Part shown: positions 1 through 64,000 of the stretch, in pieces | Numbering within the stretch: position 1 is the stretch's first letter | How the letters are laid out: every line of letters begins with the position of its first letter | From: Luteimonas arsenica | Lineage (GTDB): Bacteria > Pseudomonadota > Gammaproteobacteria > Xanthomonadales > Xanthomonadaceae | Length of the DNA: 64,000 nucleotides | Assembly (NCBI RefSeq): GCF_004352825.1 | Contig: NZ_SJRW01000002.1 | Span: 248,001-312,000, forward strand | Reading direction: 5' to 3' | The notes under the pieces: model-generated | Seen by the model: the letters and a program-made list of their open reading frames with translations, nothing else | What the model was told of the DNA's origin: nothing | Database searches by the model: none | Program-made: the position numbers and the translations under genes

Positions 1-428
1 TGCTGGCGGTCGCCGATCACCGAGACGAAGCGCTCGGCCAGCGCGTACACGCTGCCCACCAGCGGAATCCTGCGCATGGTGTTGCCGACCAGGGCCTTGA
101 ACGGCGCCTTCAGCCGCGACTGCACCAGCAGGCCGAGCAGGTAGACCAGGCCGATGGTCAGCGCCGTGCCCAGCAGCCAGGCCACCATCGGGTGCGCCTC
201 GAACCACTCCCCGAACACGGTGAAGGAACGCCCGAACAGGCTGCTCGGGCCGAGGAAGCGGTTGACCAGGCCCACCGCCCAGCCCAGCAGCACCAGGGTG
301 AGCACCAGCGGCAGCACCGCCAGCAGTCCGGTCAGCCAGGTGGTGATGACCGGCTGCAGGTGGCGGCGCAGGCCGACGTAGCCTGCGTCGTCACCGCGGT
401 CGTGCCCGGGTGGCGTGATCAGTTCCAC
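1..428 (-). CDS. DUF502 family membrane protein (3' part lies beyond the window)
   Basis: Reading the minus strand from a GTG at 428 gives an open frame to the window edge. After a short polar stretch (TPPGHDRGDDAGYVGLRR) comes a hydrophobic segment around residues 28-48 (TGLLAVLPLVLTLVLLGWAV), then GLVNRFLGPSSLFGR, a second hydrophobic segment (VAWLLGTALTIGLVYLLGLL) near residues 80-100, and RRIPLVGSVYALAERFVSVI. This two-helix layout with the RIPLVGSVY-type motif fits DUF502 inner-membrane proteins, whose function is unknown. There is no ATG near the beginning. The GTG overlaps the stop of the upstream lipoprotein gene by about ten bases, so the two are probably co-transcribed and translationally coupled. 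The C-terminus is missing because the window ends. Confidence 0.72.
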   Translation of the reverse strand, partial: MELITPPGHDRGDDAGYVGLRRHLQPVITTWLTGLLAVLPLVLTLVLLGWAVGLVNRFLGPSSLFGRSFTVFGEWFEAHPMVAWLLGTALTIGLVYLLGLLVQSRLKAPFKALVGNTMRRIPLVGSVYALAERFVSVIGDRQ

Positions 429-712
429 TCGAAGAGCTTGAAGTAGACCGGCGAGACGCCGTCGCGTTCGCCATCGACCACGCCGTCGCCGTCGCGGTCG
501 TAGAGGTAGTAGGTGGGACCGCGCGAAGGCTCCACCTTGAGCGCACGCAGGCGACCATCGATGCGGTACTCGGTGACCACGTCGCCATTGGCCTCGGTGC
601 GGATGGTTTCGTCCGCGCCTTCCGGGATCTGGTCGTAGGGGTCGCTGGCGGTGGCGCAGGCGCCCAGCAGCAGGGCGGTGGCGACCAGCGTGGGGGCGGC
701 GAAGCGGTTCAT
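419..712 (-). CDS. Small DUF2782-type lipoprotein
   Basis: This 97-residue protein has a lipoprotein signal peptide with lipobox LLGAC, predicting acylation at Cys19 and anchoring in the envelope. The mature part carries TEYRIDGRLRALKVEP followed by GPTYYLYDRDGDG, the pattern of DUF2782 proteins that sit beside polA in many gammaproteobacteria. The function of the family is unknown. The aspartate-rich DRDGDGVVDGERDG segment resembles a calcium-binding loop, but that is only a resemblance. The gene is divergent from polA with 76 bases between the starts, and it overlaps the downstream DUF502 gene. Confidence 0.75.
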   Translation of the reverse strand: MNRFAAPTLVATALLLGACATASDPYDQIPEGADETIRTEANGDVVTEYRIDGRLRALKVEPSRGPTYYLYDRDGDGVVDGERDGVSPVYFKLFEWN

Positions 713-754
713 GGCGGTCTCCCGGGGAGCTGCCGCCGATTATGCGCCAGTGCC

Positions 755-782
755 GTGACCACGGGCGGTGAGGACGTAGAAT
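755..782 (+). promoter_or_regulatory. Candidate polA promoter giving a leaderless mRNA
   Basis: GTGACC at 755-760 and TAGAAT at 777-782 are separated by 16 bases and resemble -35 and -10 elements. Only six bases (ccgggc) lie between the -10 and the polA ATG, so transcription would begin at or next to the start codon. No Shine-Dalgarno sequence is visible, which agrees with leaderless translation. Inferred from sequence only. Confidence 0.5.
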
Positions 783-788
783 CCGGGC

Positions 789-3557
789 ATGAAACGCCTG
801 GTTCTGATCGACGGTTCCTCCTACCTCTACCGCGCCTTCCACGCGCTACCGCCGCTGTCCAATGCCGATGGCGAGCCGACCGGCGCGCTGTTCGGCGTGG
901 TCAACATGCTGCGCTCCACGCTCAAGGAACGGCCCGAGTACGTCGCCTTCGTGGTCGACGCGCCGGGGAAGACCTTCCGCGACGACCTGTATCCCGAGTA
1001 CAAGGCCAACCGCCCGCCGATGCCCGACGACCTGCGCGCGCAGGTGCAGCCGATGTGCGACGTGGTCGAGGCCCTGGGCATCCCGATCCTGCGCGTGCCC
1101 GGGGTGGAGGCCGACGACGTCATCGGCACCCTCGCACTGCAGGCGGCCGGCGACGGCATCGACGTCACCATCTCCACCGGCGACAAGGATTTCGCCCAGC
1201 TGGTGCGCCCGGGCGTGGGCCTGGTGAACACCATGAGCGGCACGCGCACCGACTCCGACGAGGCGGTGGTCGCCAAGTTCGGCGTGCGGCCCGACCAGGT
1301 GGTCGACCTGCTGGCGCTGATGGGCGACAGCGTCGACAACATCCCCGGCGTGGAGAAGTGCGGGCCGAAGACCGCCGCCAAGTGGCTGGCCGCCTACGAC
1401 AGCCTCGACGGCGTGATGGCCTCGGCCGGCGAGATCAAGGGCAAGGTCGGCGACAACCTGCGCGCCGCGCTCGACCGCCTGCCGCTGAGCAGGGAGCTGG
1501 CGACCATCCGCACCGACGTCGAGCTCGAGGTCGGCGCCACCGATCTCGCGCTGCGCGAACCCGACGTGGACACGCTGCGTGCGCTGTACGCGCGCTACGG
1601 CTTCGTGCAGGCGCTCAAGGAGCTCGATGGTGGCAGCGCCGCGAACGGGAATGTGCCGGCGAAGGCGACGATCGCGCGCGCGGGCAGCGGCTTCGTCGCG
1701 CCGGCGGCGGCCGCGGATGGCGTTGCGCCGGATCCCGCGCTGGCGGCCGAAGGCCGCTACGACACGATCCTCGACGCCGCGGCGCTGGAAGACTGGATCG
1801 CACGACTGCGCGAGGCCGGCCTATTCGCGGTCGACACCGAGACCGATTCGCTCGATCCCCTGCGCGCCAACCTGGTCGGCATCAGCTTCAGCGGCGAGCC
1901 CGGCCGCGCCGCCTACCTGCCGCTGGCCCACGACTATCCCGGCGCGCCGGCCCAGATCGACCGCGCGCAGGCGCTGGACCTGCTGCGCCCGCTGCTGGAG
2001 GACGCCTCCGTGCGCAAGGTCGGCCAGAACGGCAAGTACGACCTCCACGTGCTGCGCCGCCACGGCATCGCCCTGGCCGGCTACGCCGACGACACCCTGC
2101 TGGAGAGCTTCGTGCTCGACGCCGGCCGCACCCGCCACGACATGGATTCGCTGGCGCGGCGCGAACTCGGCTACCAGACCATCGCCTACGCCGACGTGGC
2201 CGGGAAGGGCGCCAAGCAGATCCCGTTCTCGCAGGTCGCCATCGACGACGCCACCCGCTACGCCGCAGAAGACGCCGACGTCACCCTGCGCCTGCACCGG
2301 GTGCTGTCCGCGCGGCTTGACGCCGAGCCCGGCCTGCAGCCCGTGTACCGCGATATCGAGATGCCGCTGGTGCCGGTGCTGGCGCGGGTGGAGGCCAACG
2401 GCGTGCTGCTCGACGGCGACGAACTGCGCCGCCAGGGCCAGGCGCTGGGCCGGCGCATGCTGGAGCTGCAGCAGCGCGCCACCGAGCTGGCGGGCCGCAG
2501 CTTCAACCTGGATTCGCCGAAGCAGGTCGGCGCCCTCCTGTACGACGAACTCGGCCTGCCGGCGCTGGTGAAGACGCCCAAGGGCCAGCCGTCGGCGAAT
2601 GAAGAGGCGCTGGAGGCCATCGCGGACCAGCACGAGCTGCCGCGGGTGATCCTCGACTACCGCAGCCTGGCCAAGCTGCGCGGCACCTACACCGACAAGC
2701 TGCCCGAGATGGTCAATCCCGACACCGGCCGCTTGCACACCAGCTACCAGCAGGCCGGCGCCGCCACCGGGCGCCTGGCCTCGAGCGACCCCAACCTGCA
2801 AAACATCCCGATCCGCACCGAGGACGGCCGCCGCATCCGCACCGCCTTCGTCGCGCCGCCGGGGCGGAAACTGGTGGCCTGCGACTATTCGCAGATCGAA
2901 CTGCGGATCATGGCCCACCTCTCGCAGGACGCCGGCCTGGTCGCGGCCTTCGAGGCCGGCGCCGACATCCACCGCGCCACCGCCGCGGAAGTGTTCGGGC
3001 GCAAACTCGACGAGGTCACCGGCGACGAGCGTCGCGCCGCCAAGGCGATCAACTTCGGCCTGATGTATGGCATGGGCGCCTTCGGCCTGGCGCGCAACCT
3101 CGGCATCTCGCGCGCCGAGGCCCAGGACTACATCGCGCTGTACTTCTCGCGCTATCCCGGCGTGCGTGACTTCATGGAGCGCACGCGCAGCCAGGCCCGT
3201 GAGCAGGGCCATGTCGAAACCGTCTTCGGCCGCCGCCTGTGGCTGGAGTACATCAGCCGCGGCACCCAGGCCCAGCGTGCCGGCGCCGAGCGCGCCGCGA
3301 TCAACGCGCCGATGCAGGGCACGGCGGCGGACATCATCAAGCGCGCCATGGTGGCGGTGGACGAGTGGCTGCAGCCGCACGGCGAACGCGCACTGATGAT
3401 CCTGCAGGTGCACGACGAACTGGTGTTCGAGTGCGACGAAGGCTTCGTCGACACCCTGCTCCCCGAGGTGGTTTCGCGGATGACCGGCGCGGCGGAACTG
3501 AGGGTGCCGCTGGTGGTCGACAGCGGCGTTGGCGACAACTGGGAACAGGCGCATTGA
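789..3557 (+). CDS. polA: DNA polymerase I
   Basis: DNA polymerase I fills gaps, removes RNA primers and works in excision repair. The 922-residue product is close to the E. coli length (928). The 5'-3' exonuclease domain starts with VLIDGSSYLYRAFHALP and contains VEADDVIGTLA. The 3'-5' proofreading domain keeps the metal-binding DTE of FAVDTETDSLDP near residue 348, so proofreading is probably active. The polymerase domain has motif A DYSQIELRIM (about residue 698), the O-helix region RRAAKAINFGLMYGMG and motif C QVHDELVFE (about 873). The ATG at 789 has no ribosome binding site but sits six bases after a -10-like TAGAAT. The polA-sRNA order downstream matches other gammaproteobacteria. Confidence 0.98.
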   Translation: MKRLVLIDGSSYLYRAFHALPPLSNADGEPTGALFGVVNMLRSTLKERPEYVAFVVDAPGKTFRDDLYPEYKANRPPMPDDLRAQVQPMCDVVEALGIPILRVPGVEADDVIGTLALQAAGDGIDVTISTGDKDFAQLVRPGVGLVNTMSGTRTDSDEAVVAKFGVRPDQVVDLLALMGDSVDNIPGVEKCGPKTAAKWLAAYDSLDGVMASAGEIKGKVGDNLRAALDRLPLSRELATIRTDVELEVGATDLALREPDVDTLRALYARYGFVQALKELDGGSAANGNVPAKATIARAGSGFVAPAAAADGVAPDPALAAEGRYDTILDAAALEDWIARLREAGLFAVDTETDSLDPLRANLVGISFSGEPGRAAYLPLAHDYPGAPAQIDRAQALDLLRPLLEDASVRKVGQNGKYDLHVLRRHGIALAGYADDTLLESFVLDAGRTRHDMDSLARRELGYQTIAYADVAGKGAKQIPFSQVAIDDATRYAAEDADVTLRLHRVLSARLDAEPGLQPVYRDIEMPLVPVLARVEANGVLLDGDELRRQGQALGRRMLELQQRATELAGRSFNLDSPKQVGALLYDELGLPALVKTPKGQPSANEEALEAIADQHELPRVILDYRSLAKLRGTYTDKLPEMVNPDTGRLHTSYQQAGAATGRLASSDPNLQNIPIRTEDGRRIRTAFVAPPGRKLVACDYSQIELRIMAHLSQDAGLVAAFEAGADIHRATAAEVFGRKLDEVTGDERRAAKAINFGLMYGMGAFGLARNLGISRAEAQDYIALYFSRYPGVRDFMERTRSQAREQGHVETVFGRRLWLEYISRGTQAQRAGAERAAINAPMQGTAADIIKRAMVAVDEWLQPHGERALMILQVHDELVFECDEGFVDTLLPEVVSRMTGAAELRVPLVVDSGVGDNWEQAH

Positions 3558-3666
3558 GTATTCAGCAAAGGGCCCGGAAAGGGCCGCTAAACGCAGGCTG
3601 AATCCAACAAAAACTTAACGGCAATCTTCACGAACCATCCATGTCCGCGATGGTCATATAGCCCGT

Positions 3667-3790
3667 GACAGATGCAAGGTCTGTCGCAGATCACTCCCCT
3701 CCCCTGGAGCTGATCGACCCCGGAACGTAAGGCTTCTCCCCGAGCCCCGTTCTCCAGCCCCGCCGGCCCCCCCTGCCTGCGGGGCTTTTT
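3667..3790 (+). ncRNA. C-rich trans-acting sRNA, sX13-like, at the Spot 42 position
   Basis: The gap between polA and glk encodes an apparent structured RNA of about 120 nt. Three hairpins are visible, each exposing a pyrimidine/C-rich loop. Hairpin 1 pairs GATCA-CTCC with GGAG-C-TGATC around a CCTCCCCT loop. Hairpin 2 pairs GGCT with AGCC around TCTCCCCG, inside an outer AACG/CGTT pairing. Hairpin 3 is the terminator, whose loop is CCCCCCT. A -10-like TATA run lies at 3655-3660 and would place the start near 3667. As I recall the Xanthomonas literature, sX13 is an Hfq-independent regulator of about 115 nt with C-rich loops that pair with G-rich mRNA leaders; enterobacterial Spot 42 lies after polA. 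Start is approximate and homology is inferred from structure and location. Confidence 0.65.
3757..3790 (+). terminator. Rho-independent terminator of the sX13-like sRNA
   Basis: The arm GCCCCGC (3757-3763) pairs with GCGGGGC (3779-3785). An inner GGC/GCC pairing leaves a seven-base loop of six Cs and a T. A run of five Ts follows at 3786-3790. Confidence 0.85.
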
Positions 3791-3836
3791 ATTGCCTGTA
3801 GCCTATGGGGCCTGACCCGCTGCCTGGAGCGAAGCC

Positions 3837-4814
3837 TTGACCGGAGACCTGGCGCTAGTCGCGGACATCGGAGGAACCAATGCGCGGTTCGCGCTGTGCG
3901 ACCCCGCGGCGGTGGTGCCGGGACTCGTGGAGCCGATGGCGCTGCGCAATGCGGAGTTCGCCAGCCTGCAGCACGCCACCGAACATTACCTCGCCGCCGT
4001 CGGCGTCCGCCCGCGGCGGGCCGCGATGGCGCTGGCCTGCCCGGTCGACGGCGACGAAATGCGGCTGACCAACCGCGCCTGGTCGTTCAGTCGCCATGAG
4101 CTGCGCGACTCGCTGGGGCTGGAGGAGCTGCGCCTGCTCAACGACTTCGGCGCCATCGCGCGCGCGGTGCCGGTGCTGGCGGCGGACGAGCGCGTGGTGC
4201 TGCACGGGCAGTCGCACGAGCTGTCGCGGGGGCCGGTCAGCGTCATCGGGCCCGGCACCGGCTTCGGGGTCGCCCTGCTGGTCGGCAGTGCCGACGGCGG
4301 CTGGCAGGTGGTGGAGACCGAGGGCGGCCACGTCGGCTTCGCGCCCCTGGGCGACGAGGAACGCCTGCTCGCGGCCCGGATCACGGCGCGCCACGGCCGC
4401 GCGTCCTGGGAGCGGCTGCTGTCGGGCAGCGGCCTGTCGGTCATCGATGCGGTGCTGCGCGGGGACGAAGACGGTGGGCTGCGCGACCCTGCCGCGATCG
4501 TGGCCGCGGCGCTGGACGGCCATGACGTGGTTTCGCGCCGAGCGCTCGCGCGCTTCTGCGCGATCCTCGGCAGCGTTGCCGGCGACATCGCGCTGGCGCA
4601 CGGCGCGCGCTCGGTGGTGATCGCCGGCGGCATGGTGCCGCGTTTCCTGCCCTTCCTGCGCAGCAGCGCCTTTCGCGAGCGCTTCCTGGACAAGGGCCGC
4701 TTCGCCGCCTGGCTGGAGCCGGTGTCGATCCAGGTCGTGGTCCATCCCAACCCGGGACTGCTGGGCGCGGCCGTGGCCCTGGGGCCTGGGCCATGTCCGG
4801 GGAGCGCGCGCTGA
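3837..4814 (+). CDS. glk: Glucokinase
   Basis: Glucokinase phosphorylates glucose to glucose-6-phosphate with ATP in the cytoplasm. The 325-residue protein starts at a TTG preceded by GGAG seven bases upstream. The phosphate-binding LVADIGGTNARFAL is at the N-terminus. LRLLNDFGAIA carries the predicted catalytic aspartate, and GPGTGFGVALL and VETEGGHVGFAP are the further nucleotide- and sugar-site motifs of the bacterial Glk family (not ROK). A C-terminal VIAGGMVPR completes the actin-like fold. The gene stands alone between the sRNA and convergent hemF. Confidence 0.93.
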   Translation: MTGDLALVADIGGTNARFALCDPAAVVPGLVEPMALRNAEFASLQHATEHYLAAVGVRPRRAAMALACPVDGDEMRLTNRAWSFSRHELRDSLGLEELRLLNDFGAIARAVPVLAADERVVLHGQSHELSRGPVSVIGPGTGFGVALLVGSADGGWQVVETEGGHVGFAPLGDEERLLAARITARHGRASWERLLSGSGLSVIDAVLRGDEDGGLRDPAAIVAAALDGHDVVSRRALARFCAILGSVAGDIALAHGARSVVIAGGMVPRFLPFLRSSAFRERFLDKGRFAAWLEPVSIQVVVHPNPGLLGAAVALGPGPCPGSAR

Positions 4815-4817
4815 GCC

Positions 4818-4846
4818 GGCTGAGGCAAAAAAGCTCTTCCTCAGCC
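4818..4846. terminator. Hairpin between convergent glk and hemF
   Basis: GGCTGAGG (4818-4825) pairs perfectly with CCTCAGCC (4839-4846) around a 13-base loop that contains six consecutive As. The right arm overlaps the hemF stop codon. No clear T-run follows on either strand, so this could be a weak bidirectional terminator or a stabilising 3' hairpin. Confidence 0.45.
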
Positions 4847-5773
4847 CAACTCCGCCAGCCAGTCGCGTGGCCGGAGGTAGTCGGCCAGGCGGGCCTCGGG
4901 GCTGCCGGGCTCCGGTTCGAAGCCGTATTCCCAGCGCGCCAGCGGCGGCATGCTCATCAGGATGGATTCGCTGCGGCCGCCGGACTGCAGGCCGAAGTGG
5001 GTGCCGCGGTCCCAGACCAGGTTGAATTCGACGTAGCGGCCGCGGCGGTAGAGCTGGAACTGGCGCTCGCGTTCGCCCCAGGGCGTGGCCTTGCGGCGTT
5101 CGACGATCGGCAGCCAGGCGTCGAGGAAGCCGTCGCCGACCGCGCGCAGGTAGGCGAAGTCGCGCTCGAAGTCGTCGGCCAGGTCGTCGAAGAACAGGCC
5201 GCCGACGCCGCGGGTCTCGTCGCGGTGCTTCAGGAAGAAGTACTCGTCGCACCACCGCTTGTGCGCCTCGTAGCGCGCCTGGCTGCCGAAGGGCTCGCAC
5301 AGCGCGCGCGCGGTGCGGTGCCAGTGCAGCACGTCCTCGTCGAAGGGATAGAAGGGCGTGAGGTCGAAGCCGCCGCCGAACCATGAGGCCACGGTCGCGC
5401 CGTCGCGCTCGGCGCGGAAGTGGCGCACGTTGGCATGCGTGGTCGGCAGGTACGGGTTGCGCGGGTGGAAGACCAGCGAAACGCCGACCGCGCGCCACGA
5501 GGCGCCGGTCAGTTCGGGCCGGTTCGCCGTGGCCGACGGCGGCAGTCGCGTGCCGCGCACGTCGGAGAAGCCGATGCCGGCCTGCTCGAACACGGCACCG
5601 TCGCGCATGATGCGGGTGCGACCGCCGCCGGCGAGGCCGCCGCTGGCGCTCTCGTCCGGGCGCGTCCAGGCGTCCTCGTGGAAGCGCGCGGCGCCGTCGG
5701 CGCCCTCCATGGCCGCGCAGATGCGGTCCTGCAGGCCAGTCAGGTAGTCGCGGACGGCGTCGAAATCGGTCAT
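4841..5773 (-). CDS. hemF: Oxygen-dependent coproporphyrinogen III oxidase
   Basis: HemF converts coproporphyrinogen III to protoporphyrinogen IX with oxygen, in heme synthesis. The start chosen is the ATG at 5773 ([18 protein letters not shown]), giving 310 residues, the usual family length. A longer frame begins at 5839 but its extra N-terminus does not look like the family. Conserved stretches are [14 protein letters not shown], the HWH and KHR regions, [27 protein letters not shown], and [18 protein letters not shown] near the C-terminus. A TACAAT hexamer ends exactly six bases before the ATG, suggesting a leaderless transcript. Confidence 0.95.
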
Positions 5774-5928
5774 GTGGCAATTGTAAGGCGGCCGACACCA
5801 TCCCGGCGGCGCGTCGGCAGTGTTCCACCGGTGACGCAACCCTAACGCGCAGCTAACGTCTGCTTAGGGAAACGCGAACGCGCCTGCACGTCATCATCGG
5901 CATCGCAATCATCATGAAGGGGACTTCG

Positions 5929-6516
5929 ATGACCTTGCACACTGCGGAACCGCGCACCGCGCATTTCCCCCTGCTCGACGACGTGATCGTTGTGGCCGAC
6001 GCCGCCATGCGCATGCGCGCACCGCGCCGGATCGTCGCCACGCTGGTCGAAGGGCTGCGCAACCTGCTCCCCAACGCCGGCGCGTTGCCGCCCGCGCTGT
6101 TGATCCCCGACCCCGCCGGCTACACGCGTCGCGAGCTGTACCGCTCGCCGCGCCACGGCTACCAGGTGCTGGCCATGACCTGGGGCCCCGGGCAGGGCAG
6201 CTCCGTGCACGACCATGCCGACACCTGGGGCGTCGAGGCGGTGCTGCGCGGACACCTGGAAGTGCTCGACTACCGCGTCCGCGACCGCAATCGCGCGCTC
6301 GTCCGCATGCATGCCAGCGACCACCACGCGCTCGAGGATGGCCGCGTGATCGGCCTGCTGCCGCCGCACGACCTGCATTCCTGCCGCAATCCCAGTGCGC
6401 GGGAAACCACCGTGACCCTGCACATCTACGGCACGCCGCTGGACGAGGTACGCCGCTTCGTGCACGTCGAGGACGATCTCTATCGTCCGGAGCGCGTGCG
6501 GCTGGCCATGGCCTGA
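5929..6516 (+). CDS. Cysteine dioxygenase-like cupin enzyme
   Basis: This 195-residue protein is a single-domain cupin of the type I cysteine dioxygenase family, which oxidises thiols such as cysteine to sulfinic acids with a three-histidine iron site. The iron ligands are readable as the HDH pair in SVHDHADTWG (about residue 93) and the histidine in PPHDLHSCRNPS (about 147). The ATG at 5929 is preferred over 5914 because AAGGGGA lies about six bases before it. The substrate is not determined; 3-mercaptopropionate is possible. It lies divergent to hemF and convergent with the S9 peptidase, whose stop is only ten bases away. Confidence 0.8.
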   Translation: MTLHTAEPRTAHFPLLDDVIVVADAAMRMRAPRRIVATLVEGLRNLLPNAGALPPALLIPDPAGYTRRELYRSPRHGYQVLAMTWGPGQGSSVHDHADTWGVEAVLRGHLEVLDYRVRDRNRALVRMHASDHHALEDGRVIGLLPPHDLHSCRNPSARETTVTLHIYGTPLDEVRRFVHVEDDLYRPERVRLAMA

Positions 6517-6525
6517 GGCGCGCCC

Positions 6526-8916
6526 TCAGTCCTTCAGCGCGCGCTCGAACAATTCGTAGATGCGTCGGTACTGGTCGTACCAGGAATCGGAATGCACATA
6601 GCCGTGCCGCTCCAGCGGGTAGCTCGCCAATTCCCACTTGTCCTTGCGCAGCTCGATCAGGCGCTGCGCCAGCATCACCGAGTCCTTGTAGAACACGTTG
6701 TCGTCGATCATGCCGTGGGCGATCAGCAGGTGGTCCTGCAGGCCCTCGGCGTACTCCATCGGCGATGACTTCGCGTAGGCCTCGGGGTCGAGCTCCGGGG
6801 TGTTGAGGATGTTGGCGGTGTAGCCGTGGTTGTACTGCGACCAGTCGGTCACCGGGCGCAGCGCGGCGCCCGCCTTGAAGGTGCCCGGCTCGCGGAACAG
6901 GGCCATGAAGGTCATGAAGCCGCCGTAGCTGCCGCCGTAGATGCCGACGCGGTCGCGGTCGGCCTGGCGGTTTTCCACCAGCCAGTCGATGCCGTCGAGG
7001 TAGTCCTCCAGCTCCGGGTGGCCCATCTGCCGGTAGATCGCGGTGCGCCAGTCGCGGCCGTAGCCTTCGGAGGCCCGGAAGTCGAGGTCGAGCACGATGT
7101 AGCCCTGCTGCACCAGCAGGTTGTGGAACATCTGCTCGCGGAAGTAGTTCGGATAGCGGTCGCTGACGTTCTGCAGGTAGCCGGCGCCGTGCACGAACAG
7201 CACGACCGGGTATTCGCGGCCGGGCTCCATGGTGGCCGGGCCGTAGTACTTGCCCCAGACGGTGCCGGCACCGTGCTTCGAGGGCACCTGCACGGTCTCG
7301 GGCTGGATCCATTCGCGTGCCTTGAACTCCGCGCTGCGGGTGTCGGTGAGCTGGCGGGCGTCGCCGCCGGCGGCGTCGACCACCGACAGCTGCGGCGGCA
7401 CGTAGCTGCTCGAATGCCGCACCAGCACGCGGCGGCCGTCGGGCGAGGCGACGAAGTCCTCGACGCCGTTCAGCGCGGTCACTTCGCGCACTTCGCCGCC
7501 GTTGGCGCCGACCTGGCAGACCTCGTAGTCGCCGGGGCGGGCGCGGTTGCACAGGAACAGGAAGCTGGCGCCGTCCGCGGCCAGCACCGGCTGCGAGGCT
7601 TCCCAGCGGCCCGAGGTCAGCGCGCGAGCGCGGCCGCCCGACGTGGTGTACAGGTGCGACCAGCCGGACTCCTCGGACAGGAACCACAGCGTGCGCGCAT
7701 CCGGCATCCAGCCGAACTCGTTGAAGCTCCAGTTGATCCAGGCCTCGTCGCTCAGGCGGTGCACGGGCTGCAGCTTCGCGCCGGCGAGGTCGACCGTCGC
7801 CAGCCAGCGGTCCTTGTTGTCGACCGAGTGCAGCATCAGCGCGAGGCCGCGGCCGTCGTCGCTCCAGCGCGCGCCGCCGGAGACGTCGCCGCCCCAGCCT
7901 TCGATGCGCACGGGGCGGTTGCCCTTCAGCGCATCCTTGCCGGCGGCCTTGCGCAGCGCGGCCAGCGGATCCTGGGTGATGCCCGGCAGCGGATCGGTCT
8001 TCAGTTCGCGCACCTTGCCGTCGTCGAGCGACACCAGCCAGAACGACTGCGGCGCGGGATCGTTGCGGCCCACGCGCGTGCGCACGTCCTCGAACTCCTC
8101 GTAGCCGGACTCGGTGACGTACTTCGGCATCTTTCCGCCCTGGCCCGCGTCGGCACCCTTGGCCTGGGTGACCGCGAACAGCCAGCGGCCGTCGGGCGAG
8201 AGCGCGCTGCCCTGGATCTCGACGTCCTTGCCGAGGAAGGCCGGCGCCGGCGCGCGGCTCGGGTCGGCGCTGCGCCAGGCTTCGGCCTGGGTGCGCAGCT
8301 CCTCGCGGCGTTCGCGCTCGGTGCGCAGGGTTTCGATGTAGCGCAGCTGGCGCTCGCGCAGGGCGTCGGCCTTGGGCGGCGTGCCGGGAGCATCCTCGGC
8401 CTTCAGGCTCGCGGCCTGGCCGACGCCGCCCGAGGCGGTCCAGCGGTACCAGTCGTTGCCGCTGCGCCACGACAGCGAGCCGTCGCGGCCCCACTGCAGC
8501 TGCGATTCGCCGGCCTCGGTGCGGGTGATCTGGGTCAGCGCGCCGCCGCGCAGGTCACGCACGAAGACGTCGCCATTGCGCAGGAAGGCCATGCGCGCGC
8601 GGGTGGCGTCGAATATCGGGTCCGTGCCGTCGATGCCCGCGCGCGCTGCGCCGTCGACCCGGTTTGCCGCACCGCCGGCCACCGGCTGGGCGAAGGTGTC
8701 GCGCACGTTGCTGCCGCTGCGCTTGGCCGCGTAATAAGCGGTGGCGCCGTCCCAGGACCACCACATCCGCTCCACAGGCGGACCGATCCAGTCGGGGTCG
8801 GCCATGACCTGGTGCAGGTCGAGCGCCGGCGCGGGCTGGGCCAGGGCCGTGGATGCGGGCGCGACGGCCAGCAGCAGCGACAGCGACAGGAAGGAAACGA
8901 CGGTGCGGTGGCGCAT
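6526..8916 (-). CDS. Secreted S9 family (DPP IV-type) serine peptidase
   Basis: The product of 796 residues has a Sec signal peptide (about residues 1-26, ending in ASTALAQ) and is probably periplasmic. The first 500 or so residues resemble the eight-bladed beta-propeller of dipeptidyl peptidase IV enzymes. The C-terminal alpha/beta hydrolase domain carries the nucleophile in GIYGGSYGGFMTFM (about residue 660), the acid in AHGMIDDNVF (about 735) and the histidine in LERHGYVHSDSW (about 772). These enzymes release N-terminal dipeptides, often after proline. The ATG at 8916 is chosen because the signal peptide starts there; the longer frame to 9204 adds a charged non-secretory leader. Confidence 0.9.
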   Translation of the reverse strand: MRHRTVVSFLSLSLLLAVAPASTALAQPAPALDLHQVMADPDWIGPPVERMWWSWDGATAYYAAKRSGSNVRDTFAQPVAGGAANRVDGAARAGIDGTDPIFDATRARMAFLRNGDVFVRDLRGGALTQITRTEAGESQLQWGRDGSLSWRSGNDWYRWTASGGVGQAASLKAEDAPGTPPKADALRERQLRYIETLRTERERREELRTQAEAWRSADPSRAPAPAFLGKDVEIQGSALSPDGRWLFAVTQAKGADAGQGGKMPKYVTESGYEEFEDVRTRVGRNDPAPQSFWLVSLDDGKVRELKTDPLPGITQDPLAALRKAAGKDALKGNRPVRIEGWGGDVSGGARWSDDGRGLALMLHSVDNKDRWLATVDLAGAKLQPVHRLSDEAWINWSFNEFGWMPDARTLWFLSEESGWSHLYTTSGGRARALTSGRWEASQPVLAADGASFLFLCNRARPGDYEVCQVGANGGEVREVTALNGVEDFVASPDGRRVLVRHSSSYVPPQLSVVDAAGGDARQLTDTRSAEFKAREWIQPETVQVPSKHGAGTVWGKYYGPATMEPGREYPVVLFVHGAGYLQNVSDRYPNYFREQMFHNLLVQQGYIVLDLDFRASEGYGRDWRTAIYRQMGHPELEDYLDGIDWLVENRQADRDRVGIYGGSYGGFMTFMALFREPGTFKAGAALRPVTDWSQYNHGYTANILNTPELDPEAYAKSSPMEYAEGLQDHLLIAHGMIDDNVFYKDSVMLAQRLIELRKDKWELASYPLERHGYVHSDSWYDQYRRIYELFERALKD

Positions 8917-9079
8917 GGTGCAGTGACCCCTCGGGACGTTGACGCGCCAGCGTATCAGCCGCGCGCGCGATGCCTCTGGGCCGGTGGTCATGCCCGGATT
9001 CACGCCGCCTGAACCGGTGACGACGCGAAGAGGGGCACAATGGCGGGCGCGGTGCCCGGTTCGCACCGCGGAGAACGGC

Positions 9080-10489
9080 GTGGACGCGTTGCTGCTGTCG
9101 CGGATCCAGTTCGGCTTCCTGATCACCTTCCACATCCTGTTCCCGGCCTTCACCATCGGCCTGGCGCACTGGCTGGCCTTCCTCGAGTGGCGCTGGCTGC
9201 GCACCCGCGACGCGATGTGGCGCGACCTCTATTTCTTCTGGCTGCGGATCTTCGCCATCAGCTTCGGCATGGGCGTGGTCAGCGGCATCGTGATGAGCTT
9301 CCAGTTCGGCACCAACTGGGCGGTGCTGTCCGAGCGTGCGGGCGCGATCCTGGGCCCGCTGCTGAGCTACGAGGTGCTGACCGCTTTCTTCCTGGAGGCC
9401 AGCTTCCTGGGCGTGATGCTGTTCGGCTGGAACCGTGTGTCGCCGAAGCTGCATTTCCTGTCGACCTGCATGGTCGCGCTGGGCACGCTGTTTTCGACCT
9501 TCTGGATCCTGTCCGCCAACAGCTGGATGCAGACCCCGCAGGGCCACGAGATCGTCGACGGCGTGTTCCACCCGGTCGACTGGCTGGCGATCATCTTCAA
9601 CCCGTCCTTCCCCTACCGGCTGGCGCACATGGTGCTGGCCGCGTTCATCACCACCTGCTTCGTGGTCGGCGGCGTCAGCGCCTGGTACCTGCGCCGCGGG
9701 GTGCACCTGGCGGCGGGGCGGAGGATGCTGAAGCTGGCGGTGGCCTTCGCCGCGATCACGCTGCCGCTGCAGGTGCTGGTCGGCGACCTGCACGGCCTCA
9801 ACGTCGGCAAGCACCAGCCGGTGAAGCTCGCGGCGATGGAGGCGCACTGGGAGGCCGGCGAACCCGGTGCGGGGGTGCCGCTGGTCCTGTTCGCCTGGCC
9901 CGACGAGGCCGCCGGGACCAACCGTTACGAAGTGGCCATTCCCCGCCTGGGCAGCCTGATCCTCACCCACAGCTGGGACGGGGAGATCCAGCCGCTGGCC
10001 GCGGTGCCCGCCGACGAGCGGCCGCCGGTGGCGCCGGTGTTCTGGGCGTTCCGGGTGATGGTGGGTCTTGGCGTGGCCATGCTGCTGCTGGCGCTGGCGT
10101 CCGCCTGGGCATGGTGGCGGGGCTGGCTGTTCGAATCGAAATGGCTGCTGGACGGCTGGCGATGGCTGAGTCCTGCCGGCTTCGTGGCCCTGGTCTCGGG
10201 CTGGTACGTGGTCGAGATCGGTCGCCAGCCCTGGGTGGTCTACGGCCTGCTGCGCACCAGCGAGGCGGTCAGCCCCAACATCACCGCCGCCGCCGTGATG
10301 TCTTCGCTGGTCGTCTATGCCACTGCCTATGCGGTGATTTTCGGCGCGGGCATCCACTATCTGCTGGGCCTGGTGCGCAAGGGCCCGCTGCTACACGAGG
10401 ACTCACCGGAGACCGGCGGCGGCGACCGCACGCCGGCCCGGCCGCTGTCGGTCGGCGGCCACGACCACGCGCGTGCGGAGGACGGCTGA
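9080..10489 (+). CDS. cydA: Cytochrome bd-type quinol oxidase subunit I (cyanide-insensitive, CioA-like)
   Basis: Subunit I of a cytochrome bd ubiquinol oxidase carries the heme ligands and the quinol site in the inner membrane. A GTG at 9080 with GGAG seven bases upstream gives 469 residues beginning VDALLLSRIQFGFLITFHI, the conserved family start. The heme-ligand region is present in FGMGVVSGIVMSFQFGTNW, and GRQPWVVYGLLRT is the typical late motif. The periplasmic Q loop is short (after GDLHGLNVGKHQPVKLAAM), which marks the CioA/short-loop group rather than E. coli CydA. It overlaps cydB by one base. No CydX-like small subunit is seen downstream. Confidence 0.93.
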   Translation: MDALLLSRIQFGFLITFHILFPAFTIGLAHWLAFLEWRWLRTRDAMWRDLYFFWLRIFAISFGMGVVSGIVMSFQFGTNWAVLSERAGAILGPLLSYEVLTAFFLEASFLGVMLFGWNRVSPKLHFLSTCMVALGTLFSTFWILSANSWMQTPQGHEIVDGVFHPVDWLAIIFNPSFPYRLAHMVLAAFITTCFVVGGVSAWYLRRGVHLAAGRRMLKLAVAFAAITLPLQVLVGDLHGLNVGKHQPVKLAAMEAHWEAGEPGAGVPLVLFAWPDEAAGTNRYEVAIPRLGSLILTHSWDGEIQPLAAVPADERPPVAPVFWAFRVMVGLGVAMLLLALASAWAWWRGWLFESKWLLDGWRWLSPAGFVALVSGWYVVEIGRQPWVVYGLLRTSEAVSPNITAAAVMSSLVVYATAYAVIFGAGIHYLLGLVRKGPLLHEDSPETGGGDRTPARPLSVGGHDHARAEDG

Positions 10490-11502
10490 TGGACACCGCG
10501 ACCTGGCTGCCGGTGGCGTGGTACGGCGTGATCGGTTTCGGCGTGCTGATGTACGTGCTGCTCGATGGCTTCGTGCTCGGCCTCGGCATCCTCGCGCCCT
10601 TCGCCGAGGACGGCGACCAGCTCGACCACATGATGAACACCGCCGCGCCGATCTGGGACGGCAACGAAACCTGGCTGGTGCTCGGCGGCACCGCGCTGTT
10701 CGCGGCCTTCCCCAAGGCCTACGCGATCCTGCTGTCAGCGTTGTACCTGCCGGTGCTGCTGATGCTGATCGCGCTGATCTTCCGGGGCGTGGCCTTCGAA
10801 TTCCGCTTCAAGGCGCGGCGCGGGAAGCCGTTCTGGGGCGGTGCCTTCGCGCTCGGCTCGATGGTGGCGGCGTTCGCGCAGGGCCTGATCCTGGGCGCGC
10901 TGGTGGAAGGCATGCCGCTGGAAGAGGGCAAGTATCTTGGCGGCGCCTTCGACTGGTTCAGCCCGTTCTCGATGCTGACCGGGGTCGCGGTGGTGTTCGG
11001 CTACGCGCTGCTGGGCGCGGGCTGGCTGATCCTGAAGACCGAGGGACCGCTGCAGTCGGTCGCCCGCACCGTCACCCGGCCGCTGGTGCTGGTGGTGGTG
11101 GCCTTCATGGGCCTGGTCAGCGCCTGGTTGCCGTTCCTGGACTCGCAGATCATGGCGCGCTGGTTCGAGGGCGGGAACTTCTGGTGGCTGGCGCCGGTGC
11201 CGCTGCTGGCGCTGGCCAACGCCTGGTGGCTGTGGCGAGCGGCGATGCGCACGGGCCGCGACGCCCGGCCTTTCGTGCTGACGCTGAGCTTCTTCGTGCT
11301 CGGCTTCATCGGCCTGGTGGTGGGCATCTGGCCCAACATCATCCCGCCCTCGCTGAGCATCTGGGACGCGGCTTCGCCGCCGTCGACGCAGGTCTTCACC
11401 CTGGTCGGACTGGTGCTGCTGCTGCCGGTCATCCTCGGTTACACGGCGTGGTCGTACTCGGTGTTCAGGGGCAAGATCCAGGCCGACGCGGGCTACCACT
11501 GA
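10489..11502 (+). CDS. cydB: Cytochrome bd-type quinol oxidase subunit II
   Basis: Subunit II pairs with CydA to form the oxidase. The 337-residue protein has about eight hydrophobic segments and starts MDTATWLPVAWYGVIGFGVL, followed by YVLLDGFVLGLGILAP and WDGNETWLVLGG, both strongly conserved in CydB/CioB. Its ATG overlaps the cydA TGA by one base, showing translational coupling. Downstream 99 bases separate it from ycgL. Confidence 0.95.
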   Translation: MDTATWLPVAWYGVIGFGVLMYVLLDGFVLGLGILAPFAEDGDQLDHMMNTAAPIWDGNETWLVLGGTALFAAFPKAYAILLSALYLPVLLMLIALIFRGVAFEFRFKARRGKPFWGGAFALGSMVAAFAQGLILGALVEGMPLEEGKYLGGAFDWFSPFSMLTGVAVVFGYALLGAGWLILKTEGPLQSVARTVTRPLVLVVVAFMGLVSAWLPFLDSQIMARWFEGGNFWWLAPVPLLALANAWWLWRAAMRTGRDARPFVLTLSFFVLGFIGLVVGIWPNIIPPSLSIWDAASPPSTQVFTLVGLVLLLPVILGYTAWSYSVFRGKIQADAGYH

Positions 11503-11601
11503 AGGCGCGGGCGGGGCGAAGGGCGGCCCGCATCGGGGCGTCGCGGCGCGCTTGCTTTATGCTTCCCCCTGCACGCGTGCGACCGCGCGCTGGAACCGTC
11601 G

Positions 11602-11874
11602 ATGCAAGCCTTCGTCTACAAGAGCCTGAAAAAGGCCGACACCTACGTCTACCTCGCCGGCCGCGATGATTTCGACCGCATCCCCGGTCCGGTCCGTGGC
11701 GAACTCGGCGAGCTTCGCTTCGTGCTCGAGGTCGCGCTGGACCCCGGCCGCCGGCTGGCGCGCGAGGACGCCGACGCGGTGCGGGCCAACCTTGCCGGCC
11801 GCGGCTTCCACCTGCAGATGCCGCCGCGCGCCGGCATTGATCCGCTGAGCGATGACTGGGGCACCGATGCCTGA
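11602..11874 (+). CDS. YcgL domain protein
   Basis: This 90-residue cytoplasmic protein matches the YcgL family: MQAFVYKSLKKADTYVYL at the start, DDFDRIPGPVRGELGE in the middle, and a C-terminal RANLAGRGFHLQMPPR. The family is common in gammaproteobacteria and has no established function. The ankyrin gene begins within its last three codons, so the two are translationally coupled. Confidence 0.85.
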   Translation: MQAFVYKSLKKADTYVYLAGRDDFDRIPGPVRGELGELRFVLEVALDPGRRLAREDADAVRANLAGRGFHLQMPPRAGIDPLSDDWGTDA

Positions 11875-14800
11875 GCGTCCGATCGTGCAATCGCCCGTGA
11901 AAAAGTGGCTGCCCCTGGCTGGCGGCGTCGTGCTGGCCCTGCTGGCCGGAATCCCCGAGGCCGCGGTCGCGGCGATGGCGGCCTGGCTGGCGCAGCCGGC
12001 GTTCGCGCTGGGGTTGCGCGCGGTACTGCCCGCGGGCGCGGCGTTGCGCCGCGACGTGCTGGCACTGGCGTTGCTGTGGGCACTGGCCGTGGCCGTCACC
12101 GTGCTGCTGGTGGGCTGGCCGCTGTCGGCATTGCTGGCCAGCGGCGGCGCCTCGCTGGGTTCGGCGGTGGCGCTCAGTGCCACGGCGGGCCTGGGCGTGA
12201 TCGCGCTCTGGCGCCTGTGGCCGCTGTGGCAACTGGTCGAAGGCGAGGGTGGCCAGGGCCTGGCGGGCCACTGGCGTGCGCTGGAGGCGCATGACGGTTC
12301 CAGCTGGCGCGGCCTGGGCGCGGCGCTGGCGATCGCCGTCATCCTCGCACTGGCCCTGGTGCTGGCCTGGCCGGACCTGGTCGCCGGCACCGCGCGCTGG
12401 ATCCTGGCTGGCGTGGCCGCGGTCGCCTGGCCGCTGCTGCACCGGGTGGTGCTGCGCGCGCCGCTGGCGGCGGCCGAGCTCGACGTGGTCGACATGCCGG
12501 AACCGGCGCAGCCGGCCCTCATCGACGAGGTCGAAGCCGGTGATGCCGTCGCCGCCCTGTACGCCGCCGCCCGCGGCGGCCGCGTCGAGCGCGCCTTGGC
12601 CCTGGTGGAGGAGGGTGCCGATCCACACGCGCTGCCCGACTCCGAGGGTCGCGACCAGCGCTCGCTGGCCGTGCTGGCCGCGGTGCTGCCCGACCTGCGC
12701 CTGCTGCGCGCGCTGATCGCCCGCGGCGTCGACCTCAACCACGCCCACGCCGGCCTGACGCCGCTGCTGGCCGCCACCCGCGACAGCTGGCACGGCCGGC
12801 CGGAGGCGGTGATGACCCTGCTGGCCAACGGCGCCGACCCGCGCGCCACCGACCGCGACGGCAACACCCCGCTGCACCATGCCGCGCGCAGCTCCGACCC
12901 CGGCGTCGCCGCCCTGCTGCGCGACGCCGCCGCCGAGCTCGATGCCCGCAACGCCGACGGCGTGACCCCGCTCGGCATCGCCTGCGGCTGCGGCAACTGG
13001 CGCCTCGCCCGCTTCCTGCTGGAGCGCGGTGCGCGCACCGAGCCCGAGGCCGGCTCGCCGCCGCTGCTGGCCGCGGCCGGTGGCGACGACGACGATGCCG
13101 CCGGCGTCGCCCTGCTGCTCAAGCACAAGGCCCGGGTCGATGCCCGCGACGCGCGCGGCCGCAGCGCCCTGCACGAGGCCGCGCTGGCCGGCCATGCCGG
13201 GATCATGGAGGCGCTGCTCGAGGCCCGCGCCGACGCCGATGCCCGCGACGACGGCGGCCGCACGCCGCTGCTCGAAGCCGCCTTCGGCGGCCACCTGGCC
13301 GCGGTCGACCTGCTGGCCGAGCGCGCCGACCTGCATGCCGTGGATGGTGAGGGCCGCAACGCCCTGCACCTGGCCTGCCTGTGCGAGACGGGCAGTGCCG
13401 CACTGGCCGCACGCCTGCTGGCACTGGGCATCGACGCCGCCGTGGCTGATGGCGAAGGCAAGCGCCCGGTCGACCACGCCGCCACCGGCGGCCGCTGGGC
13501 GATGGTGGCCGCGCTCGACCCCGCGCACCCGCTGCCGGCCAGCGTGCTCGGCGGCGACAGCGAGCTTCCGCCCGACCGTCCGCCGCTGGAGGTGCTGCGC
13601 GAACAGCTGGGCGAAGGCCGCTTCGACGGGCTCGAACCGCTGGCGCAGCTGGTGACGCCGGCCGAACTTGGCGGCCTGCTGCTGCACGGCGACACCGCGC
13701 CGTCGCCGGCGCGCATCGAATGGCTGCTGCTCAACGGCGCCGATGCCGATGCGCGCGAAGCCGGCGGCGACACCGCGCTGATGCGGCTGCTGGGTCGCGG
13801 CACCGACGCCCTGCCGGCGATCCAGGCACTGCTGCGCGGGGGAGCCTCGCCGGCCGGTGCCGGCGGGCTCGCGCGCTTCCTCGACGCCTGCGTGCGCGAG
13901 GACCAGGCCGCGCGTGGACTGGAGCAGTTCGCGCTGGAGCTGGTCGAGCGCGGCGCGGACGTGTTCGCGCCGTCGCCGGCCGGCGACCCGCCCGCGGCGC
14001 TCGCCGTGCGCCTGGGCTGGATGCGCCTGCTCGAACGCCTGGTCGCCGACGGCGTCGACCTCGACCGCCGCGACGGGCACGGCATGACCGCCCTGCACCT
14101 GGCCGCGGCGCTCGCCCGCGAGCCGGCGCTGAAGCTGCTGGTCCGGGGCGGCGCCTCGCCGGCGGTGCGCGCCGCCGACGGCCAGACGCCGCTGGGAGTG
14201 GCCCTGTCCGCGGGGCGCCGCGACCTCGCCGACTGGCTGGACTGGAGCGGTTGGGCGCTGCCCGGCCGTCCCCTGGGCGAAGGCGACCTGCCGGCCGCGG
14301 CCATGGCCGGCGACGTCGGGGCGGTGCGCCGCCTGCTCGAACTCGGCTTCCCCGTGGACGCGACCGACGACAAGGGCTGCACCGCGCTGCTGCGCGCCGC
14401 CGGTGGCGGCCACGCCGAAGCGCTTGAACTGCTGCTGGATCGCGGCGCGGACCCGCAGCGCGCCGCGCACACCGGTGCCACCCCGCTGTCGGCGGCGGTG
14501 AGCATGCGCCACGGCGCCATCGTCGAGCGCCTGCTGCGCGCGAAGGTCGCGCTGGAGCACCGCCTGCCCGGCGAGGTCACCGTGCTGATGATCGCCGCTG
14601 CCCTGGGCATGCCCGACATCTGCGCGCGCCTGCTGACCGCCGGCGCCAACATCCAGGCCGCCGATGCCCAGGGCCTGACCCCGCTGCACTGCGCCGCGCT
14701 CTACGGCTTCACCGCGCGCGACCGGCCGCGCCTGCTGGCCCTGTTCGACACCCTGCTGCTGGCCGGCGCCGAGCCCGACGCCGCGGCCGCCGGCGGCGTG

Positions 14801-15139
14801 ACGCCGCTGCTGCTGCTGCTGGGCGCGCGCGCCGAACCCGGCACCGCCTGCGACGAGGACGTGGTGCTGGCCGCGGTCGACCGCCTGCTGGACGAGGACA
14901 CCCGCCTCGACGCCCAGGACCCGCGCGGCTTCGGCCCGCTGCACCTGGCCGCCCTGCACGGGCTGCTGCGCATGGCCCGCCACCTGCTGCGCGCCGGCTG
15001 CGACCCGGACCTGCGCGACGCGCTCAACCGCAGCCCGCGCGAGGTCGCGGTGATGCGCGGCTTCGTCGACGTCGCCGCCGAGTTCGCGCCGCCGCCGTCG
15101 GGGGTGTCGATGGCGCGGTTCCTGCGCGACCGCGGCTGA
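11867..15139 (+). CDS. Large membrane-anchored ankyrin repeat protein
   Basis: The 1090-residue protein has several hydrophobic segments within the first 200 residues (for example LPLAGGVVLALLAGIPEA and ALALLWALAVAVTVLLVG), which should anchor it in the inner membrane. From about residue 220 to the end it is a near-continuous series of ankyrin repeats of about 33 residues, with DRDGNTPLHHAAR, ARGRSALHEAALAGHAG and DDGGRTPLLEAAFGGH as clear examples. Such solenoids bind proteins; the partner is unknown. The ATG at 11867 is preferred to 11852 because GGGG precedes it by six bases. It overlaps ycgL by eight bases. Long antisense frames here are compositional. Confidence 0.88.
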   Translation: MPERPIVQSPVKKWLPLAGGVVLALLAGIPEAAVAAMAAWLAQPAFALGLRAVLPAGAALRRDVLALALLWALAVAVTVLLVGWPLSALLASGGASLGSAVALSATAGLGVIALWRLWPLWQLVEGEGGQGLAGHWRALEAHDGSSWRGLGAALAIAVILALALVLAWPDLVAGTARWILAGVAAVAWPLLHRVVLRAPLAAAELDVVDMPEPAQPALIDEVEAGDAVAALYAAARGGRVERALALVEEGADPHALPDSEGRDQRSLAVLAAVLPDLRLLRALIARGVDLNHAHAGLTPLLAATRDSWHGRPEAVMTLLANGADPRATDRDGNTPLHHAARSSDPGVAALLRDAAAELDARNADGVTPLGIACGCGNWRLARFLLERGARTEPEAGSPPLLAAAGGDDDDAAGVALLLKHKARVDARDARGRSALHEAALAGHAGIMEALLEARADADARDDGGRTPLLEAAFGGHLAAVDLLAERADLHAVDGEGRNALHLACLCETGSAALAARLLALGIDAAVADGEGKRPVDHAATGGRWAMVAALDPAHPLPASVLGGDSELPPDRPPLEVLREQLGEGRFDGLEPLAQLVTPAELGGLLLHGDTAPSPARIEWLLLNGADADAREAGGDTALMRLLGRGTDALPAIQALLRGGASPAGAGGLARFLDACVREDQAARGLEQFALELVERGADVFAPSPAGDPPAALAVRLGWMRLLERLVADGVDLDRRDGHGMTALHLAAALAREPALKLLVRGGASPAVRAADGQTPLGVALSAGRRDLADWLDWSGWALPGRPLGEGDLPAAAMAGDVGAVRRLLELGFPVDATDDKGCTALLRAAGGGHAEALELLLDRGADPQRAAHTGATPLSAAVSMRHGAIVERLLRAKVALEHRLPGEVTVLMIAAALGMPDICARLLTAGANIQAADAQGLTPLHCAALYGFTARDRPRLLALFDTLLLAGAEPDAAAAGGVTPLLLLLGARAEPGTACDEDVVLAAVDRLLDEDTRLDAQDPRGFGPLHLAALHGLLRMARHLLRAGCDPDLRDALNRSPREVAVMRGFVDVAAEFAPPPSGVSMARFLRDRG

Positions 15140-15203
15140 CCGGCGTCGGGCCGACGCTCCGCCCGGCGCTATGATCGTTTTTTCAGGGGATAGGGGGATG
15201 GAC

Positions 15204-15974
15204 ATGACGACCGTGGTGCGTGCATTGGCCTGCGCGCTTGCCTTGGCCAGCAATGGGGCGATGGGTGCGACGCAGGACGAGGCGACGGCGTTCCGAACGC
15301 CAGTGAAGCTGGTCGTGGATGAAGCCGGTCGGCCGGTCGAGGTCGAGGCGTCCAGCGAACTGCCGGCGCCAGTCAGGGAGTTCGTCGAATCGAGCGTCCG
15401 GGAGCTGAAGTTTGGACCTGCCATGCTGGACGGGCAGCCGATGGGAGGCACGACCTACGTGGTGATGGGCGTCTGCGCCGTGCAGCGCGGCGGCGACCTC
15501 GTCCTCGCCGCCGACTACCGGGGCAATGGCCCGGTGCGTGCCGATGGCGTGCCGCACCTGATGCCTCCCCGCTATCCCGCCAAGGCGATAAGGCGTGGGC
15601 AGACCGGAAAGATGGAGGTCGACTTCGTGGTCGAGACCGACGGCTCGGCCACCCTGGAAAACATCGACTTCGGCGGCTTCGTGCGCTCGGATGAGAAGCG
15701 GACCTTCGAAGCCGCGATCCGCGACTGGGTGAAGGGAATGCGCTATCTGCCCGAACAGCTGGCAGGGCAGCCGGTACGCACGCGGATGAACACCACGGTG
15801 GAGTTCATCATCGGTGGTCCGGGCCCGGGCCCGGACGGAAGTTTCCGGTCGCCGGGCCTGGAAACGCCGTTGAAGGCTCCCGCGCCTTCACCGGAATGCC
15901 TCGCCGCCGAGGGCCGCCAGCCTGCCGGGCTGGCGGTGTCCAGCCAGTCGCTGTTCCTGCTCGATCCCGGCTGA
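15204..15974 (+). CDS. Secreted TonB C-terminal-domain-like protein (paralogue 1)
   Basis: The protein has 256 residues and a signal peptide ending near ALASNGAMGA. There is no long proline-rich spacer or retained N-terminal anchor, so it is not a classical TonB. A TonB_C-like domain is recognisable at PPRYPAKAIRRGQTGKMEVDF, the fold that in TonB contacts outer-membrane receptors. The N-terminal half (ELKFGPAMLDGQPMGGTTYVV) looks like a degenerate second copy. The ATG at 15204 is chosen because GGGGG lies six bases upstream. A TATGAT -10-like hexamer occurs near 15171. Two paralogues lie at 19703 and 23163. Function unknown. Confidence 0.7.
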   Translation: MTTVVRALACALALASNGAMGATQDEATAFRTPVKLVVDEAGRPVEVEASSELPAPVREFVESSVRELKFGPAMLDGQPMGGTTYVVMGVCAVQRGGDLVLAADYRGNGPVRADGVPHLMPPRYPAKAIRRGQTGKMEVDFVVETDGSATLENIDFGGFVRSDEKRTFEAAIRDWVKGMRYLPEQLAGQPVRTRMNTTVEFIIGGPGPGPDGSFRSPGLETPLKAPAPSPECLAAEGRQPAGLAVSSQSLFLLDPG

Positions 15975-16008
15975 CAGGCCGCGATGCGGCCGCCGCGCGC
16001 GCCGGATC

Positions 16009-16178
16009 ATGCCCTGGGTCCTGCTGGTGCTCTATGGCAGCGGGCTGGCGATGGCCTGGCGCTACTGCGACGTCCTTGCGCACCCGCTGGACAGCAGCTT
16101 CGCGCTGATGCTGTCGATTTCTGCCACATGGTCGGCATCGTGCTGCTCGCCAAGCTGATGTTCCACCTGGCCTGGTAG
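16009..16178 (+). pseudogene. Small membrane protein ORF apparently broken by a one-base deletion
   Basis: From the ATG at 16009 the frame reads MPWVLLVLYGSGLAMAWRY and then ALMLSI, a hydrophobic protein. After about residue 39 the frame degenerates, while the adjacent frame continues with FCHMVGIVLLAKLMFHLAW to a TAG at 16176-16178. Adding a single T in the ATTTCT run near 16119 would join the halves into a protein of about 57 residues with two hydrophobic helices. This could be a real frameshift, an assembly error, or coincidence. No family is recognised. Confidence 0.35.
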
Positions 16179-16184
16179 CCGGGC

Positions 16185-18308
16185 TCAGGGTTTCTTCAGC
16201 CGCGTGGACGGTACCGGCGCCGGCGCCGTCGGCTTCACGGCCGGCGCGTTCCGTGGCGGCGCCACCCCGGCCGCGTCGCCGGCCGGGGTGAGCAGCCACA
16301 CCTGGCTGTCGATGCCGGTGCAGGTCGAGGCCTGCACGCCGCGGCGCATCCTGCGCGAGTGGTCCACGCACAGGCCGCCCACGCGCAGCTCGTTGTCCTG
16401 CGTCGCGCTGAACTGCTGGGCGGGCTGGCCGCTGCAGTCCTGCAGCCGGATCGCCGTGCCGTGGGTGGCGGCATCCACCGCGGCGCAGCGGTCCGCGGCC
16501 GGGTTGTACAGCGATCCGTCAGCGCGCAGCACCCAGCGCTGGCCGTCCCCGCCGATGCACGGCCAGGTGGACAGCGCCGCCCCCGCCGCGGGCGAGTGGG
16601 CGTGCAGGCACTGGCCCGACAGCGTGGACACCTGCGATTGGGCGGTGTCGCCGGTGCCGACGACGCGGTAGATCGCGCCGGTCAGGCCGGCTACGTACAG
16701 CTCGCCGAACACGTCCTCGCCGAAGGCGACCGGCTGGTTGATCGCGCCGGCGGGGATCGGGCTCTCCACCCGTGGCTGGCCGTTGTCGAAGGTGATGGTG
16801 CGGATCGCGGTGTTGCAGTAGTCGGTGAAGAAATAGCGCCCGGCCAGCGACGGATAGGCCGCGCCGCGGTACACCCGTCCGCCGGTGATCGAGCAGTTGC
16901 CGGCGGAGTGGGCGGTGGTCACCAGCGGGTCGAAGTACGCGCCGTTGCAGCCGGAGGTGTTGTAGGGCTGGTCGCCCTCGTAGCAGCGCCAGCCGAAGTT
17001 GAGCCCGGCGCCGGCGCCGGCGGGGATGAAGTTGATCTCCTCGTAGGCGTTCTGGCCGACGTCGGCGATCCAGAGGTCGCCGGTGAGCGCGTCGAAGGCG
17101 ATGCGCCAGGGATTGCGCAGGCCCAGCGCGAAGATCTCGTCGCAGCCCGCGCCCCCGCGGCCGTCGGTCCAGGCGTTGTCGGCCGGGATGCCGTAGTGCT
17201 CGCCGGCGGCGATGCTGCAGTCGGGCGCGCCACCATCGCCATCGACGTCGATGCGCAGCAGCTTGCCGAGCAGCCGGTTCGGGTTCTGCGAATTGTTCTG
17301 CGGATCGCCCCCGCTGCCGCCATCGCCGGAGGCGATGTAGAGGTAGCCGTCGGGGCCGAACTGGATGTCGCCGCCGTTGTGGTTGCTGTAGGGCTGCTCG
17401 AATTCCATCAGCACCAGTTCGGAGGCCGGATCGGCCACGTTCGCGTCCGTGCCGACGGTGAAGCGCGAGATGCGCGTGCGGTCGAGGTTGCTGCCGGGCG
17501 GATCCCAGGTGTAGTTGACGTAGAGATACCCGTTGTCGGCATGGTCGGGATGGAAGGCGAGGCCGAGCAGGCCCTGCTCGTTGCCCGAGCTGTCTACGCG
17601 GTCGCGGATGTCGAGGAAGGGCACCGGCAGCACCACGCCCTGGTCGATCACGCGGATGCGTCCTGGCTGTTCGGCCACGAACAATCGCGCATCGCCGGCG
17701 TGGGTGATGACCACCGGCTGCGACAGGCCGCTGGCGAAGGGCTCCAGCGTGGCCTCCGACGGCGGCGGCACGGGCGGCACCGGCGGGTCCGGATCGCCGT
17801 TGCTGACGTTGACCGCCAGCTGCCCGGTGCCGACGCCGTCGCCGAGCAGGTCGAGCAGGCCGTTGCTGGAATTGCCGGCCGCGTACAGCGTGACCGGGCC
17901 GTTGTGCGCAGGCGCCTGCCAGCGGAAGCTGAAGCTGAGCGTGCCGCCGGAAAAGGCCTTGGGCTGGGTGTGCGAGAGCTCGCCGCCGACCACGTGCACG
18001 TCCTTGCCGATCGCCTGGAAGCTGCCGTAGCCGCCGGTGGCCGACACGCCCAGGCCGCCGGTGACGGCGGGCCCGCCGCTGATGGTCACCGTGTACTCGG
18101 CGATGGTGCCGGCATCGAGCTGCTGCGGCCCGCTGATGCTGACCGTGGGCACCGCCGCGCCAGGCGCGTGGCAGGCGGCGCAGGTGGCGCCGCCGTTGGT
18201 GCCCGGGTTGCCGGAGAAGCCGTTGCGGCCGTGGAGGCTGGCGTCCGCGGTGCCCCAGGCGAGCAGGACGGCGACGGCCATCAGCGGACGGAACAAGGCC
18301 TTGCGCAT
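16185..18308 (-). CDS. Secreted multidomain protein: CxxCH heme motif, PQQ sugar dehydrogenase-like propeller, ricin-type lectin
   Basis: The 707-residue product has a signal peptide (residues 1-23). TCAACHAPG supplies a CxxCH covalent heme motif at residues 43-47, followed by a beta-sandwich of the Reeler / choice-of-anchor type (about 50-190). A proline linker (PPVPPVPPPSE) leads to a soluble glucose/sorbosone dehydrogenase-like six-bladed propeller (about 205-590; PGRIRVIDQGVV, LLGLAFHPDHADNGYLYVNY, DGYLYIASGDGG). The C-terminus (about 600-690) has ricin-B QxW-type repeats, QRWVLRADGSLYNP and DSQVWLLTP. A periplasmic or extracellular PQQ-dependent carbohydrate dehydrogenase is likely; substrate unknown. 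A GGGGG lies about ten bases before the ATG. Confidence 0.82.
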   Translation of the reverse strand: MRKALFRPLMAVAVLLAWGTADASLHGRNGFSGNPGTNGGATCAACHAPGAAVPTVSISGPQQLDAGTIAEYTVTISGGPAVTGGLGVSATGGYGSFQAIGKDVHVVGGELSHTQPKAFSGGTLSFSFRWQAPAHNGPVTLYAAGNSSNGLLDLLGDGVGTGQLAVNVSNGDPDPPVPPVPPPSEATLEPFASGLSQPVVITHAGDARLFVAEQPGRIRVIDQGVVLPVPFLDIRDRVDSSGNEQGLLGLAFHPDHADNGYLYVNYTWDPPGSNLDRTRISRFTVGTDANVADPASELVLMEFEQPYSNHNGGDIQFGPDGYLYIASGDGGSGGDPQNNSQNPNRLLGKLLRIDVDGDGGAPDCSIAAGEHYGIPADNAWTDGRGGAGCDEIFALGLRNPWRIAFDALTGDLWIADVGQNAYEEINFIPAGAGAGLNFGWRCYEGDQPYNTSGCNGAYFDPLVTTAHSAGNCSITGGRVYRGAAYPSLAGRYFFTDYCNTAIRTITFDNGQPRVESPIPAGAINQPVAFGEDVFGELYVAGLTGAIYRVVGTGDTAQSQVSTLSGQCLHAHSPAAGAALSTWPCIGGDGQRWVLRADGSLYNPAADRCAAVDAATHGTAIRLQDCSGQPAQQFSATQDNELRVGGLCVDHSRRMRRGVQASTCTGIDSQVWLLTPAGDAAGVAPPRNAPAVKPTAPAPVPSTRLKKP

Positions 18309-18455
18309 TGCGGAACCCCCGGAGGTTGGCTGTGCCGGAGGGCCGAGTATTGCGCATCCCGGGCGGTGCCATCCGTGACGGCGTCGACCCACCGCGCGAT
18401 CACGCTCCGCCCACGGGGCTTCCGCACACTCCGTCCTTTGCGGCGGACGGACGAC

Positions 18456-19670
18456 ATGGACCTCAAGAGCGGCTACCCGTGGTGGGCGGTGAAGAACGGT
18501 CTCATGCACGCGTTCCCTCCGCTGCATCGCGACCTGCGCTGCGACGTGGCGGTGGTCGGCGGCGGCATCACCGGTGCCCTGATCGCCGACGAGTTCGCGC
18601 GCCACGGCCACGAAGTCGCGGTCCTGGACGAGCGCGACCTCGGCTGGGGCAGCAGCGCGGTCAGCACGGCGCTGCTGCAGTACGAGATCGACACCCACAT
18701 GGTCGACCTCGCGAAGCGCCACGGCGAGCCTGCGGCGCTGCTGGCGTACCGCTCCTGCGTGGACGCGATCGAGCTGCTGGCCGCGCTGGCCGCGCGCGTG
18801 CGCGACACCGGCTTCCGCCGCTGCGACAGCCTCTATTACGCCAGCCGGCGCCGCGACATGCGTGCGCTGCGCGAGGAGTACGAGCTGCGCGCCGCCCACG
18901 GCTTCGAGGTGGAATGGCTCGATGCCGGCGACGTGCGCGAGCGCCAAGGCTTCGATGCGCCCTGTGCCATCCTCAGCCGGCGCGCGGCGCAGGTCGATCC
19001 CTACCGCCTCACGCTGCGGCTTTTCGCGCAGCTGCAGCGCGCGGGCGTACAGGTCCACGATCGCAGCCGGGTCGAGGACATCCAGGCGGGCAGCCGCGGC
19101 GTCACCCTGCGCACCACCGAGGGCGCCACCGTACGCGCCGGGCACGTCGTGATGGCGACGGGCTATGCCGGCCAGCAGTGGCTGCGAAAGCGCGTGGCGC
19201 GCAATCGCAGCAGCTATGCCTTCGTCACCGACCCGGTGGATCGCGACGTGCTCGGGACACTGCGCAGGACCCTGCTGTGGGAGTCGGCCCGGCCCTACCT
19301 CTACGTGCGCACCACCGCCGACGACCGTCTCCTGGTGGGTGGCGAGGACGACGCCGTCGACGTGCCGGCAAAGCGCGACCGACGCGTCGACGCCAAGGCG
19401 CGCAAGCTGCGCAGGAAGCTGAGCAAGCTGTTCCCGGAGCTGCCGCTGGAACCCGCCTACGCCTGGGCCGGCACTTTCGCCGAGACCGACGACGGCCTGC
19501 CGTTCTTCGGCCCGCACGCACAGCACGGCCCGCGCCTGCACTTCGCCATGGCCTACGGCGGGAACGGCATCACCTACAGCATGCTCGGCGCGGGCCTGCT
19601 GCGCGCGCGGGTGGAGCGCCGGCGGCATCCGCTGTCCCGGCTGTTCTCGTTCGGGCGGCTGGGCTTATGA
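18456..19670 (+). CDS. FAD-dependent oxidoreductase (DAO family)
   Basis: This 404-residue flavoprotein has the dinucleotide-binding motif VAVVGGGITGALIADE at residues 31-46, then the GWGSSAVSTALLQYEID stretch common to D-amino-acid oxidase/glycine oxidase-like enzymes. A C-terminal GNGITYSMLGAGLL completes the FAD fold, and AYAWAGTFAETDDGLPFFG is the usual substrate-domain region. Such enzymes oxidise amines or amino acids; the substrate cannot be assigned. The ATG at 18456 follows a GGACGGA element. It is divergent from the dehydrogenase-lectin gene and runs into the second TonB-like gene. Confidence 0.82.
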   Translation: MDLKSGYPWWAVKNGLMHAFPPLHRDLRCDVAVVGGGITGALIADEFARHGHEVAVLDERDLGWGSSAVSTALLQYEIDTHMVDLAKRHGEPAALLAYRSCVDAIELLAALAARVRDTGFRRCDSLYYASRRRDMRALREEYELRAAHGFEVEWLDAGDVRERQGFDAPCAILSRRAAQVDPYRLTLRLFAQLQRAGVQVHDRSRVEDIQAGSRGVTLRTTEGATVRAGHVVMATGYAGQQWLRKRVARNRSSYAFVTDPVDRDVLGTLRRTLLWESARPYLYVRTTADDRLLVGGEDDAVDVPAKRDRRVDAKARKLRRKLSKLFPELPLEPAYAWAGTFAETDDGLPFFGPHAQHGPRLHFAMAYGGNGITYSMLGAGLLRARVERRRHPLSRLFSFGRLGL

Positions 19671-19702
19671 TCGGCCCCGGAAAAATGGATCGGGGATGGC
19701 TC

Positions 19703-20575
19703 ATGAAGGGCAGGTTCTGGACAGGCGTGGTGCTGGCCGTGCTGGCGACGACGGTGTTCGCGCAGGGACCACGCGCGGTGCGCAAGCAGGTCGAGGCGAG
19801 CATGCTGGTCACCGGGTCGATGATGGTGGAGCCCGACGGGCGCGTCTCGGGCTGGGAGGTCGACCGGCGCGAAGAACTCCCGGATGCGGTGGTGGGCCTG
19901 GTCGGGAAATCCATGGCCGCCTGGCGCTTCGAGCCGGTCATGGTCGATGGCGCGCCGGTCCAGGTGAAGGCGAGGATGAGCCTGCGCGTGGTGATGTCGC
20001 GCCAGGACGATGACAACTACGCGATCGCCATCCGCAGCGGCTACTTCGGCGGGGACGCGATGACGCCGCAGGAACGCGCGGAGCTCGCCGGCACCGACGA
20101 CGTCCGCAAGGAGCGCATGGATCCACCGAGGTATCCGGACCACGCGCTCAGGGCGGGGGTCAAGGGCACGGTGTACCTGGTGCTGAAGGTCGGCCGCGAC
20201 GGCCGCGTCGAGGACGTGTTCGCCGAGCAGGTCAACCTCAGGACCGTCGGCAGCGAACGCCAGATGGCGAAGATGCGGGAGATGCTGGCGCGTCCCTCGA
20301 TCGCCGCCGCACGCGGTTGGACCTTCGCGATCCCCACCACCGGCGAGGATGCGGACGAGCCGTTCTGGACCCTGCGCGTCCCCGTCGACTACATGTTCGG
20401 CGACGACAAGCCGCCGGCCTATGGCGAGTGGCATGCCTACATCCCGGGTCCCCGGGAGCGGGCACCCTGGAAGGTACAGGCGCTCGGCCCCTGGCAGAGC
20501 CCCGACGCCATGCTGGCCGGGGGCGTCTACCAGGAAGGCAGGGAGCTGAGGCTGCTGACGCCGCTGGAGGGCTGA
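19703..20575 (+). CDS. Secreted TonB C-terminal-domain-like protein (paralogue 2)
   Basis: The 290-residue product has a signal peptide (MKGRFWTGVVLAVLATTVFA, cleavage before QG). The first half resembles a degenerate TonB-like unit (MMVEPDGRVSGWEVD, AAWRFEPVMVDGAPVQVK). The second carries DPPRYPDHALRAGVKGTVYL and LKVGRDGRVEDVFAEQVNL, clearly a TonB_C-like domain. The ATG at 19703 has CGGGGA about six bases upstream. A TTATGATCG sequence just before 19675 resembles the -10 region of paralogue 1. The closest relative in the window is the gene at 23163. Function unknown. Confidence 0.7.
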   Translation: MKGRFWTGVVLAVLATTVFAQGPRAVRKQVEASMLVTGSMMVEPDGRVSGWEVDRREELPDAVVGLVGKSMAAWRFEPVMVDGAPVQVKARMSLRVVMSRQDDDNYAIAIRSGYFGGDAMTPQERAELAGTDDVRKERMDPPRYPDHALRAGVKGTVYLVLKVGRDGRVEDVFAEQVNLRTVGSERQMAKMREMLARPSIAAARGWTFAIPTTGEDADEPFWTLRVPVDYMFGDDKPPAYGEWHAYIPGPRERAPWKVQALGPWQSPDAMLAGGVYQEGRELRLLTPLEG

Positions 20576-20614
20576 TGCCGGACGGGCCCGGCTGGCGGCG
20601 GCGCGACGTCCGCC

Positions 20615-22966
<2,352 letters not shown>

Positions 22967-23162
22967 GGCATGGCTCCGTGGCCTGCGTGCGCACGGGTTC
23001 GGGGTCGGGCCAGGTCGGAAGTATGCGCCCGCCCCGGGAAGGGTGGGCGCGGCCTCGGGATCAGGTGAACAGGATCAGGGCCTTGCGCAGCGCATGGGTC
23101 GATGGATAGGTTACCTGCCGGGCGCACACCCTCTGGTGCGACAGGATCCGGGGAGATCGGGA

Positions 23163-24059
23163 ATGGGGTTCAAGGCATGGTGGGTGCTGCCGGCGCTCGC
23201 GGTGGCCATGCCGCTGGCATCCTGGTCGCCGCCGGTGGTGGCGCAGTCGGCCCGGCCGGTAGCGCAGTCGCGGGCGCACAGGCTCAAGCAGGTGGGGACC
23301 GAGGTTTCCATGGTGCTGAAGGGCCGCCTCGACGTGGCGGCGGATGGTCGCGTGCGGTCGCACTCGATCGATGACCGCGATCAGGTTCCCGCGCAGGTGC
23401 TGGCCTACCTCGACCATCGGATCGACGGTTGGCGGGTGGCATGGGACGAGGGGGTCGGGACGCCCGAAGCCACTTCGCTCTCTTTCAGCGTGCGCCTGGT
23501 GGCGACGCCGGATGGCGATGCCCACCGCCTGCGCATCGCCAGCACGCGCCTCGGTGGCATGCCCGGCGATCCCGCGGCCAGGCTGCGCAGCAGTGCCCCG
23601 CTGAAACCTCCGGCGTATCCGCCCGCGGCCGGGCGTGCCCGCGCGGCAGGGACGGTCTACGTGCTGCTCCGGGTCGACTCCGTCGGCGGCGTCGAAGATG
23701 CGTTCATCGAGCAGGTGAACCTGGAGGTGCTGGCCTACGAACACGTCCTCGAGGAACTGCGGCGCGAATTGGCGGACGCCGTGCTCGCCGTGGTGCCGGA
23801 GTGGAAGTTCGATGTTCCTTCGGTCGGGCTGGATGCGCAGCGTTCCCACCATGCGGTGCGCGTCCCCGTGACTTTCGCGCTCAAGGGCGAAGAGGTGCCG
23901 TACGGGTCATGGTCGACGTACGTGCCTGGCCCACGCCGGTACGCCGAGTGGGCGGACTATGGCGTGGATGGCGATGGCGTCGACGGCTCCGGGAACAGCG
24001 CCCCGCAGCTCGTGGGAAGCGGGCCGCGGCTGGTTCGTGACGAGGTGCCTGAGGCCTGA
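23163..24059 (+). CDS. Secreted TonB C-terminal-domain-like protein (paralogue 3)
   Basis: The 298-residue protein has a signal peptide ending near SPPVVAQS. It shares its architecture with paralogue 2: an N-terminal half with RLDVAADGRVRSHSIDD and a C-terminal TonB_C-like domain with KPPAYPPAAGRARAAGTVYV and VDSVGGVEDAFIEQVNLEVL. The shared VEDxFxEQVNL string shows that 2 and 3 are recent paralogues. Both end in a (Y/A)GxWxxYxPGPR motif. GGGAG lies about eight bases before the ATG. It is convergent with rho. Function unknown. Confidence 0.7.
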   Translation: MGFKAWWVLPALAVAMPLASWSPPVVAQSARPVAQSRAHRLKQVGTEVSMVLKGRLDVAADGRVRSHSIDDRDQVPAQVLAYLDHRIDGWRVAWDEGVGTPEATSLSFSVRLVATPDGDAHRLRIASTRLGGMPGDPAARLRSSAPLKPPAYPPAAGRARAAGTVYVLLRVDSVGGVEDAFIEQVNLEVLAYEHVLEELRRELADAVLAVVPEWKFDVPSVGLDAQRSHHAVRVPVTFALKGEEVPYGSWSTYVPGPRRYAEWADYGVDGDGVDGSGNSAPQLVGSGPRLVRDEVPEA

Positions 24060-24062
24060 AAC

Positions 24063-24091
24063 GGAAACACCCCGCAGTGCGGGGCGTTTCC
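24063..24091. terminator. Bidirectional terminator between convergent TonB-like gene 3 and rho
   Basis: GGAAAC (24063) and CCCCGC (24070-24075) pair with GCGGGG (24079-24084) and GTTTCC (24086-24091) around the loop AGT, with only a single A/C mismatch between the two helix segments. The T-containing ends give a short U-tract in both directions. Confidence 0.7.
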
Positions 24092-24110
24092 ATGACCGGG
24101 GATCCCGTCC

Positions 24111-25865
24111 CTACCGCTTCATCGAAGCGAAGAACTCGTCGTTGGACTTGGTGGTCTTCATCTTGTCGAGCAGGAATTCCATCGCCGCCAGCTCGTCCAT
24201 CGGGTGCAGCAGCTTGCGCAGGATCCAGATCTTCTGCAGCAGCTCCGGCTCGATCAGCAGGTCCTCGCGGCGGGTGCCGGACTGGTTGACGTTGATCGCC
24301 GGGTAGACGCGCTTCTCGGTGATGCGGCGGTCCAGGTGCACTTCCGAGTTGCCGGTGCCCTTGAACTCCTCGTAGATCACCTTGTCCATCGCGCTGCCGG
24401 TGTCGACCAGCGCAGTGGCGATGATGGTCAGCGAACCGCCTTCCTCGACGTTGCGCGCGGCGCCGAAGAAGCGCTTCGGGCGGTGCATGGCGTTGGCGTC
24501 GACGCCGCCGGTCAGCACCTTGCCCGAGCTCGGCACCACGTTGTTGTAGGCGCGCGCCAGGCGGGTGATCGAGTCGAGCAGGATCACCACGTCCTTCTTG
24601 TGCTCGACCAGGCGCTTGGCGCGCTCGATCACCATCTCGGCGACCTGCACGTGGCGCGCGGCCGGCTCGTCGAAGGTCGAGCTGATGACCTCGCCGCGCA
24701 CGGTGCGCTGCATCTCGGTCACTTCCTCGGGCCGCTCGTCGATGAGCAGCACGATCAGGTGCACGTCGGGGTGGTTGTAGGTAATCGCGCTGGCGATCTG
24801 CTGCATCATGATCGTCTTGCCCGCCTTCGGCGGCGACACGATCAGGGCGCGCTGGCCCTTGCCCTGCGGGGCCATGAGGTCGAGGATGCGGCCGGCGATG
24901 TCCTCGCTGGAGCCGTCGCCGCGCTCGAGCTTGAACTTCCTGCGCGGGAACAGCGGGGTCAGGTTCTCGAACAGCACCTTGTTCTTCGACGCTTCCAGCG
25001 GCTCGCCGTTGATGGTGTCGACGACGTTGAGCGCGAAGTAGCGTTCGCCGTCCTTGGGCCAGCGGATGCGGCCGGACAGGTGGTCGCCGGTGCGCAGGTT
25101 GAAGCGGCGGATCTGGCTGGGCGAGATGTAGGTGTCGTCCGGGCCGGCGAGGTAACTGGCCTCCGCCGCGCGCAGGAAGCCGAAGCCGTCGGGCAGGATT
25201 TCCAGCACGCCGTCGGCGACGACGCCCTCGCCGTGGCGGGTCAGCACCTTCAGCAGGGCGAAGATCACGTCCTGCTTGCGGGCACGGGCCACGCCTTCAT
25301 GGATGTTGAGCTGTTCGGCGATGTCGAGCAGCTTCTGCGCCGGCATCCGCTTCAGGTCGGACAGCGAGTACTGCGGGAAGCCCTCGGGGATGTTCGGCGG
25401 CGGCAGGCGGTTGGCATGGTCGTTGCCGTTGTCCTGCGGCAGGCCGTCGTCGCGCTGGCGGTCGCGCTGGCGGTCGCGGCGGTTGCGGAAGCGCTCGCGG
25501 CGGTTGTTGCCCTGGCCCTGCTGCGGGTTCTGGCCGCCGCCCTGCTGCTGGCGCTGGCCGCCACCGTCCTGGCCGCCCTGCGGGCGCTCGCCGCCATCGT
25601 TCTGGGCGCCGGAATCGGCGGGCGCGGACGCCTGCGGTGCGGAGGCTGCGGGGGCCGCCGGTGCTTCGGCGGCGGGGGCCGGCGCCTTGGGCGCATCGAC
25701 CTGGAGTTCGGCCTGGACGGGCTTCGCGGCCGCCGGCTTTTCTGCGGACTTTTCCGCGGGCGCCTGCGCGGGGGCCTCGGTGGTGGCTTCGGCAGCCTTG
25801 GTCGCGCGCGGCTTGCGCACGCGCTTCACGGCGGTTTCGCCGGAATCGGAAGGATTGTCTGACAA
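24111..25865 (-). CDS. rho: Transcription termination factor Rho with long N-terminal disordered insertion
   Basis: Rho is the hexameric RNA helicase that ends transcription. A TTG at 25865 begins [18 protein letters not shown] with GAGG eight bases upstream; no ATG is suitable. The product is 584 residues against about 419 in E. coli. The excess is N-terminal: roughly residues 20-90 are Ala/Pro/Glu-rich and about 90-150 are Gly/Gln/Asn/Arg-rich ([32 protein letters not shown]). The conserved core follows: [19 protein letters not shown], the cold-shock RNA-binding domain (DGFGFLRA), Walker [14 protein letters not shown] (about 345) and [16 protein letters not shown]. It is followed upstream by trxA as in E. 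coli. Confidence 0.96.
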
Positions 25866-26068
25866 GTGGGGAACCTCGCTCGCTGCGAGCGCCCGGGACG
25901 GGCGTAGGCGATTGGACTGGTGGGGTGTTGCAGAAGGTGCGGCGCCGCAGTCGCGCGCCGGGGTGTCGCTGAAGCTAGCACTCCCCGCGGCCTGCGGCAA
26001 GCGGGGCGCGGGCGGCGACGGCCGCCCGGCGGGTGGGTCCGGCGCGGGGGGGGCCGTCCCGGGGCGCC

Positions 26069-26395
26069 TTACAGCGCCTTGTCGATCATCTGCGCCAGCA
26101 CGGGCTTGCCGACGGCGCCGATCTGGGTGGCCTGGACCTGGCCGCCCTTGAACAGCAGCAGCATCGGGATCGAGCGCACGTGGTACTTCAGGGCGGTGGC
26201 GCGGTTCTGGTCGATGTCGATCTTCACCACCTTGGCGCGCCCGGCGTACTCGCCGGCGAGTTCGTCCAGGGCGGGGGCGATCATCTTGCACGGGCCGCAC
26301 CAGGGCGCCCAGAAGTCGACCAGGACCGGCTCCTCGGAGGCGAGGACGGTGGCGTCGAAATCGGCGTCGCTGGCGTGGATGACGGCTTGGCTCAC
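26069..26395 (-). CDS. trxA: Thioredoxin 1
   Basis: Thioredoxin is the cytoplasmic disulfide reductase. The 108-residue protein has the WCGPCK active site in [20 protein letters not shown], the cis-proline region [13 protein letters not shown], and the usual C-terminus. The start is a GTG at 26395 with AGGAG six bases upstream; a longer ATG frame to 26920 is an artefact. It lies upstream of rho and divergent from rhlB, the E. coli arrangement. The 220 bases between trxA and rhlB hold no other gene. Confidence 0.97.
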
Positions 26396-26615
26396 GGGGG
26401 TCTCCTGCGTGGGGCGGCCGGCCCGGCCCGGACGGGCGGGGCGGTGGGCGGCCGCGGTAGCTGTTAAACTTGGGCGATTCGCGGCCGATTCAAGGGGCTG
26501 CCCCGTCGGAGGGGGCCAGCTTCGAAGGGGGCAAGCCGCCGCGACATTCCCCACGGCAGTCTGCTTGGCTGCCGCCTTCCACGCAAGCGCGCCGCGCCGC
26601 GCAGACTTCCGACGA

Positions 26616-28451
26616 ATGACCGACAAGCCACTTACCGACCTCACCTTTTCCTCCTTCGATCTGCACCCGCAGCTCCAGGCCGGCCTGGAGGCCGCCGGGT
26701 TCACCCGCTGCACGCCGATCCAGGCGCTGACCCTGCCGGTCGCGCTCCCCGGCGGCGACGTCGCCGGCCAGGCCCAGACCGGCACCGGCAAGACGCTGGC
26801 CTTCCTGGTCGCGGTGGTGAACCGCCTGCTGACCCGCCCGGCCCTGGCCGAGCGCAAGCCCGAAGACCCGCGCGCCCTGATCCTGGCGCCCACCCGCGAG
26901 CTCGCCATCCAGATCCACAAGGACGCGATGAAGTTCGGGCCGGAGCTGGGCCTGCGCTTCGCCCTGGTCTACGGCGGCGTCGACTACGACAAGCAGCGCC
27001 AGCTGCTGCAGGAAGGCGTCGACGTCATCATCGCCACCCCCGGCCGCCTGATCGACTACGTCAAGCAGCACAAGGTGGTGAGCCTGCATGCCTGCGAGGT
27101 CTGCGTGCTCGACGAGGCCGACCGCATGTTCGATCTCGGCTTCATCAAGGACATCCGCTTCCTGCTGCGCCGGATGCCGGTGCGCACCGAGCGCCAGACC
27201 CTGCTGTTCTCGGCCACGCTCAGCCACCGCGTGCTGGAGCTCGCCTACGAGCACATGAACGAGCCGCAGAAGCTGGTGGTCGAGACCGAGACCATCACCG
27301 CCGCGCGCGTGCGCCAGAAGCTCTACTACCCCGCCGACGAGGAGAAGTTGCCGCTGCTGCTGGGCCTGCTGTCCCGCGGCGAGGGCGCGCGCACGATGGT
27401 GTTCGTCAACACCAAGGTGTTCGTCGAACGCGTGGCGCGGGCGCTGGAGCGCGCCGGCTACCGCGTCGGCGTGCTGTCGGGCGACGTGCCGCAGAAGAAG
27501 CGCGAGTCGCTGCTGAAGAAGTTCCAGGCCGGCCAGCTCGAGATCCTGGTCGCCACCGACGTCGCCGCCCGCGGCCTGCACATCGACGGCGTCAAGTACG
27601 TCTACAACTACGACCTGCCCTTCGACGCCGAGGACTATGTCCACCGCATCGGCCGCACCGCGCGCCTGGGCGAGGAGGGCGACGCGATCAGCTTCGCCTG
27701 CGAGCGCTACGCCATCGGCCTGCCCGACATCGAGGCCTACATCGAGCAGAAGATCCCCTCCGAGCCGGTGACGCCGGAGCTGCTGACCGCGCTGCCGCGC
27801 AAGCCGCGCGAAGGCGTGGAGGTCGATCCCGCGGAGGGCGAGAGCGTCAGCGAGATCTTCCGCGAGGCGCGCGAGCAGCGCGCCGCCGACGAGGCCCGCC
27901 GCGGCGGTGGCCGTCGCGAGGGCGGTGGTGGCCGGTCGCGTGGCCCGCGCGCGGAGGGCGGTGAAGGCCGTCGCGAACGCGGCCCGCGTGGCGAAGGTGA
28001 CGGAGCCCGTGGTCCGCGCAGGCGGCGCGGACCGAGGCCGGAAGGCGCCGGCGAGGCGGTGCAGGCCGAAGGCGGGACCATCGCCGGCGCAGACGCGCCC
28101 GGCACCGCTGCCGCCGCAACCGCAACCGCGCCGTCCGCAAGCGCCGTACCGGGCGCCGAGGGCGAGCGCGCGCCGCGCAAGCGCCGTCGCCGCCGTGGTG
28201 GCCGCCGCGTCAACGGTGACGGCCAGCAGGCCGAGGGCACGCAGTCGCAGGGCGGCGAAGGCGCCGCAGGCGGCCCGCGCGGTCCGCGCGGCGAAGCGCC
28301 GTCCAGGCACGCGGGCCAGCCGAAGCCCCGGCCGCAGCCGTCCACGGCACAGCCCGCCGCGCCGGCGCAGACGCAGGCGCCGTCGCTGCTCGGCCGCATC
28401 GGCCAGGGTCTGCGCAAGCTGGTCACCCGCGCGCCGCGCTCCCAGCACTAG
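26616..28451 (+). CDS. rhlB: ATP-dependent RNA helicase RhlB with extended basic tail
   Basis: A DEAD-box RNA helicase of the RhlB type, which in E. coli works with the RNA degradosome. The ATG at 26616 starts [20 protein letters not shown]. Motifs seen are the Q motif [14 protein letters not shown], Walker [21 protein letters not shown] ([13 protein letters not shown]), SAT (LLFSATLSH) and HRIGRTAR. The core ends near residue 420. The last 190 residues are low complexity: Arg/Gly/Glu-rich, then [18 protein letters not shown] and Pro/Ala/Gln-rich. At 611 residues it is much longer than E. coli RhlB (421). The position beside trxA-rho supports rhlB over other DEAD-box genes. Confidence 0.93.
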
Positions 28452-28474
28452 GCGGGCCGGCACAGCCCCCTCCT

Positions 28475-28543
28475 TGTGGGAGCCGCTATAGCGGCGATAC
28501 GCCTCGCAGCACGCCGGCAATCGCGGCCATGGCCGCTCCCACA
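28475..28543. repeat. REP-like palindromic element (paired form)
   Basis: Outer ends TGTGGGAGC and GCTCCCACA are exact inverted repeats. Inside each end is a second palindrome, GCCGCTATAGCGGC on the left and GCGGCCATGGCCGC on the right, separated by about 25 bases. The design and end sequence closely match the element at 60442 and resemble bacterial REP sequences mobilised by RAYT transposases. It lies between rhlB and ftsE and may stabilise or end the rhlB mRNA. Confidence 0.8.
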
Positions 28544-28611
28544 GGACCTGCGTCTGGCCCCATCGTGTCAGGCAAGCGATACTCGTCGCTTCCCCTGACA
28601 CGAGCCCCGCG

Positions 28612-29304
28612 ATGCCGCCGGTCCTGCGTTTCGACAATGTCTGCAAGCAGTATCCGGGAGGCCACGTCGCGCTCCAGGACGTGAGCTTCAGCGTCGATGC
28701 CGGCGAAATGCTCTTCGTCACCGGCCATTCCGGCGCCGGCAAGAGCACCCTGCTCAAGCTCATCCACCTGTCCGAACGCCCCAACCGCGGCGCCGTGCTG
28801 TTCGGCGAGCGCAACCTGCTGAAGGTGCGTGGCGGCCGCGTTGCCCTGCACCGGCGCGAGGTCGGCGTGGTGTTCCAGGACCATCGCCTGCTCGCCGACC
28901 GCAGCGTGCATGACAACATCGCCCTGCCCCTGGTGCTTCGCGGCATGCGCCGCGGCGACGCGGCGCGGCGGGTACGCTCGGTGCTCGAACGCCTGGGCCT
29001 GGGCGCGCGCGGCAATGCCCTGCCCGGCGAACTGTCGGCCGGCGAGCAGCAGCGCGTCGGCATCGCCCGCGCGGTGGTCGCCGAGCCGCGGCTGCTGGTG
29101 GCCGACGAGCCCACCGGCAACCTCGACCCCACGCTCGCCGCCGAGATCATGGACCTGTTCGCCTCGCTGCCGGAGCAGGGCACCAGCGTGCTCGTCGCCA
29201 GCCACGACCTGGGCCTGGTCAAGCGCATGAAGAAGCGCGTGCTGGTGCTCGACCACGGCCAGCTGGCCGACGACATCGCGCCGGAGGACCTGGCCGATGA
29301 ATGA
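28612..29304 (+). CDS. ftsE: Cell division ATP-binding protein FtsE
   Basis: FtsE is the ATPase of the FtsEX complex, which regulates peptidoglycan hydrolases at the septum. The 230-residue ABC protein has Walker A VTGHSGAGKSTLLKLI, the signature LSAGEQQRVGIARAVV, Walker B LLVADEPTGNLDP and a switch histidine in LVASHDLGLV. The C-terminus overlaps ftsX by eight bases, so the two are translationally coupled. The REP-like element separates it from rhlB. Confidence 0.96.
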   Translation: MPPVLRFDNVCKQYPGGHVALQDVSFSVDAGEMLFVTGHSGAGKSTLLKLIHLSERPNRGAVLFGERNLLKVRGGRVALHRREVGVVFQDHRLLADRSVHDNIALPLVLRGMRRGDAARRVRSVLERLGLGARGNALPGELSAGEQQRVGIARAVVAEPRLLVADEPTGNLDPTLAAEIMDLFASLPEQGTSVLVASHDLGLVKRMKKRVLVLDHGQLADDIAPEDLADE

Positions 29305-30244
29305 GCCCATCGCCCGCGCGAAGGTGCCCGCGCGCTCGCGCCCCGGCGCCTGGCTGGACCACCACGCCTACAGCGTCGTCGCCAGCCTCGGCCGCCTGCT
29401 GCGCCGGCCGTGGTCGACCGCGCTCACCGTCGGGGTGATGGCGGTGGCGCTGGCCCTGCCGCTGGGGCTGTGGCTGGTGCTGGCCAACGTCGAGCGCTTC
29501 GCCGGCGACGTGCAGGCGTCGCGGCAACTGAGCATCTTCCTGAAGCAGGACACCGCTGATGCGCGCGCGGCCGAACTGGCCGCCGAACTCGGCCGCCGCG
29601 CCGACATCGGCGGGGTCGAACACCGCAGCCCGGCACAGGGCCTGGAGGAGCTGCGCGAGCGCAGCGGCCTGGACGAGGCCATCGACATGCTGGGCGAGAA
29701 CCCGCTGCCGCACGTGCTGATCGTGACCCCGGCCGGCGACGAGGCGCTGCTGGCCGATTCGCTGCGCACCCTGCCCGAGGCCGAGCTGGTGCAGCACGAC
29801 GCCGGCTGGCGCCAGCGCCTGGACGGCTGGCTGCGCTTCGGCGGCCGCGTGGCCTGGGTGCTGGCGGCGCTGCTCGGCCTGGGCGCGCTGCTGGTGGTCG
29901 GCAACACCGTGCGCCTGGACATCCAGTCGCGGCGTGAGGAGCTTGGCGTGCTGCAGCTGCTCGGTGCCAGCGACGGCTTCATCCGCCGGCCCTTCCTCTA
30001 TCTCGGTGCCTGGTACGGGCTGGCCGCGGGCGCGCTGGCGCTGGGCCTGCTTGCCGTCGCGGGCGCTGCGCTGCGCCTGCCGCTGGCCGACCTCGCCGCC
30101 AGCTATGGCAGCGGCTTCGCGCTGCAGGGCTTCACGCCCCGGCAGGCGCTGGCGGTGGTCGCGGGTGCGACCGTGCTCGGCTGGCTCGGTGCCGGCGCGG
30201 TCACCGGCCACTTCCTGCGCCAGACCCGGCCCACGGAGACCTGA
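29297..30244 (+). CDS. ftsX: Cell division protein FtsX
   Basis: FtsX is the membrane subunit of FtsEX. The 315-residue protein has the expected layout: a cytoplasmic N-terminus, one transmembrane helix (about 45-65, VGVMAVALALPLGLWLVLAN), a periplasmic domain (QLSIFLKQDTADARAAELAA), then three helices, including AWVLAALLGLGALLVVGNTV and a GLAAGALALGLLAVAGAAL segment. NTVRLDIQSRREELGVLQLLGASDGFIRRPFLY is split here by the usual conserved loop before the third helix. The next gene starts two bases after the stop. Confidence 0.95.
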   Translation: MNEPIARAKVPARSRPGAWLDHHAYSVVASLGRLLRRPWSTALTVGVMAVALALPLGLWLVLANVERFAGDVQASRQLSIFLKQDTADARAAELAAELGRRADIGGVEHRSPAQGLEELRERSGLDEAIDMLGENPLPHVLIVTPAGDEALLADSLRTLPEAELVQHDAGWRQRLDGWLRFGGRVAWVLAALLGLGALLVVGNTVRLDIQSRREELGVLQLLGASDGFIRRPFLYLGAWYGLAAGALALGLLAVAGAALRLPLADLAASYGSGFALQGFTPRQALAVVAGATVLGWLGAGAVTGHFLRQTRPTET

Positions 30245-30246
30245 GC

Positions 30247-31095
30247 GTGGCCGAGCCCACCGACATCCGGCACCTCGATGGCGCCGCGCCCCGGATCATG
30301 GTGGTCGACGGCTCGCGCCTGGTGCGCAAGCTGATCGGCGACACCCTGAAGGCCCAGCTGCCGGGCGCCGACGTGGTCGCCTGCGCCGATCTCGCGGAAG
30401 CGCACGCCGCGCTCGAGGCCGCGCCGATCGACCTCGCCACCACCTCGCTGGTGCTGCCCGACGGCGACGGGCAGCAGCTGGCCCAGGCGGTGCGCGCCAC
30501 GGCCGGCCAGCGCTACGTGCCGGTGATCGTGATCTCGGGCAACGCCCAGGAGCACCTCGAGGGTCGCCACTTCAGCGACGACGTCACCGACTACTTCGAC
30601 AAGTCGCACGGCCAGCGCGCGCTGGCGGAATTCATCCGCGGCTACGTGCAGCCGGCGCCGATCCCGGGCGCGCGCGTGCTCTACGTCGAGGACAGCCGCA
30701 CCGTCGCGCTCGCCACCTCGCGCATGCTCAAGGCGCAGCAGATGGAGGTGGTGCACGTCACCAGCGTCGAGGCCGCGCTCGAGTTCCTGCGCGAACGCGT
30801 CGCCGCGGGCGAGGGCCCCGGCGTCGACCTCGTACTCACCGATGTCTACCTCAAGGGCGAACTCGACGGCGGCGACCTGGTGCAGGCGATCCGCGGCGAA
30901 TTCGGCTGCTCCAAGCGCCGGTTGCCGGTGCTGGTGATGACCGGCGACGCCAATCCGGCCAACCAGGCCGCGCTGCTGCGCGACGGCGCCAACGACCTGG
31001 TGCTGAAGCCGATCGAGGAGCGGTTGCTGGTGACCAAGGCCCTGTTCCAGCTGCGCCTGTCGCGGCTGCCGGAGGCCGGGGCGCCGGCGGCGTGA
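30247..31095 (+). CDS. Tandem receiver-domain response regulator, first receiver degenerate
   Basis: The 282-residue protein consists of two CheY-like receiver domains and no output domain. The first (about 16-140) begins RIMVVDGSRLVRKLIGD, so one of the usual acidic pair is Gly, and its phosphorylation-site strand reads LATTSLVLPDGDG with no aspartate at the expected position. The second (about 143-275) is canonical: VLYVEDSRTVALATSRML with the acidic pair, LVLTDVYLKG with the acceptor Asp, VLVMTGDA and VLKPIEE with the switch Lys. It may signal through protein contacts. The start is GTG, two bases after ftsX; ung overlaps its stop by four bases. Confidence 0.85.
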   Translation: MAEPTDIRHLDGAAPRIMVVDGSRLVRKLIGDTLKAQLPGADVVACADLAEAHAALEAAPIDLATTSLVLPDGDGQQLAQAVRATAGQRYVPVIVISGNAQEHLEGRHFSDDVTDYFDKSHGQRALAEFIRGYVQPAPIPGARVLYVEDSRTVALATSRMLKAQQMEVVHVTSVEAALEFLRERVAAGEGPGVDLVLTDVYLKGELDGGDLVQAIRGEFGCSKRRLPVLVMTGDANPANQAALLRDGANDLVLKPIEERLLVTKALFQLRLSRLPEAGAPAA

Positions 31096-31805
31096 GCGCG
31101 GCCGCCGATCGCCTGCGCATGGACGCGTCATGGAAGGCGCGGGTGGGCGACTGGTTCGAGCGCGACGACATGCGCGGGCTTTCGACCTTCCTGCAGGCGC
31201 GCAAGGCCGCGGGCGCGCGCATCTTCCCGCCCGGGCCGGAAATCTTCGCCGCCTTCGACGCCACGCCCTTCGACGACGTGCGCGTGGTGATCCTGGGCCA
31301 GGATCCCTACCACGGCGCCGGGCAGGCGCACGGCCTGTGTTTCTCGGTGCGCCCGGGCGTGCGCGTGCCGCCGTCGCTGGACAACATCTTCAAGGAGATC
31401 CAGCGCGACCTCGGCATCGCGCGTCCCGACCACGGCTGCCTGCTGCCCTGGGCGCGGCGCGGCGTGCTGCTGCTCAATGCCGTGCTCACCGTCGAGGAAG
31501 GGCGCGCGGGTTCGCACCAGGGTCGCGGCTGGGAGGGCTTCACCGACCACGTCGTCGACGTGCTCGGCCGCGAGCGCGAAGGCCTGGTGTTCATGCTCTG
31601 GGGCAGCTATGCCCAGGCCAAGGGCAAGGTCATCGATCCGCGCCGGCACCGCGTGCTGCGCAGCACCCACCCGTCGCCGCTGTCCGCGCACCGCGGCTTC
31701 CTCGGCTGCGGGCATTTTTCGGCGGCCAACGACTACCTCGTCCGCAACGGCGGTGCGCCGGTCGACTGGTCGCTGCCACCGCGCGCGCAGCTGGGGGACG
31801 CGTGA
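31092..31805 (+). CDS. ung: Uracil-DNA glycosylase
   Basis: Ung removes uracil from DNA in base-excision repair. The catalytic water-activating motif GQDPYHGAGQAHGLCFSV and the DNA-intercalating HPSPLSAHRGFLG are intact, with LLLNAVLTVEEG and FMLWGSYAQAKG between. A GTG at 31092 overlapping the upstream TGA (GTGA) gives 237 residues and coupling; an ATG at 31119 would give 228, nearer the E. coli 229, but lacks a ribosome binding site. The sulfotransferase gene overlaps the stop by four bases. Confidence 0.96.
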   Translation: MSAAADRLRMDASWKARVGDWFERDDMRGLSTFLQARKAAGARIFPPGPEIFAAFDATPFDDVRVVILGQDPYHGAGQAHGLCFSVRPGVRVPPSLDNIFKEIQRDLGIARPDHGCLLPWARRGVLLLNAVLTVEEGRAGSHQGRGWEGFTDHVVDVLGREREGLVFMLWGSYAQAKGKVIDPRRHRVLRSTHPSPLSAHRGFLGCGHFSAANDYLVRNGGAPVDWSLPPRAQLGDA

Positions 31806-32515
31806 GCGAAGCGCCGCTGCTGGTCTCCCTGCATCTGCCCAAGACCGCGGGCACCAGCTTCGCCGAGACCCTGCGCGCGGCCAGCGCGGGTGGCTACCGC
31901 GACGACTACGCCGACGTGCCGATGCAATACCCGGCCTGGCAGCGGCGCCTGCACGCCGTACGCGGCGGACTGGCCCTGCGCGGGCGCGTGCCGGACGATG
32001 CCGGCTGCATCCACGGCCATTTCCTCGCACTCAAGTACCGCATCGCCCTGGGCGCGCGGCCGGCGCGCTGGATCACCTGGATGCGCGAGCCGGTGCAGCG
32101 CCTGGCCTCGCACTACGCCTTCTGGCGCCGCGACTACGACGGCAGCGACCCGACCCAGCCGCTGCGCAACCGCGTGCTGCGCGAGGACTGGTCGTTCGAG
32201 CGCTTCGCGCTGGGGCCGGAGCTGCGCAACGTCTACCGGCAGTACCTGTGGGGCTTCGATCCGGAGCGCTTCGATTTCATTGGCATCACCGAGCACTACC
32301 AGGCCGACCTCGAGCGGCTGGCCCGCCGACTGGGCTGGGAAACGGTAGCTGCGGCCGCGCTGGTCAATCCCGAGCGCGGGGAAGCGGGCTATGACATCGA
32401 TCCCGCGCTGGCCGAGCGTATCCGCCGGTACCATGCCGCCGATGTGGGGCTTTACCGCTGGGCGCTGGCCCGGCGCGAAGGGATGGCCGGTCAGGGGCCG
32501 TCCCGCCGTCCCTGA
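31802..32515 (+). CDS. Sulfotransferase family protein
   Basis: The 237-residue protein starts with [17 protein letters not shown], a P-loop-like 5'-phosphosulfate-binding motif of PAPS-dependent sulfotransferases. The 3'-phosphate-binding region is likely [19 protein letters not shown], with the conserved Arg and Ser. [21 protein letters not shown] is typical of the family-2/heparan-type group. The acceptor, probably a glycan or lipid, is unknown. The GTG overlaps the ung stop by four bases, so it belongs to the ftsE-ung transcription unit, an odd place for this function. Confidence 0.8.
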
Positions 32516-32606
32516 CCGGAAAGGCCGGCGGCGATGCGTTGCGAGGCCGGATCCGTGCAAGGATTGCCGGAATAATACGGAACAATCAATTGAATGCGAC
32601 GTAAAT

Positions 32607-32656
32607 CGTTCCATTAACGGAACGCAACGGAACTTCCTCCGGGGTCAGCAGTCTCA
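32607..32656 (+). promoter_or_regulatory. Candidate sigma-E-type promoter and GGAAC repeats upstream of rpoH
   Basis: GGAACTT (32629-32635) followed after 16 bases by TCTCA (32652-32656) resembles an RpoE promoter (GGAACTT, about 16 bases, TCnnA). Just upstream, CGTTCC (32607) and GGAACG (32619-32624) form a perfect inverted repeat with a six-base spacer. ACGGAAC occurs three times between 32576 and 32634. In E. coli one rpoH promoter is RpoE-dependent, and similar control is reported in Xanthomonas. A TAAAAT at 32669-32674 could serve a second, leaderless transcript. Confidence 0.5.
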
Positions 32657-32681
32657 TGGGGCCACTGCTAAAATCGCTGCC

Positions 32682-33557
<876 letters not shown>

Positions 33558-33588
33558 TCCGACAGCGAACCGCAACTGCGACACAGCG

Positions 33589-33616
33589 ACGGCCCGGGAA
33601 ACCGGGCCGTTTCGCA
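33589..33616 (+). terminator. Rho-independent terminator of rpoH
   Basis: ACGGCCCGG (33589-33597) pairs with CCGGGCCGT (33602-33610) around a GAAA tetraloop and is followed by a T-rich TTCGCATTCTTTT tract. Confidence 0.85.
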
Positions 33617-33621
33617 TTCTT

Positions 33622-33642
33622 TTGTGGGAGCCGCTCCCACGG
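33622..33642. repeat. Minimal REP-like palindrome
   Basis: TTGTGGGAGC is followed at once by CGCTCCCACGG, the exact outer ends of the REP elements at 28475 and 60442 with the interior missing. It lies directly after the rpoH terminator and before the stop of convergent zupT. It looks like an internal-deletion remnant or a solo form. Confidence 0.65.
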
Positions 33643-33656
33643 ACGGCGGCGCGCCC

Positions 33657-34466
33657 TCACCACTTGAACAGCACCAGGCTCACCGCCAGCACGCCCATGC
33701 CCGCGACCAGGCCGTAGACGGTCTCGTGGCCGCGCGCGTAGCGCTTCGCGGCGGGCAGCAGCTCGTCCAGCGCCAGGAACACCATGACGCCGGCGATGAC
33801 GCCGAACACGCTGCCGAACACCGCGTCCGACATCCACGGCCGCAGCAGCGCATAGCCGATGATCGCGCCCAGCGGCTCGGCCAGCCCCGACAGCAGGCAG
33901 GCGCCGAAGGCGTAGGTCTTGCTGTGGGTGGCGAAGTACACCGGCACCGCGATCGCGATGCCTTCGGGGATGTTGTGGATGGCGATGGCGAAGGCCAGCG
34001 GCATGCCCACGCCGGGGTTTTCGAGCGTGGCGAAGAAGGTCGCCAGGCCCTCGGGAAAGTTGTGCACGGTGATCGCCAGCGCGGTCAGCAGGCCGACGCG
34101 CTTGATGTAGGCGGCGTTGTGCTCGCGGAAAAAGGGGTCGTCGGCCTCCAGGCGCTCGTGCGGGTTCGGCACCAGGCGGTCGATCAGCATGATCAGGCCG
34201 ACGCCGCACAGGAAGGCCGCCGTGCCCAGGCTGAAGCCCATGCGCTCGCCGTAGCCCTGGCTGAAGGACAGGATCGACTTGTTGAGGATCTCCGACAGCG
34301 AGACATAGACCATCGCGCCGCCGGCGAAGGCCAGGCCGAAGGCGAGCAGGCGCGCGTTGGGCGTCTTCTGCGCGAACACCAGCAGGCCGCCGACGCCGGT
34401 GGCCAGGCCGGCGGCCGTGGTCACCGCCAGCGCGATGAGGATGTTGGCGGTGGCAATCTCGATCAT
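33657..34466 (-). CDS. zupT: Zinc/divalent metal transporter ZupT (ZIP family)
   Basis: ZIP-family importer of zinc and other divalent metals. The 269-residue protein has eight hydrophobic segments. The paired metal-site motifs are present: TVHNFPEGLATF in helix 4 and AIHNIPEGIAIAVP in helix 5. The cytoplasmic loop RLVPNPHERLEADDPF is short, as in ZupT. The ATG at 34466 overlaps the ndh stop by four bases (ATGA), so the two are coupled. Confidence 0.93.
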   Translation of the reverse strand: MIEIATANILIALAVTTAAGLATGVGGLLVFAQKTPNARLLAFGLAFAGGAMVYVSLSEILNKSILSFSQGYGERMGFSLGTAAFLCGVGLIMLIDRLVPNPHERLEADDPFFREHNAAYIKRVGLLTALAITVHNFPEGLATFFATLENPGVGMPLAFAIAIHNIPEGIAIAVPVYFATHSKTYAFGACLLSGLAEPLGAIIGYALLRPWMSDAVFGSVFGVIAGVMVFLALDELLPAAKRYARGHETVYGLVAGMGVLAVSLVLFKW

Positions 34467-35746
34467 GCGGGTCCGTCCCTGTCGTCGCCCGGGGTGGTGT
34501 CGCCGAAGATGATCCTGGCCGCGCGCTGGTAGCTCCAGTACGCCCAGGTCCAGTTGAACATGACGACCACGCGGTTGCGGAAGCCGATCAGGAACAGGAT
34601 ATGCACCAGCAGCCAGAACCACCATGCCAGCAGGCCCGACAGCTTGAGGCGGCCGAAGTGCACTACCGCCGCCATCCGGCCGATGGTGGCGAGGTTGCCC
34701 CAGTCGCGGTAGCGGAAGGCAGGCGCCGCCTGGCTGCGCAGGCGCGCGCGGATCGCGCCGGCCACGTGCCGGCCCATCTGCTTGGCCGCCGGCGCCACGC
34801 CCGGCACGGGACGCCCGTCCTCGCGCGCGATCGCGGCGAGGTCGCCGGCGACGAAGACGCGCGGCTGGCCGGGCACGCCGAGGTCGGGTTCGACGACGAC
34901 GCGGCCGGCGCGGTCCAGCGGCACGTCGAGCGACTTCGCCAGCGGTGATGCGGCGACGCCGGCCGCCCACAGCACCGTGCGCGAGGGCATGAAGCGGTCG
35001 CCCAGCCGGTAGCCTTCGGCGTCGATCGCGGTCACCGGCGTGCCGGTGACGACTTCCACGCCCAGGCGCTCCAGCTGCCGTTGCGCGCGCGCCGATAGAT
35101 CCTCCGGGAACGAGGCCAGCACCCGCGGTCCCGCCTCGACCAGGCGCACGCGGGCACCGGCCGGATCGATGTTGCGGAACTCGTCGCGCAGCGTGTGCCG
35201 CGCGATTTCGGCCAGGGTGCCCGCCAGCTCGACGCCGGTGGGGCCGCCACCGATGATCGCGAAGTCCAGCCAGGCCGCGCGCTTGGCCGGATCGGTCTCG
35301 GCCTCCGCGCGCTCGAAGGCCAGCAGCACGCGGCGGCGGATGCCGAGCGCGTCGTCCAGCGTCTTCAGGCCCGGCGCATGCGCGGCCCATTGCTCGTTGC
35401 CGAAATAGGCGTGGGTGGCGCCGCTGGCGAGCACCAGGTAGTCGTAATCCAGCGTACCGCCGTCGTCCAGGCGGATGCGGCCGGCGTCCGCCTCGACCGC
35501 CTCCACGCCCGCCAGCCGGACCTCGACGTTGCGCTGCCGGCGCAGGATGTGGCGCAGCGGCGCGGCGATGTCCGGCGCCGACAGGCCCGCGGTCGCGACC
35601 TGGTACAGCAGCGGCTGGAACAGGTGGTGGTTGCTGCGGTCGACCAGGGTGATGCGCACCGGATCGCGGGCCAGCGCGCGCGTGGCCCAGAGCCCGCCGA
35701 AGCCGCCGCCGACGACCACCACATGGGGGAGGGGTGTCACGTCCAT
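34463..35746 (-). CDS. ndh: Type II NADH dehydrogenase-like NAD(P)/FAD-dependent oxidoreductase
   Basis: A single-subunit quinone oxidoreductase that passes electrons from NADH to the quinone pool without pumping protons. The 427-residue protein has an FAD-binding VVVVGGGFGGLWATRAL at residues 9-25, NHHLFQPLLYQVATAGL, an NADH-binding AIIGGGPTGVELAGTL, and VFVAGDLAAI near the second FAD contact. The C-terminus has a hydrophobic membrane segment (GLLAWWFWLLVHILFLIGF). The start at 35746 follows a CACAAT hexamer by six bases, suggesting a leaderless mRNA. It is the first gene of the ndh-zupT unit. Confidence 0.9.
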   Translation of the reverse strand: MDVTPLPHVVVVGGGFGGLWATRALARDPVRITLVDRSNHHLFQPLLYQVATAGLSAPDIAAPLRHILRRQRNVEVRLAGVEAVEADAGRIRLDDGGTLDYDYLVLASGATHAYFGNEQWAAHAPGLKTLDDALGIRRRVLLAFERAEAETDPAKRAAWLDFAIIGGGPTGVELAGTLAEIARHTLRDEFRNIDPAGARVRLVEAGPRVLASFPEDLSARAQRQLERLGVEVVTGTPVTAIDAEGYRLGDRFMPSRTVLWAAGVAASPLAKSLDVPLDRAGRVVVEPDLGVPGQPRVFVAGDLAAIAREDGRPVPGVAPAAKQMGRHVAGAIRARLRSQAAPAFRYRDWGNLATIGRMAAVVHFGRLKLSGLLAWWFWLLVHILFLIGFRNRVVVMFNWTWAYWSYQRAARIIFGDTTPGDDRDGPA

Positions 35747-35798
35747 TGCGCTATTGTGCGCGCATCGCGCCGACCGCGGCGCCAGCAGGGAACCGGGA

Positions 35799-36668
35799 AT
35801 GCCCGAGCATGAGAAGCGCATCGCACTGCTGATCGACGCCGACAACGCGCCCGCCTCCAAGATCGAGGTGATCCTGGCCGAGATCGCCCGCCACGGCGTC
35901 GCCAACGTGCGCCGCGCCTATGGCAACTGGAAGAGCCACAACCTGGTGGGCTGGGAGAAGGTCCTGCACACCTGGGCGATCCGCCCGATCCAGCAGTTCG
36001 CCTACACCAGCGGCAAGAACGCGTCGGACATGGCGATGGTGATCGACGCCATGGACCTGCTGTATGCGCGCAACCTGGACGGTTTCGCCATCGTTTCGTC
36101 GGATGCCGACTTCACGCCGCTGGTGATGCGCCTACGCAACGACGGCCTGGCGGTGTACGGCTTCGGCCAGGAGAAGACGCCGCAGCCCTTCGTGCGCGCC
36201 TGTTCCACCTTCCTGTACCTGGAGAAGCTGGGCGAGCCCGACGGCGATGACGACGAGGAGTCCCGGCCGGCCCCGTCGCCGTCGCAGCTGCAGCACGATG
36301 CCGACCTGGTGCGCCTGCTGCGCGGCGCCATCGACGCCACGCAGGGCGAGGACGGCTGGTCGAGGCTCGGCGCGGTCGGCAGCCACATCGGCAACCAGGG
36401 CTCCTTCGACCCGCGCAACCACGGCTACCGCAAGCTCAGCGACCTGATCGAGGCGATCGAGCTGTTCGAAGTGCGCCGCCAGGGGCAGGTGATCGAAGTG
36501 CGCAACCGCAGCCTTCGCGGCGGTGGCCGTCGGCAGGCGGCGGCGAAGGGCAATGCGGATGCACCCGCGGCGAAGTCGGGTGGCGCCGCCAGCAAGGCTG
36601 CGAAGCCCGCCAAGACCGCGAAAACCCCCAGGGCAAGGAAGGCACCGCCCAAACCCGCAGCTTCGTAA
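35799..36668 (+). CDS. NYN (PIN-like) domain protein with OST-HTH/LOTUS domain
   Basis: The 289-residue protein starts with an NYN domain: RIALLIDADNAPASKIEVIL, GNWKSHNLVGWEK, SGKNASDMAMVIDAMDLL and FAIVSSDADFTPLVMRL supply the acidic residues expected of a PIN-like ribonuclease (about residues 8-150). About 165-240 reads as an OST-HTH/LOTUS RNA-binding winged helix (DGWSRLGAVGSHIGNQG, HGYRKLSDLIEAIELFEV). The C-terminus is a Lys/Ala/Pro-rich tail. Such proteins are predicted RNA-binding nucleases; the target is unknown. GGGAACCGGGA precedes the ATG. It is divergent from ndh with 52 bases between starts. Confidence 0.83.
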   Translation: MPEHEKRIALLIDADNAPASKIEVILAEIARHGVANVRRAYGNWKSHNLVGWEKVLHTWAIRPIQQFAYTSGKNASDMAMVIDAMDLLYARNLDGFAIVSSDADFTPLVMRLRNDGLAVYGFGQEKTPQPFVRACSTFLYLEKLGEPDGDDDEESRPAPSPSQLQHDADLVRLLRGAIDATQGEDGWSRLGAVGSHIGNQGSFDPRNHGYRKLSDLIEAIELFEVRRQGQVIEVRNRSLRGGGRRQAAAKGNADAPAAKSGGAASKAAKPAKTAKTPRARKAPPKPAAS

Positions 36669-36741
36669 GCGCGCTTTCCCGGTTCGCCGGCTTTGGCTCT
36701 TTGGCTCTTCGCTCATCGTCCCGAAGCCGACCAACGCCACA

Positions 36742-36858
36742 GCCCGTCCCGTGCACAGGGGGTGTGCGAACAGCCGGCCATGGATGGCCGGCGGCCGGCT
36801 TCCGTAGCTGGACGCGGAGGCGGCCGGGGGAGCACACCCCCCTGTGCACGGGACGGGC
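36742..36858. repeat. Large structured inverted repeat between convergent genes
   Basis: A 26-base left arm (36742-36767, GCCCGTCCCGTGCACAGG then GGGTGTGC) is repeated inverted at 36832-36858 with only one extra C. The 64 bases between hold a second perfect palindrome, GCCGGCCAT/ATGGCCGGC (36773-36792), and an imperfect one. The whole could fold as a three-way cruciform. It has no coding potential. It could be a bidirectional terminator for the NYN gene and priA, or a non-autonomous mobile repeat. No target-site duplication is seen. Confidence 0.75.
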
Positions 36859-36923
36859 AGCGCGCGCTCCAACGGAGCTGCTTCAGTGCTACCCGAAGCA
36901 CGCCCCGCAGGTGCCCGACGAAA

Positions 36924-39143
36924 TCAGTAGAGGTCGACAGGATCCACATCCAGCGACCAGCGCACGCGGCGCGCTTCGGGCAGCGCGTGCAGGCCGGCGA
37001 CCACCGCGTCGAGCACCGCGTGCAGCGCGCGGCGCTGCGGTGACGACAACAGCAGTTGTGCGCGGTGCATGCCGGCGCGCCGCGGCATCGGCGCCGGGAT
37101 CGGGCCGGCAACCAGCAGGCTGCGCGCTTCCTCCGGCGGCAGCGCGCCACGCGCCGCATTGAAGGCTTCGCCGGCCGCGCGCAGGAACGCATCCGGCACC
37201 CCGGCCTGCTGCGCCTCCGCGCGCAGCAGGGCCATGTGCGCGAAGGGCGGGAAGCCGGCGGCCTCGCGCTGGCCGAGTTCGGCGTCGGCGAAGGCGCGGT
37301 AGCCGCCGTTGACCAGCACCTCCAGCAACGGATGCCCGGGATGGTGGGTCTGCAGCAGCACCTCGCCCGGGCGCTCGGCGCGGCCGGCGCGGCCGGAGAC
37401 CTGGATCAGCAGCTGGGCCAGCTTCTCGCTGGCGCGGAAATCCGCGGAAAACAGGCCTTCGTCGATGCCGACCACGCACACCAGCACCAGCTTCGGCAGG
37501 TCGTGGCCCTTGGCCAGCATCTGAGTGCCGACCAGGATGCCGGGGCCGTCGTCGAGCTTCGCCAGTTCGCGCGCGAGCCCGTCGCGGCGGCGCGTGCTGG
37601 CGCTGTCGATGCGCAGCACCGGCACGTCGCCGAAGCGCGCGGCCAGCAGTTCCTCGATGCGCTCGGTGCCCACGCCCTGCGGCTGCAGCGCCAGGCTGGC
37701 GCAGTCGGGGCAGGCCATTGGCACCGGCCGCCGCGTGCCGCAGTGGTGGCACTGCAGGCGGCGGCCACCGGCGTGCACGGTCATCGGCACCGCGCGCTCG
37801 GGCGTGCTGCAGCGCGGGCAGGCCGCGCTCCAGCCGCAGTCGTGGCACAGCAGCACCGGCGCGTAGCCGCGGCGGTTCTTGAACACCAGCACCTGGCCGC
37901 CGCCGTCGAGCGCGGTGCGTACCGCCGCCAGAAGTTCCTCCGACAGTCCCGCCTGCAGCGGGCGCTTGCGCACGTCGAGCACGCGCACCCGCGGCGGCTT
38001 CGCCTCGCCGGCGCGCTCGCGCAGGCGCAGGTGGGCATGGCGGCCGGCGCGCGCGTTGTGCAGGGTTTCCAGCGAGGGCGTGGCGCTGCCCAGCAGCACC
38101 GGCACGTCCAGCGCCTTGCCGCGCACCAGGGCCACGTCGCGGGCGTGGTAGCGGATGCCGTCCTGCTGCTTGTAGCTGCCGTCGTGCTCTTCGTCGACCA
38201 CGATCAGGCCGGGCTTCGGCAGCGGTGCGAACACCGCCGAGCGCGTGCCCACGATGACCTGCGCTTCGCCTCGCCACGCCGCCGCCCAGGCGCGTGCGCG
38301 CTCGCCGTCGTTGAGCCCGGAGTGCAGAGCGTGCACCGGCACGCCCAGGCGCGCGCGAAAGCGCGCCAGCATCTGCGGCGTCAGCCCGATCTCCGGCACC
38401 AGCACCAGGGCCTGGCGACCGTGGGCCAGGCAGCGCTCGGCGATCGCCTGCAGGTAGACCTCGGTCTTGCCGCTGCCGGTGACGCCTTCCAGCAGCACCG
38501 GCGCAAAGCCTTCGGCGGCGCGCAGCGCTTCGAGCGCGGCGGCCTGTCCGGCATTGGGTGCGGGGCCGGGTTGTGCGGTGACTGTTGCCGCCGCTTCGAT
38601 TGCAACGCGAAGGGCGAAGCCGCGCTCCTCCAGGCTGCGCGCCGCCGTGCGCCAGCCGTCGATCCGGTCGTCGAGCAGGTCCTCGGCCACGGCGCCTTTG
38701 CGCAGCGCCTCGGCCAGACGGCGCGGCCGCGCGCCGTTGCGCAGCCCGGCCACTGCGTTCGCGCCGGCCGCGGTCAGCGCCCAGCCCCAGGCCGTGGTGT
38801 CGGGCAGCGGCTCGCCGCGACGCAGGGCCGCGGGCAGGGCGGTGGCGAAGACTTCGCCCGCCGGGACGTGCAGGTAGCGCGCCAGCCAGCGACAGGTCGC
38901 CAGCAGTTCGCCATGGAGCAGGGGCGCCGGGTCCAGCCAGGCCACGGCTTCGCGCAGCGCCGGGGCGTCGGCGGCGGCGGGGCCGGTCGCGGCCACCACC
39001 CCGACCAGCTCGCGCGGGCCGAAGGGCACGCGCACGCGCCGGCCGATGTCGTCCGGCCCCATCGGGTCACCGCCGGGCGCGAGGTAGTCGAACAGGCGCG
39101 GCAGCGGCAGCGGCAGGGCGATGCGCAGGACGTCGGAGGGCAT
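36924..39143 (-). CDS. priA: Primosomal replication restart helicase PriA
   Basis: PriA recognises stalled forks and reloads the replicative helicase. The 739-residue protein has the N-terminal DNA-binding domain (VLRIALPLPLPRLFDYL), Walker A EGVTGSGKTEVYLQ, the DEEH box (LIVVDEEHDGSYKQQ), zinc-binding cysteines (CHDCGWSAACPRC, CHHCGTRRP, CPDC) and a helicase C domain (VLVGTQMLAKGHDLP-like GILVGTQMLAKGHDLPKL). Its stop is 65 bases from the large inverted repeat. A TAGACT hexamer six bases before the ATG may be a leaderless -10; two DnaA boxes lie about 110 bases further upstream. Confidence 0.96.
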   Translation of the reverse strand: MPSDVLRIALPLPLPRLFDYLAPGGDPMGPDDIGRRVRVPFGPRELVGVVAATGPAAADAPALREAVAWLDPAPLLHGELLATCRWLARYLHVPAGEVFATALPAALRRGEPLPDTTAWGWALTAAGANAVAGLRNGARPRRLAEALRKGAVAEDLLDDRIDGWRTAARSLEERGFALRVAIEAAATVTAQPGPAPNAGQAAALEALRAAEGFAPVLLEGVTGSGKTEVYLQAIAERCLAHGRQALVLVPEIGLTPQMLARFRARLGVPVHALHSGLNDGERARAWAAAWRGEAQVIVGTRSAVFAPLPKPGLIVVDEEHDGSYKQQDGIRYHARDVALVRGKALDVPVLLGSATPSLETLHNARAGRHAHLRLRERAGEAKPPRVRVLDVRKRPLQAGLSEELLAAVRTALDGGGQVLVFKNRRGYAPVLLCHDCGWSAACPRCSTPERAVPMTVHAGGRRLQCHHCGTRRPVPMACPDCASLALQPQGVGTERIEELLAARFGDVPVLRIDSASTRRRDGLARELAKLDDGPGILVGTQMLAKGHDLPKLVLVCVVGIDEGLFSADFRASEKLAQLLIQVSGRAGRAERPGEVLLQTHHPGHPLLEVLVNGGYRAFADAELGQREAAGFPPFAHMALLRAEAQQAGVPDAFLRAAGEAFNAARGALPPEEARSLLVAGPIPAPMPRRAGMHRAQLLLSSPQRRALHAVLDAVVAGLHALPEARRVRWSLDVDPVDLY

Positions 39144-39583
39144 GGCGGAAGTCTAGCGACTCGCCCGGGGGCGCCGTTGGGGGGGTTGCGGGCCAAAGCT
39201 GCCTTGCAAACTACGTTTAGGCTGCAAGTCGCGGAACTGAAAAGAAATTTCTCTTATCCACACGAAATGTGGATAAGTCTGTGCATGGTGCGCACGGTGG
39301 CGGCCGCAATGCCCGTGAAAGCGGCATTCGCGACGGTTTGGTGAAAAATTGATCAATCCATGAAATTCCTTTCGAATCAATTATTTGACCGTGAAACATG
39401 GTTGAAGCATTGCTCCACGTGGGCGTGAAGGCCGGATCAATGACATTCGCGTGACCGCTGTGAACAACCTTCGCAGCCGGAATCGGCCCCGGCCCGGTCG
39501 TTGAACGCGAAATGTGCGGGTCGTCAAGTCCCGGCTTCGGCCGGGACGACGGCTATCATGGCGCCCTGCCTGTGCCTGAACCC
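39144..39583. other. AT-rich intergenic region between divergent priA and the DUF3106 gene
   Basis: This 440-base region contains no credible gene. It is clearly AT-richer than the rest of the window between about 39225 and 39450, most of all 39333-39395, with the palindrome TTGATCAA and several A/T runs. It contains the paired DnaA boxes at 39255-39277. A TATCAT hexamer at 39554-39559 could be a -10 for the rightward gene. Confidence 0.6.
39255..39277. promoter_or_regulatory. Two perfect DnaA boxes in inverted orientation
   Basis: TTATCCACA (39255-39263) and its exact reverse complement TGTGGATAA (39269-39277) flank five bases (CGAAA). Both match the high-affinity DnaA box consensus at all nine positions. 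Their location about 112 bases upstream of the priA start suggests DnaA binding that could regulate priA or the rightward gene. Confidence 0.7.
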
Positions 39584-41101
39584 ATGACGTCCCGAAGCCT
39601 GCCTGACCCCGCCGAAGCCACCGCGCCCACCGCCCTGGGGGCCTTCCTGCGAGGAGTGGAGCGCCGTGGGCTGGTCTTCGCGTGGCTGCTGTCGGGCTCG
39701 CGCGAGGCCGGAGCGGAGGCCCTGGCCTGGGCCCTGGACCGGTTTCGCAGCGAAGCCGGGCGGACGCCGTTCGGGGACTGGTCGCGCCGCTTCTGGTCGC
39801 TGCTGCTGGCCGCGCCTGGCCTGCGCACGCCGCCGGCCGAACCCGCCTGGGACCCCGGCTTCGAATGGCTGTCGCAAATCGGTCATGGCCCGCGCGCGGC
39901 CCTGTTGCTGCGCCTGGTGGCGGGCCTGGCGGAATCCGATGCCGCCAGCGTGCTGGGCATCGCCCGTCCGACATATCGCCTGGGACTGCAGCGCGCGCTG
40001 CCGCATGGCGCCGACGGCAGCGCCGACGTCGAGGCCTGGCAGGCGCTGGGCCGGGCCGCGCAGGAACGGGTACGCAAGCTGCCGGCGCCGGCGGTGGCGC
40101 GGTCGACGGACGCAGACCTGCGCCGCAGCGATCACGCGGCGCCAGGCCGACGATCGCCGGCGCGCGGCGTGCGCGTGGCGCTGTGGCTGGTGGCGCTGCT
40201 GACCCTGTTGGCGCTGGTCGCGACCTTCAAGCCCTGGAGCCGGTTGCCGGCGGGCCTGGCCGAGGCACCCGACGCCATCCTCAGCGAAGCCCTGCCGGAG
40301 GCCGAGCCGCCGGCCGGCCGCTATGCGGAGTCGGACGCGCTGGAGCTGCATCCCGACCTGGCCTTGCTGCTGGATGCCGGCAACGCAGACGCCGCGGCGG
40401 CCGATCCGGCCTTCCATGCCTGGCTGCGGGTCGAAGGCGAAGCAGGGATGGAAGGCGAAGCCGGCGCCGGTGCCAAAGGCAATGCCGGAGAAACTGCCGC
40501 CACCGGCGGTCCCCTGCCTGACCCGGCCGCTGCCGTGGCAGCCGCGGATGCCGCCGCGGTGGCTGCCGCTGCGCGTGCCGATGCCGCCGCCGCACAGCCG
40601 CCGGCGCAGCGCCTGGCGGCACTGGATCCGGTCGCGCGCCGCCAGCTCGCACAGCGCCGCGACGCCTGGGATGCCCTGCCGCATGCCGAGCGCGGCGAAC
40701 GCCGCGAGCGCTGGCAGGCCTGGCGCGAACTGCCTGCCGGCGAGCGCGCCGCGCTGCGCGCTTCGGCGCTCCGCTTCGCCGCGCTGGCGCCGGACGAGCA
40801 GGCCGCCCTGCGCGCGCGCTTCGATGCCCTGGACGCCAGCCTCCGCCACGGTTGGCTGCTCGGCCCCGACCTCGGCGCCGACTATCCGCGCCTGCACCCC
40901 CTGGTCGCGCAGGTGCCGCCGGATGCGCGCGCGGCCTTGATCGAGGCCCTGCGCGGGCTCGATGCGCAGGCGCGCGAGGACCTCGCGGTGCTTGCCGCGC
41001 GCACCCCGCCGCAGGCGCGCGCAGGACTGCGCGTCGAGCTGCTGGCCACGCCGCCTGCGCAGCGTGGCCGCTGGCTGCGCACGCGCGTGTCGCCACCCTG
41101 A
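39584..41101 (+). CDS. Sigma region 4-like / DUF3106 fusion membrane protein
   Basis: The 505-residue protein has an N-terminal half resembling the C-terminal part of an ECF sigma factor: RAALLLRLVAGLAESDAASV then LGIARPTYRLGLQRAL looks like region 4.2 helix-turn-helix (about residues 100-140). A transmembrane helix follows (VALWLVALLTLLALVATF, about 196-213). After an Ala-rich stretch comes a DUF3106-type C-terminus (RQLAQRRDAWDALPHAERGE, WQAWRELPAGERAALR). In related bacteria sigma-like and DUF3106 proteins are separate neighbours, so this appears to be a fusion. Region 2 is absent, so it cannot be a complete sigma factor. Function unknown. Confidence 0.65.
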   Translation: MTSRSLPDPAEATAPTALGAFLRGVERRGLVFAWLLSGSREAGAEALAWALDRFRSEAGRTPFGDWSRRFWSLLLAAPGLRTPPAEPAWDPGFEWLSQIGHGPRAALLLRLVAGLAESDAASVLGIARPTYRLGLQRALPHGADGSADVEAWQALGRAAQERVRKLPAPAVARSTDADLRRSDHAAPGRRSPARGVRVALWLVALLTLLALVATFKPWSRLPAGLAEAPDAILSEALPEAEPPAGRYAESDALELHPDLALLLDAGNADAAAADPAFHAWLRVEGEAGMEGEAGAGAKGNAGETAATGGPLPDPAAAVAAADAAAVAAAARADAAAAQPPAQRLAALDPVARRQLAQRRDAWDALPHAERGERRERWQAWRELPAGERAALRASALRFAALAPDEQAALRARFDALDASLRHGWLLGPDLGADYPRLHPLVAQVPPDARAALIEALRGLDAQAREDLAVLAARTPPQARAGLRVELLATPPAQRGRWLRTRVSPP

Positions 41102-41114
41102 CGCCGGCCTGCCC

Positions 41115-42479
41115 ATGTCCCTGCACACGCCCCCTGCGCGCTTCGGCGGCGAGGTTCGCGCTACCGCGGTGCTCGCCGCGCCGCTGGTCGCCGGCCACTT
41201 CGCCACCGGCCTGATCGGCTTCGTCGACAGCGTGATCGCCGGCCGCCACGGGACCGCGACGCTCGCGGCGGTGTCGGTGGGCACGGCCATGTTCTGGCTG
41301 CCGATGATGATCCCGATGGGCACGCTGATGGCGCTGCCGCCGTCGGTGTCGCAGCTCGACGGCGCCGGCCGCCGCGACGCGATCGCGCCGCTGTTCCGGC
41401 AGTCGTTGTGGCTGGCGCTGGCGCTGGGCCTGCTGCTGTTCGCCTTCCTCAGCCTGGCGACGATGGCGCTGGCGCCGATGGGCATCGACGAATCCATCCG
41501 CCCCGGCGCGCGCGACTTCCTGCACGGCATCCGCTGGGGCGTGCCGGCACTGACGCTCTATTACGCGATGCGCTACCTCAGCGACGGCCTGCACTGGACG
41601 CTGCCGACGATGCTGCTCGGCTTCGGCGGCCTGCTGCTGCTGGTGCCGCTGGGCTGGGCCTTCGCCTTCGGCCGCTTCGGCCTGCCGGAGATGGGCGCGG
41701 GCGGCCTGGGCCTGGCCTCGGCGCTGATGATGTGGGCGCAGGCGACGGCGTTCGCGGCCTACCTCGCGCGTTCGAAGCGCTTCGCGCCGCTGGGCCTGTT
41801 CGCGCGCTTCGATCCGCCGCGCTGGCCGCCGATCCGCGAGCTGCTGCGCACCGGGCTGCCGATCGGGGTGACGGTGGCGATGGAGGGCGGGCTGTTCATC
41901 GTCACCGCGCTGCTGATCGGCCGCCTGGGCCAGGTCGAGGCGGCCGCGCACCAGATCGCGATCAACGTCGCCAGCCTGTGCTTCATGATCCCCTTCGGCC
42001 TGGCCGAGGCGACCACGGTGCGCGTGGGCCACGCGCTCGGCGCCGGCGGCGGTCGCGAAGGCGTGCGCCGGGCGACCTACGCGGGCCTGGCCCTGGTGCT
42101 CGGGACGCAGGCGTTCTCCGCGCTGGTGCTGGTGCTCGGCCACGACGCGATCGTCGCGGTCTACACCGCCGATGCCGCGGTCGCGGCGCTGGCGACCTCG
42201 CTGCTGCTGTTCGCGGCCGCGTTCCAGTTCCCCGATGGCATCCAGGTGCTGTCGGCCGGCGCCCTGCGCGGGCTCAAGGACACGCGCGTGCCGATGCTGC
42301 TGGCCGCCTTCGCCTACTGGGGCGTGGGCATGGCGATCGGCGCCTGGCTCGGCCTGGGGCTGGGCCACGGCCCGCGCGGCATGTGGATCGGCCTGATCGC
42401 CGGCCTGGTGGTCGCGGCGCTGTTGATGGCCGCGCGCTTCCTGCGCACCAGCGGCCGGCTCCCCCGGACGGCGCAGTGA
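41115..42479 (+). CDS. MATE family multidrug/toxin efflux transporter
   Basis: The 454-residue protein has about twelve hydrophobic segments and the two-fold repeat of MATE exporters, which expel cationic drugs using Na+ or H+. Typical motifs are LAAPLVAGHFATGLIGFVDS at helix 1, MIPMGTLMALPPSVSQLDGAG in helix 2-3 region (split), and second-half LRTGLPIGVTVAMEGGLFIV and VEAAAHQIAINVASLCFMIP. This is the NorM-like group. The ATG at 41115 is 13 bases after the preceding stop. The substrate is not predictable. Confidence 0.88.
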   Translation: MSLHTPPARFGGEVRATAVLAAPLVAGHFATGLIGFVDSVIAGRHGTATLAAVSVGTAMFWLPMMIPMGTLMALPPSVSQLDGAGRRDAIAPLFRQSLWLALALGLLLFAFLSLATMALAPMGIDESIRPGARDFLHGIRWGVPALTLYYAMRYLSDGLHWTLPTMLLGFGGLLLLVPLGWAFAFGRFGLPEMGAGGLGLASALMMWAQATAFAAYLARSKRFAPLGLFARFDPPRWPPIRELLRTGLPIGVTVAMEGGLFIVTALLIGRLGQVEAAAHQIAINVASLCFMIPFGLAEATTVRVGHALGAGGGREGVRRATYAGLALVLGTQAFSALVLVLGHDAIVAVYTADAAVAALATSLLLFAAAFQFPDGIQVLSAGALRGLKDTRVPMLLAAFAYWGVGMAIGAWLGLGLGHGPRGMWIGLIAGLVVAALLMAARFLRTSGRLPRTAQ

Positions 42480-42554
42480 CCAAAGGCGGGTGACGGGGCC
42501 GGCCGCCAGCGGTGATACTGGCGGCGTCGCATCCCTGCCATCGAGTCGCCCGCC

Positions 42555-44450
42555 ATGTCCGAAACGTATCCGAACGCTCCGCGCCGCCGCGGCCCCATCG
42601 CCCGCGTCGTCGTCGGTGCATGGGATGCCCTGAACTTCACCCGCCGGCTGGTGTTCAACCTGCTGTTCCTGTTCCTGCTGGTGGTGGTCCTGGTGGCGAT
42701 CTTCAGCGCCGAGCGGGCCAAGCCGCTGCTCGACCGCACCACCCTGGTGATCGCGCCCGAAGGTGCCCTGGTCGAACAGTTCAGCGTCGACCCGGTGAGC
42801 CGCGCCCTCGGCAAGATGAGCGGCCAGGACGTGCAGGAAGTGCGCCTGCGCGACCTGCTGCGCGTGATCGAGAAGGCGGCCGACGACAAGCGCATCGAGC
42901 GCGTGCTGCTGCGCACCGACCGCATGGCGTTCTCCGGCTACGCCTCGCTGCGCGAAGTCGCCGACGCGATCGGCGCGCTGCGCGCGTCCGGCAAGGAAGT
43001 GATCGCCTTCGGCGAATACTTCGGCCAGGCCCAGTACCTGCTGGCCGCGCAGGCCAACGAGGTCTACATGGATCCCTACGGCGGCATGGTGCTGGAAGGC
43101 ATCGGCCGCTACCGCCAGTACTACCGCGAAGGCCTGCAGGAAAAACTCGGCGTCGACATCCACCTGTTCAAGGTCGGCGAGTACAAGTCCGCGGCCGAGC
43201 CCTACGTGCTCGACCAGGCCTCGCCGGAGGCCAAGGAGGCCGACCTGTACTGGATGAACGACATCTGGCGGCGCTTCGTTGGCGACATCGCCAAGGCGCG
43301 CGGGCTGGATGCCGCAGCGCTGTCCGCGGCCGTGGACGCGCTGCCCGAAGGCGTGCAGGCGGCCGGCGGCGACCTCGCGAAGCTGGCCGTGGAGCAGAAG
43401 CTGGTCGACGGCCTGAAGACCCTGGAAGAAGTGCAGCAGCTGCTTGCCGAGCGCGGCGAAGCCGACGAGGACAGCGACAGCGGCGTGCGCGAAATGGCCT
43501 GGGACGCCTACCTCAAGCACGTCACCAGCCCGATGGCGGCCGCCGACGCGCGCCCGCAGGTGGCCGTGGTCGTGGCCGAGGGCACGATCATGGACGGCGA
43601 GCAGAACCCGGGCAACGTGGGCGGCGAGTCGACCTCGGCCCTGCTGCGCGCCGCGCGCGAGGACGACAACGTCAAGGCCGTGGTGCTGCGCGTGGATTCC
43701 CCGGGCGGCGGCGTTTTCGCCTCCGAGCAGATCCGCCGCGAGGTCGAGGCCCTGAAGGCCGCCGGCAAGCCGGTAGTGGCTTCGATGGGCGACCTCGCCG
43801 CGTCCGGTGGCTACTGGATCAGCATGGACGCCGACGCGATCTATGCCGATCCGTCCACGATCACCGGCTCGATCGGCATCTTCGGCATGATCCCGACGAT
43901 TCCCCGCACCCTGGAGAAGATCGGCGTGCGCACCGACGGCGTCGGCACCACGCGCTTCGCCGGTGCCTTCGATCCGACCCGCAGCCTGCAGCCCGGCGTG
44001 GGCGAGGTGATCCAGAGCGTGATCGACAAGGGCTATCGCGACTTCACCGGCAAGGTCGCCGCCGCGCGCGGCCGCAGCGTGGAGGAGATCGACCAGGTGG
44101 CCCGCGGCCGCGTCTGGAGCGGTGCGCAGGCGAAGGAGCGGGGGCTGGTCGACGAATTCGGCGGCCTGCGCGACGCGCTGGCGAACGCCGCCGAGCGCGC
44201 CGGACTGGGCGAGGCCGGCACCTGGGGTGTGAAGTACGTCGAGAAGCCGCTCACGCCGTTCGAGAGCTTCGTCGCCGGCATGGCCGAGAGCCGGCTGGGC
44301 GCGACGATGGTCGCGCGCACGGGCTTTGCCGACCGCCTGCTGATGCAGGCGATGCCCGGCGTCGCCGGCGACCTGCGCTTCATCGAACAGGCCCTGTCCC
44401 GTGACGGCCAGCCGGTGAAGGCCGTCGTGCACTGCTTCTGCATGCCGTGA
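42555..44450 (+). CDS. sppA: Signal peptide peptidase SppA (long, 67K type)
   Basis: SppA is a membrane-anchored serine protease that degrades cleaved signal peptides. The 631-residue protein has one N-terminal transmembrane helix ([15 protein letters not shown]) and two tandem SppA domains. The general-base lysine is in [13 protein letters not shown] (about 211) and the nucleophilic serine in [17 protein letters not shown] (about 416), split between the two domains as in E. coli. [17 protein letters not shown] and [14 protein letters not shown] are further conserved. The next gene begins inside its last codons (GTGA overlap). Confidence 0.95.
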
Positions 44451-45232
44451 GCGCCGTGGACCGGTCGCGCTGGAGGCTGGAAGGACAGCTGGCCCTGGTC
44501 ACCGGCGGCAGCGCCGGCATCGGCCGCGCGATCGCGGCCGAGCTGCTGGGCTTCGGCGCGCGCGTGCTGATCGCCGCGCGCGACGGCGATGCGCTCGAGG
44601 CCGCGCGCGAGGAACTGCTCGACGAATTCCCCGACGGCGACGTGCGCGCCCTGATCGCCGACGTCTCCGACGACGAACAGCGCAGGGAGCTGCTGGACTG
44701 GGTGGAGGACCAGGGCGAGGGCCTGAACATCCTGGTCAACAACGCCGGCGGCAACCTCGGCAAGGCCGCGATCGATTACACCGAGGACGAGTGGCGGGAG
44801 ATCTTCGAGGTCAACCTGTTCAGCGCCTTCGAACTCAGCCGCTACGCGCATCCGCTGCTCACACAGCACGCGACGAGCTGCATCGTGAACGTGGGCAGCG
44901 TCTCCGGCGCCACCCACGTGCGCACCGGCGCGCCCTACGGCATGAGCAAGGCCGCGATGCACCAGATGACCCGCAACCTCGCCTGCGAGTGGGCCGAGGA
45001 CGGCATCCGCGTGAACTGCGTGGCGCCCTGGTACATCCGCACCCGGCGCACCTCGCCGAAGCTGGCCGATCCGGATTACCTCGACGACGTGCTGCTGCGC
45101 ACCCCGATGGGGCGCATCGGCGAACCGGAGGAAGTGGCGGCCGCGGTGGCCTTCCTGTGCCTGCCGGCGTCGTCCTACGTCACCGGCGAATGCATCGCCG
45201 TGGACGGCGGTTTCCTGCGCTACGGTTTCTAA
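44447..45232 (+). CDS. Short-chain dehydrogenase/reductase
   Basis: This 261-residue Rossmann-fold enzyme has the cofactor motif [12 protein letters not shown], the NNAG motif ([13 protein letters not shown]), catalytic Ser in [12 protein letters not shown] and the Tyr-Lys pair in [13 protein letters not shown]. The overall form ([20 protein letters not shown]) is like the tropinone reductase/glucose dehydrogenase subgroup. ARDG at the end of the second strand suggests NADP preference. The substrate is unknown. GTG start overlaps the sppA stop. Confidence 0.88.
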
Positions 45233-45317
45233 CCTCCGCCATCGCGGCAGCTCGGCAGCGATGGACGTCGCGACAGGTCTCCGGAACCGCCACCTGCAGC
45301 CTCACCGGGAGTCAGCC

Positions 45318-45833
45318 ATGATCCGATCGAACACTTTCCGCCCGCAGGCCGTGCTGGCCGGGCTCTTCATGCTGCTTGTGGCCGGGGCCTGCGTCGCGCA
45401 GGGCGCGCCGGCCACGACCGGCACCGCAGCAACGCAGGCCGAGCCACCGGGCTATGACGCCGCGCTCGCCGAACGCCTCGGCGCCGACGACTACGGCATG
45501 CGCAAATACGTGCTGGTGATCCTGAAGACCGGTCCCACGCCGCTGCCCAGGGGCGAGGCCCGCGACGCGATGTTCCAGGGCCACTTCGCCAACATGAAGC
45601 GCCTGGCCGCAGAAGGGAAGCTGGTGCTGGCCGGTCCCCTCGACGGCGTCGACGGCCGCCGCGGGATCTTCGTGTTCGACACTGCCGACCTTGAAGAGGC
45701 CCGTGCGCTGGTGGCCACGGATCCCGTCATCGCCAGCGGCGAGATGGAGGCCGAACTGCATGCGTATTACGGTTCGGCCGCGCTGCTGCTGTTGAACGAG
45801 GCGCACGGGACGATTTCGCGAAAGTCGTTCTAG
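45318..45833 (+). CDS. Secreted YciI-like protein
   Basis: The 171-residue product starts with a signal peptide (MIRSNTFRPQAVLAGLFMLL to VAGACVAQ); VAGAC could also be read as a weak lipobox. The mature part has a YciI-like ferredoxin fold: KYVLVILKTGPTPLP, FQGHFANMKRLAAEGKLVLA, GPLDGVDGRRGIFVF and ARALVATDPVIASGEMEAEL. The H of GHFANM and D of TDP are the conserved YciI pair. Most YciI proteins are cytoplasmic, so export is notable. GGGAG lies about seven bases before the ATG at 45318. Confidence 0.8.
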   Translation: MIRSNTFRPQAVLAGLFMLLVAGACVAQGAPATTGTAATQAEPPGYDAALAERLGADDYGMRKYVLVILKTGPTPLPRGEARDAMFQGHFANMKRLAAEGKLVLAGPLDGVDGRRGIFVFDTADLEEARALVATDPVIASGEMEAELHAYYGSAALLLLNEAHGTISRKSF

Positions 45834-45867
45834 GGCAGGCCCGGTGGCCCACGCTCCAATGGAAAGG

Positions 45868-45899
45868 CCCCGCGCGTCGCGTCCATGCGACGCGCGGGG
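45868..45899. terminator. Hairpin terminator between convergent YciI-like and slipin genes
   Basis: CCCCGCGCGTCGC (45868-45880) pairs perfectly over 13 bases with GCGACGCGCGGGG (45887-45899) around GTCCAT. On the minus strand it follows the slipin stop by three bases and has a short CCTTTCC tail. Confidence 0.7.
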
Positions 45900-45902
45900 G
45901 TG

Positions 45903-47027
45903 TTACTTCAGCGTCACCAGCTGCCCGAGGACGCCGTCCAGGCCGCCGAAGACGGTCAGCCTGTCGATCTTCTCGGTGACCTTTTCCAGGGCCTCCAGCT
46001 CCTTCAGGCGCATGAGGACCGGGCTTTCGTCGATCAGCTTCGCGGTGTTGAGCAGCGAGCGCGTGGCGTTGGCCTCCTCGCGGCGGCGGATCACGTTGGC
46101 CTGCGCCAGCTTCTCCGCCTGCACCACGCCGTTGAGGATCTCGCGCATCTCGCCCGGCAGGATGACGTCCTTGACGCCCACGCCGAGCACTTCGATGCCG
46201 AGCTCCTCCACGCGGCCGCGCACGTACGCGAAGATTTCCGCGTCCAGCGTGGCCTTGTCGCCGAGCAGTTCGTCGAGCGTCTTCGCGGCCACGGCCTTGC
46301 GCAGGCCGTACTGCAACTCGCGGTAGACGTAGTCGCCGTACTTCGCCACCCGCGTACGCGCGGCGACCGGGTCGGTCACGCGCAGCGAGGCGGCGAGGTT
46401 CACGCGCAGGCTCACCTTGTCGCGGGTCAACAGTTCCTGGCCCGACACTTCCATGGCCTGCACGCGCAGCTCGATGGTCTCCACCGCCACGTTCTTCCGG
46501 AAGTTCCAGAAGGCGTAGCTGCCGGCGCCGACCACCTGCTCGAGCGTGTTGTCGACGAACACCAGGCCCGCCGATTCGGCCGGCACCTCCAGCACCACGG
46601 CCACGCGGGCCAGGATGCCGAGCTGGCGCAGGCGGCGCGCCACGTCCGGCGCGACGCGCAGCCCCGCGGCCAGCGCGGCGTTCTCGACGTCAACCTGCAC
46701 CAGGCCACGCCAGTACAGCGTGCGAAGACCCGGCGCCAGCACGTCCTCGAGTCGGCCGTTCTTCGACACCAGGCCGACCTCGTCCATGCCGATGTCGGCG
46801 AGCACGAAGGTTTCGCCGAGGCGGTCGCCCAGCGCGGCGATCAGCGTGTCGGCATCGTGGCCGGCGTACTCCGGCTTGCGGATGTCGTGCACGACGACCT
46901 CGAGCTGGTCGCGCCATGCGAACAGGCGGTGCACGCCCGGCGCGAGGACGCGCTCGAAGCGGCGATTGCGATACACCAGGCCGCGCTCAGCGTCACCGAT
47001 CACGACCCTTCGGGTCCAGAACATCAT
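45903..47027 (-). CDS. Slipin (SPFH/Band 7 family) protein
   Basis: The 374-residue protein belongs to the SPFH/stomatin superfamily. N-terminal residues (RRVVIGDAERGLVYRNRRFE, then VLAPGVHRL) form a beta-rich domain. The SPFH core includes VEVDVENAALAA-like VQVDVENAALAAGL, SYAFWNFRKNVAVETIEL, LLTRDKVSLRVNLAASLRVTD and LGIEVLGVGVKDVILPGEM. A long C-terminal helix (AEKLAQANVIRRREEANATR) should drive oligomerisation. There is no strong transmembrane helix. AAGGAG lies seven bases before the ATG at 47027. Slipins of this type are reported near RtcB RNA-repair genes; none is in the window, but two tRNA-like sequences precede it on the same strand. Confidence 0.86.
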   Translation of the reverse strand: MMFWTRRVVIGDAERGLVYRNRRFERVLAPGVHRLFAWRDQLEVVVHDIRKPEYAGHDADTLIAALGDRLGETFVLADIGMDEVGLVSKNGRLEDVLAPGLRTLYWRGLVQVDVENAALAAGLRVAPDVARRLRQLGILARVAVVLEVPAESAGLVFVDNTLEQVVGAGSYAFWNFRKNVAVETIELRVQAMEVSGQELLTRDKVSLRVNLAASLRVTDPVAARTRVAKYGDYVYRELQYGLRKAVAAKTLDELLGDKATLDAEIFAYVRGRVEELGIEVLGVGVKDVILPGEMREILNGVVQAEKLAQANVIRRREEANATRSLLNTAKLIDESPVLMRLKELEALEKVTEKIDRLTVFGGLDGVLGQLVTLK

Positions 47028-47376
47028 GGGTTTTCTCCTTGTGAATGGCTCTGGTGATCCGGTTCGCTGGGGTGCGGGGAACCGGTTGCCGCGCTGCCGG
47101 CCACGGGATGCGGCCGACGGAAAAGGTGGAAACGTCCCTGGCGGACGCCGCGCGGGCGGCCGGTGCTGGCAATGGCGTCTGGCGAGGCTTTGCGGCGAGC
47201 CCATGAAGGCGCGCTTCCGCTTTTCCCCGCCGTCGGCCACCGCCAGGACGCGGTGCCGGTGCGGTGCCCGCTGCCTGCTTCGTTGCGCATCGCGATGGAT
47301 TGCGACGCCTGGCGGAACAGACACGGGACGTTCCCGATTCGGGCTTGCGCCCTGTTGTGCTGATGACAATCAGCGA

Positions 47377-47450
47377 TCGTTGGAGCGGGATTCGAACCCG
47401 CGACAAATGGATTAAAAGTCCATCGCTCTACCCGTCTGAGCTATCCAGTG
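47377..47450 (-). tRNA. tRNA-Lys(UUU)-like sequence with defective acceptor stem
   Basis: The minus strand folds as a cloverleaf. D-stem GCTC/GAGC, anticodon stem ATGGA/TCCAT with loop CTTTTAA (anticodon TTT at 47416-47414), and T-stem GCGGG/CCCGC with loop TTCGAAT are all perfect. The acceptor stem is not: CACTGGA against TCCAACG has mismatches at pairs 2 and 3, and no CCA follows. The body differs from the standard bacterial tRNA-Lys. It abuts the upstream tRNA-like unit with no spacer. A hairpin, GCTGAT/ATCAGC around a four-base loop, lies just downstream (47359-47374). It may be a real unusual tRNA, a pseudo-tRNA, or a tRNA mimic. Confidence 0.6.
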
Positions 47451-47523
47451 GTCAACGTGCGGGACTCGAACCCGCAACCGACAGCATCCGAAGCTGTTGC
47501 TCTACCGATTGAGCCAACGTTGT
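47451..47523 (-). tRNA. tRNA-like sequence, anticodon CGG (nominal Pro), aberrant
   Basis: Minus-strand cloverleaf with D-stem GCTC/GAGC, anticodon stem ACAGC/GCTGT, loop TTCGGAT (anticodon CGG at 47490-47488) and T-stem GCGGG/CCCGC with loop TTCGAGT. The acceptor ACAACGT/ACGTTGA has six pairs and an A-A mismatch at the end. If the acceptor were only six pairs, ACCA would follow, overlapping the next unit. Position 37 is A, whereas genuine tRNA-Pro has G there, so proline identity is doubtful. The unit ends exactly where the Lys-like unit begins. Confidence 0.6.
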
Positions 47524-47729
47524 CGCAGTCGCCTCGAACCGGCATCGGCATACGCCACGGCAACGCCGCGCGCACCGGACGGAACCAGAGCCCGCACCGC
47601 GGTTGCCGACCGAGATCCGACTGCGCATTGCCGCCTGTTTCGAAGCGGCAATCCTTTTGCGTCGCACCGCGCCGCGTCCCTGCCGCGGAGTCGCACGATG
47701 CACGCCTGTTCCAGGTGTCCTTTGCGAAT

Positions 47730-47770
47730 GCGAAAACGAAAATGCCCCCGGCATGGAGTCCGAGGGCATT
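47730..47770 (-). terminator. Rho-independent terminator on the minus strand
   Basis: On the minus strand AATGCCCTCGG (47770-47760) pairs with CCGGGGGCATT (47751-47741) over eleven pairs including one G-T wobble, around an eight-base loop. It is followed by TTCGTTTTCG. It ends a transcript coming from about 48000 and leaves the tRNA-like pair downstream as a separate unit. Confidence 0.75.
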
Positions 47771-47819
47771 CGCTGTTCCTCGGAAGATCGGGGCGACCGA
47801 TCTCCCGTGGCGGAGCCGG

Positions 47820-47927
47820 TCAGGTCAGGGCGCAGGCGCCTTCGTACGCAAACCACGCGCGCAGGCCCGCATCGCGCTTGAGCGGCGATGGGATCAGGCG
47901 GTTGGCGATGTGGTTCGTTATTGACAT
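47820..47927 (-). CDS. 35-codon ORF ahead of a terminator, possible leader peptide or small protein
   Basis: The ATG at 47927 begins MSITNHIANRLIPSPLKRDA and continues to a TGA at 47820, 35 residues in all. It is followed by a hairpin (GGAGATCGG/CCGATCTTCC) and then the strong terminator at 47770-47730. No tandem run of one amino acid is seen as in classical attenuators. Purine-rich ACAAAGA precedes the ATG. No family is recognised. The transcript could equally be a small RNA. Other frames here are longer but show no better signals. Confidence 0.35.
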   Translation of the reverse strand: MSITNHIANRLIPSPLKRDAGLRAWFAYEGACALT

Positions 47928-48118
47928 GGTCTTTGTGGTTTTGCGTGAAAGCGCGGACGCCGGGCCCGCGAAGGTTGCGCACCTTACTCGCGCTGATTCG
48001 GACATGCAATAAGAAATTTCATCCGGCGACGAGCGGTTCCGCCACACGGGTGGGCGGGAAGCGGGTGTATGTTTGCAGGGCCGCGGCTGCGTGCGGTCAA
48101 CCAGACAAAGGAGTCGAC

Positions 48119-48457
48119 ATGGCGGGTTGGTACCAGATCTCGAAGACGTCCGACGGACAGTTCCAGTTCGCGCTCAAGGCCGGCAACGGCCAGACCATCC
48201 TGGTCAGCGAGCGCTACAAGGCGCTGGATTCGGCGCACAACGGCATCGCGTCGGTGCAGAAGAACTCACCCGACGACGCGCGCTACGAGCGCAAGGAAGC
48301 AAAGAACGGCAAGCCCTATTTCGTACTGAAGGCCGCGAACCACCAGGTCATCGGCAACAGCGAGATGTACGAATCCGAGGCCGCGCGCGAAAACGGCATC
48401 GCTTCGGTGAAGACCAACGGTCCGACCACGACGATCAAGGACGACAGCGCGGCCTGA
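48119..48457 (+). CDS. YegP-like DUF1508 protein
   Basis: The 112-residue protein has two tandem copies of the DUF1508 unit: WYQISKTSDGQFQFALKAGN with ILVSERYKALDSAHNGIASV, then KPYFVLKAANHQVIGNSEMY with ESEAARENGIASVKTNGP. Each unit forms a small alpha/beta fold; the family function is not established. AAAGGAG seven bases before the ATG at 48119 is a strong ribosome binding site. It is divergent from the 35-codon ORF. Confidence 0.9.
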   Translation: MAGWYQISKTSDGQFQFALKAGNGQTILVSERYKALDSAHNGIASVQKNSPDDARYERKEAKNGKPYFVLKAANHQVIGNSEMYESEAARENGIASVKTNGPTTTIKDDSAA

Positions 48458-48493
48458 GGTCGCGCCTGCGACGGTGCCCCGGCCCGCGGCCGC

Positions 48494-48853
48494 TCAGGCC
48501 GCGGCCGCGGTGCCGCCGCGGAAGATGAAATAGACGGCGCCCAGGATGCACAGGCCCGCCCACAGGTAGTCCAGCTTCAACGGCTCCTTCATGTAGAACA
48601 CCGCGAAGGGCACGAACACCGCCAGCGTGATCACTTCCTGCAGGATCTTCAGCTGCCCCAGCGAAAGCACGGTATAGCCGATGCGGTTGGCCGGCACCTG
48701 CAGCATGTATTCGAAGAAGGCGATGCCCCAGCTGAGCAGCGCCGCCACGAACCAGGGCTTGGATCCCAGTTCCTTCAGGTGCGCGTACCAGGCGAAGGTC
48801 ATGAAGACGTTGCCCAGGGTCAGCAGCAGGATGGTCAGGCCGATCTCGCGCAT
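48494..48853 (-). CDS. DUF486 / DMT-like small membrane protein
   Basis: The 119-residue protein has four hydrophobic helices and the layout of DUF486 proteins: EIGLTILLLTLGNVFMTFAW, YAHLKELGSKPWFVAALLSWG, FFEYMLQVPANRIGYT and LKILQEVITLAVFVPFAVFY. The family is related to half-size drug/metabolite transporters but has no assigned substrate. The ATG at 48853 follows AAGGAA; longer frames upstream lack support. Confidence 0.87.
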   Translation of the reverse strand: MREIGLTILLLTLGNVFMTFAWYAHLKELGSKPWFVAALLSWGIAFFEYMLQVPANRIGYTVLSLGQLKILQEVITLAVFVPFAVFYMKEPLKLDYLWAGLCILGAVYFIFRGGTAAAA

Positions 48854-49011
48854 GGGATTCCTTCGATCGATCCCGGGTAGTGGATCGCGCGATCCGTATA
48901 CCCGAAGCGGTGGCGACCGTCGATGGTCCGCGCCGCAGGCCGCCGCCGACGCCGTGGGATGATGAGGCCCCGCGCCGCCTGGTCGCAGGCGCACCAGCAG
49001 GACATCCCGCC

Positions 49012-49659
49012 ATGGCCGAAGCCACCGGACAGCGAAGGGCCGACTGGTTCTTCGATTTCATCTCCCCCTTCGCCTACCTGCAGTGGCAGGCGCTCAAGCG
49101 CTTCCCGGGCATCGAGATGGCCTGCCGCCCGGTGCTGTTCGCGGGCCTGCTGTCCCACCTGTCGCACAAGGGGCCGGCGGAAATTCCGGCCAAGCGGCTG
49201 TTCACCTACCGCCATGCGCAATGGCGGGCCGACCGTGCCGGTATTCCCATGGCGTTCCCGCCGGCGCATCCCTTCAATCCGCTGGCGGCGCTGCGGCTGT
49301 GCATCGCGGCGGGTTCGGGCACGGATGCGGTTGACGCGATCTTCGACCACGTCTGGCGCGAGGGGCGGGCGGCGGAAACCTTCGAGGACCTGGCGCCGGT
49401 CGCCGCGAAGCTGGGCATCGATGATGCCGGTGCGCTGGCGCAGGGCGCGGTAAAGCAGGCGCTGCGCGAAAACTTCGACGCGGCGGTGCAGGCCGGCGTC
49501 TTCGGCGTCCCGACGCTGGTGGTGGACGGCGAACTGTTCTGGGGCGAGGACGCCACCGCGATGTTCGAGGACTACCTGGCCGATCCTGGCCTGTTCGCGA
49601 CCGATGCCATGCGCCGGCTGGCATCGCTTCCGGTCGCGACCGCACGCCGCGGGATCTGA
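49012..49659 (+). CDS. 2-hydroxychromene-2-carboxylate isomerase-like DsbA-family protein
   Basis: The 215-residue protein is a kappa-class thioredoxin-fold enzyme. It starts with WFFDFISPFAYLQWQALKRF, where the Ser after FI takes the place of the redox cysteine, as in HCCA isomerase and kappa glutathione transferases. GVFGVPTLVVDGELFWGEDA is the cis-proline region and RLFTYRHAQWRADRAGIPMA the helical insert. The natural substrate is unknown and no aromatic-degradation genes are nearby. The ATG at 49012 has AGGA upstream; the frame from 48880 is unlikely. Confidence 0.83.
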   Translation: MAEATGQRRADWFFDFISPFAYLQWQALKRFPGIEMACRPVLFAGLLSHLSHKGPAEIPAKRLFTYRHAQWRADRAGIPMAFPPAHPFNPLAALRLCIAAGSGTDAVDAIFDHVWREGRAAETFEDLAPVAAKLGIDDAGALAQGAVKQALRENFDAAVQAGVFGVPTLVVDGELFWGEDATAMFEDYLADPGLFATDAMRRLASLPVATARRGI

Positions 49660-49737
49660 TGCGCGGCGGCCCGAGCCCGCCATTCAGGGGATCTGCACGC
49701 CGCCGTCGATACACTCGATGACCCCACGCATTGGTCC

Positions 49738-50403
49738 ATGAACGACATGCCTCCATCTCGCCCGTCGTGCGGACGCGCCGTCCTCGCCGCGCTTCTGGTC
49801 GCCTCGCTGGCCGCCTGCGGCATGGGCCGGGAGAAGGAGCCGCCGCCGCCGCTGGGTGAGACCTTTTCGGCCGAGGACACCTATTCGCGCAGCTTCGAGT
49901 CGCTGCCGCCGGCGGCCTGCGAAGCCACCCGCCGCGCGCTGCTGGGGCAGGGCTACGTGATCAGTGAAGCCACCGGCGACAGCCTGCAGGCGATCAAGAA
50001 CTTCCAGCCCGAGTCCGACGTGCACACCCAGCTGCTCGTGCGCGCCACCTGCGTGCCGAGGCCGGGCAACGGTTCGATCGTGTTCGTCAACGCAGTGCAG
50101 GACCGCTACGACCTCAAGACCACCACCAAGTCGGCCAGCGTCGGCCTGAGCATGCTCGGCTCGGTGTCGGTGCCGATCGGCAGCAGCGGCGCCAACCTGG
50201 TGCGCGTGGCCAGCAACACGGTGCAGAACACCGATTTCTACCGCCGCTTCTTCGACCGCGTGGCCTACTACCTGCCGGGTGCGGAAGGCGTGCTCTCGCC
50301 GCCGCCGCCGCCGGAACCGGAAACCCCGCCCGATCCGTTGCAATTGCCGATGCTGTCGCTGCCCGACGCGGCCCCTGCCGCGGACGGGTCGCCCGCGCCC
50401 TAG
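49738..50403 (+). CDS. DUF2242-type lipoprotein
   Basis: The 221-residue protein has a lipoprotein signal with lipobox LAAC (RAVLAALLVASLAACGMGRE). The mature part contains CEATRRALLGQGYVISEATG, FQPESDVHTQLLVRATCV, TKSASVGLSMLGSVSVPIGS and NTDFYRRFFDRVAYYL, a pattern I associate with DUF2242 envelope proteins of unknown role. The C-terminus is proline-rich (SPPPPPEPETPPDP). ATGs at 49738 and 49747 are both possible. It is convergent with the DUF4124 gene and overlaps its end by four bases. Confidence 0.7.
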   Translation: MNDMPPSRPSCGRAVLAALLVASLAACGMGREKEPPPPLGETFSAEDTYSRSFESLPPAACEATRRALLGQGYVISEATGDSLQAIKNFQPESDVHTQLLVRATCVPRPGNGSIVFVNAVQDRYDLKTTTKSASVGLSMLGSVSVPIGSSGANLVRVASNTVQNTDFYRRFFDRVAYYLPGAEGVLSPPPPPEPETPPDPLQLPMLSLPDAAPAADGSPAP

Positions 50404-51083
50404 GGCGCGCCGGGCAGGCCGCAGGTGGTATCGGCGAGGATCGTCGACACCCGCGCGAACTCTTCCTGCAGCGGCGCCCGTGCGTCGCCACGGGCATAGC
50501 GCCAGGTGGATTCGATCTCCCGGCTGCGCCGGTGCCACCCGTCGCAGGCTTCTTCGTCGGGAATCCGCTCGCAGCGGTCGTATTGCCATTCGCAGGCCGC
50601 CCCCGCGCCGAGGCCGGGGTCGCCGTTGATGCCGACGGTCTGCAGCGCCACGCAGCGTGGCTGCGGCTCGGCATCCTCGTGGATGTAGCTGCCGTTGCCC
50701 GGCGTGTGGCAGCGGAAGATCGGCGGTGGGGGCAGGCGGTCGGCGTCGGCGATGCGGGCCGGCGGCGGGGCGTCGGGACGCTCCGGGGCCGCCGGCACGG
50801 GTTCGGCGGCGGGGGCAGGTGCCGGCGCCGGGGCGGGTGGCGGCGGTGCCTGGGGCACGTAGACCGGCATCGGCGGCGGCGGTTCGATCACGCTGCGTTC
50901 CTGGCGGCTGCCGGCCGGGCAGGGTTCGTCGTTCTGCACGGTGAGCGCGCCGCCGGCGTCGGTGCAGCGGTAGATCACGACCTGCGGCGCCTGCGCGATG
51001 GCGGAGGTGGCGAAGGCGATGGCGATCGCGGCGGCGGCCGGCATGGCCGCCAGATGCGGGCGGCATCGGGTGGATCGGAGCAT
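50400..51083 (-). CDS. DUF4124 domain secreted protein (B), proline-rich
   Basis: The 227-residue protein has a signal peptide (IAIAFATSAIAQ) followed by a DUF4124 unit, VVIYRCTDAGGALTVQNDEP then CPAGSRQERSVI. A long Pro/Ala stretch (PPPPAPAPAPAPAAEPVPAA) leads to a Cys-rich C-terminus (FRCHTPGNGSYIHEDAEPQP, CEWQYDRCERIPDEEACDGW) that should form disulfides. Function unknown. Its ATG overlaps the stop of the upstream paralogue by one base. Confidence 0.72.
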   Translation of the reverse strand: MLRSTRCRPHLAAMPAAAAIAIAFATSAIAQAPQVVIYRCTDAGGALTVQNDEPCPAGSRQERSVIEPPPPMPVYVPQAPPPPAPAPAPAPAAEPVPAAPERPDAPPPARIADADRLPPPPIFRCHTPGNGSYIHEDAEPQPRCVALQTVGINGDPGLGAGAACEWQYDRCERIPDEEACDGWHRRSREIESTWRYARGDARAPLQEEFARVSTILADTTCGLPGAP

Positions 51084-51907
51084 CAATACGTCCTGCAGTC
51101 GGCGTCGATGCGGGCGTTGAGCCCGCGTTCCTCGACGCGCAGGGTATCGCGCTCGCGCTGTTGCGCGTTGAAGAAGCGGCGGCGGATCTCCTCGCGGCGG
51201 TCGCGCAGGCGGGCGCAGGTTTCGGCCGGAGGCAGGGCCTGGCAGGGATCGCGTTCCCAGTTGCCGGGCTCGGCGCCGACGTATCCGCGTCCGCCATGCG
51301 GTGGGCGCGGACGCGGGCCGGACGCGGCGTCCGGGTCGGGGCGCGGGGGATCGGAGGGAATGCTGATGCGGCTCACGGGCGGCGCGCTCAGGCCGCTCCC
51401 GGCCCGGGTGGTGGCGCCGCGTTGGCCGATGTTGCCGCGACCGCGCGCGCCGCCGCCAGGTCGCCCACCGTGGCCGCCGTGCCAGCCGCCACCGACCGGC
51501 CAGCCTCCTGTCGTCCACAGCGGCACCCAGCGTACTTCGCCCTCCTCGCTGTCGCTTTCGTACACGCTGCCATCGGGGCGCGTGCATTCGTACAGGGGCT
51601 GCGGTGGCTGCACGACGACATGGCGCACCTCCGGCTGGGACGTCGGCGACGGTGCCGCGTCCGGCTCACGTGCGGGGGGCGGCGCGCCGTCCACCGGGCG
51701 GACCATGCTGCGCACCTGCTGCGTCGAGCCTTCCGTGCAGGGCACGTTGCCGATCACGACCTCGCCGTCGGCGCCGGTGCAGCGGTAGATAGTGACGTCG
51801 CCGCCGTCCTGGGCCGAAGCGGGCACGATGCTGGCGGCCAGCGCGACAGCGGCCAGGCAGGCCGGCAGCAGCGCGACGAGGGCGGTGCGGGCGGTGGTGG
51901 CGCTCAT
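51083..51907 (-). CDS. DUF4124 domain secreted protein (A)
   Basis: The 274-residue paralogue of the next gene has a signal peptide ending in VPASAQD and a DUF4124 unit (VTIYRCTGADGEVVIGNVPC, TEGSTQQVRSMV). The same PLYECTRPDGSVYESD element appears later. A Gly/Trp-rich segment (GGWPVGGGWHGGHGGRPGGG) and Pro-rich linker follow, then a basic coiled-coil-like C-terminus (RLRDRREEIRRRFFNAQQRE) ending in a cysteine. First gene of a two-gene unit of related proteins. Function unknown. Confidence 0.72.
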   Translation of the reverse strand: MSATTARTALVALLPACLAAVALAASIVPASAQDGGDVTIYRCTGADGEVVIGNVPCTEGSTQQVRSMVRPVDGAPPPAREPDAAPSPTSQPEVRHVVVQPPQPLYECTRPDGSVYESDSEEGEVRWVPLWTTGGWPVGGGWHGGHGGRPGGGARGRGNIGQRGATTRAGSGLSAPPVSRISIPSDPPRPDPDAASGPRPRPPHGGRGYVGAEPGNWERDPCQALPPAETCARLRDRREEIRRRFFNAQQRERDTLRVEERGLNARIDADCRTY

Positions 51908-51987
51908 GCGGCCATCTTGCGCGCCGGGGAGCGCAGGGGAAAGCCTGCGGGCCGGAAGCGTGACGACGGTTCAGGCGGCAGTGGGCC

Positions 51988-52551
51988 TCAGCCGCGGAGC
52001 AGGGCCCCGCTGCGGGCATCGCGGATCGGCGTGGGCCGGTCCAGGCCGCCGGTTTCGCCGGGCAGCAGGGCGTCGATCGCGGCGCGCAGCGAGGGCGCGA
52101 GATCCGCCTCGCTGCGCGCGGGCGCCTCGCCGGCGACGTTGGCGCTGGTCGAGACCAGGGCGCCGTCGAAGCCCCGGCACAGCGCCGCCACCAGCGGATG
52201 GTCGCTGATCCGGACGGCAACGCCATCGTGGTCGCCGGTGATCCAGCGCGGCACGCGCGTGGTGGCGGGCAGGACCCAGGTGTTGGCGCCGGGCCAGGAC
52301 GCCAGCACCGCTTCGCGGCGCCCGGGCTCCAGCGCATCCCAGTCGACCAGGCCGTCGAGCTGGTCGACGTCGGCGGCGACCAGCAGCAGGCCCTTGTCGA
52401 TCTCGCGCTGCTTGATGGCGAGCAGGCGCATCACCGCCGCCTCGTCAAAGGGGTCGCAGCCCAGGCCCCAGACGGCCTCGGTCGGACAGGCGATGACGCC
52501 GCCGTCGCGGAGGGCGGCTACGACGGCATCGAGCTGGAGCGGGAGATTCAT
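51988..52551 (-). CDS. tsaC: Threonylcarbamoyl-AMP synthase TsaC
   Basis: TsaC/YrdC makes threonylcarbamoyl-AMP from threonine, bicarbonate and ATP for the t6A modification of ANN-decoding tRNAs. The 187-residue single-domain form (not the longer Sua5) has GGVIACPTEAVWGLGCDPFD, KQREIDKGLLLVAADV and ALVSTSANVAGEAPARS, covering the KxR/SxN catalytic pattern. It lies 67 bases downstream of topA, the gene order of many gammaproteobacteria (topA-yrdC). Confidence 0.94.
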   Translation of the reverse strand: MNLPLQLDAVVAALRDGGVIACPTEAVWGLGCDPFDEAAVMRLLAIKQREIDKGLLLVAADVDQLDGLVDWDALEPGRREAVLASWPGANTWVLPATTRVPRWITGDHDGVAVRISDHPLVAALCRGFDGALVSTSANVAGEAPARSEADLAPSLRAAIDALLPGETGGLDRPTPIRDARSGALLRG

Positions 52552-52618
52552 CGGACGGGACGGGCCTGTCGTGCCCGTGGCTTAACCGACTCGCCCGGAG
52601 CATCCGCCGGTGCGGGTG

Positions 52619-55159
52619 TCAGAACGGCGCATCGTCGTCCGCCGCCACGGTCTTCTTCGCCGGCGCCTTCCGGGCCGCGGTCTTCTTGGCGGCAGCCTTC
52701 TTCGCGACCTTCTTCGTGGCCTTCTTCTTTGTTGCCGCCTTCTTCGTGGCTGTCTTCTTTGCCGGCGGCTTCTTGGCTGCGGCCTTCCTGGCGGGAGCCT
52801 TTTTCGCGGCGGCCTTCTTCGCCGGCGCCTTCTTGGCCGCCGTCTTCTTGCCAAAGCGTCCGCGCGCCGGCTTGCCGGTCTCCTCCAGCAGCTGGACGAC
52901 GTCCTCCAGCGTCAGCGAGGCGGGCTCGCGGTCCTTGGGGATCTTGCCGTTGAGCTTGCCGTCGCTGATGTAGGGCCCGAAGCGACCATTGAGGACCTGG
53001 ATGTCGCTGCCCTCGAACTCCTTGATGATGCGGTTGCGCGCGATCTCTTCCTTTTCTTCAATCAGGAACACCGCGCGCTCGAGTTCGATGGTGTAAGGGT
53101 CGTCTTCCTTCTTGAGCGAGGCATAGGTGCTGCCGCGCTTGGCGAAGGGCCCGAAGCGGCCGATGCCGACGCTCACTTCCTCGCCCTTGTCCTCGCCCAG
53201 CTTGCGCGGCAGGCGGAACAGGTCGATGGCCTCCTCCAGCGTGATCGTGTGCATGCTCTGGCCCGGGCGCAGCGAGGCGAAGCGCGGCTTCTCCTCCGAG
53301 TCCTCGGCGGTGCTGCCGATCGCGGCATAGGGCCCGTAGCGGCCCAGGCGGACGCTGACCGGCTTGCCGGACTTGGGATCGGTGCCGAGTTCGCGCGCGC
53401 CGGTGGCCTGGCTTCGGTCGACGCTCTCGGTCTTCTCGTCCACCAGCTCCTTGAACGGGCCCCAGAACTTCTCCATCAGAGGCACCCAGTCCTCCTCGCC
53501 GCGGCTGACCGCGTCGAGCTCGTCCTCGAGCTTCGCGGTGAAGTCGTAGTCGACGTAGCGGGTGAAGTGCCCGCTGAGGAAGTTGGACACCGCGCGGCCC
53601 ACGTCGCTGGGACGGAAGGCGCGGCCCTCCATCTCCACGTACTTGCGGAACAGCAGGGTCTGGATGATCGAGGCGTAGGTCGAGGGGCGGCCGATGCCGT
53701 ATTCCTCCAGCGTCTTCACCAGCGAGGCCTCGGTGTAGCGCGGCGGCGGCTGGGTGAAGTGCTGGTCGGCGTGGATGCGGTCGAGCGGCACGCGGTCGCC
53801 GGGCTTCATCGGCGGCAGCTTGCGCCCCTCGTCGTCGTCGTCCTTGCCCTTGCTGTCCTTGCCTTCCTCGTACACGGCCAGGAAGCCCGGGTCGATCACG
53901 GTGGTGCCGCTGGCGCGGAAGCTGTGGTCGCTGCCGGCGGCCAGGTCGACCGACACGGTATTGAGCGTGGCCGGGACCATCTGCGAGGCCACCGCGCGCT
54001 TCCAGATCAGCTCGTACAGGCGGCGCTCGTCGTCGGACAGGTGGCGGGCCACCTGCGCGGGCGTGCGCAGCGCCGAGGTCGGGCGCACGGCCTCGTGGGC
54101 CTCCTGCGCGTTCTTGGACTTGGTCTGGTAGAAGTTCGGCTTGTCGGGAAGTGCCTTCGTGCCGTAGTCGCGGGCGATCACGTCGCGGATCTCGCCCAGG
54201 GCCTCGGCCGACAGGCTCACCGAGTCGGTACGCATGTAGCTGATCAGGCCGACCGTGCCTTCCTCGCCGATGGCCACGCCCTCGTACAGCTTCTGCGCCA
54301 CCTGCATGGTGCGGCGGGTGGTGAAGCCGAGCTTGCGCGAGGCCTCCTGCTGCAGGGTCGAGGTGGTGAACGGCGGCGCCGGGCGGCGCTTGCGCTCCTT
54401 GCTGGCGACGTCGGTGACGTGCAGCGCGCCCTGGGCGGCGGCGGTGATGCGCGCGCGCGCGTCCTCGGCGGTGTCGCCGTCGGTGACGGTGAACTGTTCG
54501 AACTTCTTCCCGTCCAGCTTGGTGAGCTTGGCGCTGAAGGCCTGCGACGGGTGTGCGAGTTCGGCCTCGATGGTCCAGTACTCGCGAGCGACGAAGGCTT
54601 CGATCTCCTCCTCGCGCTCGACGATCATGCGCAGCGCCGGCGACTGCACGCGGCCGGCGGACAGGCCGCGCTGCACCTTGCGCCACAGCACCGGCGACAG
54701 GTTGAAGCCGACCAGGTAGTCCAGCGCGCGGCGCGCCTGCTGGGCGTCGACCAGGTCGCTGGCGATGCCGCGCGGCTTCTGCATCGCTTCCTTGATGGCG
54801 CGCGGGGTGATCTCGGTGAACACCACCCGCTGCAGTTCCTTGCCCTCGAGCAGGCCGCGCTCCTGCAGGATCTCGGCGATGTGCCAGCTGATCGCCTCGC
54901 CCTCGCGGTCCGGGTCGGTGGCGAGGTAGATGCCGTCGGCCGCCTTCGCCGCCTTGGCGATCGCCTCGACGTGCTTCTCGTTCTTGTCGATCAGGTCGTA
55001 GCGCATCCGGAAGCCGTCGGCCGGGTCGACCGCGCCCTCCTTCGGCACCAGGTCGCGGACGTGGCCGTACGAAGCCAGGACCTGGAAGTCCTTGCCGAGG
55101 TACTTGTTGATCGTCTTGGCCTTGGCGGGCGACTCGACGATGAGGAGGTTCTTGGCCAT
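52619..55159 (-). CDS. topA: DNA topoisomerase I with lysine-rich tail
   Basis: TopA relaxes negative supercoils. The 846-residue protein has the Toprim domain (LLIVESPAKAKTINKYLG, YLATDPDREGEAISWH), the active-site tyrosine region (GLISYMRTDSVSLSAEAL) and YTEASLVKTLEEYGIGRPST. The C-terminal part has TopA_C-type repeats (RFGPFAKRGSTYASLKK, GRFGPYISDGKLNGKIPKD) in place of four-cysteine zinc fingers. The last 95 or so residues are almost only Lys, Ala and Pro (KKAPAKKAAAKKAPARKAAA), a histone H1-like tail ending in VAADDDAPF. Confidence 0.97.
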   Translation of the reverse strand: MAKNLLIVESPAKAKTINKYLGKDFQVLASYGHVRDLVPKEGAVDPADGFRMRYDLIDKNEKHVEAIAKAAKAADGIYLATDPDREGEAISWHIAEILQERGLLEGKELQRVVFTEITPRAIKEAMQKPRGIASDLVDAQQARRALDYLVGFNLSPVLWRKVQRGLSAGRVQSPALRMIVEREEEIEAFVAREYWTIEAELAHPSQAFSAKLTKLDGKKFEQFTVTDGDTAEDARARITAAAQGALHVTDVASKERKRRPAPPFTTSTLQQEASRKLGFTTRRTMQVAQKLYEGVAIGEEGTVGLISYMRTDSVSLSAEALGEIRDVIARDYGTKALPDKPNFYQTKSKNAQEAHEAVRPTSALRTPAQVARHLSDDERRLYELIWKRAVASQMVPATLNTVSVDLAAGSDHSFRASGTTVIDPGFLAVYEEGKDSKGKDDDDEGRKLPPMKPGDRVPLDRIHADQHFTQPPPRYTEASLVKTLEEYGIGRPSTYASIIQTLLFRKYVEMEGRAFRPSDVGRAVSNFLSGHFTRYVDYDFTAKLEDELDAVSRGEEDWVPLMEKFWGPFKELVDEKTESVDRSQATGARELGTDPKSGKPVSVRLGRYGPYAAIGSTAEDSEEKPRFASLRPGQSMHTITLEEAIDLFRLPRKLGEDKGEEVSVGIGRFGPFAKRGSTYASLKKEDDPYTIELERAVFLIEEKEEIARNRIIKEFEGSDIQVLNGRFGPYISDGKLNGKIPKDREPASLTLEDVVQLLEETGKPARGRFGKKTAAKKAPAKKAAAKKAPARKAAAKKPPAKKTATKKAATKKKATKKVAKKAAAKKTAARKAPAKKTVAADDDAPF

Positions 55160-55220
55160 CGCGGCAGGGATTCCGGGGCGGCCTGGACCGCGCCATGAGG
55201 GTGGGGGGTTGTAGACAGCG

Positions 55221-55294
55221 ACGCCCGGGACAAGGCCCCGGGCGTGCGACGACTGCTATTTATAGTGGAATCACGGCCGCGGTGGGGCTGTCAA
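55221..55294 (-). promoter_or_regulatory. topA upstream region with promoter-like motifs and a leader hairpin
   Basis: On the minus strand TTGACA (55294-55289) matches the -35 consensus and TATAAA (55264-55259) resembles a -10, but the 24-base spacing is too long for a standard promoter. Downstream, ACGCCCGGG (55245-55237 strand-reversed) pairs with CCCGGGCGT (55229-55221) as a nine-pair hairpin in the presumed 5' leader. A wide spacer could respond to DNA twist, but that is speculation. Confidence 0.35.
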
Positions 55295-55332
55295 GACGCC
55301 CGCCCCGGGCCCGGGCGTGGCCGGAACCGGGA

Positions 55333-55806
55333 TCAGTGCACCGTTTCCGGCTCGTCGATGAACATCTGGGTTTCCATCCAGGCATAGGCCGCCTCGGCGC
55401 CGGGCTGGTTGAACAGCACCATCAGCACCACCCACTTGAGGTCGTCGAGGTCGAGCTCGTCCTGGTCCAGGGCCATGGCGCGGTCGAGCACCAGCTCGCG
55501 GCGATCGGCGTCGATCACCCCGTGTTGTTCGAGGAACATCAGGAAACCGCGGGCTTCCAAGTCCAGCTTGGCCTCTTCGCGCAGCGAGAGCAGGCGGGTG
55601 GGGCCATCGGCCCGCGGGGCGCTGTCGGTCGGGCGCTGTTCGGCCAGGCCGTCGAGCCAGTCGAAGGCCTTGCCGGTTTCCGTGGGGCTGAATCCGGCCT
55701 GGAGCAGGCCGTTCTGGAGGGAGTCGCGGTCGCGGACGAGATCCGCGTCTTCGGTGAAGTAGTGTTCGAACAGGTAGAGCAGGACGTCCAGGATGCTCTC
55801 TTTCAT
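55333..55806 (-). CDS. smg: Smg family protein (DUF494)
   Basis: The 157-residue protein matches the Smg/DUF494 family: [17 protein letters not shown] at the start, [17 protein letters not shown] in the middle and [19 protein letters not shown] near the end. The family lies next to dprA and topA in gammaproteobacteria and has no firmly established biochemical role. It is 28 bases downstream of dprA. Confidence 0.93.
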
Positions 55807-55833
55807 TTCCCCCGGCCTGCGCCCGGAGGCGCG

Positions 55834-56985
55834 TTACTGAGACTTTCGGGAATACCGGCCGTGCTCGACCGCCACACGACCCTCCAGCTCCATGAGCAGC
55901 AGCATGCTGCCTAGTTCGGCGGCCGTCAATCCGGTCCGCGAAACCAGTTCATCCATACCGGTAGGGTCGTGGCCCAGTGCCTGCCACAAGCGCTGGGGGT
56001 CGGAACCTTCGGGCGGACCGGCGATGCCGGCCGCCGCGGCGGCGTTCCCGGGACCCTTCTTGGGGGCGTCCAGGCGCCTGCGCAAGTCGTCGGCGAAGAC
56101 CAGGGCCAGCGGCGCCAGCGCCTCCAGCACTTCGCCCGGGGTCTCCACCAGGGCCGCGCCGTCCCGGATCAGGCGGTGGCAGCCGCGGGCCTTGGGGTTG
56201 TGGATCGAGCCGGGGATGGCGAAGACCTCGCGCCCGGCCTCGCCGGCCAGCCGCGCGGTGATCGCGGCGCCCGAGCGCAGGGCGGCTTCCACCACCACCA
56301 CGCCCAGCGACAGGCCCATCACGATCCGGTTGCGACTGGGGAAGGCGCCACGGCTGTACGCCGTTCCCGGCGGCAGCTCGCTGACCACCGCGCCGGTGTC
56401 TGCAATCCGCCGGTACAGGGCGGCGTTGCGCGTCGGGTAGGGGCGGTCGATGGCGGTGCCGAGCACGGCGACGGTGCGCCCGCCGGGGGCGGCCAGGGCG
56501 CCCTCGTGGGCGGCGGTGTCGATGCCCGCGGCCAGCCCGCTGGTGACGGAGACGCCGGCGGCGGCGAAGTCCCGCGCGAAGTCGAAGGCATTGCGCAGGC
56601 CGCCGGCACTGGCGGCGCGGCTGCCGACCACGGCCACCGAGGGATGCCAGAGCAGGTCGCCGTCGCCGACCAGCCACAGCGCCAGCGGAGCGCCTTCAAG
56701 GCGGTGCAGCAGGGCGGGGTAGTCCGGATCGTGGAAGCCGATCACCCGTCGGCCGGGGGCGCCGTCGAGCCAGCGCAGCCAGTCGTCCGTGGGGTCGCCC
56801 GCGCCCGTGCGCAGGCCCAGGGCGCCCTGCTGGGCCGGGGACAGCCCCGCAGCGCGCCAGGCGCTGCGTCCGGCGGCCAGCGCTGCGGCGGCGCTGCCGT
56901 GATTCTCCAGCAGCCGGCGTCGGGGCTCGCCGCGGCCGCCGGCGGCGATCAGGCGCAGCAGCGCCCGGGTGTCTTCGCTGTCCAT
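55834..56985 (-). CDS. dprA: DNA-processing protein DprA
   Basis: DprA binds incoming single-stranded DNA during natural transformation and loads RecA. The 383-residue protein has an N-terminal helical domain and the Rossmann-like core: VAVVGSRAASAGGLRNAFDF, VTSGLAAGIDTAAHEGAL, TVAVLGTAIDRPYP, and GREVFAIPGSIHNPKARGCH with LIRDGAALVE. A C-terminal winged-helix (LWQALGHDPTGMDELVSRTG) completes it. It lies downstream of the LysM gene with 76 bases between. Confidence 0.95.
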   Translation of the reverse strand: MDSEDTRALLRLIAAGGRGEPRRRLLENHGSAAAALAAGRSAWRAAGLSPAQQGALGLRTGAGDPTDDWLRWLDGAPGRRVIGFHDPDYPALLHRLEGAPLALWLVGDGDLLWHPSVAVVGSRAASAGGLRNAFDFARDFAAAGVSVTSGLAAGIDTAAHEGALAAPGGRTVAVLGTAIDRPYPTRNAALYRRIADTGAVVSELPPGTAYSRGAFPSRNRIVMGLSLGVVVVEAALRSGAAITARLAGEAGREVFAIPGSIHNPKARGCHRLIRDGAALVETPGEVLEALAPLALVFADDLRRRLDAPKKGPGNAAAAAGIAGPPEGSDPQRLWQALGHDPTGMDELVSRTGLTAAELGSMLLLMELEGRVAVEHGRYSRKSQ

Positions 56986-57061
56986 GGCCGAAGCCTGGCC
57001 CGGAAACGGCGACGGCGCCCTGGGGCGCCGTCGCGTGTTGCGGTCGGGAAAGGCCGCGGCC

Positions 57062-58234
57062 TCAGTAGGGCGCGTCCGGGTGCTTGAGGTGGTAGCCGAC
57101 GCGGCTCGGCTTCACGCTGCCCATCACCAGACCGTAGCTGACCTTGTCGAAGGTGCGGAACACCATGACGTGGCCGGCGAACTCGTCGGGCAGGCGCACC
57201 TTGTTCTCGAAGAACACGGTGTCCTCGTCGCGGGCCAGGCCCTTCTCGACGCGGTCGACGACGTTGCTGCCTTCGCGCCAGATCGAGAACACGGTGCCGT
57301 TGTCCACGCCCTCGCGGGCGCCGACCGACAGCGCGATCACGTCGCGCGGGCCGCCGGAAGTGAGCATGTCGGTCACCGCCAGCACGCGCGCCTTGCCGTA
57401 GTCGGTCTGGACCTTCGGCGGGTGCGGGAAGAACTGCAGGTCGTAGGGCTGGGCGTCCACTGGCACCACGCGGTCGCCGACGCGCACCTCGCGGCCCTCC
57501 TCGTCGAGCAGCAGGGTGCTGGCCTGGATGCCGCCCACTTCGCCGCGGGTCAGGGTGCCGGCGGTCACGCGCATCAGCTCGTAGCCCAGCACTTCCTGGC
57601 CCTTGTCGGGCATGACCACGTTGGCCCAGTACTTGCCGAAGTCGACGCTGCGGCGGCCGGTGGCGTCGAGCTCGTCCTTGCCGAAGGTGTCGCAGCACAT
57701 GCCGGCACGCAGCAGGTGGGTGTAGCGCACGGTCGGGCGCAGCACCGCGTAGCGGGTGCCCGGCGAGGCGCTGCCCAGGCCGCGGACGTAGACCACCTGG
57801 TCGCGGCTGGCGCGCATGCGGTCTTCTTCCAGGCCGACCACGTAGGGCAGGTGGTCGAAGTCGTCCACCACGCGCAGATCCTTGAGGAAGGGCTCGACCT
57901 CGGACAGCGGGACGGCGTCGATCGGCGCCGCCTCGGTCCGCGGGCCCGGCGTGACGCCGACGCGGTTGAGGTAGGCCAGGCTGATCACGTCGCCCGGATA
58001 GATCAGGTGCGGGTTGGCGATCTGCGGGTTGGCCTGCCAGATCTCCGGCCACAGCCAGGGTTTCTGGAGGAAGCGGCCGGCGATGTCCCACAGCGTGTCG
58101 CCGCGCTGGACCACGTAAGTGTCAGGGTGGTCGCCGCGCAGGCCCTGGGCCGCCGCGTACGTAGCCACCGTGAGCATTGCTACCGCAACACCCGTGCGTA
58201 GCGCATTAGAAAGGCGCTGAAGCTTGCCGGCCAT
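57062..58234 (-). CDS. Secreted LysM domain protein
   Basis: The 390-residue protein has a signal peptide ending in TYAAAQG. A LysM peptidoglycan-binding domain follows at about 38-86 (YVVQRGDTLWDIAGRFLQKP, WPEIWQANPQIANPHLIYPG). The remaining 300 residues are a conserved C-terminus without a recognised catalytic motif (VQTDYGKARVLAVTDMLTSG, VDNGTVFSIWREG). Such LysM proteins regularly precede dprA in gammaproteobacteria. AAGGGGAGCAGGTAG precedes the ATG. It is divergent from def. Confidence 0.88.
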   Translation of the reverse strand: MAGKLQRLSNALRTGVAVAMLTVATYAAAQGLRGDHPDTYVVQRGDTLWDIAGRFLQKPWLWPEIWQANPQIANPHLIYPGDVISLAYLNRVGVTPGPRTEAAPIDAVPLSEVEPFLKDLRVVDDFDHLPYVVGLEEDRMRASRDQVVYVRGLGSASPGTRYAVLRPTVRYTHLLRAGMCCDTFGKDELDATGRRSVDFGKYWANVVMPDKGQEVLGYELMRVTAGTLTRGEVGGIQASTLLLDEEGREVRVGDRVVPVDAQPYDLQFFPHPPKVQTDYGKARVLAVTDMLTSGGPRDVIALSVGAREGVDNGTVFSIWREGSNVVDRVEKGLARDEDTVFFENKVRLPDEFAGHVMVFRTFDKVSYGLVMGSVKPSRVGYHLKHPDAPY

Positions 58235-58374
58235 CTACCTGCTCCCCTTGGAGATTTCCCCGTATAGCGGCCGCACTATGCCTACAGGAACCGATCCGGC
58301 GCAAGCCTGCTGGGGCTACAATTGGGCCCCGCGCCACACGGTTGTGACGGCCGCCTCCTTTATCACACGTCCGT

Positions 58375-58887
58375 ATGTCCCTGATCACGATCCTCGAGCA
58401 CCCCCATCCGAACCTGCGCAAGGTCGCCGCCGAGCGCGAGGCCGCGGCCATCGCCGACCCGGCTTTCCAGCGCCTGCTCGACGACATGTTCGAGACCATG
58501 TACGCCGCCCCGGGCATCGGCCTGGCCGCCACCCAGGTCGACGTCATGGAGCGCTTCATGGTGATAGACGTCACCGAGGACCACGAGCAGCCGCTGGTGT
58601 TCATCAACCCGGTGATCCGGGGGCGCTCGGCCGACCTGCGCGTGCACCAGGAGGGCTGCCTGTCGATCCCGGGCATCTTCGCCGACGTCACCCGCGCAGA
58701 CGGCATCGAGGTCGAGGCCCTGGATCGCCACGGCAAGCCGTTCACCCTGGCGGTGGACGGCCTGCTGGCGACCTGCATCCAGCACGAGGTCGACCATCTG
58801 GACGGCAAGCTGTTCATCGACCACCTGTCGCCGCTCAAGCGCGAGCGGGCGATGAAGAAGTACGAGAAGCTGCGGCGGCAGGCATGA
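58375..58887 (+). CDS. def: Peptide deformylase
   Basis: Def removes the formyl group from new proteins. The 170-residue enzyme has all three motifs: [18 protein letters not shown] (Cys metal ligand) and [14 protein letters not shown] (two His ligands and catalytic Glu). A TACAAT -10-like sequence occurs at about 58316, 59 bases before the ATG. It heads the def-fmt-rsmB unit, divergent from the LysM gene as in other gammaproteobacteria. Confidence 0.97.
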
Positions 58888-58930
58888 CCGGCCACCGTCG
58901 CATGCGGGCAGGGACGGCGGGGGTGGCGCG

Positions 58931-59851
58931 ATGAGGATCGTCTTCGCCGGCACGCCCGAATTCGCAGTGCCGTCGCTGCGCGCGGCCTGCACCAAGGCCG
59001 AGGTCGTCGCGGTCTATACCCAGCCCGACCGCCCTGCGGGCCGCGGCCGCGGGCTGCAGGCCTCGCCGGTGAAGCTCGAGGCGCTGTCGCGCGGGATCCC
59101 GGTGCTGCAGCCCGAGACCCTGAAGGGCCCGGCCTCGCGCGACGCCCTGCGCGCGCTGAAACCCGACCTGATGGTGGTGGTGGCCTACGGCCTGCTGCTG
59201 CCGCAGGCGATCCTCGACATCCCCGAGGACGGCTGCTGGAACGTGCACGCCTCGCTGCTGCCGCGCTGGCGCGGCGCGGCGCCGATCCAGCGCGCGATCG
59301 AGGCCGGTGACGCGCAGACCGGCGTCTGCCTGATGAAGATGGAGAAGGGCCTGGACACCGGCCCGGTGCTGCTGTCGCAGTCGCTGGCGATCGGCGAAGA
59401 CGAGACCGGCGGCCGGCTCCACGACCGTCTGGCCGAGCTCGGCGCGCAGGTGCTGGCCGATGGCCTGGGCCTGCTGCGCGCCGGCATCCGCCCGATGCCG
59501 CGGCCGCAGCCCGCCGAAGGCGTGACCTACGCCCGCAAGCTGGACAAGGCCGAGGCGAAGCTGGACTGGTCGCAGCCGGCCGAAGTGCTGGCCCGCAAGG
59601 TCCGCGCCTTCAACCCCTGGCCGGTGGCCGAGGCGGTGCTGGCCGGCGAGCGCGTGCGCATCCACGGCGCGATCGCCGTCGATGCGAACGCCGGCGCCGT
59701 GCCCGGCACCCTGCTGGCCGGCGGCCGCGAGGGCCTCGACGTCGCCTGCGGCGAGGGTGCCCTGCGCATCCGCGTGCTGCAGCGCGACGGCGGCAAGGTG
59801 ATCACCGCCGCCGACTGGCTCAACGCCCGCCGCGACCTGGCCCTGCCGTGA
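58931..59851 (+). CDS. fmt: Methionyl-tRNA formyltransferase
   Basis: Fmt formylates initiator Met-tRNA using 10-formyltetrahydrofolate. The 306-residue protein has [38 protein letters not shown], the catalytic [20 protein letters not shown] and [13 protein letters not shown]. The C-terminal OB-fold domain ([20 protein letters not shown]) binds tRNA. It is 43 bases after def; rsmB starts within its last codon (GTGA overlap). Confidence 0.97.
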
Positions 59852-61287
59852 GCGGTGCCGCGCCGCGGGAGGCCGCCGCGCGCGTGCTGCACGCGGTGCT
59901 CCACCACGGACGCTCGCTGAAGGCCGAACTGGCCCGCGCCCTGCCGGCCCTGCCCGATCCCCGCGACCGCGCCCTGGTCGAGGCCATCTGCTTCGCCGCC
60001 CTGCGCCAGCACGCGCGCGCCGACGCCGCGCTTTCGGCGTGGATGGCGAAGCCGCCGGGGCGCCGTGACGGCGACCTCCGCGCCTTGCTGCATGCCGGTT
60101 TCGCCCAGCTCGACCCGCTGGGGCTGGCGCCGCACGCCGCGGTCGCCGAGACCGTCGATGCCGCCCGCGGCATCGGCCGCGCCCACCAGGCGAAGCTGGT
60201 CAACGCCCTGCTGCGGCGCGCCCAGCGCGAGGGCCTGCCCGGGGTCGGCGCCGATGCCGCCTGGCCGGCCTGGCTGCGCGACCGGGTACGCGCCGACTGG
60301 CCGCAGGACGCGGAGGCGATCTTCGCCGCCAGCGCGCAGCCGGCGCCGACCTGGCTGCGCGTGAACCGTCGCCGCGGTGACCGCGACACCTACCTCGCCC
60401 GCCTCCACGCGGCCGGCCTGGAAACCACCGGAATACCAGCCTGTGGGAGCGGCCATGGCCGCGATCAGCCTCCCGGCGAGTCGATCGCGGCCATGGCCGC
60501 TCCCACGGCAGCTTCCCCGGCCGGGGAGGCGCTGGCCGATGCCGTGCTGCTGCCGGGCAGCATCGCGGTCGGCGCGCTGCCCGGCTTCGCGGATGGCGAC
60601 GTGTCGGTGCAGGACGGCGCCGCCCAGGCGGTGGCCGATGCGCTGGCGCCCGCGCCGGGCGCGCGCGTGCTCGACGCCTGCGCTGCGCCCGGCGGCAAGT
60701 CCGCGCACCTGCTCGAGCGCGACCCCACGCTGCGTCTGCTCGCCCTCGACGTCGATCCCGCGCGGCTGGCGCGGGTGCGCGACACCTGGGCGCGCTTGGG
60801 CGTCGGTGGCGTGGACGATGCCGGCGGCGCCGGAACCACTGACACCGGCGGGGCCGCGGAAGCCCGCGTCGCCGACGCGGCCGACCCCGCTGCCTGGTGG
60901 GACGGCGAGCCTTTCGACGCCATCCTCGTCGACGCGCCCTGTTCGGCCACCGGCATCATCCGCCGCCAGCCCGATGTGCTGCTGCACCGCCGCGCCGCAG
61001 ACGTCGACGCCCTGGTCGCGCTGCAGGCGCGCCTGCTAGACGCCGCTTGGACGATGCTGCGGCCCGGCGGCGTGATGCTGTACGCGACCTGCTCGATCCT
61101 GGCCGACGAGAACGCGCGCCAGGTCGATGCCTTCCTCGCCCGCCACGCGGATGCCGTCGCGGAGCCGCTGGACGCGCGCTTCGGGCGCACCAGCGGCTTC
61201 GGTCGCCAGCGCCTGCCCGGCGAGGACGGCATGGACGGCTTCTTCGTCTCGCGCCTGCGCAGGTCGACGGGCAGGCCTAGGCCGTAG
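59848..61287 (+). CDS. rsmB: 16S rRNA (cytosine-967-C5)-methyltransferase RsmB with repeat-derived insertion
   Basis: RsmB methylates C967 of 16S rRNA. The GTG start overlaps the fmt stop. The 479-residue product has an N-terminal NusB-like domain ([37 protein letters not shown]) and a methyltransferase domain with the AdoMet site [17 protein letters not shown], the PCS motif [17 protein letters not shown], and the catalytic Cys of [17 protein letters not shown]. coli RsmB is 429 residues. Residues 199-221 are encoded by a complete REP palindrome translated in frame between the two domains. A second Gly/Ala/Thr-rich insertion ([20 protein letters not shown]) lies near residue 320. Confidence 0.95.
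60442..60508. repeat. REP-like palindromic element inside rsmB coding sequence
   Basis: Outer ends TGTGGGAGC and GCTCCCACG with adjoining GGCCATGGCCGCGATC and GATCGCGGCCATGGCC form a near-perfect 23-base inverted repeat around a central 20 bases. It matches the element at 28475 in ends, size and internal palindromes. It is open in the rsmB frame and leaves the reading frame intact. Confidence 0.85.
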
Positions 61288-62215
61288 CCGCGTCCACCGG
61301 GGCAGTCACCACGTCATTGCACAGGTCGCGCAGCGGCATCCGTCCGCCGGAGCCGAGATGGACGTCCAGGCCGCGCTCGCAGCGGGTCGACCCGAGCGCC
61401 CGGGTTTCGGCCACGTAGCGGTCGTTGGGGCTGGCGCCGTCCTGGTGCCGCTCTTGGTGGTGGAGGTGGTAGGCCAGGCCGGAGAAGCGAAGCTGCCGGC
61501 ACGCGATGCCGGCGTTATGCGCGCGCCAGGCCAGTTCCACGTCCTCGCGGCCCCAGCCTTCCATGCGCTCGTCGAAGCCGTTGATGCGCACCAGGTCGTC
61601 GCGCCACCAGCCCTGGTTGCAGGTCTTGATGGTGCGCGGGAGGGTATTCCGGTTCGCGGCCAGCCAGGCGTCGGACAGCGGCAGCGAACGCAGCGCGTTG
61701 CGGCGCCGGGCGACATCGCGCGCCAGCGGCGTCGGGCGCTGCTCCGCACTGGCGAGCATGCGGTCGCGGAACGAGGGCCCGGTCAACACACGGGAGCCCT
61801 GGATGAAGCTACCGCGCTGCGCGACGCGCGCGTGGTCGGCGACGAAGTGGCGCTCGAGCACCATGTCGCCATCGAGCAGCAACACGTATTCGCCGCTGGC
61901 CGCGGCGATCGCCAGGTTGCGTGCACGGCCCACGCGGAAGCCCTTGTCGGGCTGCCACGCGTGGCGCAGCGGCACCGGGTAGTCGCGCGCCATCGCCGCG
62001 AGCAGGTCCGCCGTGTCATGGCGGGAGCCGTCGTCGGCGACGATCACCTCGTCCGGCCGCCGGGTCTGCCGTGCGACGCTTTCCAGCACGCGCTGCAGGG
62101 CCTCCTTCCAGTTGTAGGTGGTCACCAGCAGGCTGATGGAGGCGGGCGGATCATGGGGGGAGGGGGAGGCGTTGGTGCCCAGGGCGTGGGGGTGGGGTCG
62201 GCGTGACAGGGACAT
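61277..62215 (-). CDS. Family 2 glycosyltransferase (GT-A fold)
   Basis: The 312-residue protein has a GT2 catalytic domain: [58 protein letters not shown] and the metal-binding LLLDGDMVL. The second half has [20 protein letters not shown] and [18 protein letters not shown], resembling the galactosyltransferase-type C-terminal domain. It transfers a sugar, probably to a polysaccharide, lipid or protein in the cytoplasm. The end overlaps the rsmB end by eleven bases (convergent). The neighbouring amidotransferase suggests a glycan locus beyond the window. Confidence 0.86.
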
Positions 62216-62303
62216 CGGGGGCCGGGAACGTGGATGGATGCTTCGTTGCCTGCCCCCTGCAGGCTCCGAAGGTTGGAAGGGCGGCAGGTTCCGGCCCCGG
62301 GTG

Positions 62304-64000
62304 TTAGCGCAGCGTCAAGGATCTCCCCGATCCGGTCCTGGCGTGCTCCAGCCAGGCCTGGAACATCAGGATCCCCCAGAGGTGGGTGTGCCATTTGCGC
62401 TCGCCGGCCTGGAAGGCGTTCCACAGGGCGCGGACCGGCGTCGGGTCGAAGTGCCCCTCATCGCGCAGCCGGCGTTCCTCGAGCTGCGCTTCGCCCCAGT
62501 CGCGCAGCGGCCCGCGCAGCCAGTCGCCTACGGGTGCGCCGAAGCCCGACTTCGGCCGCTGCACCAGTCCATCGGGCAGGTAGCGGCCGAGCAGGCGCTT
62601 GGGCAGGTGCTTGAGCCGGCCGTCCTGCCACTTCATCGCCATGGGCAGGGACCAGGCGAACTCGGCTACGCGCCAGTCCAGCAGCGGCGCCCGTGCTTCC
62701 AGCGACACCGACATGCTTGCGCGGTCGACCTTGGTGAGGATGTCCTCGGGCAGGTAGCAGGCGAAGTCCAGCGCCATCAGTGCGTCGGCGGGCGTGCCGT
62801 TGCGCGGCAGCGCGGCCGGGTCGTCGTAGGCGGTGGGCAGGCGGCGCGCGCCGATGACCACGGCTTCGGGCTCGCGCCAGCGCTGAACGCGCTGGCGCGC
62901 CGCGCCCTGCAGTCCATCGGCGGCCAGCGCGGCGCGGAACGCGGCCAGCCCACCGGCTCGCGCGGCCTCGCCGCGGTCGCGGCCCAGCAGCCGCCGCAGC
63001 GGTGCGGGAACGCGCGCGGCCATGCGGTGGTTGCGCAGGGCGCGCGCATAGCGGCCGTAGCCGAAGAACAGTTCGTCGCCGCCGTCGCCGGAGAGAGCCA
63101 CGGTCACATGGCGGCGGGTGAGCTCGCACAGCAGCGTGGTCGGCAACTGCGAGGAATCGGCGAAGGGCTCATCGAATACCCGCGGCATCGACGGCACCAG
63201 GTCGAGCGCGGCGCGGCCGTCCACGCGCAGCTCGGTGTGCTCGGTGCCGAGGTGTTTCGCGACCGCGGCGGCGTGCGCGCTTTCGTCGTGCACCGCGTTG
63301 TCGAAGCCGATCGAGAAGCTGCGCACCGGCCGTGGCGACTGCGCCTGCATCAGCGCGGTGACCAGCGAGGAATCGGTGCCGCCGGACAGGAAGGCACCCA
63401 ACGGCACGTCGGCCTCCATGCGCAGCGCGGTGGCGTCGCGCAGCAGGGCGTCGAGCGCTTCGAGCGCCGAGGTCTCGTCGCCCTCGAAGCCGCGCTCGAT
63501 CATCGCTTCCTGGCGTTCCCGGGCGCTCCACCAGGCCTGCTGGTCGCGCGCCGGATCATGCCCGGAGATGCCGTCGGCCAGCCTGGCCGCATCGATGCGC
63601 AGCAGCCGGCCCGCGGCCAATTTGTGCACGTCGCGCAGGATCGCGTGGGGGGCCGGGATGTAGTCCAGGCGCAGCAGCAGCGCCAGCGCATCGGGATCGA
63701 CTTCGCTACGCAGGGCGGGGTGGGCGCGCAGCGCCGCCAGTTCGCTGCCGAAGACGAAGCTGCCGTCGCCGCTCCAGCCGTAGTACAGCGGCTTCTTGCC
63801 GACGCGGTCGCGTGCCAGCCAGAGTTCGCGCGCCCGGGTGTCCCAGGCCGCGAACGCGAACATGCCGTTGGCGCGGGCCAGGGCTGATTCCACGCCCCAC
63901 TGCGCGATCGCAGCTACCAGGATCTCGGTGTCGGAATGGCCACGGAAGCCGTGCCCCAGCGTCGTGAGTTCGGCGCGCAGCGCGGCATGGTTGTAGACCT
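62304..64000 (-). CDS. Asparagine synthetase (glutamine-hydrolysing) type amidotransferase, 5' end beyond the window
   Basis: About 565 residues are visible and roughly the first 70, including the catalytic Cys of the glutaminase domain, are outside. The remaining N-terminal domain shows GHGFRGHSDTEILVAAIAQW, NGMFAFAAWDTRARELWLAR and RVGKKPLYYGW. The synthetase domain has the PP-loop LSGGTDSSLVTALM, ALSGDGGDELFFGYGRY and LPEDILTKVDRASMSVSLEA. The enzyme would amidate aspartate or a sugar carboxyl. Copies with this form are common in capsule, O-antigen or exosortase-linked loci, so asnB identity is not certain. The 88 bases to the glycosyltransferase hold nothing recognisable. Confidence 0.88.
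   Translation of the reverse strand, partial: VYNHAALRAELTTLGHGFRGHSDTEILVAAIAQWGVESALARANGMFAFAAWDTRARELWLARDRVGKKPLYYGWSGDGSFVFGSELAALRAHPALRSEVDPDALALLLRLDYIPAPHAILRDVHKLAAGRLLRIDAARLADGISGHDPARDQQAWWSARERQEAMIERGFEGDETSALEALDALLRDATALRMEADVPLGAFLSGGTDSSLVTALMQAQSPRPVRSFSIGFDNAVHDESAHAAAVAKHLGTEHTELRVDGRAALDLVPSMPRVFDEPFADSSQLPTTLLCELTRRHVTVALSGDGGDELFFGYGRYARALRNHRMAARVPAPLRRLLGRDRGEAARAGGLAAFRAALAADGLQGAARQRVQRWREPEAVVIGARRLPTAYDDPAALPRNGTPADALMALDFACYLPEDILTKVDRASMSVSLEARAPLLDWRVAEFAWSLPMAMKWQDGRLKHLPKRLLGRYLPDGLVQRPKSGFGAPVGDWLRGPLRDWGEAQLEERRLRDEGHFDPTPVRALWNAFQAGERKWHTHLWGILMFQAWLEHARTGSGRSLTLR

Follow-up and report, generated by a model that had tools for sequence, protein, structure and literature searches.

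Tandem tRNA-like RNAs and a structured leader precede an SPFH (slipin-type) gene in Luteimonas arsenica and related bacteria

Results

Organization of the locus

The window, which is the whole stretch of 64,000 nucleotides analyzed here (Luteimonas arsenica, contig NZ_SJRW01000002.1, positions 248,001 to 312,000), comes from an assembly of seven contigs listed as 100% complete, and all coordinates count from its first letter. The minus strand carries a structured leader RNA (47545-47600), defined by covariation and by the covariance model R1, with a hairpin P1 and then a bulged stem with an inner hairpin. It also carries two tRNA-like units, each supported by ARAGORN, Rfam and covariation: unit 1 (47451-47523, minus strand) has CGG at the anticodon position and unit 2 (47377-47450, minus strand) has TTT. 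Between the pair and the next start codon lies an untranslated stretch (47028-47376, minus strand) in which GC-rich hairpin-like sequence is visible by eye. The next gene downstream begins 350 nt past the pair in the same orientation and is an SPFH/Band_7 gene of the slipin type (45903-47027, minus strand; 374 codons; PF01145, 98.1 bits) with an intact open frame. Leader RNA, tRNA-like unit 1, tRNA-like unit 2 and SPFH gene, in this order, are a conserved operon-like module. Elsewhere in the window, Rfam located the Xanthomonadaceae sRNA sX13 (3676-3791, plus strand, 73.6 bits).

The predicted cloverleaves are confirmed and differ from ordinary tRNAs

The original prediction described two complete cloverleaves abutting on the minus strand, with one acceptor mismatch in the first and two in the second, no correctly placed CCA in either, and A37 in the CGG unit where a real tRNA-Pro has G37. 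Our analysis reproduced this description. ARAGORN and Rfam both found the two tRNA shapes, with zero spacer by the Rfam coordinates, and the Rfam scores of 59.4 bits (CGG unit, 47523-47451) and 61.4 bits (TTT unit, 47450-47377) are far above the cut-off of 29. The non-standard acceptor pairs marked by cmscan are one in unit 1 and two in unit 2, and CCA is absent after the full 7-bp acceptor of both. The anticodon loop of the CGG unit reads TTCGGAT, with A37, versus TTCGGGA, with G37, in the genome's own tRNA-Pro(CGG). Alternatively, the acceptor of unit 1 is readable as 6 bp (CAACGT/ACGTTG), which places an A-CCA directly after it that extends into unit 2, as had been predicted for an in-phase ACCA end. 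Unit 2 has a short acceptor, TGGA/TCCA, and perfect D, anticodon and T arms, and position 33 is T in both units. MFE folding of the 279-nt stretch did not return the cloverleaves and gave no unusual stability (z -1.66); we rejected whole-stretch folding as uninformative, and ARAGORN at a relaxed threshold was dropped as useless.

Infernal scores, which the prediction had proposed as a check, were not telling. The genome has 47 tRNA hits scoring 50.4 to 76.8 bits, so the scores of the two units alone would not flag them as odd. An encoded CCA end is present in all 45 other tRNA genes of the genome and in neither tandem unit. Separate genes for tRNA-Lys(TTT) and tRNA-Pro(CGG, G37) exist, so that both anticodons are already covered.

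The module is conserved across relatives

Searching 398 genomes of the order at E 0.001 gave matches to the SPFH protein in 201, with 96 places scoring at least 360 bits, of which 90 were used. At E 1e-40, matches came from 22 of 369 class-level and 23 of 398 phylum-level genomes, and both sets include the L. arsenica genome itself and some others. A single script was applied to 146 upstream regions (order, 105; class and phylum, 41). It located two T-arms at a spacing of 60-80 nt in 133 of the 146 (13 of them exact repeats, leaving 120 distinct); in 4 of the 13 regions without a pair, the upstream DNA is shorter than 800 nt. The same detector found a pair in 0/146 regions on the other strand, in 1/146 downstream, and in 0, 0, 1, 0 and 0 regions of five shuffles. 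The single downstream pair belongs to a locus (L177, G667:C148) whose SPFH gene is flanked on both sides by a tRNA gene array, which possibly links it to the cyanobacterial tRNA arrays.

Among 80 named loci, 77 have at least 600 nt of upstream DNA, and 58 of these 77 contain the pair when a T-arm spacing of 58-82 nt is allowed; most of the other 19 belong to distant lineages, in which either a single T arm or a closer pair of T arms (43-48 nt) is seen. Since the genomes share ancestry and some named loci come from genomes already in the order set, these counts do not represent independent events. Loops and stems were read by a custom script around the T-loop pattern, which misreads lineages with a seemingly half-cloverleaf second unit. 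The tandem arrangement with no or nearly no spacer is itself conserved. At one locus (L070, G058:C135) the tandem pair is intact and the SPFH gene behind it appears interrupted.

The pair consistently precedes the SPFH gene in the gene's own orientation and almost never occurs behind it or on the opposite strand. This would also be expected if leader and units were processing or control elements of the SPFH(-RtcB) mRNA that are cut by RNase P or tRNA 3' enzymes, with tRNA-processing capacity setting expression. The zero spacing and the A-CCA reaching into unit 2 may likewise point to a tRNA-processing site. However, the second T arm can be as close to the start codon as about 220 nt (L181) or as far from it as about 1,380 nt (L156), which is loose for a cis-acting switch, and two complete, covarying cloverleaves exceed the needs of a processing site. 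We consider this explanation distinctly unlikely.

Copies in Enterobacteria look different. E. coli carries a slipin gene with a nucleotidyltransferase gene, and a Citrobacter plasmid copy is annotated as rtcR, slipin and nucleotidyltransferase. At least 80% of the queried stretch is present in 1,621 of 5,426 E. coli genomes. In the E. coli (L302, L323) and Citrobacter (L303) copies a single T arm was found upstream of slipin, and the leader model gave no match at E 10 for L302 and L303. These copies may therefore be a reduced form of the module or another arrangement. A leader-like hairpin is seen at these loci by eye only, and in strain hubt-sl a zeta-toxin-family gene neighbors the slipin and nucleotidyltransferase locus. 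A phage or plasmid origin of the module was rejected: no SPFH match at E 1e-20 was found in 50,697 phage records, and matches at E 1e-30 came from 9 of 72,556 plasmid records, several being megabase replicons.

A structured leader RNA without an Rfam family

The leader stem (GGUGC.../...GUAUGCC) contains an AU bulge and an inner hairpin. We aligned 44 loci with MAFFT, a structure-free method, and predicted the structure on the same alignment (A3). Both sides change in 16 of 18 predicted pairs, 95.8% of cells are paired, and 0 of 500 shuffles were as good. R1, built from 38 loci, scores 68.9 bits at the leader in the window, which is a training sequence, and the next best match in the window has 11.5 bits. 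At E 0.001, R1 recognized 87 of 100 module loci and missed 13; with the 24 training loci among the 100 set aside, the figure is 63 of 76, and some of these loci are nearly identical to training sequences. A search over 299 genomes gave 18 matches, eight of them at 34.9 bits or more. All eight are followed by an SPFH gene with tandem T-arms, and four are training loci (G000, the L. arsenica genome, and G896, G833 and G840). Burkholderia cenocepacia, which is outside the training set, matched at its SPFH locus with 34.9 bits. Ten matches fell below 34 bits, one of them by an SPFH gene, and the rest are probably mostly chance; those away from SPFH genes (L313-L316 and L318-L322) have 26.6-32 bits. 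Rfam contained no family matching the leader stretch at E up to 10. Hence, to judge from covariation and model matches, the leader appears to be a structured RNA that lacks an Rfam family and stands upstream of SPFH genes in several lineages of the phylum.

Stems covary while the anticodon turns over

The original prediction had also proposed covariation of the arms in relatives as a check, and the stems do covary. In 28 aligned tandems, 97.5% of cells are paired versus 82.5% in shuffles, both-side changes occur in 25 of 38 pairs, and no shuffle among 500 matched any of five measures. The unit-2 acceptor TGGA/TCCA is paired in 28/28, with both-side changes in three of its four pairs. A hairpin of the YrlA type at the junction between the units was rejected, with 63.9% of cells paired versus 63.3% in shuffles; this reading loses to the unit-2 acceptor, which is 100% paired and covaries.

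The anticodons behave differently from the stems. Of 120 second units we kept the 93 whose stem is strong and whose loop has 7 nt, and these have 30 different triplets at the anticodon position; two are stop anticodons, and 15 of the 93 units have an A34 anticodon other than ACG. U33 is kept in 62 of the 93. A clear anticodon stem was seen in 83 first units, whose loops measure 7 nt in 33 and 3 to 6 nt in 45; 26 loops are tetraloops, 13 of them GNRA. In 20 disjoint close pairs of loci, differences per site were 0.35 for the triplet, 0.22 for dS, 0.085 for the anticodon stem and 0.041 for the T arm, and the triplet differs in 11 of the 20. At larger distances the triplet is near synonymous, with 0.48 versus a dS of 0.41. 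The anticodon triplet thus evolves at or somewhat above the synonymous rate, and we do not claim positive selection.

Stems that are held by compensatory changes while triplets turn over would suit a bait, in which the units are sacrificed to anticodon nucleases (toxins or phage-triggered defence) or inhibit them competitively and the loops change as the attackers change. Loops equal to real tRNA loops do recur (CTCATAA 11 times and CTGTTAA 10 times in the 93 units), and counted with repeats there are 28 matches to real tRNA loops versus 15.5 in shuffles. However, distinct loops equal genuine ones in 7 of 57 cases versus 6.3 in column-shuffled loops. The excess vanishes when each loop is counted once and may therefore reflect shared descent, and the idea that the loops deliberately copy the real tRNA loops of their genome was rejected. 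The unit-1 loop is often incompatible with a normal anticodon loop, as the tetraloops illustrate, unit 2 of a Burkholderia copy has a GAAA loop (read by eye), and in the E. coli and Citrobacter copies only a T arm was found. Plain lack of constraint suffices to explain a triplet that changes at a near-synonymous rate at larger distances. For the YrlA RNA, Hughes et al. suggest, in the part of that paper available to us, that the tRNA-like domain may competitively inhibit a nuclease (PMC7790460). Taken together, we regard anticodon bait as rather unlikely.

The same data bear on whether the units are ordinary or decaying tRNA genes, such as pseudogenes or remnants of tRNA arrays, that lie beside a slipin gene by chance. 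The calls at 59-61 bits, the SPFH gene inside a real tRNA array at L177 and the Asp anticodon GTC in unit 1 of L070 and L137 would be compatible with this. Decay is at odds with the conserved position and the strong covariation over a phylum, and decoding with the stop and A34 anticodons, the loss of U33 in relatives and the lack of CCA. This explanation is highly improbable. An encoded CCA and an anticodon conserved in relatives, as expected of a translation tRNA, are both missing, and U33, which the window units retain, is lost in relatives. We conclude that the two cloverleaves are not maintained as decoding tRNAs. The proposal that they are a tRNA mimic or decoy rather than translation tRNAs thus holds in its first part: a mimic is well supported, and action as a decoy, or as one molecule of about 150 nt, is unproven. 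An anticodon decoy fits poorly because the T arm, the D arm and mostly the leader are constant and the anticodon loop is not, and because only one T arm was found in the Escherichia and Citrobacter copies. For annotation, caution is advisable, as such units can be counted as tRNA genes; ARAGORN called both here.

The Luteimonas arsenica copy lacks RtcB

RtcB is present in 68 of 80 chosen genomes with the module and was not found in the other 12. At the 80 named loci, one Luteimonas-type RtcB query, applied to at most 3 kb of flank, gave a match beginning no more than 1.2 kb past the SPFH gene in 46 and a match upstream of it in 6. There was no match at the remaining 28, of which 5 have less than 300 nt of downstream sequence. 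Seven of eight genomes from other classes of the phylum had no RtcB hit and one had a weak hit of 101 bits. In one genome with RtcB upstream (G050), the tRNA-like pair still precedes the SPFH gene, which indicates that where RtcB is upstream the RNA goes with SPFH.

We did not find RtcB in the L. arsenica genome, the window included, and an RtcB remnant in the window was rejected (best tblastn E 0.15). DNA similarity between the window and G033 stops just past the SPFH gene, shortly before the RtcB gene of G033, and loss of RtcB is therefore the simplest reading. The SPFH gene has dN/dS values (NG86) of 0.12-0.13 against G033, G005 and G362, and these three give 0.11-0.13 when compared with one another; RtcB is present in G033 and G005. 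Judged by these ratios, the gene is under purifying selection; relaxed selection in a genome lacking RtcB was rejected because dN/dS is the same as among the relatives. Ligation by RtcB cannot be the role of this copy, since the module is present here without RtcB, and the retention of leader, pair and SPFH gene suggests that the RNA-SPFH part can be kept alone, if the loss is not very recent.

RtcR was found in 18 of 60 module genomes and not in the other 42, L. arsenica included. It is divergent and adjoins the module in six genomes (G840, G919, G1091, G1146, G968 and G563), all distant relatives of L. arsenica. In five of these six, the SPFH start is preceded at a distance of 512-569 nt by a TGGCACG-type sigma-54-like site, which lies upstream of the leader in the four that have a leader match. 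In the order set (105 regions), the site had three scattered matches, and in the window no sigma-54-like site was found upstream of the SPFH gene. Hence, this copy has neither the adjacent rtcR nor the sigma-54 promoter of an RtcR-regulated operon.

Discussion

The cloverleaves are very probably the tRNA-like noncoding RNA part of a conserved SPFH module that often contains RtcB and is sometimes under a divergent RtcR. The SPFH/slipin setting, often with RtcB, is the main clue to their function. To our knowledge, the role of SPFH/slipin proteins in RNA-repair operons has not been addressed by experiment.

We propose that the module would be switched on when tRNAs are cut in the anticodon loop and that RtcR, where present, would sense the cut tRNA. 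The transcript would supply RNAs shaped like the tRNA elbow, made of D and T arms, that may bind an SPFH oligomer. By analogy with Y RNA and Ro60, these elbow RNAs could be a scaffold or gauge on which damaged tRNA collects, together with RtcB if the genome has it; in the RtcB-less L. arsenica, only a holding or competing function could remain. That tRNA-elbow RNAs serve as a scaffold for SPFH assembly, with the binding this predicts, seems to us plausible at somewhat below an even chance. A putative scaffold or competitor that presents the elbow to SPFH is favoured over anticodon bait because the elbow arms, and mostly the leader, are constant and the anticodon wanders or vanishes.

The full proposal is that leader and tandem units form one Y-RNA-like scaffold for SPFH assemblies, recognized by its elbow and independent of RtcB, with an anticodon loop that evolves at or above the synonymous rate and a leader that is an uncatalogued family defining the system across Pseudomonadota. 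We put this forward tentatively, as a possibility well short of even. It makes the function of SPFH/slipin proteins in RNA-repair operons testable, with a compact RNA that has three separable parts (leader, elbow and variable loop) and with natural variants that have or lack RtcB.

Comparison with known systems

In Anabaena, the repressor TrcR, which is tied to translational stress, acts on a tRNA array and on both rtcB and a slipin gene, according to the part of the report available (PMC10272220). The likeness to our module is that tRNA genes, RtcB and a slipin gene share one regulator there. By analogy, the RtcB ligase and the shared Anabaena repressor fit the module being an RNA-damage response. 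However, the 26 tRNA genes of the Anabaena trn array are on a plasmid, apart from the slipin gene, and the portion of the report at hand mentions no tandem pair directly before that gene (PMC10272220).

The rtcBA operon of Salmonella and E. coli, controlled by RtcR and sigma-54, resembles the module in RtcB, RtcR and a response to cut tRNAs, as far as the accessible part of its description goes (PMC7790460), whereas the L. arsenica genome has neither RtcR nor RtcB. A search of the main text of PMC7790460 for slipin, SPFH and tRNA gene gave no match. YrlA (RF02553), the Y RNA of Rsr-RtcBA operons, is likewise described in that source, in the part consulted, as a tRNA-like RNA in an RNA-repair operon (PMC7790460). 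Its T arm-D arm module aligns with the T arm of unit 1 and the D arm of unit 2 at 34.7 bits, but this is half the gathering score of 69, and several Y-stem pairs are unpaired in the window. A TROVE/Ro60 protein was not found in the L. arsenica genome, so that both the score and the partner of a YrlA RNA are missing.

The pair is probably best filed as a variant of the SPFH/Band-7-associated tRNA-like RNA. In 2016, Burroughs and Aravind reportedly described SPFH/Band-7 modules of RNA-repair systems with 'a novel tRNA-like molecule', and a tRNA-like RNA beside a Band-7 gene in RNA-repair operons would be the likeness; this kind of RNA is therefore probably already known. The literature that we searched, which did not include the 2016 work, contained no published description of it. 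At our locus a tRNA-like RNA immediately precedes a Band_7 gene of the same orientation and no RtcB was found in the operon, so we assign this copy to the module only as an RtcB-less variant. Compared with the module as reportedly described, this copy differs in that no RtcB was found, and the tandem overlap through A-CCA was recorded here. Overall, our analysis adds the turnover of the anticodon, a copy without RtcB and a leader that is absent from Rfam.
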